35,958 nt of DNA from a virus, in IMG/VR virus record IMGVR_UViG_3300013117_000323, positions 1 to 35,958 of that record; one strand, written 5' to 3'. Positions 1 to 35,958 of this stretch are shown here, in pieces. The notes beneath the pieces were generated by a model. The model saw only the letters and a program-made list of their open reading frames with translations. It had not been told where the DNA came from and made no database searches. The first letter of the stretch is position 1, and the number at the start of each line of letters is the position of its first letter. Position numbers and translations under genes: made by a program.

Positions 1-2
1 GG

Positions 3-593
3 GCTGCTGGTGTTCCGTTTACGATTGGTGCTGCACTTGTCGGTATAGGTGCCTTGTTACTTGGTGGCGGAATGTTGTTATTGGGGAAAGGAGCGAAGGA
101 ATTTCAAGGGGTTGATTTTGTAGCCATGGCTTACCAGTTAATGATTGGTGGTTTGCTGTTACTAGCTGCCGGTTTGCCATTTGTGATTGGTGCTAATCTT
201 GTAGGTGCTGGTGCTTTACTTCTTGGCGGTGGTCTGTTTTTGCTTGGTAAAGGTGCTAAAACACTTGAAGATGTAGATTTTATTGGTATGGCTTATAAGT
301 TAATGGTGGGAGCTGTATATTTAATGCTTGCTGGCATACCATTTGTAATTGGTGCTAATCTTGTTGGTGCTGGTGCTTTGATGCTTGCTGGTGGATTATT
401 TATGCTTGGCAAGGGTGCTAAGCAGATGGAAGGAATAAAATTCGCTGAGATATCAGAGGACTTGATGAAGGGATCAGGTTTTCTAATAGCAGCTGCTGCG
501 CCACTACTGACAGGAGCTATATTTGTGGGTGCTGCAGCTTTCATATTGCTTCCTGCCGCTTTCATATTGTACATTGCTTCTCGATGGTTGAGA
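3..593 (+). repeat. In-frame tandem repeat, 162-bp unit, in the tape measure-like gene
   Basis: Units run about 108-269, 270-431 and 432-593, with a partial unit at 3-107, so the array continues upstream. The first units encode GVDF/DVDF...MAYxLM...PFVIGANLVGAGAL...LLGKGAK and are closely alike. The last unit has diverged (GIKF...PLLTGAIFVGAAAF). The period is exactly 54 codons, so gain or loss of a unit keeps the frame. Confidence 0.85.
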
Positions 594-1574
594 TATGCTT
601 TTGATAATTTGCAGGCAGTTGCTAGTGTATTCGAGATCTTTGCTAAAGCTATAAGGGCGATAAGTGATTTTATTGAAGGCTTTGTTGATAGTATTGTTGA
701 TCTTTCCAAGATTAAAAGTTCCGATTTAGCAGATGTATCTCTTGGTATTATGGCACTCGGTAATGCCCTTATGTGGTTTGGTGGGACAGCATTGGCCGGT
801 GGTATAATGGAGCGGATTGCTGGTTGGTTTAGCAAAGATCCTGTTGCGAAATTCCAAAAATTTGCTGCTTTAGGAACTAAATTAGAAGCTGCAGCTAAAT
901 CTATAAGAAATCTTGGTGAATCTATAAAAGGATTTGGAGATCCGGCTGATGATTTTATCGAAACTATAAATAAATTGAATGAAGCAGCAAAAGATCTAGA
1001 TTCACTTGATGCTTTTGAATCGGCAACTATAGATGTTGCCAAATCCGTAGAGAAAGCATCTACAGAATTTAGTAGTGCTATAGATGGTTTTGCCGATCCG
1101 GCCGATAAACTAATAGAAGTTCTTCAAGGACTTGGTGATGCGGTTGCTGGTTTTGATAATATGGGTGCTGGGTTAGAGGAGAACCTGCAAAGCCTAACAT
1201 ATGTCTTAGAGGAATATGCAACAAGACTCGAGGGTGTTTCCGAGAGAATAGAAACTGCTATAAATACTAAGGCTCTCCCAGCGATACGTAGGGCAGAAGA
1301 AGCTGGTATTACTGAAGCAATAAGATCTGAAGCAATAACACAAGTAGAAGTAATGCCACCGGCTGAAGGCGAAAATGAAACACAAGAAGAAATCAAAGTC
1401 TTGTTGATGACGCAAAATGGTATATTAGGTCAATTGGCAGAAGCAGTTGAGAATATTCCAACTGGTACGACGGAAGTAACACAAATTATAGAACTGCTGC
1501 AAAATTATTTGCCGGAGGCAGCAGCAAAAGAACATGGACTTGACTCAGAGATGAATCAGTGGACTAGAGACTAG
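3..1574 (+). CDS. Probable tail tape measure protein, C-terminal part (5' end outside window)
   Basis: The frame is open from the first codon of the window, so this is the 3' part of a longer gene. The first TTG or ATG seen here is not the real start. Near-identical 54-residue hydrophobic, glycine-rich units come first (each containing a GANLVGAGAL-type core and ending LLGKGAK). Then come a longer hydrophobic stretch and about 330 residues of mostly helical, Ala/Lys/Glu-rich sequence with little Cys. Hydrophobic repeats plus long helices, lying just before tube, LysM, hub and spike genes, are typical of tape measure proteins. These set tail length and enter the cell envelope at DNA ejection. 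A membrane-inserted phage protein is the alternative. The family call is from composition and gene order, not from a recognised domain. Confidence 0.55.
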   Translation, partial: AAGVPFTIGAALVGIGALLLGGGMLLLGKGAKEFQGVDFVAMAYQLMIGGLLLLAAGLPFVIGANLVGAGALLLGGGLFLLGKGAKTLEDVDFIGMAYKLMVGAVYLMLAGIPFVIGANLVGAGALMLAGGLFMLGKGAKQMEGIKFAEISEDLMKGSGFLIAAAAPLLTGAIFVGAAAFILLPAAFILYIASRWLRYAFDNLQAVASVFEIFAKAIRAISDFIEGFVDSIVDLSKIKSSDLADVSLGIMALGNALMWFGGTALAGGIMERIAGWFSKDPVAKFQKFAALGTKLEAAAKSIRNLGESIKGFGDPADDFIETINKLNEAAKDLDSLDAFESATIDVAKSVEKASTEFSSAIDGFADPADKLIEVLQGLGDAVAGFDNMGAGLEENLQSLTYVLEEYATRLEGVSERIETAINTKALPAIRRAEEAGITEAIRSEAITQVEVMPPAEGENETQEEIKVLLMTQNGILGQLAEAVENIPTGTTEVTQIIELLQNYLPEAAAKEHGLDSEMNQWTRD

Positions 1575-1578
1575 ACTA

Positions 1579-2205
1579 ATGCCTGTAATGTATGCACAAC
1601 ACGATAGAGATCTAACTGATGCATTTCTTTTGAAAATGCAAGTACATCGTACAAGTCCGCCAGTGGGTTGTGGTGGCGGAGGTGCAGCTTCTACTGGTTT
1701 GATAGAATTTCAATTTCCTCCGAAAATAACAAGTGATAGTAGAAAGGGCAATTGGGCTGAAGGTGACTTACGTGGTGAAACACAAATAGCAGAATTTGCC
1801 ACAGCAGGTCCTAGAGAAATATCTATGAGGTGGACTTATATAGTAGATGCAGATAAACCTGGTGGTAATGGGTGGTCTATAAAACGCATTACAAAAATGG
1901 TTAGGACTTTACGTGGCTATTTTGCAATATTAACTGATCATCAAACTAGACCTACGCAATTGTCTATAGATTTTAAATTTTGGTGTATAGGTGGTAGTAA
2001 AAAGATGACAGGACGTATGAAGGGTGTTGATATAAAATATGGTGAAACATTAGTGATGCCAGAAGGTGCAAATGGTGCTTTCCCATTACGTACTGATATT
2101 ACAGCTGATCTAAGATTATGGACACAGAGAGGTTATAGTGGTGCTGAAGAACCTGATTTAGATATTAGAGAACTTGAGGAGTTTGTAGCACCGGATTGGT
2201 ATTAA
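1579..2205 (+). CDS. Tail tube-type protein (CIS tube / gp48-gp54-like)
   Basis: A protein of 208 residues starting 4 nt after the upstream stop. Residues about 43-85 follow the pattern seen in tube-fold proteins of contractile injection systems: FQFPPKI, then a basic/aromatic SRKGNW stretch, then a GPREISMRWTYIVD strand. In Afp/PVC particles this fold is the N-terminal half of Afp7, which joins the tube to the hub. In T4, gp54 and gp48 do that job. The next gene encodes the LysM half separately, which supports the comparison. Cys-Gly-Gly runs near residue 31 are unusual. I infer a tube initiator or tube-hub adaptor, and its exact T4 counterpart is uncertain. Confidence 0.55.
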   Translation: MPVMYAQHDRDLTDAFLLKMQVHRTSPPVGCGGGGAASTGLIEFQFPPKITSDSRKGNWAEGDLRGETQIAEFATAGPREISMRWTYIVDADKPGGNGWSIKRITKMVRTLRGYFAILTDHQTRPTQLSIDFKFWCIGGSKKMTGRMKGVDIKYGETLVMPEGANGAFPLRTDITADLRLWTQRGYSGAEEPDLDIRELEEFVAPDWY

Positions 2206-2516
2206 TGGCTACTATACCAGATACAAGTCGATTTACCAATACAGAATTGATATTGGAGGATGGCGTAGAAACATTTGGTACATGGACTATGCCATCATAT
2301 CTAATAGAACGTCCTGTTGATGATCATATAAAGAAATTTAAAGTAACAAGTGCTCTTGAGGGCCGACCTGATTTAATAGCTAATCAAGTATATGATAACC
2401 CACATTTAGCATGGGTAATAATAGCATTTAATGGGACGAGAGATGTACTTAATTGGCCTAGGGCTGGTGATACAATAGAATATCCTATAAGCAGATTAGT
2501 TATTACTGAACTCTAA
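2205..2516 (+). CDS. LysM-like baseplate wedge protein (gp53-like)
   Basis: A protein of 103 residues. The ATG at 2205 overlaps the upstream stop (TAATG). A TTG nine bases upstream is in frame but has no better ribosome site. The C-terminal half carries the LysM/gp53 pattern: RPDLIANQVYDNPHLAWVI, then NGTRDVLNWPRAGDTIEYP. In T4, gp53 belongs to the baseplate wedge. In Afp7-type proteins the same module is fused behind the tube domain, whereas here the two are separate overlapping genes. The 3' end overlaps the convergent hub gene by 4 bases. Confidence 0.7.
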   Translation: MATIPDTSRFTNTELILEDGVETFGTWTMPSYLIERPVDDHIKKFKVTSALEGRPDLIANQVYDNPHLAWVIIAFNGTRDVLNWPRAGDTIEYPISRLVITEL

Positions 2517-3823
2517 CTGCCTTCTCCAACTTTTTTGGCACTAGCATCAAAGTCGAATCTAGCAGCGTACACGTCTGTATACCATTTTCTACGCGTTAGT
2601 ATGTGATGGAAGCCATAAATTAACCAATTACCATGCATAAACCAGAATTCACCAGTCTGATCATTTGGTTCAGCTCCCCAATGTATAAAGATAGTATCCG
2701 TTCCTAGTCCTTCACAGCTTGACCATTCTCCGTGTCCCATTACTTGGAACTTGCATCTCAATAGACTATTAACCATATTCAGCCACATTGTTCTGGGACG
2801 GCCATCCATATATTCACCATAAATCAGTCCTAGATCACCGGCAGAATAGATTTCTGGTACTGTTAGGACACTAGACCATCCAGCTACTTCTTTGTCTTCA
2901 CCTTCTTCTGGTGGCTTTTTAAATGATCTCTTCGATTTGACTTTGGCTATTTGTTTACTGCTCGTTCTTTTATCCTTAACTACCAATTTCTGTTCTTGTT
3001 TATCAGTTATTTTATCGAGATATTCACCAGATATTGCTGAGCACCCTTGTGTAATAATCTTAGTCTGTACTAATGATAGTGCGTTATCTGCGAGCAATTC
3101 CCAATTTCTAATAGTATCATGTGCTTGTTTTAATTTAGTGTTAGCATAATATGCTCTTGGTTTGGATGGTATGTCAGCTTGTTCTTTGATAGTGAGTTCA
3201 TCGCCATTAGCTGCTATCAACCATTGAGTTTTGTTTTTAGTAACGGAAGATGACCAACCAGTCAGTGATGAGATGAATGTTCTTGGATCTTGTCGCATCA
3301 TCCACCATTTATTCTTATCAGAATCAATGGTTTCTCCTATATCTAAACTAATCTTAGGTGCATATTCACTTACTACTTGTTCGATAACATTACTAACCTT
3401 GCCTTCATATACTGTTCCGGCCGCCAATCCTTTATTGAGGTACCATGATGGTGGATCAATTGCTATAAATTCTAATGCACCTTGATCTGGTGGGCCGCCT
3501 AGTGCATGTAGCGATAATATAATTGCTCTTTGTTCTTTGGTGGCGGATTTTGGGTTTTCACCGTCTTCACCGGCTTTTATTTGAAATTTACAATAGACAG
3601 CTTCGCGTCGTGATTTATCTAAATATCCATTCTCGATCAGTTTGGTTAGTAAATTGTAATTAGGATCACCAAGCTTAGTTCGTACAATGTATCCTCCATT
3701 CACCATTGCTTTGAATTCGAATTTCATTAACCTGTAGCCGAAATCGTCATTAGATACATCACCTAATTCGAATATAAGCTTTAGTTGCGGCCGAGCTTTT
3801 GAGACTGGTCTGGAGCCTGCCAT
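2513..3823 (-). CDS. Baseplate hub protein, gp27 / gpD-like
   Basis: A protein of 436 residues on the strand opposite to the other tail structural genes. The N-terminal part (KLIFELGDVSNDDFGYRL) is β-rich. The middle has patterns typical of phage late-control D/VgrG hub proteins: an IDPPSWYLN segment, NVIEQVVSEY, and a DPRTFISSLTG segment. It ends in WLIYGFHHILTRRKWYTDVY, the usual hub C-terminal strand region. Such proteins form the trimeric hub that holds the spike, and the gp5-like spike gene follows at 4809. Its start codon shares a CATG palindrome with the forward gene at 3822. The opposite orientation needs a separate reverse transcript. Confidence 0.7.
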   Translation of the reverse strand: MAGSRPVSKARPQLKLIFELGDVSNDDFGYRLMKFEFKAMVNGGYIVRTKLGDPNYNLLTKLIENGYLDKSRREAVYCKFQIKAGEDGENPKSATKEQRAIILSLHALGGPPDQGALEFIAIDPPSWYLNKGLAAGTVYEGKVSNVIEQVVSEYAPKISLDIGETIDSDKNKWWMMRQDPRTFISSLTGWSSSVTKNKTQWLIAANGDELTIKEQADIPSKPRAYYANTKLKQAHDTIRNWELLADNALSLVQTKIITQGCSAISGEYLDKITDKQEQKLVVKDKRTSSKQIAKVKSKRSFKKPPEEGEDKEVAGWSSVLTVPEIYSAGDLGLIYGEYMDGRPRTMWLNMVNSLLRCKFQVMGHGEWSSCEGLGTDTIFIHWGAEPNDQTGEFWFMHGNWLIYGFHHILTRRKWYTDVYAARFDFDASAKKVGEGS

Positions 3824-4112
3824 GGAATTACTCTGGATTGATTACACTAAGAAAAATGGTACTTCTAGATATATACTATTCCTCTTACTTGGTAAGCGAT
3901 CAGGGAAATTATGTGGGTTAGAAACGGATAAAATTCCTGATGCGTATCGTAAGAAAATAGTTAATACTCTGACCAGTTTATCTTTGGAGTCGAGAATTCG
4001 TTGGTTGAGACAAAATTGCCCTATTCTAATGCGATCGGCATATAAGGAACTTGTTGCCGAACGTGCAACAATACGCACTAGATACCCCATTGATAAATCT
4101 AAGATTGTTTGA
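3822..4112 (+). CDS. Small hypothetical protein between hub and spike genes
   Basis: A protein of 96 residues, basic (many Lys/Arg), with a hydrophobic YILFLLLG strand near residue 17, then LETDKIPDAYRKKI and a C-terminal helix ending in basic residues. I do not recognise the family. A GGAG lies 8 bases before the ATG. Its start overlaps the divergent hub start by 2 bases, and its end overlaps the convergent HNH gene by 14 bases. A reverse-strand ORF at 3842-4090 covers the same DNA, but its product looks less like a protein. I prefer the forward frame. Confidence 0.5.
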   Translation: MELLWIDYTKKNGTSRYILFLLLGKRSGKLCGLETDKIPDAYRKKIVNTLTSLSLESRIRWLRQNCPILMRSAYKELVAERATIRTRYPIDKSKIV

Positions 4113-4797
4113 TTGTGCTGAAAAATTGCCGAATTTCTTGATCAGAGAATACATTTTTTGCAAGATTTATACAATAGCAAACTAGTTGGATATTGGATGC
4201 AATATAACCTTTTGACGAATCAATTCTATCGATTGATATAGAATATGGTGATTTTCTAATATGTTGCATTGGGATTCCAGTAATAGCACAACGGCCACAT
4301 TGATGCTCCCAAAGTGCTAGAACATCATTAATAGTAATATACCAACCTTTCTTAGATTTACGTTTTTGTGTATGCCCAAGCATATATTTCAGAAATCTTT
4401 CTGGAGATGCTTCAATATTCTTTAACCATTTTTTTCTTGCTTTTTCTCTCATTGGTTTGTTACGTTCAGCATCATGCTTAGAACAATATAATACTTTGCT
4501 TTGTCTTGGGAATGGTACTTCTTCTTCTGATTTATTACAGATCTTACAGATTCTAGGGCCATTCCTTTTGGTGATGCAACCGCAACTTTGAGTATCTGTT
4601 AAATGACTACTTCTTACAACTGTTTGTTTTCCGCATTTATAGCATTTACATTCATAGAATACTCTGTTCTTAATTTCATGACGCTTGAATGGTGTTGAGG
4701 TGATTTCTAAAAATCCAAATTTAGTTCCGATAGGAATTGTTTTATGATTTGAGCGTGAAGATAATGGTATACGGGCCGATGCTTGTACATAAGTCAT
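4099..4797 (-). CDS. HNH homing-type endonuclease with zinc fingers
   Basis: A protein of 232 residues. The N-terminal half has two Cys clusters (YECKCYKCG with SCGC, residues 49-74, and CKIC with YC, 84-105). These look like the zinc fingers found before AP2/HNH domains in phage endonucleases. The C-terminal half has CGRCAITG (167-174), then SISIDRIDSSKGY (186-198), then NIQLVCYCINLAKN. That order is the phage HNH fold, with D190/D193 and the conserved Asn. Such genes are free-standing homing endonucleases that cut rival genomes at neighbouring sites. It lies antisense between hub and spike and is not part of the baseplate. Confidence 0.85.
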   Translation of the reverse strand: MTYVQASARIPLSSRSNHKTIPIGTKFGFLEITSTPFKRHEIKNRVFYECKCYKCGKQTVVRSSHLTDTQSCGCITKRNGPRICKICNKSEEEVPFPRQSKVLYCSKHDAERNKPMREKARKKWLKNIEASPERFLKYMLGHTQKRKSKKGWYITINDVLALWEHQCGRCAITGIPMQHIRKSPYSISIDRIDSSKGYIASNIQLVCYCINLAKNVFSDQEIRQFFSTIKQS

Positions 4798-4811
4798 TAG
4801 GAGGTCCTATG
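4798..4811 (+). promoter_or_regulatory. Ribosome binding site fixing the spike start
   Basis: AGGAGG at 4799-4804 lies 4 bases before the ATG at 4809. It excludes the longer in-frame ORF that begins at 4737 inside the antisense HNH gene. The AGGAGGTCCT segment is nearly self-complementary, so the reverse strand reads AGGACCTCCT just before the HNH start at 4797. Confidence 0.7.
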
Positions 4812-6947
4812 GCTACTGATAATATAAAAGTTGCATGGCAATCATTCTTTAAACAACGCACAAAAACTTTGTGGGAACGTTTTCCTGGCCAATATCGTGC
4901 ATTGGTAGTGGAAACTAATGATCCGTTGAATATGCGACGGATCAGGTTTAAATGCCCAGAAATGCACGATTATGATATGTTTGCCGGAGATTGTCCATGG
5001 GCTGTCCCTGCTACGGACTTGGGAGGGTTTCGTGCTGGTAGATTTACCCATCCTATGATAGGTGATTGGGTGTGGATAGAATTCGAGAAGCAACATCCAT
5101 ATGGTCCAATATGGACAGGATTTGCAGATCCGACCCGGCGGAAACGGTATACTTATCCAGGTACTAATACTGAGACTCCTGTACCCGTAGACGATGAGGG
5201 AAAACCAGCTCAAAAACCTCAGGACTATGATGAGGATTACCTACCAAAAGATAGACGTCCTATGTCGCATGGATGGCAGGATAGGTATGGTAATCTAGAT
5301 ATACATTCATCAACTGGATATTATCCTATAGAGCACAAAGAGAAACCACCCCCGCCAGATCATGATGCTGTCCAAGGGTCAGAATTTGAACAGCAGACTA
5401 AGAAACCAGAGGTAAATGATCCAGATCAGAAGTATATGGCTAGGGTCACTAAGTATGGTATGATCTATATAATGGGTGACCAGGGATATTACTGGCAGAA
5501 GAACGGAGATAAAGGAGAGTTTAAGGGCGACTTCAAGGAAGATGAGCAATTTGAGACTAAAAGATGGCTATATCTTCAGAAACTCTTGAATGAGGGTGTA
5601 TCAAAGTCCTCCGATGAGAATGGTGATCAACGACGGCAAGGAATGCTTACGCGATATGGCCATCTCTTCGAGATGCGTGATACTGGTTGGGCACAGAAAG
5701 GTCCTATAGAGTCTAAGTCCAGGGATGGTGAATATGATGAGCCTAGAGTACTATCCGAGGAAAGTAAAAATGATTTTCGGTGGATAAAACTACGCACTAA
5801 AGGTGGAATGTTATTTCAGGCCTGTGATAAAGGTTTCCATCCACAAGATGACAAGTTTGTCAAGAGAAAGCTTATAGAGGATGTTGGTCCTAAGAGTGAG
5901 AAAGAGGATGAATACTGGGGCGACCGTGATGCTAGATGGATACGATTTGTTACTAGATACGGTATAAAGCTCGTCTTTGACGATCGTGGTAGTGATGATA
6001 AGGATGCCAGGGGTAAGGAGTCGCCTAGAGGTGTAGGTCTTCTTATCAAGGGTAGGCGATCGCCTGGTTCGAAGAAGAATGATAAAACTGGTAATCCTAG
6101 AGGATTCTATTGGGAATTTAATGAGCGCGATGATGCTAATCATACTAGTTGGGGTTCGCCTATAGGGCAAGCCGTCGAAATAAATGACAGATATCAATAT
6201 GTTATGATAGCTTCATCACTCGGTAGGGGTTGGGTCAGAAAATGGCAACATATCAAGGATAATGAGTTTCTGCGTAAACCGATGATGCTAAGAGATCCGG
6301 AACATACTTCTCATCATCTCAAGATAGACTATGATAATGAGTATATTAGATTCAAAACACGGGCTGGTAAAGGCCCAAAACCAGATCAACCAGCCAATCA
6401 AGCGGACAGCTTAGATGTCCATCAGGGTTTAGAGGCACGCGATGGGATGAAGGGTGATGGTGCTTGGGTAGAACTTGTTGATGCTCAGCATCGGGGGATG
6501 TGGTTTAGTAAGAAATATGGACTTGGTATATGGCGTGGTAGAGATAATTATGGCATGTACCAATGGTTCGATGAACGACAAAGAAAAATAGTAATATACA
6601 ATTACGATTTTGAAAATAATGAACCAGTTGGTGTTGTTGAAATATACGTTGGGAAGGAAGTTAATATTATCTCGAGAAAGGATGTACACGTCCAAGCCGA
6701 CGAAAAAGTATATGTCAAATCCGAAGATGGCATCTATTTCCATGCCGGTCAGACTAGGATGACATGGCGTGGATCATCACAATTAATCGAAACGAATGCT
6801 ATTATCAAGGCACAAGCCTTTGTTGAGAGTACTGGTGGTGATCCTGTGACTAGGAAAGAAAACACACAAGTACCAACTAAGATGGAACCAACTGATAGGG
6901 CCAAGACCTATAACAAGCCCTATGAAGAAGCAGAAGAAGTCGAATGA
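4809..6947 (+). CDS. Baseplate central spike protein, gp5/VgrG-like, without a visible lysozyme domain
   Basis: A protein of 712 residues. Residues about 28-108 form a gp5/VgrG OB-fold: RALVVETNDPLNMRRIRF, CPWAVPATD, GDWVWIEFEK, PIWTGFAD. The middle (about 110-600) is a series of acidic and aromatic segments with recurring GxxxxxxDxG turns (YGMIYIMGDQGYYW, YGHLFEMRDTGW, GGMLFQACDKGF). These look like a repeated β-strand unit. The C-terminal ~100 residues (EVNIISRKDVHVQADEKVYV) resemble the spike β-helix. T4 gp5 carries a lysozyme domain between these parts, and I see no such domain here. It would sit under the gp27-like hub at 2513. Confidence 0.75.
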   Translation: MATDNIKVAWQSFFKQRTKTLWERFPGQYRALVVETNDPLNMRRIRFKCPEMHDYDMFAGDCPWAVPATDLGGFRAGRFTHPMIGDWVWIEFEKQHPYGPIWTGFADPTRRKRYTYPGTNTETPVPVDDEGKPAQKPQDYDEDYLPKDRRPMSHGWQDRYGNLDIHSSTGYYPIEHKEKPPPPDHDAVQGSEFEQQTKKPEVNDPDQKYMARVTKYGMIYIMGDQGYYWQKNGDKGEFKGDFKEDEQFETKRWLYLQKLLNEGVSKSSDENGDQRRQGMLTRYGHLFEMRDTGWAQKGPIESKSRDGEYDEPRVLSEESKNDFRWIKLRTKGGMLFQACDKGFHPQDDKFVKRKLIEDVGPKSEKEDEYWGDRDARWIRFVTRYGIKLVFDDRGSDDKDARGKESPRGVGLLIKGRRSPGSKKNDKTGNPRGFYWEFNERDDANHTSWGSPIGQAVEINDRYQYVMIASSLGRGWVRKWQHIKDNEFLRKPMMLRDPEHTSHHLKIDYDNEYIRFKTRAGKGPKPDQPANQADSLDVHQGLEARDGMKGDGAWVELVDAQHRGMWFSKKYGLGIWRGRDNYGMYQWFDERQRKIVIYNYDFENNEPVGVVEIYVGKEVNIISRKDVHVQADEKVYVKSEDGIYFHAGQTRMTWRGSSQLIETNAIIKAQAFVESTGGDPVTRKENTQVPTKMEPTDRAKTYNKPYEEAEEVE

Positions 6948-7678
6948 TAGTAACATATCCAACAGCATTATATAATAATGTCCTACCACAAGAGCCCGAT
7001 GATGGTGGTAACGTAACATTTACGATCAGTAACAGCGAACCACCTAGGACTAGTCTTTTATTTCCCAAAATAGCAATTGGTATACAACGTAGGCGAAGGA
7101 TTGTAGAAGAAACCACCCTTGTTAATAGAAGAGGTGCTCTTGGTGGTCTAGCCTTTACTGTGAATAAGGCTAGCCGAGACCAAGTGGGCAATACGGCAAG
7201 ACAATACGAAGTTGGACAGATCCTTGAATTTGGCGATGAATCTGCTGCTCAAAGTGTGAGCCCAATGCTAGTTGCTGATGAGACAGAAGCACAACATGAT
7301 ACTAACGTCTTTGATTACGATACACTTGGAATTTCCTCCGAGGAAATTCAGCTGATAAATGATAAGTCATTGATAGCTCATGACCAACTAAGTACCAGAT
7401 TGAATCAATTACGGGTATTACGTTCTGATGCCGAAATAGATATTAGTACTAATCAGAAATTGATAAATGAGGCTAATAGGAATATAGCAGCATTGCAAGC
7501 TATTATCGATAATTCGGGAGTTGACCATGAAATCTCTGAATTGATTACTAAATTTGAACGAAAAAGGATGGAGGCACAGCAAGCATTAGATATGGCTATT
7601 ACCAATGCTAATGCATACGCCAGTGAAGCCTCAGAATTGCTCAATGATCTGCGAAAGGTGGCGACGGTGCTGAAATGA
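6944..7678 (+). CDS. Coiled-coil baseplate-associated protein, unknown
   Basis: A protein of 244 residues, with its ATG overlapping the spike stop (ATGA), so the two are probably translationally coupled. The N-terminal ~100 residues are β-type (NNVLPQEPDDGGNVTFTIS, then KIAIGIQRRRRI). Residues about 135-242 form a long charged helix with heptad-like spacing, a likely coiled coil. I do not recognise the family. Its position between spike and gp25 suggests a tail or baseplate part. Confidence 0.6.
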   Translation: MIVTYPTALYNNVLPQEPDDGGNVTFTISNSEPPRTSLLFPKIAIGIQRRRRIVEETTLVNRRGALGGLAFTVNKASRDQVGNTARQYEVGQILEFGDESAAQSVSPMLVADETEAQHDTNVFDYDTLGISSEEIQLINDKSLIAHDQLSTRLNQLRVLRSDAEIDISTNQKLINEANRNIAALQAIIDNSGVDHEISELITKFERKRMEAQQALDMAITNANAYASEASELLNDLRKVATVLK

Positions 7679-7685
7679 CCTTCTG

Positions 7686-7728
7686 AGCAAACCTAAGTAC
7701 AGGAGGATTCAATCCAAAAAGGTTTGCT
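7686..7728 (+). promoter_or_regulatory. Leader hairpin with the AGGAGG site in its loop, before the tandem-HNH gene
   Basis: AGCAAACCT (7686-7694) pairs perfectly with AGGTTTGCT (7720-7728), and the 3' arm ends directly before the ATG at 7729. The 25-base loop contains AGGAGG (7701-7706), which is 22 bases from the ATG when unfolded. That is too far for normal initiation. The structure probably limits translation of the endonuclease, as hairpins do for several T4 homing genes. This is an inference. Confidence 0.5.
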
Positions 7729-8466
7729 ATGAAGATTTGTTCTAAATGTGGTATTGCCAAAAAAGAAAATGACTTTGCTTTTAGGTATGATAAAGGGATT
7801 CGTAAGCGGCGAGGTACATGCAAAGAATGTATGAATAAGACTAGAAGCCAATTAGCCGCGCGGCCAGAATATAGACAACAATATAATGCACGTCGAAGAG
7901 AACGGAGGTTAGAAAAAGCAAAATTTTTATTCGATTATCTAAGCAATCATGAATGTGTGTGTGGAGAATCGAACCCATTTATTTTGCAATTTGATCATGT
8001 TCGCGGCGAGAAGCTGTTTGGGATTGGTGCAGAAATTAGGGAGAAATCCTTAGAAGATCTAAAGCGAGAAGTAGCAAAATGCGATGTGATATGTGGCAAT
8101 TGTCATATGAGGAAGACCAGGCAAAATGGTGAAATATGGCAAAAATCATATAAGAACAAACCATGGCTTCTTAAAAAAAGACAAAAAATCAGACAATATT
8201 TGGAACAACATTCATGTGTTGATTGTGGAGAATCTGATCCGGTCGTGCTCGAATTCGATCATGTCAGAGGAGAGAAATTATTCACGATCAGCTTAAATTT
8301 TTGCGATCGGCGATGGGAATTAATCGAAGAAGAAATTGCGAAGTGTGATGTTCGTTGTACCAATTGTCATTTGGTGAGAACAATCGCAACGAGCGATAAT
8401 TCACAATGGTACAAAGTACAAATGTACCAGGAGTTGTGTAATGACCGCCACTTTTTGGGGGTTTAA
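7729..8466 (+). CDS. HNH endonuclease with two tandem HNH modules
   Basis: A protein of 245 residues. The N-terminus has a small zinc finger (CSKCG 4-8, CKEC 31-34). Two copies of a compact HNH module follow. Module 1 has CVCGES (76-81), FDHVRGEK (88-95) and CGNCH (122-126). Module 2 has CVDCGES (163-169), FDHVRGEK (176-183) and CTNCH (210-214). Each keeps the Asp-His pair and the Cys-x-x-Cys-His end. It lies between the coiled-coil gene and gp25 and overlaps the gp25 start by 26 bases. It is probably a homing endonuclease. Two nuclease modules in one chain is unusual. Confidence 0.85.
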   Translation: MKICSKCGIAKKENDFAFRYDKGIRKRRGTCKECMNKTRSQLAARPEYRQQYNARRRERRLEKAKFLFDYLSNHECVCGESNPFILQFDHVRGEKLFGIGAEIREKSLEDLKREVAKCDVICGNCHMRKTRQNGEIWQKSYKNKPWLLKKRQKIRQYLEQHSCVDCGESDPVVLEFDHVRGEKLFTISLNFCDRRWELIEEEIAKCDVRCTNCHLVRTIATSDNSQWYKVQMYQELCNDRHFLGV

Positions 8467-8830
8467 TCCGCCCTTCATAGGAGGAGCACAGAATATAATG
8501 TCCCGTCAGGAGGACCATCAATTAATTAAGAATGATATATTACAGTTCTTGATGACTATACCTGGTGAAAGGGTGATGAGACCTAATTTCGGTGTACATT
8601 TGAGAGATATGATCTTTGAACCAAATGATGTGAATACTTCTCTGCAATTAGAGGGTGAGATTAGGAATGGTTTGCTGGAAAATGATAAAAGATTATCAGA
8701 AGTGGAAGTGAATTTGGAAATAGATGAAGAAAATCATGGTATGACAATTCATGTAGTAGCACAACTTCGTAATGATCCTGAACAATTCGTAACAGTAGAC
8801 CAATTTTTAGGTTATGCGAGTGGGCCATGA
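8441..8830 (+). CDS. gp25: Baseplate wedge protein gp25 (GPW/gp25 family)
   Basis: A protein of 129 residues, the usual size for the family. It has the standard opening FNPPFIGG (8-15), then SRQEDHQLIKNDILQFL, then GERVMRPNFG (42-51), all hallmarks of GPW/gp25. The protein is part of the baseplate wedge and the sheath-baseplate junction, despite the old 'lysozyme' label. An AGGAG lies 7 bases before the ATG at 8441. Its end overlaps the gp6-like gene (ATGA). Confidence 0.93.
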   Translation: MTATFWGFNPPFIGGAQNIMSRQEDHQLIKNDILQFLMTIPGERVMRPNFGVHLRDMIFEPNDVNTSLQLEGEIRNGLLENDKRLSEVEVNLEIDEENHGMTIHVVAQLRNDPEQFVTVDQFLGYASGP

Positions 8831-10425
8831 CAACAGAAGAAACACTATTTGATCTACCATCATCACCTGAACAGTTTGGTGTGTTATTACCGCCTTCAAC
8901 TCTCAGGAGATTTGATTTTAGTGCGCTTGACTTTACTATGGCTAGGCGTGCTATTATTGAGTATATCAAGACATATTGGCCAGACGATTTCAATGACTTC
9001 ATTGCCAGTAATGGTATGATGATGTTGACCGAAATCGTTGCAGCCGAAGTTGGAAAAATCGCATTGAGGGGTGATATATTAGCCAATGAAAGCTTTATAG
9101 GTACTGCTAAGACTGAGAGAGCTGTGGTTAATCATTTAGCGCTGATAAACCAGAAAATCCGACGACAAACTCCAGCAATTGTTGATATTGAAATTTCAGT
9201 CGACCAACCAACATTCACAGATGTCGTTGTTACACCAGGCCTTTCATTCACTACCAATGGTATAGACCAACAGGTAGTCACATATGAGGTCTATAGAGCA
9301 CCTAATGATTGGACTAGTAATATTGTCATACCTGCTGGGAAACGCGGTGTAGTGGCATGGGGTCTCGAGGGTCAATTTGCAAGTCCTGTAACGGTTACGA
9401 GTGCTGGTGGTACTAATCAGCGATTTACTATTGACGAACCTAATGTTCTTGAAGAGCCTATATTTGTCACCGTAACAGTTGGCTCGACGGAGGAAGAATG
9501 GACGGTAATAACTGAACCTATTGAGCGATATGGCCCGAACGATAAAGTTGTAGAGGCTATATTCATAGGTGATAGTGTGACATTCCGTTTTGGCGATGAT
9601 ATAACAGGTATGTCACCGCCATCCGGCGCTCAGATTCAATTCAGGTATAGAGTTGGTGGCGGTATTCGAGGGAGAATTGGTGTTGGTCAGGTTGATTCTG
9701 CTAGACCTATTACACCATTGCCGCCAGCAAATGCTTCGGTTAGTGTACGGTTTAGGAATATATCAGCATCTAGTGGTGGGGCTGATAAGGAGAGCCTAGC
9801 GAATGCTAAGAGACGTGCTCCGAGGGAATTTGCGACACAGCGAAGCATAGTTACTGCCGAGGATTATGCACAGATTGCTTCTACTTTTTCACATCCTGTT
9901 TATGGATCTGTTAGTAAGGCTATTGCTACTATCCGCACGGGATTGAATGCTAATAGAATAGAGATATATGTCTTGGCGGAAGGTCCTGATAATATTCCGG
10001 CAGCCCCGAATGCTGGTTTGAAGGCCGGTCTGGAGACATATTTCAGCGATTTGAATGTCTTGACGGATCATGTGGTTGTGCTTGATGGGAGCGTAAAAGC
10101 GATCGACATTGATATGAATGTTGTTGTCGGTCGTAACGCCGATGCTTCGGTGGTGAAACAACGGGTAGAGGCGGCTATTACTAATTTCTTTAATATTACT
10201 AATTGGGATTTAGGTGAGCCATTATATACTTCTAATTTGATTGAAGTGATTGAGGCGGTTGATGGTGTATCCCATGTAGATTTATATGGACCCGCCAACA
10301 ATATATTACCGTCAGGTGAATTAGGAGGTAGTACAGGTAACGTAGTTGGCTTCAATGAAGTAATTATAGAGGGAGAGCGCAAAACCAGTTACTACTATGA
10401 AAATACAGGATATAAAGGGACATGA
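8827..10425 (+). CDS. gp6: Baseplate wedge protein gp6 / baseplate J-like
   Basis: A protein of 532 residues, starting on the ATGA overlap with gp25. The N-terminal ~100 residues (FDFSALDFTMARRAIIEYIK, then GMMMLTEIVAAEVGKIALRGD) and the central FRFGDDITGMSPPSGAQI followed by YRVGGGIRG (near 253-280) are the characteristic gp6/J segments. Next comes REFATQRSIVTAEDYAQIA, then the C-terminal domains. T4 gp6 forms the wedge ring that drives baseplate opening. The gp25-gp6 pair is conserved in contractile systems (Afp9/Afp11). Confidence 0.92.
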   Translation: MTTEETLFDLPSSPEQFGVLLPPSTLRRFDFSALDFTMARRAIIEYIKTYWPDDFNDFIASNGMMMLTEIVAAEVGKIALRGDILANESFIGTAKTERAVVNHLALINQKIRRQTPAIVDIEISVDQPTFTDVVVTPGLSFTTNGIDQQVVTYEVYRAPNDWTSNIVIPAGKRGVVAWGLEGQFASPVTVTSAGGTNQRFTIDEPNVLEEPIFVTVTVGSTEEEWTVITEPIERYGPNDKVVEAIFIGDSVTFRFGDDITGMSPPSGAQIQFRYRVGGGIRGRIGVGQVDSARPITPLPPANASVSVRFRNISASSGGADKESLANAKRRAPREFATQRSIVTAEDYAQIASTFSHPVYGSVSKAIATIRTGLNANRIEIYVLAEGPDNIPAAPNAGLKAGLETYFSDLNVLTDHVVVLDGSVKAIDIDMNVVVGRNADASVVKQRVEAAITNFFNITNWDLGEPLYTSNLIEVIEAVDGVSHVDLYGPANNILPSGELGGSTGNVVGFNEVIIEGERKTSYYYENTGYKGT

Positions 10426-10844
10426 CCGATAGCGAGTGGCTGAAGAAAGTATGGGGTGAGACTAGAGAACTGATCAGTACCGATTTCTATGCTAAGTATG
10501 AACTCAAGTTGAAAGTTGGTGGATATTGCTCTCTTCACTACCATATGCATAGAGCTAATAGATTTTGGGTAACAACTGGAAGGGTGGAAGTAGTTGAATG
10601 GTACGGGCCAAAGGTGGTTAAGCATCTTCTTGGGCCTGATAACAAATTGGATGTACCATCACTTGTTCCACACGTTTTTATTGTGCATGCCACTGGTGAG
10701 ATGATAGAGGAGTACTATGCTGATCGTGGTAGCCGTGTCCGGCGTGATGATATAGTCCGCTTGACGGAGGGCGGCATGTTAGAAGAATCTAATATATCAA
10801 AGGCGTTAGAGACTATAAGAACAAAATTCGATGAAAATAGATAG
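10422..10844 (+). CDS. Cupin-fold protein, mannose-6-phosphate isomerase type II-like
   Basis: A protein of 140 residues, starting on the ATGA overlap with gp6. CSLHYHMHRANRFWVTTGRV (36-55) fits the first cupin motif (G-x5-HxH...G), with H39, H41 and H43. The usual Glu position holds Asn46. LVPHVFIV (81-88) supplies the second-motif His84. The opening WGETRELISTDFY resembles the start of mannose-6-phosphate isomerase-type cupins. The substrate is unknown. Translational coupling to baseplate genes suggests a tail component or a function needed at the same time, but a metabolic enzyme is possible. Confidence 0.7.
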   Translation: MTDSEWLKKVWGETRELISTDFYAKYELKLKVGGYCSLHYHMHRANRFWVTTGRVEVVEWYGPKVVKHLLGPDNKLDVPSLVPHVFIVHATGEMIEEYYADRGSRVRRDDIVRLTEGGMLEESNISKALETIRTKFDENR

Positions 10845-11217
10845 AGATTCATTACCATTAGCTGAACGTGTCATTAAATTCTGGGTTATTGTATATTATG
10901 GTGATATAAGGCAATCATATGTAATAACCGACTTCAATAAAGTTGTAGCTTCCGTTGAATCATCTATACGTGGATACTTTGAAGAGAATGACGTCTGTGA
11001 TTCTGTCTGTAAGAATATTATTAGACGTTTGAGATCTCTTGAGAATGCTATGATAATACCTATCAAGGTAGATGATCTACAGATTATAGTTCATAGATGG
11101 GAAATGGATCATATGACTAAAGTGCATCAAGTGCTGACTAAGTGTCATGAAGCTGTGCCAGATGATCTTAGAGAAGAGATAGAAGAGCTTCTTGTACCAA
11201 CGGGCTGCATTATCTAG
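10831..11217 (+). CDS. Hypothetical protein at the end of the baseplate operon
   Basis: A protein of 128 residues, overlapping the cupin gene by 14 bases. It has an aromatic N-terminal strand (FWVIVYYGDIRQSYVI), a helical middle, and an acidic end (REEIEELLVP). It contains four Cys (residues 56, 60, 107 and 126), too scattered for a clear metal site. I do not recognise it. It converges on the reverse gene at 11210 with an 8-base overlap. Confidence 0.65.
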   Translation: MKIDRDSLPLAERVIKFWVIVYYGDIRQSYVITDFNKVVASVESSIRGYFEENDVCDSVCKNIIRRLRSLENAMIIPIKVDDLQIIVHRWEMDHMTKVHQVLTKCHEAVPDDLREEIEELLVPTGCII

Positions 11218-11530
11218 GCTCTGTATTTAGGCGTGCATATAGGTCTTCTTTAAAGTCTCTTAAGACTCCTGCTGATAATGCCATCGCGTCTGTCACTTCG
11301 CCGCGAATAAATACAACAGGAGCATCATGCTCAGGGTGTATAGCAATAGCTATCGCTGTTTTCACACCATTTTCTTCGCAGGTTTCACCAAATCCATCCA
11401 TCAGCTTGTGGAATAGCTGGGCAAAGATGACTTGGCGGTGCTCTTTGTTATCACCGCCATCAGTGTTCTTGGCGATGTCCTCTGACGTTTGATCGTTATT
11501 TTCCTCATGGAGTTCACCAGTGTCGGTCAT
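11210..11530 (-). CDS. Small acidic hypothetical protein (reverse strand)
   Basis: A protein of 106 residues. An excellent ribosome site (GAGGAGA, 6 bases before the ATG on the reverse strand) supports it. The first ~30 residues are polar and acidic (low complexity). The rest is a compact α/β domain with VKTAIAIAIHPEHDAPVVFIRGEV. I do not recognise the family. It is divergent from the gene at 11520 with an 11-base overlap, and convergent with the baseplate operon. Confidence 0.6.
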   Translation of the reverse strand: MTDTGELHEENNDQTSEDIAKNTDGGDNKEHRQVIFAQLFHKLMDGFGETCEENGVKTAIAIAIHPEHDAPVVFIRGEVTDAMALSAGVLRDFKEDLYARLNTEPR

Positions 11531-12212
11531 TGCGTCTCCTCGTATTGAGCATCATATGGGGAAAGCTATCGAAGAAGATCGAATTCAAGCTGTGTGGGAT
11601 TGGTGCTCTGAAGCGTATCTACGCCATGGAAAGCGATTGACGTTTCCTGCCAATACCGATCGCAAAAAGACTTATCAATGGCGATACGCCAGGGCTATAG
11701 CTAATAAATTCCAACAATGGGACTTTGACGATCAAACAGCTCGAAAATTTATCGATATAGCTGTGAATTATGCGAAACAGAAAGGCTCTCTACATAAAGG
11801 CCTAGCTGTTCTACATCAATCTAATATGTTGGATGTTTGCTATAAGAAATTACAAGAACAATCTGATAAGAACGGACAAGAATTGGATGTTCTTGCTAGC
11901 ACTAAGAAATGGTTCGATCAAGTAACAGATGGTAATACTATCAATATTCTATTACATCGAGCAGATCCAAGGTCCTTCTCTAATCTCACGATCTGGTATA
12001 GAGCAAATCGTTTATCGCCATTATTCCTAGCTTTGTCGCATAGTTGTACATCCGCACTTACTAGGCTTCAAAAAGACAACCCAGATGAACGCACGATGCT
12101 GCCCACCGCAGCACGATTATTTTCGTTGAGATCGAAAATCGTACAAGATCTTAATACTTTTAAGCAAGCAAGACGGATCTTTAAGACCGACTGGAGGGAA
12201 TTGTGTCCGTAG
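11520..12212 (+). CDS. Hypothetical protein upstream of ribonucleotide reductase
   Basis: A protein of 230 residues from a GTG with GGAG seven bases upstream. An ATG at 11556 (218 residues) is the alternative but has a poor ribosome site. It is helical and basic, with aromatic residues such as KTYQWRYARAIANKFQQWDF and a C-terminal RRIFKTDWRELC. I see no catalytic motif. It overlaps the reductase start by 10 bases, so the two are probably co-translated. Confidence 0.65.
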   Translation: MSVIASPRIEHHMGKAIEEDRIQAVWDWCSEAYLRHGKRLTFPANTDRKKTYQWRYARAIANKFQQWDFDDQTARKFIDIAVNYAKQKGSLHKGLAVLHQSNMLDVCYKKLQEQSDKNGQELDVLASTKKWFDQVTDGNTINILLHRADPRSFSNLTIWYRANRLSPLFLALSHSCTSALTRLQKDNPDERTMLPTAARLFSLRSKIVQDLNTFKQARRIFKTDWRELCP

Positions 12213-15200
12213 TGGCTAGGCAGATCAAGGTAGAGAACATATCTCAGAAGTACTTTAACAAGGAAGTAGAGGAAGAAAAGCACTTCAGACTTGGTGGATC
12301 ATTCCTTAGTGGATATGTTGGTAAGAAGCCCAAATTTGGCTTTGATGGTTTGGGCGAGTTCATTTTTTACCGCACATATTCCCGTGTCACGGATGATGGC
12401 TCCAAAGAGACATTCCTTGATACTGCACGTCGTGTTGTCGAAGGTTGCTACGAAATCCAAAGACGGCATCAACGTCGATTACACTTGCCGTGGGACTATG
12501 ATAAGGCTCAGGATTCAGCCCAAGAAATGTTTGAGAGGATATGGAACTTTAAGTTCTTGCCTCCCGGTCGCGGTTTATGGATGATGGGTACTGAGTTCAT
12601 GTGGGAGAGAGGATCAGCAGCCCTTAATAATTGTGGTTTTGTATCAACATATGATCAGATTGAATCTGACCCAGCGGAGCCATTCTGTTTTCTTATGGAT
12701 ATGTCTATGCTTGGTGTCGGCGTTGGGTTTGATACAAAGGGAGCTAATCGAATACAAATTCATAAGCCCGCATCTATCGATAATATCTATACGATCGCCG
12801 ATTCTCGAGAAGGTTGGGTGGACTCTCTGCGTCGTCTTATATGGTCGTATACTATAAAGTCTGATGACGGTAATGTTCTATTCAATTATGATGAGATTAG
12901 AAGAGCTGGTGAACCAATTAATGGATTTGGTGGCAAAGCATCAGGTCCAAGCATCCTACAATCACTGCATGCATTTGTGCGTGAACATTTGGAGTCTAGG
13001 ATCGGTGCGACACTCTCCAGTGTTGATATAGTCGATATCATGAATTATATAGGGGCCTGTGTAGTAGCTGGTAATGTGCGCAGATCCTCAGAAATAGCAT
13101 TAGGCTCCCCGAAGGACTATGAATATTGTATGATGAAGAGTCCTTTAGCTGATCTGACGAGTACAGAAGCTGAAGTGTTCACGGAAGTGGTGACGAAGTT
13201 GGAAGATGAGGATATTTGGCGTGCCGAACCGATAATGTTTGGCGAAATCGCTATAGGTAGTGATCGATTCCAGAAGGCCATCGATATTTGGAATGCTAGG
13301 AATAGTCATAGATGGGCATCGAACAATTCAATCTTTGCTGAAATAGGCATGGATTATACAGATTTTGCAGAACGTACTGGTATAAGTGGTGAGCCGGGTT
13401 ATCAATGGTTGGATAACATACGTGATTTCGGTAGAATGATAGATGGTAGGCGACCTGGTATAGATAGTAGAGCATGTGGTACAAACCCCTGCTTCGCCGG
13501 AAGTATGCGGATTTTGACGCAATATGGTTATGAAAGACTTGAAGATCTTTGGCTTAGCCAAGGGTCGCTTGAATATGATGGGCTAGGTAGTAATCCATTA
13601 GAGAAATATGGCGAGCAGGTCATTGTTAATGATAATGGATTGGCACCAGCAACAAAGGTGTATAGGGTTGGTGCTGATATTGTGTATCGAGTAATCCTTA
13701 CAGATGGATCTTGGGTTGATGCTACTAGGAATCATGAATTCATCGTTCTTGATAGGGCAAGAGTCAAGAAGAAGGTGGAGTATTCTGAGCGAAGAGTAAA
13801 ACTTGGGGATCTTGAAGTTGGCATGATGATCCCACTCAATCAAACAACTCACGCAACTTCTGCTAATGTGTTGTATGATATGGCATATGCAGAGTTGGCT
13901 GGCTGGGTAATAGGTGATGGTTCATTATCACCACAAAAAGATGGTCAAGTGCGTGCAAAGCGCGCGTGTTATGACGATGATGTTAGTGACGTTTTGCCAA
14001 GACTTAGAGGCTTGATGCTTGAAGTATATCACACACATACAAAGTCGACAAATCAACAACCTGTATATGCTGGTTGGAAAAGAGAGCAAAAACATTTTGA
14101 GCATGACGAAGAACATATTGGTTCTACAGTGCTAGGCAGGTTGTTAGTGGCCGATGGGGTCAGATCTGGCGATAAGCATCATATTCCTTCTAGTATATGG
14201 TGTGGATCGCGTGAGACGATAGCAGCATTTCTTAAGGGGTTCGCATCTGCTGATGGTGGTGTTCAAATTAGCGATAATGGTACAATATCGGTTAGGATAT
14301 CACAGTCTAACCAGCAATTGTTATTAGATTGCAGGTTACTGTTTAGTCAACTTGGTATAGCTAGTACTGTTCAACATCGAAGAAAATCATCTAAGCAGAT
14401 GATGAATGATGGGAAAGGCGGCAAGAAATTATATAATCGAAAAGAACAATGGGAATTGATTATATCTGGAATAAAACAAGTCACGAAATTTCTTGACTAC
14501 GTAGGTTTCATTCAGCAGTCTAAGATCACTAAAGCAAGACAATGGCTTGTTGGTAAGACTGGTTCTAATAATTCAGACACTGGTCGATATACTAAAATTA
14601 AGTCTGTTGAATGCCTTGGTGAAGACACTGTTTATTGTCTGACTGAGCCGAAAACGAATCAAGTAGTAGTTGAAGGTCATAAAGTAGGGCAGTGTGGAGA
14701 ACAGAGTCTTGAATCTTATGAATTGTGCTGCCTCGTCGAGACATTTCCGAATAATCATGATTCCGCCGACGAATATATGAGGACTTTGAAGTTTGCATAC
14801 TTATATGGGAAGACCGTCACACTATTGCCAACTCATAATGCCAGAACTAACCAAGTGATGTTAAGAAGTCGCCGGATAGGCCTGTCACAGAGTGGTATTG
14901 TCCAGGCTTTTGAGAGGTTTGGCAGACGTAAAGTGCTAAAGGATTTCTGCGATGCTGGATATAACGAGATTCGCAGATGGGATGAGATCTACTCCGAGTG
15001 GTTGTGCGTTCCTAAGTCTATCAAAGTGACTAGTGTTAAGCCTAGTGGTACTGTTAGTCTTATGGTTGGTGCCACACCTGGTATACATCACCCAGAATCA
15101 TGTACGTATTGGCGGCGAGTTAGAATATCGAATGATAGTGTACTTATCAAGATCTTACAAGATGCTGGTTATCATGTTGAACTGTCTGTTACTGATCCGA

Positions 15201-15622
15201 AGACGATGGTTGCAACATTCGCCGTAAAATGCAATGGTGTAAGGCCTGTCGGCGAGGTTAATATCTGGGAGCAAGTCAAGAATGTTGTAGACTATCAGAG
15301 GTATTGGGCTGATAATCAGGTATCTTGTACCATACGATTTCATGAACACGAGGCTAAAGAAATCGCGAAGATCTTAGCATCGTATGAGGACAGCTTGAAA
15401 GGTCTCTCATTCCTTCCTACGGAGAATCACGATTATCCTCAGGCCCCTTACGAAGCTTGCACACCGGAAGAGGTTGTTGAATATAATAATAAAGTCACTG
15501 AGCCTGATTACAGTGACTATATAACTGAGGCTGTTGGAAGCCACTATTGTGATTCTGATAAATGTGAGTTGCCACCGCCAGATCAAAAGAAGAAAGTGGT
15601 GGTTACCGTTGAGGATACTTAG
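12203..15622 (+). CDS. nrdJ: Adenosylcobalamin-dependent ribonucleoside-triphosphate reductase (class II, monomeric) containing an intein
   Basis: A protein of 1139 residues. Removing the 401-residue intein leaves 738, matching the ~739 of the Lactobacillus leichmannii enzyme. The enzyme reduces NTPs to dNTPs using a B12-derived radical and needs no oxygen or second subunit. Key cysteines are all present. C144 (LNNCGF) and C842 form the active-site redox pair. C831 (NPCGEQ after splicing) is the thiyl-radical residue. C1116/C1121 (YCDSDKC) form the C-terminal relay pair. Their spacing (11 residues between C831 and C842, 5 between the last two) matches the L. leichmannii residues 408/419 and 731/736. 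The GTG start follows GGAGG and overlaps the upstream gene. Confidence 0.92.
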   Translation: MSVVARQIKVENISQKYFNKEVEEEKHFRLGGSFLSGYVGKKPKFGFDGLGEFIFYRTYSRVTDDGSKETFLDTARRVVEGCYEIQRRHQRRLHLPWDYDKAQDSAQEMFERIWNFKFLPPGRGLWMMGTEFMWERGSAALNNCGFVSTYDQIESDPAEPFCFLMDMSMLGVGVGFDTKGANRIQIHKPASIDNIYTIADSREGWVDSLRRLIWSYTIKSDDGNVLFNYDEIRRAGEPINGFGGKASGPSILQSLHAFVREHLESRIGATLSSVDIVDIMNYIGACVVAGNVRRSSEIALGSPKDYEYCMMKSPLADLTSTEAEVFTEVVTKLEDEDIWRAEPIMFGEIAIGSDRFQKAIDIWNARNSHRWASNNSIFAEIGMDYTDFAERTGISGEPGYQWLDNIRDFGRMIDGRRPGIDSRACGTNPCFAGSMRILTQYGYERLEDLWLSQGSLEYDGLGSNPLEKYGEQVIVNDNGLAPATKVYRVGADIVYRVILTDGSWVDATRNHEFIVLDRARVKKKVEYSERRVKLGDLEVGMMIPLNQTTHATSANVLYDMAYAELAGWVIGDGSLSPQKDGQVRAKRACYDDDVSDVLPRLRGLMLEVYHTHTKSTNQQPVYAGWKREQKHFEHDEEHIGSTVLGRLLVADGVRSGDKHHIPSSIWCGSRETIAAFLKGFASADGGVQISDNGTISVRISQSNQQLLLDCRLLFSQLGIASTVQHRRKSSKQMMNDGKGGKKLYNRKEQWELIISGIKQVTKFLDYVGFIQQSKITKARQWLVGKTGSNNSDTGRYTKIKSVECLGEDTVYCLTEPKTNQVVVEGHKVGQCGEQSLESYELCCLVETFPNNHDSADEYMRTLKFAYLYGKTVTLLPTHNARTNQVMLRSRRIGLSQSGIVQAFERFGRRKVLKDFCDAGYNEIRRWDEIYSEWLCVPKSIKVTSVKPSGTVSLMVGATPGIHHPESCTYWRRVRISNDSVLIKILQDAGYHVELSVTDPKTMVATFAVKCNGVRPVGEVNIWEQVKNVVDYQRYWADNQVSCTIRFHEHEAKEIAKILASYEDSLKGLSFLPTENHDYPQAPYEACTPEEVVEYNNKVTEPDYSDYITEAVGSHYCDSDKCELPPPDQKKKVVVTVEDT
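13490..14692 (+). other. In-frame intein with LAGLIDADG homing endonuclease inside the reductase
   Basis: It covers host residues 430-830 (401 residues). It begins CFAGSMRIL (block A, Cys1). Block B is DGSWVDATRNHEF with T508 and H511. The endonuclease blocks are LAGWVIGDGSL (565-575) and FLKGFASADGGV (676-687), followed by LLFSQLGIAS. The C-terminal blocks are TVYCLTEPKT and VVVEGHKVGQ, followed by extein Cys831. The end is Gly-Gln|Cys where most inteins have His-Asn|Cys. Gln-ending inteins are known to splice. Splicing restores NPCGEQSLE. Confidence 0.93.
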
Positions 15623-15939
15623 TGGATGTACTAAAGGCTATAGTAGATCTCATCAACACGAGTCCTGATCATAGGGCTTGGCTAGACCCATATGATAATC
15701 CGGTCGGATTTGATATGGGCGTACAGATTCATATCTATGGTCCTGTGGTGGAAGGACTTTATCCAGATGCTATTGTTATTAATGAAACCATTCTCAAAAT
15801 AGGCCCACATACTTTTGACCTAAATGATCCGAAGTCTATAGATAGAATAGAAGAATTATTTGGATGTGATGAGAATGAGGAGCCGCAGTTTGATCCTATA
15901 GACACTATCGCTAGAATGATGCCAGGACGCCTTGATTGA
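15622..15939 (+). CDS. Small acidic hypothetical protein after the reductase
   Basis: A protein of 105 residues. Its GTG overlaps the reductase stop (TAGTG), with GAGG eight bases before it. It is acidic, with β-type segments (GVQIHIYGPVV, DAIVINETILKIG) and a short helical end. I do not recognise it. Coupling to the reductase may mean a related role, but nothing in the sequence shows it. Confidence 0.6.
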   Translation: MDVLKAIVDLINTSPDHRAWLDPYDNPVGFDMGVQIHIYGPVVEGLYPDAIVINETILKIGPHTFDLNDPKSIDRIEELFGCDENEEPQFDPIDTIARMMPGRLD

Positions 15940-15993
15940 CTACCCGTATTTAACCGGTAGCTATTTGTTTGCCACAGGTGCTTGGAGGATATT

Positions 15994-17613
15994 ATGAGAG
16001 CTAATGTAACAAGCAACCAGTGGTTATACTTCAATCACCTGACCGAACCTGAAGAGGATATGCTTTGGGAAGAGTTCAGTGTGTCTCTCCCCAATGTCCA
16101 TATAGATCCAGACCAATTGGGACAGTGGGACGGAGTTTATCGGAAATACAACAGAGCGAAGAAAAGGATAGCTAGGCCGCTTCTGAGTATGCTTCGGGGG
16201 CTCTGCAGAAAGCATGATATACCATTGGTGGTCAAGGATCATCGCGAGAAGTGGGAATATAGCCCTATCGCACCCGATAAAGTTACTGAGGATTTCCTAT
16301 CGGGAATAAAATTACACGATTATCAGGTGAAGAGCATTAAGCAGGCCTGTCTGATAGAATGTGGAGTGTATGATATACCAACTGGTGGCGGCAAGGGTGA
16401 GATTATATGTGGTATTTGTAAGGCTATAGAATGTCCTACGGTTATTATTGCTGATCAGACAGTGGTTGTAACACAATTGAAACAACGCCTTGAGCTTCGG
16501 GATGTTGCCGAGGAGGTTGGTATATTTTATGCTGGTCGTCGCCCCAATGGTGAATTAATCGTAGTAGGACTTATTCAATCCTTGGGTAGCCCTGGTATGC
16601 CTCCTCAGCCACCTAATCAAGAGGAAGGAGAGCCGAAGGAGAAGTTTGAAAAGCGTCTGAAGAAGTGGGAATCACAATTACAGGCTTTTCAAACTCGCAA
16701 GAAGAATGCGAAAGAGCTCCGGAAATATGTGAAAGAAGCCGAGATGATTATAATTGATGAGTGCGATAAGGCAACATCAGATCAATTCAAGATGCTATTC
16801 CGGCACTGGTTTAAAGGTAGACGTCGATATGGTTTTTCTGGCACTCCTTTTGATCCTGAGAAGCCTGTGGAGGCTATGGTGATGCAGGAGCACCTTGGAT
16901 CACCTATTATGATAGTGCCTAGAAGAAGGTTGGAGAAGATAGGACAGATTATTCCTTGTGAGTATTTCTCAATGGGTTTTGGGATTGATGGAGATATACA
17001 TGAGGGATCGGCATATGATATTGCTTATGAAGAATGGATGACAGAGAATAGAGATTTTCATAAGCTCATAGCTGCTCTTTGCAATAGGTATAAGGGTGAC
17101 GGAACATTAATCCTTGTCGATAAGATAGCACTTGGGAAGCATTTGGAGAAGATTATTAGGGATAGTGGTCTTTCGACATCATTTATATATGGCCAGACTA
17201 CTAAGCGCCGTCGTGATGAAATGCTGCGTGCGTTCGAGAGGCGTGAGTTAGATGTACTTATTGGTGGTAAAATAATTAATAGGGGTCTAGACTTATCGGG
17301 TGGTTGTGAGAATTTAGTTATTGCAACCGGCGGTAAGTTAGAATCGGACTTTGTACAGAAAATTGGCCGTGCGGTACGGAGAAATCGATTAGGTCGTAGT
17401 AGGGTTTTTGACTTTTACTTCCGATGCAACAAATACCTTTACGATCATTCGAAGGCTCGTTTGCGGGCTATGGTTAATGCCGGTTATCGTACGACCATAG
17501 TGTTTCCTGGTGGAAGCATTGATGGTGAAAAACTCATCAAACGTCGATATGTCGTGCCCAAACGGCTGTTCAAACGGACACGACAAAAACAACTCATCGC
17601 CGTCGCAGACTAA
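15994..17613 (+). CDS. uvsW: UvsW-like SF2 DNA helicase
   Basis: A protein of 539 residues from an ATG with GGAGG five bases upstream. A TTG at 15982 is rejected. Motifs: LHDYQVKSIK (Q-like, 107-116), PTGGGKG Walker A (129-135), DECD (255-258), SGTPF (282-286), INRGLDL (428-434) and QKIGRAVRRN motif VI (455-464). The arrangement matches the UvsW/RAD25-type helicases of T4-like phages, which unwind branched DNA and R-loops and help move replication from origin-dependent to recombination-dependent. A charged Pro/Glu/Lys insert (200-245) lies between motifs Ia and II. The 3' end overlaps the sigma-like gene by about 92 bases. Confidence 0.88.
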   Translation: MRANVTSNQWLYFNHLTEPEEDMLWEEFSVSLPNVHIDPDQLGQWDGVYRKYNRAKKRIARPLLSMLRGLCRKHDIPLVVKDHREKWEYSPIAPDKVTEDFLSGIKLHDYQVKSIKQACLIECGVYDIPTGGGKGEIICGICKAIECPTVIIADQTVVVTQLKQRLELRDVAEEVGIFYAGRRPNGELIVVGLIQSLGSPGMPPQPPNQEEGEPKEKFEKRLKKWESQLQAFQTRKKNAKELRKYVKEAEMIIIDECDKATSDQFKMLFRHWFKGRRRYGFSGTPFDPEKPVEAMVMQEHLGSPIMIVPRRRLEKIGQIIPCEYFSMGFGIDGDIHEGSAYDIAYEEWMTENRDFHKLIAALCNRYKGDGTLILVDKIALGKHLEKIIRDSGLSTSFIYGQTTKRRRDEMLRAFERRELDVLIGGKIINRGLDLSGGCENLVIATGGKLESDFVQKIGRAVRRNRLGRSRVFDFYFRCNKYLYDHSKARLRAMVNAGYRTTIVFPGGSIDGEKLIKRRYVVPKRLFKRTRQKQLIAVAD

Positions 17614-18532
17614 CCCTGCAAATGGTGCATTACCTGGTGATGCAGCACCAACCCGCCGATTATATTTTGTCAATGAAATTGTTGAGTGGCAATTGACCAA
17701 GTACATCTGGACTGGATGTACACAAGTAAACTTACGTGACAAGATAATGTCACATGCCACTGAACTAATTAGACAAATTATCAGGAAACAAGGCCTCCAT
17801 ACGATATATCCTGGGCAAGAAGAATCTGCCTTTGGAGATCTTCTACAGACAGCGTGGTGTCAAATAGAGCGGACACTATATAAGTATCGTGCTAGACCAC
17901 ATTGTAGGTCTTGTTTTAGTCCTGATCGGCCGTCTGATTCTCTATTATATGAGCCTGCCGATAAGGAATATGGTATAAAAACGCTGAAAGAAACTCTGAA
18001 GTTACATAAGTGTTGTCCGCATTGTAAGCATAAATTGGTGGTAATTCCTATTGTAGAGCCGATGCAGGGCAGATATGGAGGATCTGAGACGGTATTATAC
18101 CGTGGGATGTCTAAAGTGTTTAATATGTGGTCACAGATATCCCGTACGGTAATCCTAGCATATATTAAGAAAGAAGCTAGGGATAGGAAGAATTCTGCCT
18201 CGTATATCGGCCATCTTAGTAATAAGCCCAAACCAACCAGTGACATCATGATTAGATTCCTTAGTGAAGCTAGGGATATGTGCAAGTATCATGATGACTT
18301 CTTAACAATCCTTAATGCACTGGAATACCTGATATACAACGATGATAGACCATATGATGGGATAATAGGTAAACTGGTGCAACGATCAGGGCTTTCTCGC
18401 CCAACAGTCACCAATTTTATCAAATTTATAAAGTTGCGGAGTCTGGAATTTACAGATTCTCCAACTAATAAAGGTGCTGAACAAAAATCCGATGGTCGTC
18501 GTGAGTCAAATATCGACCACGACGAGGAGTAG
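17522..18532 (+). CDS. gp55-like late sigma factor with zinc-ribbon insert
   Basis: A protein of 336 residues. The start is not certain. The ATG at 17522 has GGAAG five bases upstream, and a GTG at 17510 is possible. Every usable start lies inside the helicase gene. RDKIMSHATELIRQIIRKQG...FGDLLQTAWCQIERTLYKY (72-122) and KVFNMWSQISRTVILAYIKKEARDRKN (198-224) resemble the two halves of sigma region 2 in phage gp55 proteins. Between them is a CxxC...CxxC zinc-ribbon-like insert (128-131, 165-168). The C-terminus has an HTH-like VQRSGLSRPTVTNFIKFIKL. gp55 directs host RNA polymerase to late promoters. The Ser/Asn/Gly-rich first 40 residues look disordered. Confidence 0.6.
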   Translation: MVKNSSNVDMSCPNGCSNGHDKNNSSPSQTNPANGALPGDAAPTRRLYFVNEIVEWQLTKYIWTGCTQVNLRDKIMSHATELIRQIIRKQGLHTIYPGQEESAFGDLLQTAWCQIERTLYKYRARPHCRSCFSPDRPSDSLLYEPADKEYGIKTLKETLKLHKCCPHCKHKLVVIPIVEPMQGRYGGSETVLYRGMSKVFNMWSQISRTVILAYIKKEARDRKNSASYIGHLSNKPKPTSDIMIRFLSEARDMCKYHDDFLTILNALEYLIYNDDRPYDGIIGKLVQRSGLSRPTVTNFIKFIKLRSLEFTDSPTNKGAEQKSDGRRESNIDHDEE

Positions 18533-18536
18533 GCAC

Positions 18537-18546
18537 CAAATATAAT
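18537..18546 (+). promoter_or_regulatory. CAAATATAAT motif in the leader of the lipoprotein cassette
   Basis: The same 10-mer occurs at 34946-34955 in the gp22 leader, and CAAATATTAA occurs at 28568-28577 before the portal. It may be a phage-specific promoter element. AT-rich sequence makes chance matches possible. Confidence 0.25.
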
Positions 18547-18560
18547 CAAGAGATGTGCGC

Positions 18561-18588
18561 TTGGTTCAACGTAGAATCAAGGTATAAA
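18561..18588 (+). promoter_or_regulatory. Possible sigma70-type promoter before the lipoprotein cassette
   Basis: TTGGTT (18561-18566), a 16-base spacer, and TATAAA (18583-18588) lie 28 bases before the ATG at 18617, in the only gap before the cassette. The match is moderate. Function is inferred. Confidence 0.3.
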
Positions 18589-18616
18589 GATACTCCTCTG
18601 CTATTATGGTGACCCC

Positions 18617-19369
18617 ATGGTTAAGAACCTATTGCTATTGCTATTGTTACTCGCGATTGTTGGTTGCCAACCAGCAATTTCTGTCGATCTGCAGGTTAAT
18701 GGCGATACTGCAGATACCCCGCCTGGACCCGAAATCACGGCGGATACGGAATTTACAATTACTGGGATAGTCGATAATATCGGCTCTGTGGCCGTGTCAG
18801 AAATCAATCATACGGTTGAGCTGGCACCAGGTATGCAACCGATCCAGTTGGCGCTCAAGAGCGGAGACACAAACAAAAACTACGTTCTTGATACCGACGA
18901 GACATGGATATTCGAAGAAACGGAGAAAGCCAAACTCGGCGAACACCGTCTAGTAATGAATGTCACTGGAGATGGGGTCGAAGCCTCTGATCCAGCCCAT
19001 TACAAGGGCAAATTTGATCCGCCACCACCCCCGCCAGATCGTGTCGAAGAATTTAAGGATCAGGCTTTAGCAGCAACTGCTGATCCAGATCGTATCCTTA
19101 CGGCTACGCAATTAGCTGCCGCATGTGATGCGACTGTTGCTAAGGTTACTGGTGGTGAACTTAACGGCAGGATTGAGATCTCTGAGGACGTTAGCAAGGG
19201 CTTTCGCGCTGTCCTCGACCCCAAGGGTGAGCCAGCATTAACTGCTTGGCAGCCTTTCCGCATATTGTTACAGGATTGGTTCGACAAGTTGGGGCAAGAG
19301 GGTGCGACAAACACCGATTATGGATCGTTGCTTGTTGATTGTGCTAAAGGACTCAGAGAATCAGTCTAA
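18617..19369 (+). CDS. Lipoprotein with CARDB/DUF11-like domain and unknown C-terminal domain
   Basis: A protein of 250 residues. It begins with a lipoprotein signal peptide: Met-Val-Lys-Asn, a poly-Leu core, and lipobox IVGC with lipidated C17. Gln at +2 would favour the outer membrane in a diderm. Residues 18-133 form a β-sandwich-type domain with a SGDTNKNYVLDTDETW calcium-loop-like motif typical of CARDB/DUF11 domains. A poly-Pro linker (135-140) joins it to about 110 mostly helical residues that I do not recognise. The first domain is 85% identical (my count: 17 differences in 116) to that of the M28 lipoprotein at 20975. It is predicted to sit on the infected cell's surface. Confidence 0.75.
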   Translation: MVKNLLLLLLLLAIVGCQPAISVDLQVNGDTADTPPGPEITADTEFTITGIVDNIGSVAVSEINHTVELAPGMQPIQLALKSGDTNKNYVLDTDETWIFEETEKAKLGEHRLVMNVTGDGVEASDPAHYKGKFDPPPPPPDRVEEFKDQALAATADPDRILTATQLAAACDATVAKVTGGELNGRIEISEDVSKGFRAVLDPKGEPALTAWQPFRILLQDWFDKLGQEGATNTDYGSLLVDCAKGLRESV

Positions 19370-19397
19370 TACCCAATTTTTATCCTTGGAGTCAGAT

Positions 19398-20975
19398 ATG
19401 TCCAATGAATTCCTACCATCGATCCAAGATCGAGCACTGAAAACAAAAGCCTTGGAAGCCGCTTATGCCGGTGGTTACACCGGATGCATACTTCCAGATC
19501 CGAGTACGCCAGAAGGCAGAAAAGCACTCAAGGAACAGGAGCGATTTCGAGACCTTGTCGGTAAAAATCAATATCGTGCCGAGGATTCTCTTACGATGTA
19601 CGATAATCGCGGCGACGATGAGATGGAGCCGTATCAGGGTGTTGAGGGATGTTATGTCTTTACGGCATATTCCTTCGAAGAGTTCGAGAAATACAACGAA
19701 GGATATAATAATTGGATTTACCAGATGCTCCAGAATTCTGGTAACTGTGTAGGAGCATCGGGTGCCGAGATGATGATGAATCTGCTTGGTGTCCAATCAC
19801 GAGATCCAACGAATGAATACCAGATGTTCACTCTGGCTTCATTGTGGGCCTACTCATATCGTGGTAGTTGTGGTTCTGGTTGGTATATGAGTGCTCATGC
19901 CTCTGTCGCCAGGGAACATGGTTGGTGCCCGGCCACAATTTTTGATGGTCGAGCACTAGGCACGAAGTTGACCACACCGAGTTACCAGGACTTGGAATTC
20001 CATACAGAATCCCAATGTGAGCGATATCCTTCATCTGTATGGTGTCGTGGTGGCCCGCCAGATGCTATCGAGAACTGGGTACACTCCAATTTCAGATATG
20101 ATGACGGTGCTATTGTTGAAGTTACCGGGACAAGCGACGAGATGTATAAGGGTCTTGCTCGTCGTGGTGCTTCCCTTCACCATGGGTCTAATACGACGGC
20201 TGGCTCCGGAGGACTTGATACGACAAGAGGTATCGGTGGGCATGCTCAAACATGCTACGGCCAGGACTGGTCTGACGAGTGCATCTCATGGTTTAAGAGC
20301 AAGGGCGTCAACAGTATCTCAAAATCTAATCATGCTATGCTTCATGGGCAGACGTGGGGTGGTGGTTGGAGCGGTGAGATTAGCGACTCTAATTGGCCAT
20401 TCGGTAGTCTCAGTGATGGTACAGTCATCACCTGGGCTGACGTTAAAGCCATTCGAAGTCCGAACGAAATGTTCGATCTGATGCACGCCGTGAAGGGTAA
20501 TTGGGGTTGGGGTCCTAAGAATCAGGGAGCATGGATGACAACAGTATCGACTTACAATCGATACCTAGATTCATATGATTACGCCTATTTCCCGAAATTC
20601 CAAGGTGTTCCTGGTGAGATTATTCCTCCGCCTCCGCCTCCGTATCGGCCAGTTAATGGCTATATATATGGGTCGATTGGTTCAGGTTTGCAGATTGTAT
20701 TATCTGGTACTGTCTATCATATCGATAGTGACGGTACAAGGTGTGATCATGTTGTTGCATCTGATCCGACAAATCCTGGTTCCTACAAGTTTGTTTCAGC
20801 CGCTAATTGTGCTCCTCTTAACGGTACGATTAAGGGTGAGGTTGCTGACGAGAGAATTGTGATCAGAGGAAGGCCATATCACATCGATAGTGATGGGTCG
20901 AGATACGACCATATTCTTGTTCCAGTACCTGGTCAGCCTGGTACTTTCAAGTTCGAAAAAGGGACTGTGATCTGA
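19398..20975 (+). CDS. Papain-like (C1) cysteine peptidase homologue with C-terminal β-repeats
   Basis: A protein of 525 residues from the ATG at 19398 with TTGGAG upstream. An earlier in-frame GTG at 19302 lies inside the lipoprotein gene. The NSGNCVGAS segment (113-121, C117) and IGGHAQTCYG (279-288, H282) match the Cys and His boxes of papain-like peptidases. The asparagine of the triad is uncertain; GNWGWGPKNQGAW (367-379) is the best candidate for the NSWG-type box. A PPPPPP linker (410-415) leads to two ~45-residue repeats, each with YHIDSDGxRxDH. No signal peptide is visible, so it would be cytoplasmic or virion-borne unless exported otherwise. It sits between the two lipoprotein genes. 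Confidence 0.6.
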   Translation: MSNEFLPSIQDRALKTKALEAAYAGGYTGCILPDPSTPEGRKALKEQERFRDLVGKNQYRAEDSLTMYDNRGDDEMEPYQGVEGCYVFTAYSFEEFEKYNEGYNNWIYQMLQNSGNCVGASGAEMMMNLLGVQSRDPTNEYQMFTLASLWAYSYRGSCGSGWYMSAHASVAREHGWCPATIFDGRALGTKLTTPSYQDLEFHTESQCERYPSSVWCRGGPPDAIENWVHSNFRYDDGAIVEVTGTSDEMYKGLARRGASLHHGSNTTAGSGGLDTTRGIGGHAQTCYGQDWSDECISWFKSKGVNSISKSNHAMLHGQTWGGGWSGEISDSNWPFGSLSDGTVITWADVKAIRSPNEMFDLMHAVKGNWGWGPKNQGAWMTTVSTYNRYLDSYDYAYFPKFQGVPGEIIPPPPPPYRPVNGYIYGSIGSGLQIVLSGTVYHIDSDGTRCDHVVASDPTNPGSYKFVSAANCAPLNGTIKGEVADERIVIRGRPYHIDSDGSRYDHILVPVPGQPGTFKFEKGTVI

Positions 20976-22624
20976 TGAGAAAATTGCTACTTTTAGTGCT
21001 ATTGTTGGCTGGTTGTCAGCCTGCTATTTCTGTTGATCTGCAGATTAATGGAGATACTGCAGATACACCACCTGGGCCGGAGATTAACAAGGACACAGAG
21101 TATACTATTACTGGCATAGTTGATAATACCGGTTCTGTAGCCGTGTCTAGTATCAATCACACTGTGGAATTAGATCCCGGTATGGCACCAATCCAACTAG
21201 CACTAAAAAGTGGTGATACTAATAAAAACTATGTCCTCGAAACAGATGAAACATGGACTTTCGAGGGCAAAGAGAAGGCCAAACTTGGTGAGCACCGGCT
21301 AGTTATGGATGTGACCGGTAAAGGAGTTGAAGGTACAGATATTGCTCATTACAAAGGCAAGTTCGTGCCACCTCCGCCGCCGCCTCCGTCTTCAATATCA
21401 GGTTTCAAATGGCATGATACTGATAATGACGGTACTTGGGATTCTAATGAGCCAGGACTTGCCGGTTGGACTATTAAACTGAATGATAAGACAACAGTCA
21501 CTAATAATCAAGGTCATTATGTATTTGCCGATTTATCTGCTGGATCATATGCAGTATCTGAGGTGCTACAGGATGGCTGGATTAACACATATGATGGTAG
21601 TACTACTGTTACTATTCAAGCTGGCCAGAATAAAGCTGGTAAACAGGGTGTCGCCGAGCCTTTGAACTTTGGTAATGCAGAAGAGCCTCCACCTTATTTG
21701 CCCGTTGAAGAAGCTGTTAAGAAAATCACACAAGAGGATCAGAAGGAATGGCTCTATTATCTAGCATCATCAGAACTTGATGGACGTAGGCCAAACAGAC
21801 CTGGTTATCAGAAAGCTGTGAAGTATATTGAGGATTTGTATAAGGAATGGGGGTTGGAGACGGAGCGGCAGAAAGTTACCTGGAGTGGTAGTTATCGTGA
21901 TGAGAATCTCTTTGCATATATCGAGGGTACTGATCCGGCGTTGAAAAATGATGTTGTAGTTGTAGGTGGCCACTTGGATCATTTGGGTAATGGTCGATTG
22001 GGTGCTGATGATAATGCATCTGGTTCTGTGGTCGTGATGTGTGCTGCGTATGCTTTTTCATTGATGAAGCCGGGTCCAAGAACTATTGTTTTTCAATTGT
22101 ATACGGCCGAAGAGAGTGGCTTGATAGGTGCTGGATATTACGTCAATAATCCGACTTTCCCGAAGGGAAATCCAGATATTGATGACCATATTGCTATGAT
22201 CAATTGTGATATGGTTGGGAGATATCGATTTGGTCACGTCTATTCTCAGAAACTCGGTGAACACGAGATACAATGGGCAGAACTTGGTGCTGATTGGGAT
22301 GATTATATTGATAGATTGAGTCCTACGTATCCATTTGCTGATGACCTTACTCGTACTAGTGGTAGCGCATCAGATCATGCCAGATTTAGGTCTGCTGGTG
22401 TTCCTGCAGTATGGTTGTTTACTGGTAGTCACAATGATTATCATACGAGCAGGGATACGGCGGATAAAATTAATTATGAGGACATGGTTAGGATTGCGAG
22501 ATACTGTACTGAACTTGCTTACTTGTGTGTTAATGAGGGCTACGGTGGTGAGAGACTGCCGATGATGAAGATGGACGTCGAAGACCTCAAGTATGACCAT
22601 GGTGGAGCAGAATTTTTACCGTAA
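20975..22624 (+). CDS. Lipoprotein M28 zinc aminopeptidase with CARDB/DUF11-like and SdrD B-like domains
   Basis: A protein of 549 residues. It has a lipobox signal peptide (LAGC, C14, Gln at +2), then the domain shared with the lipoprotein at 18617 (15-130). A poly-Pro linker and an SdrD B-like domain follow (142-235: ISGFKWHDTDNDGTWDSNEPGLAGW). The M28 peptidase domain spans about 245-525. Zinc and catalytic residues are all visible: H333 and D335 (GGHLDH), D345 (GADDNASG), E379/E380 (TAEES), D412 (NCDMVG) and H490 (DYHTSRDT). It should trim N-terminal residues from peptides at the cell surface. The start overlaps the upstream stop (TGATG). Confidence 0.88.
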   Translation: MRKLLLLVLLLAGCQPAISVDLQINGDTADTPPGPEINKDTEYTITGIVDNTGSVAVSSINHTVELDPGMAPIQLALKSGDTNKNYVLETDETWTFEGKEKAKLGEHRLVMDVTGKGVEGTDIAHYKGKFVPPPPPPPSSISGFKWHDTDNDGTWDSNEPGLAGWTIKLNDKTTVTNNQGHYVFADLSAGSYAVSEVLQDGWINTYDGSTTVTIQAGQNKAGKQGVAEPLNFGNAEEPPPYLPVEEAVKKITQEDQKEWLYYLASSELDGRRPNRPGYQKAVKYIEDLYKEWGLETERQKVTWSGSYRDENLFAYIEGTDPALKNDVVVVGGHLDHLGNGRLGADDNASGSVVVMCAAYAFSLMKPGPRTIVFQLYTAEESGLIGAGYYVNNPTFPKGNPDIDDHIAMINCDMVGRYRFGHVYSQKLGEHEIQWAELGADWDDYIDRLSPTYPFADDLTRTSGSASDHARFRSAGVPAVWLFTGSHNDYHTSRDTADKINYEDMVRIARYCTELAYLCVNEGYGGERLPMMKMDVEDLKYDHGGAEFLP

Positions 22625-22634
22625 GGAAATAAAG

Positions 22635-23459
22635 ATGACAGAAAGTGCATATCCTCCTGGGCATCATTTACATGGACATGATGATGCCTTAGAACAATAC
22701 ACACGAGATCGGGAAATAGATAGTCTCTTAGAACCTGACATATCTGATCAACTACAGGATGAACTCTATACACGTGATGAAGAACCAGAGCTTAGTCATG
22801 ACCAACTTCAGAATGAGCTTTTATCGTTGAGTCATCATATAGATGATATCGAAGTATCTATAGAAAAAGGCGAGAATGAATATGCCTTGGAAGGTCTAAA
22901 AGATGCAAAAGAGATTGTTGCTAGATTAGCACAATTCTTACCTCCTGATATGGGATCCGAGCTTGATAGAATGGCGGAGGACGTGATAAAGAAAATTGAT
23001 GAAGGTACTGCTACAATAGGTGACTTTCAAGCACTCATAGAATCTCCAGAAGCTATAAGGAATAGAGTGCGTAGGCATATGAGGCCTAAGAAGGGTGGGA
23101 TTCGGCAGGATGACGATGGACATACTGAGACTGGCCTGCCGAGCTTTGGTGATAGAATCAAACCAAAGAGAAAGCCAGGTCATCAACAGGATAAAGGTGG
23201 GGCCAGACGGGCACATCGTGATAGCTCTAGAACACAAGAAAGGACTATGTCTAAGAGTTTGAAGAATAGTAGGTTCTCCGAGGCTGCCGAATTTATAGCT
23301 AATAATATTGGTAAGGAAGTTGCTGCACATATATTAGAACAAGTAAATGATAAGCCAATGCTCCTAGTTGCTGCTAAAAGGTTGATGAGCGTACCTAATA
23401 TAGATAGAGATTGGCTCAATAGCTTATGTCACGAATTAAGGGTTCATGATGGCAGATAA
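22635..23459 (+). CDS. Hypothetical protein before the terminase genes
   Basis: A protein of 274 residues from the ATG at 22635 with AAGGA six bases upstream. The longer ORF from 22593 runs back into the M28 gene. The N-terminus is acidic with several His residues. The middle is helical (DQLQNELLSLSHHIDDIEVSIEKGE). A strongly basic, probably disordered stretch follows (RRHMRPKKGG through RTQERTM, about 150-212), then a helical C-terminal domain (SRFSEAAEFIANNIGKEVAAH). It may be a DNA-binding packaging partner, but I do not recognise it. Confidence 0.55.
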   Translation: MTESAYPPGHHLHGHDDALEQYTRDREIDSLLEPDISDQLQDELYTRDEEPELSHDQLQNELLSLSHHIDDIEVSIEKGENEYALEGLKDAKEIVARLAQFLPPDMGSELDRMAEDVIKKIDEGTATIGDFQALIESPEAIRNRVRRHMRPKKGGIRQDDDGHTETGLPSFGDRIKPKRKPGHQQDKGGARRAHRDSSRTQERTMSKSLKNSRFSEAAEFIANNIGKEVAAHILEQVNDKPMLLVAAKRLMSVPNIDRDWLNSLCHELRVHDGR

Positions 23460-24072
23460 ATTAGACCAAGAGATTGGTGATCTTCTGAACCAATTAGATG
23501 ATGAAACAGAAGAAGAACAAGTAATGGATCAATTGGGGATCGAGGAGTCTGATGACGAGACTCTTGGACTACCAATAGAAGAAGATTATTCAGATCTCGA
23601 AGATCCTGAGGACTTGCTTCCGGCAGAAGAGGCCTTACGTCCTGTTGATGTACGTGATCTTAGTGGTATTAATCAGGAAGAAAGCTTCGAGATAGCAAGT
23701 GATGAGGCTAGACCTGTTGTTGATCTATCAAAATACCATGAGAATTTGGAGGCTGTAACTGACGAAGTCTTGAAGGCATGTAGATCTGATAGGCAAGAAA
23801 CGCAGGATGTCATAGATTTATTACGTGGACAAATAGATAATGCTACTAATGCTAATACTCAACCACAAAGGATGTGGGTAGATGGTCTGGTGAAGGCAGT
23901 TGAAGTAAAAGCTAATATAAATTCGACTGCTGTTAAGATTATGGAAGCCAACGCCAGAATGATAGCAGCTACCAAAGCTGGTATTAATATACTTAACCAA
24001 AACGTCCAGGGTGGCCAAACTGATCTCAATGATGTATTAGATCAGCCAATGGAACCCGAAGACGAATACTAA
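23446..24072 (+). CDS. Acidic coiled-coil protein, possible small terminase (gp16-like)
   Basis: A protein of 208 residues overlapping the previous gene by 14 bases. The first ~90 residues are very acidic (EEEQVMDQLGIEESDDET). Then come LSKYHENLEAVTDEVLKACRSDRQETQDVI and a long helix with MWVDGLVKAVEVKANINSTAVKIMEANARM. T4 gp16 is a small coiled-coil protein just before gp17, so position and helix content fit. A GNAT gene lies between this gene and the terminase, and no sequence signature proves the call. Confidence 0.4.
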   Translation: MMADKLDQEIGDLLNQLDDETEEEQVMDQLGIEESDDETLGLPIEEDYSDLEDPEDLLPAEEALRPVDVRDLSGINQEESFEIASDEARPVVDLSKYHENLEAVTDEVLKACRSDRQETQDVIDLLRGQIDNATNANTQPQRMWVDGLVKAVEVKANINSTAVKIMEANARMIAATKAGINILNQNVQGGQTDLNDVLDQPMEPEDEY

Positions 24073-24476
24073 TGAATTGGTTTGAATCTACACTTGATCG
24101 AGTCCTAGCGGAAGCTATACACCGTAAGCTCCGTATAGGTTATAAGGATATTGCTGGAGATCATGCCGATATAATGATATTAGATAGAGAGGGTGCTAAT
24201 ATGTATACTGTTGTTAAAGACGGTATACCACTTGGAGTTGTTGGATTTTTTGTACATGATGGGAAGCCATTCACGGAAGTAGCAATAGATCCGGAATTTA
24301 GAGGTAAAGGGTTGATGGATGAATTTTATCAGCTATTAGCTAGAAAACATGGGTTTGATAAGTTATGGGCATTTATTAATATGAATAATAAAGCATCTGT
24401 AAGAGCACATGGAAAGATGGGATTTGATATAGTCGACAAACAACATAATAAGTTAATTTGCAGTAAAGACATGTAA
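24072..24476 (+). CDS. GNAT-family N-acetyltransferase
   Basis: A protein of 134 residues, joined to both neighbours by TAATG overlaps. TEVAIDPEFRGKGLMDEFYQLL (68-89) is GNAT motif A with the acetyl-CoA-binding RGKGL loop. It is followed by NNKASVRAHGKMGF (105-118), the motif B pattern. The substrate is not predictable. Its place inside the terminase operon suggests acetylation of a phage or host protein at packaging time, but it may simply be a passenger. Confidence 0.85.
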   Translation: MNWFESTLDRVLAEAIHRKLRIGYKDIAGDHADIMILDREGANMYTVVKDGIPLGVVGFFVHDGKPFTEVAIDPEFRGKGLMDEFYQLLARKHGFDKLWAFINMNNKASVRAHGKMGFDIVDKQHNKLICSKDM

Positions 24477-26464
24477 TGCCGAAAGTAACAGCACAACAAG
24501 CACAAGTTATTAAGAGGTGCCAGTCGTCTGTAACTTGGTTCCTACGCAATTTCGGTAAATTGAAGCACCCTTCTGCTGGCGTTCTGCCGTTCAATCCTTT
24601 TAGCTATCAAAAGGATGCTATCAAAGCCTTCCGTCTTAATAGGCTTAATATCTTCCGAAAATGCCGTCAGTCAGGCGTATCAAAAATTGCTGGTGCATTC
24701 GCGACATGGTTCGCGATGATGCATAGCCACAAAACAATCCTAATCGTCTCCCGTAGAAATGAAGATGCTATGTCTTTTCTACGGGATCACGTGGTATTCC
24801 TTTTTGAGCATTTACCATTATGGATGCGAGAAATTTGGGAACCTGTCAAACAGAATGAGCATGAGATAGTATTTCCCAATGGATCTCGGATCCAGTCCTT
24901 AACATCTCACCCTGATGTCCTACGATCCCATGCATCATCATTGAATATTATCGATGAATCCGCATTTATTCAGGGTATGGATGTGATGTGGGCTGGTGGT
25001 TGGCCTACGTTGCAACATGGTGGTAATGTTATAGTCATTTCCACCACGAATGGTGTTGGTAATTGGTATTGGTCGACCTGTACCGATGCCGAGGCAGGAT
25101 TGAACCAATTCAACCCACTTATCATTAACTGGTGGGACATGGATTGGGTTATTGAATTCACCGATCCGCTATCAAAGCAACGCAAGAGGATTGCACCGCG
25201 TGATGGGATCAGAAGGTGCACAAGTAAAGAAGACCTTGCCAAGTACGGCCCATATTGGTCACCATGGTTAGAGGAACAATGGAAAGCGCTTCAAGAACAA
25301 GGTGAGGCCTGGAAGTTCAAGCAGGAAATTCTAGCTAGCTTTATCGGGTCTGGTAACACAGTTCTCTCTGAGAGTGTTATTGCACATGTGCAGACGACGG
25401 TTCGAGATCCTGCTCAGAAGGTACGTGGGTATCAGACTTATGTCCATCCTGTATCTGGCGAAGCCGAAGAAATGGATTTCGACTTTATGGAGCCGGAGGA
25501 AGGTTTGTGGGTATGGAAGCAACCGGTGTCTGCCACACCAGATAAGAAGAGAGCTGGTGTAATAATAGATCAAGGAACACGAGCACATGCTTATGTGATG
25601 GGGATTGATATAGCAACGGGTAAAGGACGTGATTATAGTGCTATTGAGGTCTTTGATGTTGATACGATGGAGCAAGTTGCTGAATTCATGGCTCGATGTT
25701 TGCCTCGAGAACTCATAAAATATATTGATCGTATAGGTAGATGGTACAATTGTGCTCTGGCAGTTATTGAGCGAAATAATGGCGGGGATACAGTAGTCGA
25801 TTCTATGCGATATGATGTAATGTATCCTAGAATCTGGCGAAAGAAGGATATTAACGATAATCCTAGAGCTCCAGGGTCGAGCTCTAATCAGAGAGCTCTA
25901 AAGGTATCACCGTATGGTTTTGCTACATCTCCAGCGAGTAAACCAACGCTCAATAAATTCCTAATAGACTTTATTAGGGATAAGGAGGAAGAAGGATACA
26001 CCATATACAGTAAGAGGTTGCTGAAGCAGATACAGACTTATGTTAGGAAGCGCGATAAAGCTGGTAGAGATACCAATAAGACTGAGGCTGAGGAAGGTGC
26101 TGGGAACTACGATGACCTTGTGATTGCTACTGGTTTAGGACTGCTTGGGACTAATGATGCTTTGTTGAGTGATGAGGCAGGACTTATCCCGTATGGTGGT
26201 AAGAATGATTTTAAGCAGCCTGTTGGTCCTAATATAATGTCTGATGATGAGGTTTTGGCGGCTCAACAGCGTTTTCTTGATAAGGGTGGGGCTATGCTTC
26301 TTATGCCGATGACTTTGTCTCCTGATGAGCTTCCTGAGATGTCTGCTCAAGCCCAATTAGATGATTTTACTTTGCAATTGGGGGCTATTCCGATTGGGCA
26401 AGGAGGTCCTGTTATATCTCCTAAGAAGTTTTACTATACTAGAAGCGAAGATAAACAAAAATAA
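24476..26464 (+). CDS. terL: Terminase large subunit (T4 gp17-like ATPase/nuclease)
   Basis: A protein of 662 residues (T4 gp17 is 610), with its start on a TAATG overlap. ATPase: KCRQSGVSK Walker A-like motif (62-70), NIIDE Walker B (157-161) and STTNG coupling motif (190-194). Nuclease: D378 in GIDIATGKGRDYS, E432 in VIERNNGG, and D546/D547 in NYDDLVIATG, the RNase H-fold acid set. It docks on the portal, pumps DNA into the prohead and cuts concatemers. A charged insert (325-345) precedes the nuclease domain. Wobble-position pyrimidines shift from mixed C/T at the 5' end to almost only T at the 3' end. Confidence 0.95.
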   Translation: MPKVTAQQAQVIKRCQSSVTWFLRNFGKLKHPSAGVLPFNPFSYQKDAIKAFRLNRLNIFRKCRQSGVSKIAGAFATWFAMMHSHKTILIVSRRNEDAMSFLRDHVVFLFEHLPLWMREIWEPVKQNEHEIVFPNGSRIQSLTSHPDVLRSHASSLNIIDESAFIQGMDVMWAGGWPTLQHGGNVIVISTTNGVGNWYWSTCTDAEAGLNQFNPLIINWWDMDWVIEFTDPLSKQRKRIAPRDGIRRCTSKEDLAKYGPYWSPWLEEQWKALQEQGEAWKFKQEILASFIGSGNTVLSESVIAHVQTTVRDPAQKVRGYQTYVHPVSGEAEEMDFDFMEPEEGLWVWKQPVSATPDKKRAGVIIDQGTRAHAYVMGIDIATGKGRDYSAIEVFDVDTMEQVAEFMARCLPRELIKYIDRIGRWYNCALAVIERNNGGDTVVDSMRYDVMYPRIWRKKDINDNPRAPGSSSNQRALKVSPYGFATSPASKPTLNKFLIDFIRDKEEEGYTIYSKRLLKQIQTYVRKRDKAGRDTNKTEAEEGAGNYDDLVIATGLGLLGTNDALLSDEAGLIPYGGKNDFKQPVGPNIMSDDEVLAAQQRFLDKGGAMLLMPMTLSPDELPEMSAQAQLDDFTLQLGAIPIGQGGPVISPKKFYYTRSEDKQK

Positions 26465-26467
26465 TGT

Positions 26468-26908
26468 ATGAAATTGCATTGTATAAACGAAGATCTCCGT
26501 CCTATGACGGATCTTAAAAAGCTTCCTTTCCCACCAATGGGTGTTACTGAGAGGGGGAAGTGGTTTTTAGGAGTTGATGGTGAGATTACGTTTGTTGTTC
26601 GTGTAGATGATAAATCTAAATCAGGGGCAGCAAATCCCGCACAATTTGCTAAAATATATGATCGATATTTTGCTGATTTAGTTGATAAAGAAGCTGCTTT
26701 AAAGTTTTGGAAATTTTATTTAGAAAATATGACCAGTAAGTATGATGAGGAAGCTGAGGAACCTGATTTACCATTCCCAAAAATATATAAATCTCCTAAT
26801 GCTAAGTGGATCTACCAAGATGGTCAAGTGGTATACAAGATCGGATCGAAGAAAGGTATAGCAAGCGTTGAGGAATTTGCTGAGATATATGAGAAGTTAA
26901 AAGATTAA
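26468..26908 (+). CDS. Hypothetical protein after the terminase
   Basis: A protein of 146 residues starting 3 bases after the terminase stop, with no clear ribosome site. Two short related segments, GKWFLGVDGEITFVVRVDDKSK with a FAKIYDRYF helix and AKWIYQDGQVVYKIGSKKG with a FAEIYEKLK helix, suggest an internal duplication of a β-hairpin-helix unit. I do not recognise it. The end overlaps the convergent reverse-strand gene by 4 bases. Confidence 0.6.
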   Translation: MKLHCINEDLRPMTDLKKLPFPPMGVTERGKWFLGVDGEITFVVRVDDKSKSGAANPAQFAKIYDRYFADLVDKEAALKFWKFYLENMTSKYDEEAEEPDLPFPKIYKSPNAKWIYQDGQVVYKIGSKKGIASVEEFAEIYEKLKD

Positions 26909-27225
26909 TCTTCCTTTTTTGTATTTTCTACGTAATGAGCGGCAATTTTTAGCACATCAGAGTTGACTGTAGCCTTCACTAGTTTTAGGAATGCCTTTAG
27001 AATTTCAGGGTCTTTTGCGGCTAATTCAGAACATCTTTCTAGCGATGATTGAACTTCCTTGACGAGCTTTTTGACGCTCTCATCTTTGCCAGCTTGTTGA
27101 GCTAGTGCTTTCTCATACTTATCTGTGGTAGTAGCTACGCCTCCACGGAAGCCAGTGCCGAGATTTCGTAATCCATGATCTTCTCGTTCTTTTAGGACGC
27201 GATCTATTCTTTCTGTGACTTTCAT
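26905..27225 (-). CDS. Small helical hypothetical protein (reverse operon, third gene)
   Basis: A protein of 106 residues, almost entirely helical and charged (KLVKEVQSSLERCSELAAKD, ILKAFLKLVKATVNSD), with one Gly-rich turn (GTGFRGG). Its ATG lies 3 bases after the stop of the nuclease gene on the same strand, so the two are probably translated together. I do not recognise it. A partner or inhibitor of the nuclease is possible but unproven. Confidence 0.55.
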   Translation of the reverse strand: MKVTERIDRVLKEREDHGLRNLGTGFRGGVATTTDKYEKALAQQAGKDESVKKLVKEVQSSLERCSELAAKDPEILKAFLKLVKATVNSDVLKIAAHYVENTKKED

Positions 27226-27228
27226 ATA

Positions 27229-27954
27229 TTATGTTTGAGATCTAATCATAGCGAAGAAGGATTCAGGACTATTTAGTTGAGAATGATGTAATCCTGTTAT
27301 TGGTAAACCTTGCCGTGAATTATACATTGGTATGAAAGGATCGAGTGTATTTCTTAGGGCAGTGTTATTATATGGATGCGTTCCATAATAATTATTACGG
27401 AACATTTCTTTTGTTGCCCAACCATGAAATTTGAAAGCGTATGGATTACTTGCTTTTAGTTGCTCTAGGGAACAATAATATGAATCTGGTAAGTGTTCTT
27501 CCCAGAATTCCCATGGTGGACACGGATCACCATAATCTAATGTACCATATGGTGCTCGTACATATACAATACCAGTCCTTTTGTTAAATGCATGTGCTGT
27601 TGATTTTACTTCTATATCCTTGTCGGGACCTGGAAATCCATTTATTGCATAATAGTATGCTAGTATATCCTTTCCGCAATTCCGACCTGATTTGGTGCCT
27701 GCCCACCAATATCGTAACATCCTATGATAATCGGTAGCAGTTAATAATATAAGCCCGATCTCAGCAGAAATCCCTTCAAGACTGTATTTTTTGCTGTACT
27801 TTCTCCATCTCAGATCTGTTCTATCGACTTTTGCTCGTTTACTTATTTCTTCATGTGCTCTTTTAGCAATTGTTGTAAGTGCGGGGCTACAACTAAAATC
27901 TATTTGAATTGGAAATCCGTTTATTCTGTCTGTTATTAGTTTGTTGATATCCAT
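27229..27954 (-). CDS. Putative PD-(D/E)XK-fold nuclease (reverse operon)
   Basis: A protein of 241 residues from the ATG at 27954. A longer ORF to 28002 would be read through the GC-rich hairpin and is rejected. GISAEIGLILL (61-71, E65) is followed by DKDIEVKST (111-119: D113, E115, K117). A C-terminal FKFHGWATKEMF (175-186) comes after a YVRAPY strand. This order (helix Glu, strand D...ExK, later GW box) is common in phage PD-(D/E)XK nucleases. Many aromatic residues and an SGRNCGKD loop lie before the core. It could be a homing, DNA-degrading or defence nuclease. The motif reading is by eye. Confidence 0.5.
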   Translation of the reverse strand: MDINKLITDRINGFPIQIDFSCSPALTTIAKRAHEEISKRAKVDRTDLRWRKYSKKYSLEGISAEIGLILLTATDYHRMLRYWWAGTKSGRNCGKDILAYYYAINGFPGPDKDIEVKSTAHAFNKRTGIVYVRAPYGTLDYGDPCPPWEFWEEHLPDSYYCSLEQLKASNPYAFKFHGWATKEMFRNNYYGTHPYNNTALRNTLDPFIPMYNSRQGLPITGLHHSQLNSPESFFAMIRSQT

Positions 27955-27972
27955 GTTGGTCCAATACAGTAA

Positions 27973-28000
27973 GGGCGGCCCAGATAGGTCTGGGCCGCCC
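27973..28000 (-). terminator. Perfect 12-bp GC-rich hairpin between reverse-strand genes
   Basis: GGGCGGCCCAGA (27973-27984) and TCTGGGCCGCCC (27989-28000) pair fully around a 4-base loop, in otherwise AT-leaning DNA. On the reverse-strand transcript it follows the gene at 28045 and ends 18 bases before the nuclease ATG. The downstream reverse sequence TTACTGTATT is a poor T-tract, so it may be a terminator, an RNA processing signal, or a 5' leader structure limiting the nuclease. Confidence 0.55.
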
Positions 28001-28006
28001 AATGAA

Positions 28007-28026
28007 CCCCTGGTCGGGGTCAGGGG
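28007..28026 (-). other. Second hairpin-forming sequence with alternative pairing
   Basis: CCCCTG (28007-28012) can pair with CAGGGG (28021-28026), or the overlapping ACCCC (28006-28010) with GGGGT (28016-28020). The two folds exclude each other. It lies directly upstream (reverse strand) of the 12-bp hairpin. Confidence 0.35.
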
Positions 28027-28044
28027 CCTTGATCCAGAGGTTGG

Positions 28045-28377
28045 TTAGTCCCAAGGCTTCGGATCTGTGCTAGGAGGAGATTGGCATTTCTTCTCCCAAG
28101 AGGTCTTACCTTGCAGTAATTTAATATACATGTACTTCTTGATTACTGCAGGTGGTGTGTCTTTAGCCTTGTCACCGTACCTTTCGTAGAACTTGGCTCC
28201 GACCTTAACGAGTAATGGAAGATTAACGTCGTCTAAACGTTCTCTACCATTCTCTTTGGCTTCTGAGAACCAAGTTATTGCTTTCTTGATTTTGGCGTCC
28301 GACAAGGTGTCGAAATCAGTCAAGAAAGCTTCGAACATTTTCTGAACCGACCCATCTGAAGGAACCGCAACACTCAT
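28045..28377 (-). CDS. Small hypothetical protein (reverse operon, first gene)
   Basis: A protein of 110 residues from the ATG at 28377, with GGAG eight bases upstream on the reverse strand. A longer ORF to 28422 has no better site. It is helical (SVQKMFEAFLTDFDTLSDAKIKK) with a basic stretch and a Pro-rich end (SPPSTDPKPWD). I do not recognise it. It is followed by the hairpins at 27973-28026 and then the nuclease gene. Confidence 0.6.
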   Translation of the reverse strand: MSVAVPSDGSVQKMFEAFLTDFDTLSDAKIKKAITWFSEAKENGRERLDDVNLPLLVKVGAKFYERYGDKAKDTPPAVIKKYMYIKLLQGKTSWEKKCQSPPSTDPKPWD

Positions 28378-28616
28378 GACGTCTCTCCAAGCTAAAGGAA
28401 GGAAACAAATCGCTGCATCCATAATACGCTAGAATTTTCCGGAATACACCTATAACTATCTTGTGTGGGAAATTAGGGCCTTTCCATTTCCTAGCATTTG
28501 GTTATATTTACTTTCGGATATTTGCTTCTTAACACTTAGAATTCGTAAGCTATTAGTAGTGACTCTTCAAATATTAAAATAGCACTCTTGCTGTATATAT
28601 TGTGAGGTCTCTACCT
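28378..28616. promoter_or_regulatory. Divergent intergenic region between the reverse nuclease operon and the head genes
   Basis: This is the longest gene-free stretch in the window (239 bases) and it lies between divergent genes, so it should hold promoters for both directions. It is AT-rich. CAAATATTAA at 28568-28577 resembles the motif found at 18537 and 34946. I could not pick a confident -35/-10 pair, and I see no RNA gene. Confidence 0.45.
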
Positions 28617-30551
28617 ATGCCTACTAATTGGTTAGTCTTCGATAGAGTTCGTGCACTAGCACGCCAACACAGCATATTCCAAGCGGAAAGAGTCTTACAA
28701 GACCAATCTAGTCTTGATCGACTCGTAGTTGGCGGGGAATTCCTGGACTTTAATGCGCAATCAGCGATTCTAGACCAGACGAATTTGCAGATTAATAGAC
28801 TGGAGAGATATAAAGATTACGAACAAATGGATCAGATGGGTGAGATAAGTCTCGCCCTAGACCTCTATGCTGATGAGGGGAGTCTTGTAGACCCTGAGAG
28901 AAAACACACAATAATCATTAGGGCTCGCAACAAGCGGTTGAAAAAAGAATTAGAATACTTATTCTTTGATACATTGCTTTGGGATACGTATTGCCGCCCA
29001 TCTATACGTTATCTATGCAAATATGGTGATCTGCCATTTGAAATTGTTCCTACTACGGAAAGAGATGGTATATCGTCTTTGCGGTTCATGAACGTCTACA
29101 ACTTCACCAGAATTGAAACACGATTTGGTGATCTTGTGGGATTCTTCTTCCAGGATGCATTATACCCACAACCACAATTTATGCATCCATGGCAAGTTAT
29201 GCATCTCCGTTTGACCAGTTTTGAGAATATTTATCACCCATATGGTAGATCTATCCTTGATGGTGGACGTAAAGCCTTCAAACAATTGCGGTTGATGGAA
29301 GATGCAGCACTCATCTACAGAATCACTAGAGCACCTGAAAAACGTAAGTTTATTATCCCAGTCGGTTTGATCCCGCCAAAAGAAGTTCCAGAATATATGC
29401 AGATGATTGCTAGGAATTATAAGAGGCAGCGCTTCTATAATCCTACTACTGGGACGTTCGATGAGAGATATTCTCCGCTAATCCAAGAAGATGACTTCTT
29501 GCTACCGAGACGAGCTGATGGTAGTGGTCCAGATATCGAGACCTTACCAGGTGCGGAAAACCTCGACCAAATTGCTGATATCGAGTACTTCAAGAAAAAG
29601 ATGATAGCTCCCACCAAGATTCCTTATGCCAGAGTAGGAATTGGTGAGGGTGCTGGGGAAGCTAGTGAGAAATCATTATCTCAGTCACATTCTGAATTTG
29701 CCAAAGCGGTTCAATGGGTACAACGAGAGGTTTCTACGGGACTTACAAAGATTGGCTTAGTCCATTTGGCATTGCGTGGTTACTCTGTCGAGGACTTGCG
29801 AGGATTTGAGATTGCTCTTACTGCCACATCTGCTATGGAGGAATTATATCGGATTGAGACGTGGCAGACTAGGGTTGGTGTGATGGCCGATCTTAAGGAT
29901 TTGGGGTGGTTCCCGAAGGAGTGGATAGTTACTCATTTCACTGATTTGTCACCTGATGAGATAGAAGAATTGAAGGATATGGAAACGGAGGCTAATGAAG
30001 GTGGCCCTGGAGGTGGGATGCCAGGTCCTGATCTGGGAATGGAGGAAGGTGGCGAAGAAGAAGGTCTTGATTTGGGCGGTGAAGAGATGGGAGGTGAAGA
30101 AGGGGGAGAGGAAGAGGAGGAGAATCCCATCGAGATGATTGATGGATATGATTATAAGGCAGAAAGAAATTTATTGCTTGAGATGAAGAAGCAGGGCCGC
30201 GAGCGGGAAGTCAGGACTATTGTTGAAAGGTGGGCTCAGAGACTTGGTAAGCCATTAGTGAGGGAGGATAGGGAGGAATTGAGCGGATATGATTATATGC
30301 TTAATTCTAATGAACTAGATGGACTTAGTGCCACTGGTCCTCCTGATATTTCAGAGAGCAATGGTGATCCCGCTACAATTCATGATCCAAATAATGATGA
30401 GGAATTGCTGATCGAATGGTCAGTCGATTCTGATGTGAGGGAGGAAGTGATAAATGAGGTTAGGCAGATACTAATGCAGACTAATCCAACTATTACGGAT
30501 GAGAATGAAGAGATTACTGAAGAAGACCTTGTAGAGGTCAGTGAATTATGA
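28617..30551 (+). CDS. gp20: Portal protein (T4 gp20-like) with acidic C-terminal extension
   Basis: A protein of 644 residues from the ATG at 28617 with GAGG nine bases upstream. A GTG at 28602 is not preferred. The body has the gp20 pattern: YKDYEQMDQMGEISLALDLYADE (63-85), a mid-section with WQVMHLRL, then YGRSILDGGRKAFKQLRLMEDAALIYRI, and TKIPYARVG. The dodecameric portal nucleates the prohead and binds the terminase. T4 gp20 is 524 residues. Here a Gly/Glu-rich low-complexity run (about 460-502) and a further ~140-residue acidic tail are added. Confidence 0.9.
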   Translation: MPTNWLVFDRVRALARQHSIFQAERVLQDQSSLDRLVVGGEFLDFNAQSAILDQTNLQINRLERYKDYEQMDQMGEISLALDLYADEGSLVDPERKHTIIIRARNKRLKKELEYLFFDTLLWDTYCRPSIRYLCKYGDLPFEIVPTTERDGISSLRFMNVYNFTRIETRFGDLVGFFFQDALYPQPQFMHPWQVMHLRLTSFENIYHPYGRSILDGGRKAFKQLRLMEDAALIYRITRAPEKRKFIIPVGLIPPKEVPEYMQMIARNYKRQRFYNPTTGTFDERYSPLIQEDDFLLPRRADGSGPDIETLPGAENLDQIADIEYFKKKMIAPTKIPYARVGIGEGAGEASEKSLSQSHSEFAKAVQWVQREVSTGLTKIGLVHLALRGYSVEDLRGFEIALTATSAMEELYRIETWQTRVGVMADLKDLGWFPKEWIVTHFTDLSPDEIEELKDMETEANEGGPGGGMPGPDLGMEEGGEEEGLDLGGEEMGGEEGGEEEEENPIEMIDGYDYKAERNLLLEMKKQGREREVRTIVERWAQRLGKPLVREDREELSGYDYMLNSNELDGLSATGPPDISESNGDPATIHDPNNDEELLIEWSVDSDVREEVINEVRQILMQTNPTITDENEEITEEDLVEVSEL

Positions 30552-31105
30552 GAATAAACGAAATATATAGTCGTGACCTTGACCCAGATGAAAGATTTTC
30601 TAAAGCTATGCAGGATGCTGAATTGCGCGGTCCTGGAGGGCAATCTATTACTTTTTTGGAATTACCTACTATAGTTCAACATAAAATATTGGCATCTAGA
30701 TCTTATGAGGATGTCGCAGCTGTCAGGGAGATGCCTAGATCGGAAATAAAAAGACCTATTGTAGGGGCTGGAGATAAAGTATGGTATATTATCAGCTACA
30801 ACGATGGGTATGAAGAGGCATTTTGGCCAGATAGTACAGAAGTGGAAACAAAGGACGAAGAAGAACATGTAGATCCAGAGACACTAGAGTTCCATATGCA
30901 AACACATTATGGTGAATCGCCTCCGTCTTCAGTACATGATGCTATGATGATTCTACAGAGGCCTGGTATGCATATTACTAATAGATCACAAGCAGAATAT
31001 AGAGCTGAAGATTTATGGTTTAATATTAATGCCGCTAGAGAGCAATTTGAGACCAGAAAAGAATTCGCTAAAGCTGTCGGTGATTATTGGGATAAAATGG
31101 TTTAA
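30548..31105 (+). CDS. Hypothetical protein after the portal
   Basis: A protein of 185 residues, its ATG overlapping the portal stop (ATGA). LELPTIVQHKILASRSYEDVAAVREMPRSEI is helical, followed by a β-type GDKVWYIISYNDGYEEAFW and an acidic stretch. It ends in a helical FETRKEFAKAVGDYW. It occupies the position of the small core genes 67/68 in T4, but there is no sequence likeness that I can see. Confidence 0.6.
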   Translation: MRINEIYSRDLDPDERFSKAMQDAELRGPGGQSITFLELPTIVQHKILASRSYEDVAAVREMPRSEIKRPIVGAGDKVWYIISYNDGYEEAFWPDSTEVETKDEEEHVDPETLEFHMQTHYGESPPSSVHDAMMILQRPGMHITNRSQAEYRAEDLWFNINAAREQFETRKEFAKAVGDYWDKMV

Positions 31106-31164
31106 TCAAAATTACTAGTAGCTAGATATCACAATAACCCATAACGTGCTTAGGAGTATCTTCG

Positions 31165-34100
31165 ATGGCTCAAAATCAGACTGCTGTGGCTGATCCGGTG
31201 GTAAAAATGGACAGCCGAAAGTTTCTGGGAGCCTTGAACACTTCTGCTCAGGCAAAGGTAACGTCCTTCGAGAGCCGTATCAAGAAAATGGGGCGGAAGG
31301 CTGGCAAGAATTGGCAGCTAGTAGCTCTACGTGATGCGGACCTCTTCTTCGAGGATGTTGATACCAATCAGTATTACCTGGCCGAGTACAGTGGTGATAG
31401 CAAGGTTACCATCTCTAACATCCGGCCGGTGGATATCTTCGAGAAGGAGAAGCAGCAAGTATTCGAGGATACTTGTATGAAGCTTGTCAACGCCATCGAA
31501 GAGAACGACCAACGAGGCATGGCTGCCATGTTTAATACCATGAAGAAGCATCGCTTCTCAGGTCGTTCAGTACCATTTTCTGGCATGGTCCAATGCCGAG
31601 ACGGCGTACGACGCCATATCAAAGTCCAGACACAGAATATTCTGGATGAATCGGTGCGACCACGGCTAATAGCGGCAATTGTTGAAGGTCTCCAAGACCA
31701 GGTTATTGTTGAAAACGGACAGGTGACGTCAGCTACGTTCAACGATGGTAGTCCTGTCAAACTCCCGGTAACCAAATGGGCTGCTAGAAAATTGGTCGCG
31801 AAGAGAATGCGAGAAGCCGCGACTAGTGCATATATGTCTGAAGGCTTCCAGAATCGAATCCATGCTATCGCTGGTATGATCTCGGAAGGGAATATCGAAG
31901 AAGCGGTCAAGTTCATATCTCCGTTCTTAGATGAAATGGAGGAATTTACCCTTCTGACGCGAGCCCAAGCCCAGACGTTGGTCGAGAATGCCATGGCGAC
32001 ACACGCCATATTCAATCAGGCATTATGCAATGACACCGCTACACTATTCCATCGCACGAACATGCGTGTGAATAAGAATAAAATAGTTGCGGAATGGCGA
32101 AACATCGCGAAAAAGGCCGAACACCCAGTACTGGCAGAGAATGTCCAAATCCTGAGTGAATCCAAGAACTTCGAAGCGGCCTACAACAAATTCCTAGAGC
32201 TTATCTTCGAAGCTATCTCTAATCGTGAGGTGGCTGCCGAGGCCTTAGCAACTACCCTGGAAGTTCTACGGACGAAGACTCCGCGAATCAAGGAATCCCA
32301 TGAATTGGCCAGTAAGCTGGACAATCTCATTGTCAGATTGAAAGATCCGAAATTTGACGATGCGGCCATCTACGAAGCCGAGGACTTGATTGCTACCATT
32401 CAAGAGGAATTGGCGGCCAACGAGACACTCGCCAACTTCGACCAAATCCCAGGTCAGCCCGAAAAGAGCCTGGCTGAACAACTCGGTGAATTAGGAGCAG
32501 TTGATGCTGGTGGCGGTGAAAGTGGTGCACCAGTCATCAATATTAATGCACCATTAGTCCAAGTTGGTGGAAGTAGTGGTGGTGCAGAGGAAGAAGCCCT
32601 TGGTGGGGAGGAGCTTGGTGCTGAGGAAGAGCTTGGCGGTCTAGGCGGTGAGGAAGAGGAACTTGGCGGTCTAGGTGGCGAAGAGGAAGAACTTGGTGGC
32701 CTGGGCGGCGAAGAGGCAGGTGGTGAGCTGGCCGATCTTCTTGGCGGCGGTGGACTCGGTGAAGGCAAGAGGCGAAGAAAAGCCCTTAGGGAATCGCGGC
32801 CGATCCACGCTGAAATGAAGCCTGAAGGCGACGATGATATGCCGGACTTCGATGACGATGAGGATCTCGACGAGAGCCTCGATCCTTACGCTTTGAATGC
32901 TGGAGTCAGACTTGCCGAAAATATGGCCTTGAGTGAGTATGGTTCGCCCGTGATTACTGATGATAAGGATATGAGGCGAATTGTCGCTATAATGAATAAG
33001 CTTGCTGAAGAGCACGGTCTTGAAGGTAAGAAGCTCGAGGAAAGTCTCGAGAGTATGGCCAGAGCTGGCATTAAGGCTATTGGCCTAAGAATTCCTAATG
33101 GAAAGATCGGTAGGGCTCTTGAACAAGTTGTCGAGTCATATATCGAAGAGAGCGATAAACCATTCCCAGGTGCTGCTCCTCCGTTTGGTTCTGATGATGA
33201 CGAAGGAGGAGATGACGGAGGAGACGACGAGGACGAAGATGATTTCGTCGAAGACCAATTCAAGGGTCCGAGAATCCGTGGCAGAGGCTTCAAGAAGACT
33301 GCTTATAAGCCTCGAGAGCTTAAGAATGAATCAGCTCTGAAGTGGGGTGAGGCTCAAGATGATGCGGTTGCCGGTTCCATTAATGGTGTTGGATTTATTT
33401 TCGACCATGGAGGGATCAACGAGGAACTGAAACCGGTTATCCTTAGCGAAGATGGTGCTCTAGAAATTCCAGTTCCTGAGCAGCTATATCATGATGCTTT
33501 TGCTGCTGCAGGGTTAACTAAAGATGGTAATCCGGACCGGTTTGCTGCTTGGTTATCGGAATCAATTGAGCAGCTTAGACCAGTTTCAGATGCCGAAGAT
33601 AGGGCCTTGAAAGAGGCTATGGCCAAGATTACTACTACTCCTGATGGGCAAATTCAGGTGGAGGTAACTGACGACGTTGGTGTGGGCGAGGTTGGCGACG
33701 AAGGCATGGAAGGCATGGAAGGCATGGAAGGCTTGGAAGGTGAGGAAGGCCTGGAAGGCGGCGAAGAGGAGATGGCTCCGGTAGATTCGATGGAAGTTGA
33801 GGAACCGGGAGCCGAGGAAGCGGGCCTGCCTGGTGAGGAGATGCCGGACTTTGAGGGTGCTGGTGAATTGGGTGGTGAGGCTGGTGCTGAGATGGGTGCT
33901 GAGCCTGCGGCTGCCCCGGTCGATCCTAATGCTGCTCCACAACCGGCTGCCGCTCCCGCCCAGCCTGCACAACCGGCTGCTCCTGCTCCGGAGGAGGAGC
34001 AGTTCGAGGATAAGGATGTTACCAGCCCTCAGAGTTCGAAGTATACCAAGCATGTCAAGGATAATAAGCGTGACATGCCAGCCCACAAGATGACCGGTAA

Positions 34101-34197
34101 GACCGATGATAAACTCGATTCTATCGGTCCGGATCTGAAGGTTGACGACGGTAGCGGAACGAAACCACCAACCGCGAAATCACAGAGTGACAAATAA
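31165..34197 (+). CDS. Large putative prohead core protein with Gly/Glu-rich repeats
   Basis: A protein of 1010 residues from an ATG with TTAGGAG eight bases upstream. Residues about 1-430 are a folded, helical, Lys/Ala-rich domain. About 473-525 is a run of EEEELGGLGG-type repeats. A basic KRRRKALRESR (535-545) precedes a second domain (about 570-840) with an acidic Asp run. GMEGMEGMEG repeats, Pro/Ala-rich sequence and a Lys-rich end follow. Between portal and protease, T4 has core proteins gp67/gp68. This much larger protein is in that place, and its basic-LRE site would suit the protease. I do not recognise the domains. Confidence 0.6.
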   Translation: MAQNQTAVADPVVKMDSRKFLGALNTSAQAKVTSFESRIKKMGRKAGKNWQLVALRDADLFFEDVDTNQYYLAEYSGDSKVTISNIRPVDIFEKEKQQVFEDTCMKLVNAIEENDQRGMAAMFNTMKKHRFSGRSVPFSGMVQCRDGVRRHIKVQTQNILDESVRPRLIAAIVEGLQDQVIVENGQVTSATFNDGSPVKLPVTKWAARKLVAKRMREAATSAYMSEGFQNRIHAIAGMISEGNIEEAVKFISPFLDEMEEFTLLTRAQAQTLVENAMATHAIFNQALCNDTATLFHRTNMRVNKNKIVAEWRNIAKKAEHPVLAENVQILSESKNFEAAYNKFLELIFEAISNREVAAEALATTLEVLRTKTPRIKESHELASKLDNLIVRLKDPKFDDAAIYEAEDLIATIQEELAANETLANFDQIPGQPEKSLAEQLGELGAVDAGGGESGAPVININAPLVQVGGSSGGAEEEALGGEELGAEEELGGLGGEEEELGGLGGEEEELGGLGGEEAGGELADLLGGGGLGEGKRRRKALRESRPIHAEMKPEGDDDMPDFDDDEDLDESLDPYALNAGVRLAENMALSEYGSPVITDDKDMRRIVAIMNKLAEEHGLEGKKLEESLESMARAGIKAIGLRIPNGKIGRALEQVVESYIEESDKPFPGAAPPFGSDDDEGGDDGGDDEDEDDFVEDQFKGPRIRGRGFKKTAYKPRELKNESALKWGEAQDDAVAGSINGVGFIFDHGGINEELKPVILSEDGALEIPVPEQLYHDAFAAAGLTKDGNPDRFAAWLSESIEQLRPVSDAEDRALKEAMAKITTTPDGQIQVEVTDDVGVGEVGDEGMEGMEGMEGLEGEEGLEGGEEEMAPVDSMEVEEPGAEEAGLPGEEMPDFEGAGELGGEAGAEMGAEPAAAPVDPNAAPQPAAAPAQPAQPAAPAPEEEQFEDKDVTSPQSSKYTKHVKDNKRDMPAHKMTGKTDDKLDSIGPDLKVDDGSGTKPPTAKSQSDK
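32620..32715 (+). repeat. In-frame 30-bp repeats encoding EEEELGGLGG
   Basis: About three copies of a 30-base unit (GAGGAAGAGGAACTTGGCGG-type) encode EELGGLGGEEEELGGLGG-like sequence. Third-base changes between copies show the array is not freshly duplicated. Confidence 0.75.
33700..33735 (+). repeat. 9-bp tandem repeat encoding GMEGMEGMEG
   Basis: GAAGGCATG occurs three times in a row (33700-33726), followed by the variant GAAGGCTTG. The copies are exact, unlike the 30-bp repeats upstream, so this is a likely site of length variation. Confidence 0.8.
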
Positions 34198-34916
34198 TGG
34201 TTCTTCCCACAAGAAGCGCTACAAGACCGCTCTTTAACCGTGGCTTGATAGCTGAAACTGGTATAGTACCCACCGGTTATCAGCTTATTCAGGACACTCA
34301 CCCGTTTGAAGTCCTTGACCAGAAGACTGTTGTTGAGGATATTAATGGTCAACAGCAACCACTTACGAGAGTAACTGGTCTGTTCCAATTGGGTGATAAG
34401 GAGAATGCTAACGGTCGATTCTATCCGACTAGGGATGTTTTGGCTCCAGCGGTAAATCAGATTCAGGAGGATATTACTGCACGTGCGGTAATGGGTGAAT
34501 ATGATCACCCTGCTGATGCTAAGATCCATCTTGATCGTGCTAGCCATTTGATCACTAAGGTCTGGATGGAGGGTAAGAAGGTCTATGGTGAGGCTGAGGT
34601 ACTCCATTTGTTACCTTGTGGGGCGATGCTTCGTGGATTATTTGAGCATAAGGTCCGGGTAGGAATTTCTTCGCGTGGTGTCGGGGACATGGAGGTCCAG
34701 GAACAGGGTGGTCATGAGACCTATCGTGTAATGCCTGGTTATGCTTTTGTTACGTGGGATGCGGTTGCCGAACCCTCAGTGGGTGGGGCAATTTTGAATA
34801 TTACTGAAAGTCTGAATAAGCGACTTAGTCCTGTTCGCAGAAGTCGTAGTAGATTCAGTCCTGAGGTGTATCAGAAGATGCTGGTCAAGGAAATTGATGC
34901 TTTCTTTGGTCTGTAA
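34197..34916 (+). CDS. gp21: Prohead core protease (T4 gp21-like serine protease)
   Basis: A protein of 239 residues, its start on a TAATG overlap. KENANGRFYP (68-77), then GEYDHP with catalytic H104, SHLITKVW (116-123), GEAEVLHLLPCG (131-142) and VGISSRGVG with catalytic S159. The 55-residue His-Ser gap equals that of T4 gp21 (H85, S140). The enzyme degrades the core and trims head proteins after (Ile/Leu)-x-Glu. The order portal, core, protease, scaffold, capsid is that of T4. Confidence 0.93.
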   Translation: MVLPTRSATRPLFNRGLIAETGIVPTGYQLIQDTHPFEVLDQKTVVEDINGQQQPLTRVTGLFQLGDKENANGRFYPTRDVLAPAVNQIQEDITARAVMGEYDHPADAKIHLDRASHLITKVWMEGKKVYGEAEVLHLLPCGAMLRGLFEHKVRVGISSRGVGDMEVQEQGGHETYRVMPGYAFVTWDAVAEPSVGGAILNITESLNKRLSPVRRSRSRFSPEVYQKMLVKEIDAFFGL

Positions 34917-34945
34917 CTATTTCAGTAATAACTAGGATTTCCATT

Positions 34946-34955
34946 CAAATATAAT
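34946..34955 (+). promoter_or_regulatory. CAAATATAAT motif in the gp22-like gene leader
   Basis: Identical to the 10-mer at 18537-18546, and ending 33 bases before the ATG at 34989. A promoter role is a guess based on recurrence and position. Confidence 0.25.
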
Positions 34956-34988
34956 TGCGAATAACGGGAACTCGTGAGGAGTAATACG

Positions 34989-35714
34989 ATGGACAAAATC
35001 AAGGCCTTACTTCAAAAAGCAGGTGTTTCTGAAGAGCTCGCTGCCCAAATCTGTGAGAGCCTAGAGAAGTACAAAGGTACTCTTCGTGAGCAATATGAGA
35101 AGGAATTCTCAGCCAAAGTTGAGCAGGCCAAGAAGGTCTGCTTAGAGGAAACCGAGACTCACAAACGTGAGCTCGCTCGTCGCCTCCAAATCTTCTGCGA
35201 AGCTAAGGGAGCAGCCATTGAGGCTCAGCTCGTCAAGCAGTCGGCCCTTAGTGAGTCCGAAGCCCTCGCCAAGCTGCGAAGCATTACAGAAATGCTATCC
35301 GGCTTAACAACCGATGGCGGGACCAACGGACAATCTACAGCCATTGTCGAAAAAGCGAAAAAGCAGATCCATTTGGCGAACGAGGAACGGAAGAAAGCCG
35401 TCGAGACAGCCAACCGTCAAACCGCAATCGCCGAAAAAGTCCTCAAGGACAATCGTCGATTGACCACCGAAATGGCACGGTTGAAGTCTGGTAATCTCAG
35501 CGAAAGTCGCCAACGCCCCAAGAAGAAGGGTAAGCGACGAATTGACGAGAGACGCCGAGGCGGAAAGCCGGTCTCGACACGGGCAACAATCCTCGAGAAC
35601 CAAGATCCTAAACCACCGGCAAGGCGGACAGAGCCGCAAACAACCGGTGGTGGCAACGGTGACACGTATACCGTTGACGGTATCGCCGATCAGATGTCAG
35701 AGGATCTGGTCTAA
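34989..35714 (+). CDS. gp22: Prohead core scaffold protein (T4 gp22-like)
   Basis: A protein of 241 residues from the ATG at 34989 with GAGGAG seven bases upstream. The first ~165 residues are helical and coiled-coil-like (EELAAQICESLEKYKG, AKVEQAKKVCLEETETHKRE), then RRLTTEMARLKSGNLSESR, as in gp22 scaffolds. A basic KKKGKRRIDERRRGG (178-192) and a Gly/Pro-rich tail follow. [IL]xE sites (LSE, IDE, ILE) suit cleavage by the gp21-like protease. The wobble base is rich in C along the whole gene, suggesting high expression. Confidence 0.75.
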   Translation: MDKIKALLQKAGVSEELAAQICESLEKYKGTLREQYEKEFSAKVEQAKKVCLEETETHKRELARRLQIFCEAKGAAIEAQLVKQSALSESEALAKLRSITEMLSGLTTDGGTNGQSTAIVEKAKKQIHLANEERKKAVETANRQTAIAEKVLKDNRRLTTEMARLKSGNLSESRQRPKKKGKRRIDERRRGGKPVSTRATILENQDPKPPARRTEPQTTGGGNGDTYTVDGIADQMSEDLV

Positions 35715-35766
35715 TACGGATCGAAAATTTCGACAATATCTAGTAACTTAACCGGAGGGCATACTC

Positions 35767-35958
35767 ATGCTTCCTACGCGCCAAAAGCGTCGCAGACACA
35801 TTACCGAGGGACGCGGCCAAGGTCGCCGCCCAATCACCGAAGAAACAGATCTCCACAAAGCAGCGATCATCCACGAAGGTAAGAAAAACCGACTCGTGGG
35901 CAAGTGGAGTCCGGTCCTAAGCAAATGCCGTGAAGTGCCGCAGAAAAAATTCGGCCTG
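35767..35958 (+). CDS. gp23: Major capsid protein (T4 gp23-like), N-terminal part, cut by window end
   Basis: 64 codons are visible from the ATG at 35767, with GGAGGG eight bases upstream, and the frame is open to the window end. The basic start (RQKRRRHITEGRGQGRR) is followed by a GKWSPVLSKCREVPQKKF segment resembling the W-x-PVL N-terminal region of gp23. It is next after gp22, as in T4. [IL]xE sites at ITE (12-14), ITE (23-25) and IHE (35-37) fit removal of a propeptide by the gp21-like protease. The capsid core fold is outside the window. Confidence 0.65.
   Translation, partial: MLPTRQKRRRHITEGRGQGRRPITEETDLHKAAIIHEGKKNRLVGKWSPVLSKCREVPQKKFGL

Follow-up and report, generated by a model that had tools for sequence, protein, structure and literature searches.

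An exported protein paired with a papain-like peptidase in many viral contigs: a candidate proteolytic lysis module of phages

Phage lysis cassettes bring together a holin, a signal-less endolysin and a Pro-rich lipoprotein spanin. The locus described here recalls that arrangement in coupling a signal-less hydrolase to an exported Pro-rich partner, with a small one-TM neighbour in many loci, but its hydrolase is predicted to be a papain-like peptidase rather than a peptidoglycan hydrolase, and our own example has no recognised holin adjoining it. Papain family cysteine peptidases (PF00112, MEROPS C1) share with this protein Cys and His motifs in the same order, and its homologues carry Cys/His/Asn-Ser-Trp-Gly; the protein itself differs from papains in its Gln-Thr-Trp-Gly at the Asn position, its long insertions, its C-terminal Pro linker with beta-repeats and the lack of a direct family match. 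M28 aminopeptidases (1cp7, 2ek8) resemble the product of a third gene, whose M28 domain has zinc-ligand motifs but which is a predicted phage lipoprotein with DUF7507-like and SdrD_B spacers.

The window, by which we mean the whole 35,958-nucleotide stretch analysed, is a section of a 122-kb IMG/VR contig from an uncultured T4-like phage. It holds a cassette of three codirectional ORFs on the + strand (18617-19369, 19398-20975 and 20975-22624), which are real, adjacent genes lying where the initial annotation had placed them. The features are listed below, G002 being a close relative.

17510..18532, +: left flank gene (labelled 'sigma' initially); 57-70% identity in relatives; left insertion edge
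18617..19369, +: gene 1, predicted lipoprotein with lipobox Cys17, DUF7507-like Ig domain, PPPPPP linker and helical C-domain of ~110 aa
18671..19018, +: DUF7507-like Ig domain, copy 1 (tblastn to plasmid surface protein)
19037..19366, +: helical partner domain (profile comparisons)
19388..19391, +: Shine-Dalgarno-like GGAG of gene 2 (sequence)
19398..20975, +: gene 2, predicted papain-like (C1) peptidase without signal peptide; 38% identity to the G002 homologue, motifs conserved
20646..20972, +: pair of beta-repeats at the C-terminus of gene 2 (sequence; G002 peptidases end in comparable modules)
20973..20977, +: TGATG, in which the gene 2 stop and the gene 3 start overlap (sequence)
20975..22624, +: gene 3, predicted lipoprotein with lipobox Cys14, DUF7507-like copy 2, Pro linker, SdrD_B and M28 aminopeptidase-type domain
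22635..23459, +: right flank gene; ATG 22635 with AAGGAAA upstream; homologues in relatives; right insertion edge

In 13 related contigs both flanks are conserved and the cassette is missing at the flank junction; the left-flank gene is followed directly by a g22593 homologue in 12 of them, and in L082 a 103-aa ORF lies between. Set against related phages, the cassette is an insertion and, since these 13 contigs keep the flanks without it, variable cargo. This absence, together with the predicted export of parts of it, agrees with the earlier view that it lies outside the core virion machinery. It had also been placed between sigma and packaging genes: the position of the three genes stands, but neither Pfam nor PHROGs confirmed the 'sigma' label of the left flank gene, conserved though that gene is in relatives. 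The proposed promoter-like leader was not borne out, as sigma70-like sites numbered 17 across the region against 18.2 expected, with none inside the leader, and TATAAATA, allowing at most one mismatch, occurred 45 times against 59 expected. The studied contig also encodes envelope/glycan-type enzymes, for example a GT2 glycosyltransferase.

Genes 1 and 3 have lipoboxes (LLAIVGC and LLLAGC), in keeping with the two lipoproteins originally predicted, and in a simple scan these were the only lipoprotein-like ORFs of the 122-kb contig. Their N-terminal blocks are about 81% identical at the amino acid level; gene 3 evidently carries a diverged gene 1 lipoprotein/Ig N-domain, giving the two genes a shared putative targeting block, and substitution patterns (dN 0.12, dS saturated) indicate that both copies are kept under purifying selection. 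The block has no direct Pfam match; tblastn aligned it at 37% to a plasmid surface protein, the aligned segment of which matches PF24346 at 1.7e-7. What had been called a shared anchor domain is indeed shared, but through the plasmid match it appears to be a DUF7507-like Ig domain rather than a special anchor.

The remainder of gene 3 is as first described, a complete M28 zinc peptidase behind SdrD-like spacing. Its SdrD_B domain matches PF17210 (2.9e-11) and its M28 domain PF04389 (5.3e-35; 121.3 bits against a curated cut-off of 21.3), with GGHLDH, GADDNASG, TAEESG, NCDMVG and NDYHT, which supply the zinc ligands and catalytic Glu, aligning with 1cp7 and 2ek8. No close phage relative of the protein was found (best 28%). 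Genes 2 and 3, which overlap at TGATG, are probably translationally coupled.

Gene 2 begins 28 nt after gene 1; a start at 19302 was replaced by ATG 19398, which has the Shine-Dalgarno-like GGAG at 19388. Its relevant residues, numbered from nt 19395, are Gln113, Cys118, His283 and Gln319. Cys and His stand in papain order with Gln preceding, are conserved in the window and G002 and align to family columns, and the catalytic columns align with 19 homologues bearing Cys/His/Asn-Ser-Trp-Gly. The papain catalytic Asn is replaced: the window and G002 have Gln-Thr-Trp-Gly, against Asn-Ser-Trp-Gly in 19/19 non-redundant homologues. A Cys/His motif regex applied to 5,754 ORFs picked out the four C1-like proteins and no others, and Cys/His pattern scans returned one true relative (L024) and otherwise chance matches. 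Searched directly, the protein had no match in Pfam, NCBIfam, PHROGs, PDB, phages or plasmids. A profile of its alignment with homologues matches PDB papains, the nearest solved chain being the cysteine protease 3ois (9.9e-10), and PF00112 is matched by 5/21 family members (best 1.3e-8). A first hhalign comparison of the window/G002 and G017/G008 peptidases was not significant; a deeper profile placed the Cys motif in register and gave a weak link between the window protein and the wider family (hhalign P 0.016). Structure predictions, single-sequence and 21-row, were poor (AF2 model pTM 0.42), and the 21-row model gave no Foldseek match. Two genome-contig scans of few patterns and low sensitivity yielded no bacterial relatives. 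The original description of a papain-like homologue with its own beta-repeats therefore holds for the Cys/His motif and for the two repeats, which follow a Pro linker on the C-terminal side; it is qualified by the change of Asn to Gln and by the lack of a direct Pfam, NCBIfam or PDB match.

The peptidase family proved widespread. A peptidase-profile scan identified it in 105 viral contigs, from which 80 loci were kept. A codirectional gene lies just upstream of the peptidase in 79/80, and a helical-domain partner profile built with the window left out matched 79 such upstream genes; the partner/peptidase junction is a 4-bp overlap in 57 loci. An N-terminal hydrophobic segment is present in 73/77 partners and a Pro linker in 71/77, whereas 75/77 full-length peptidase homologues lack such a segment. 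In this pair the upstream gene encodes a predicted exported protein, made up of a signal peptide or lipobox, an Ig-like domain, a Pro-rich linker and a helical domain of ~110 aa, and the downstream gene encodes the papain-like peptidase. The window conforms to this architecture: its peptidase gene comes right after one for a predicted exported protein with a Pro linker and a helical domain. On an independent partner profile the gene 1 C-domain scores 22.3, whereas 100 shuffled sequences reach at most 15.5 and 149 unrelated C-termini at most 17.6; hhalign of the window and G002 pair gives 95.7% (E 8.6e-9). By these comparisons gene 1 is a divergent member of the 'exported partner' proteins that accompany such peptidases, and genes 1 and 2 are shown, at the level of profiles and predicted architecture, to be a diverged version of this widespread phage gene pair. 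No Pfam or PHROG family was found for the partner proteins and the pair is apparently undescribed; nothing in the literature searched contradicts the initial statement that no system with this set had been described. Co-occurrence elsewhere, put forward at the outset as a test, was found for genes 1 and 2, which recur together in the majority of the roughly 80 viral loci; the exact three-gene set was found nowhere else.

These data bear on what the cassette might do. The initial picture of peptidases placed on the infected cell is not supported for the full set of products: the papain-like protein has no signal peptide and 75/77 homologues have no N-terminal hydrophobic segment. Superinfection exclusion, in which surface lipoproteins with peptidase activity would strip the receptors of competing phages, thus becomes a rival rather than the leading explanation. 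It would suit two products predicted as lipoproteins, one of which has the M28 domain with its active-site motifs, a variable, cargo-like distribution and a contig with envelope/glycan-type enzymes such as the GT2 glycosyltransferase. Receptor trimming fits less well, however, because without a signal peptide the papain-like protein and nearly all its homologues would have no access to the surface before lysis; moreover, a motif scan recognised no second peptidase in the 80 loci. We consider it unlikely.

In the loci inspected the pair is often near tail-fibre-like genes, and in many directly downstream of them. This, and a peptidase without a signal peptide, could indicate a virion-borne enzyme that digests the surface layer of the host when the phage reaches the cell, its exported partner aiding assembly or release. 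Export of a translationally coupled partner would be odd for a virion protein, and the window cassette is inserted outside the tail genes of its contig, making an entry function quite unlikely. The near-invariant pairing with 4-bp overlaps, and a partner domain that is divergent yet conserved, might alternatively reflect a regulatory pair that serves takeover or an anti-host role within the host cell, the peptidase having in its partner a chaperone, inhibitor or sensor; since the two proteins are predicted in different compartments and no known inhibitor, toxin or defence family was matched in Pfam, PHROGs or NCBIfam, we regard this as very improbable.

The close relative G002, whose capsid protein is 90% identical, encodes the pair plus a metzincin-like third protein in place of the M28 peptidase, and its papain-like and metzincin-like proteins have a C-terminal beta-module in common. 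Phage-borne matrixins/metzincins in G025, G013 and G002, all of the same phage clade, resemble the window in providing a second peptidase where an exported helical partner is encoded, and have a Pro-linked C-terminal beta tail; they differ in having a metzincin fold where the window has M28, and in G025 and G013 the metzincin lies several genes from the partner and no papain-like gene was found. A third gene that varies between M28 and metzincin-like forms, and SdrD_B and DUF7507-like modules resembling bacterial surface proteins, would be compatible with host-derived cargo that feeds the infection with amino acids from digested envelope or environmental protein. We think this improbable, as the two low-sensitivity genome scans gave no bacterial homologue of the papain-like protein, and tight pairing with translational coupling suggests one specific mechanism rather than bulk digestion.

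Our preferred reading, held tentatively and at somewhat less than even confidence, is that the cassette peptidases help to open the envelope at lysis. The cassette would act late, during lysis or egress. Like an endolysin, the papain-like enzyme would build up in the cytoplasm and be freed by inner-membrane permeabilisation; it would then dock on its partner, tethered in the envelope, by way of the partner's helical domain and cut envelope proteins, with the lipoprotein M28 peptidase trimming the resulting products or neighbouring surface proteins. Amidase_2, Phage_lysozyme, M15_3 and CHAP were found in 0/27 pair-carrying or same-clade contigs against 8/21 control viral contigs, the controls being arbitrary and partly redundant and all records possibly fragments. 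For 40 other ORFs of the studied contig, no lysis family was among the matches listed (25/31 PHROG families). The surroundings of the pair are lysis-like, with tail-fibre-like genes frequent nearby in the loci inspected and a small one-TM protein, mostly with a hydrophilic tail, flagged near it in 52/80 loci. No recognised holin adjoins the window cassette; the sole holin-like ORF found (contig 45857-46204; PF16083 below cut-off) lies ~28 kb away, and this weak candidate's distance counts against lysis. So do the M28 aminopeptidase, which is no obvious lysis enzyme, and the weak tie of the window papain-like protein to its wider family, with its poor predicted fold. Because most of the clade lacks the cassette, another lysis route must exist in most of it.

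A proteolytic route would suit hosts, probably Planctomycetota, whose main barrier is not peptidoglycan. A clade member with a capsid about 87% identical carries DUF1559, found across 48 records in G013 only; the domain is described as apparently restricted to Planctomycetes (PMC10632474), and by this one gene in a relative the hosts are probably planctomycetes. Plasmid searches gave no match to planctomycete markers. In Planctopirus limnophila most peptidoglycan-synthesis genes are not essential (PMC10632474).

A more doubtful proposition is that phages of planctomycetes and other bacteria able to dispense with peptidoglycan lyse their hosts by proteolysis and not with a peptidoglycan hydrolase: a papain-like 'endolysin' would dock on an exported tether, with M28- or metzincin-type peptidases as an optional reinforcement. 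To our knowledge, hardly anything is known of how phages break bacteria with little or no need for peptidoglycan. The pair ties orphan exported proteins to a peptidase partner and, as a conserved two-gene peptidase module in >100 viral contigs, offers a concrete candidate for such lysis, the contigs tested having yielded no common endolysin family.

The window corresponds to positions 55944-91901 of IMG/VR contig 3300009127_000001 (122,317 bp), a T4-like myovirus with Portal_T4, an S77 prohead protease, gp25, Phage_base_V and tail sheath and tube proteins. ORF analysis confirmed the three genes that the initial annotation had proposed as a surface-peptidase cassette:

18617-19369: gene 1, lipoprotein
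19398-20975: gene 2, papain-like protein
20975-22624: gene 3, lipoprotein with SdrD_B and M28 domains

Gene 2 starts at ATG 19398, with GGAG six bases upstream, and overlaps gene 3 at TGATG. Genes 1 and 3 are lipoprotein-like by a simple scan, the sole such ORFs on the contig, and the M28 peptidase with SdrD-like spacing assigned to gene 3 held up, both domains being clear and the active-site motifs present. The promoter proposed for the cassette did not, its signal being no higher than chance.

A search with a major-capsid alignment that included the close relative G002 (capsid 90% identical) yielded 30 contigs. In terminase-anchored regions from 14 of these, the order RNR, helicase, 'sigma' gene, g22593, g23446, terL is kept; one contig, L095, is rearranged. 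The 'sigma' gene (17510-18532 in the window) is followed by g22593 with the cassette absent in 13 contigs (several near-identical; approx. 8 lineages by eye), L082 having an intervening 103-aa ORF. M28 (PF04389) had no match in 26 other records. The window cassette is variable cargo. A GNAT acetyltransferase gene (24072-24476) may be a second cargo gene of the region, since it lies between g23446 and terL, which appear to be directly adjacent in the relatives examined. The B12-type RNR (12203-15622) is split by a LAGLIDADG intein; in relatives G008, G011, G006 and G018, the ORFs for RNR, helicase, the 'sigma' protein or terminase are larger than expected, which suggests additional inteins.

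Clade members G017 and G008 encode an exported Ig/Pro-linker/helical protein followed directly by a papain-like protein with Asn-Ser-Trp-Gly. Scanning with an alignment of these two peptidases matched 105 viral contigs, of which 80 were retained (19 non-redundant pairs). A codirectional partner lies upstream of the peptidase in 79 of the 80 loci, with a 4-bp overlap in 57. Partners have a hydrophobic N-terminus (73/77), which 75 of 77 peptidases lack, and a Pro linker (71/77). Literature searches, partial in coverage, found no description of this pair. A helical-domain profile from which the window and G002 were left out found 79 of the upstream genes and, after these, the G002 partner (1.2e-6); the window and G002 domains jointly matched the partner profile at 95.7% (E 8.6e-9), and the window domain alone scored 22.3 versus maxima of 15.5 for 100 shuffles and 17.6 for 149 unrelated C-termini.

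The gene 2 protein alone had no matches in searches including PDB and its predicted structure was poor, so its probable papain membership rests on motif register and the conserved partner. In a 21-row alignment, built unguided and including the window and G002, its Cys, His and Gln-Thr-Trp-Gly sit on the family Cys, His and Asn-Ser-Trp-Gly columns. The alignment profile matches PDB papains (3ois, 9.9e-10), and five members of the papain-like family alignment match PF00112. Gene 2 and G002 share Gln for Asn at the catalytic-Asn column; peptidase activity is putative. Genome scans of low sensitivity gave no bacterial relative of the gene 2 protein.

The N-blocks of genes 1 and 3 share about 82% protein identity (dN 0.12, dS saturated), marking an old duplication in which purifying selection maintains both copies. 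They are classed as DUF7507-like because a plasmid surface protein, their 37% tblastn relative, matches PF24346. The close phage relative G002 has a different third gene:

G002 locus, minus strand, elsewhere than the window site: exported protein, then papain-like protein, then metzincin-like protein

The first has a PDPPDPPD linker and helical C-domain, the second is 38-39% identical to gene 2, and the third carries HEAGHNHDLPH, with reprolysin-type matches below Pfam cut-offs. In G002, the shared block is a C-terminal beta-module of the papain-like and metzincin-like proteins (84% aa identity), whereas in the window genes 1 and 3 have their lipoprotein/Ig N-domain in common; the two close phages thus seem to link two peptidase systems via different shared modules. 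G002 has a second small papain-like candidate (L026:13728-14195, minus; QGMDSCCF ... NSW; no Pfam match). Phage-encoded matrixins (L101:3339-4253 and L155:2153-3118, minus; PF00413 4e-34 and 7e-35) have a PG_binding-type prodomain, an MMP-like PRCGCPD cysteine-switch motif, a terminal Pro linker and a short beta tail.

Tail-fibre-like genes are often found close to the pair in the loci inspected, and 52 of the 80 loci were flagged for a small one-TM protein in the vicinity. The flanks (L157-L236) hold two small proteins, often with HNH next: a helical one of ~100 aa and a conserved one-TM protein of ~90 aa (e.g. L168:5047-5325) that mostly lies downstream of the pair and in some cases upstream. 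Small exported proteins with FEGVGFS..SA..ALRNCCYYG, which may be planctomycete-like, occur in 28 of the 80 loci (e.g. L212:6949-7194, minus).

Four endolysin families were absent from all 27 pair-carrying or clade contigs versus 8 of 21 arbitrary viral contigs, the records being fragments and the controls unmatched; for the first three families, with the same unmatched controls, the counts were 0/27 versus 7/21 (Fisher p 0.0016; ~0.02 after rough contig-redundancy correction). No lysis family was among those listed for 40 further ORFs of the window's contig. That contig has a holin-like ORF (G001 45857-46204; L010:5857-6204; PF16083 E 5e-5, below cut-off); the ORF after it encodes 596 aa and has a transmembrane segment at its N-terminus.

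DUF1559 is present in clade member G013; this pseudopilin-like gene lies between RNR and helicase, where gene content varies (L086:4623-5534, minus; G013:C1:16944-17207). The domain is described as apparently restricted to Planctomycetes (PMC10632474; PMC2754498), and a probable planctomycete host is proposed from this single gene in one relative. Most peptidoglycan-synthesis genes are non-essential in Planctopirus limnophila (PMC10632474). The cassette may serve receptor trimming or scavenging, both raised in the initial annotation, or entry or regulation. Ahead of these we tentatively place a role in lysis or egress, a leading guess drawn from the tail-fibre and one-TM context, the missing endolysin families, DUF1559 and the dispensable peptidoglycan genes of P. 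limnophila.
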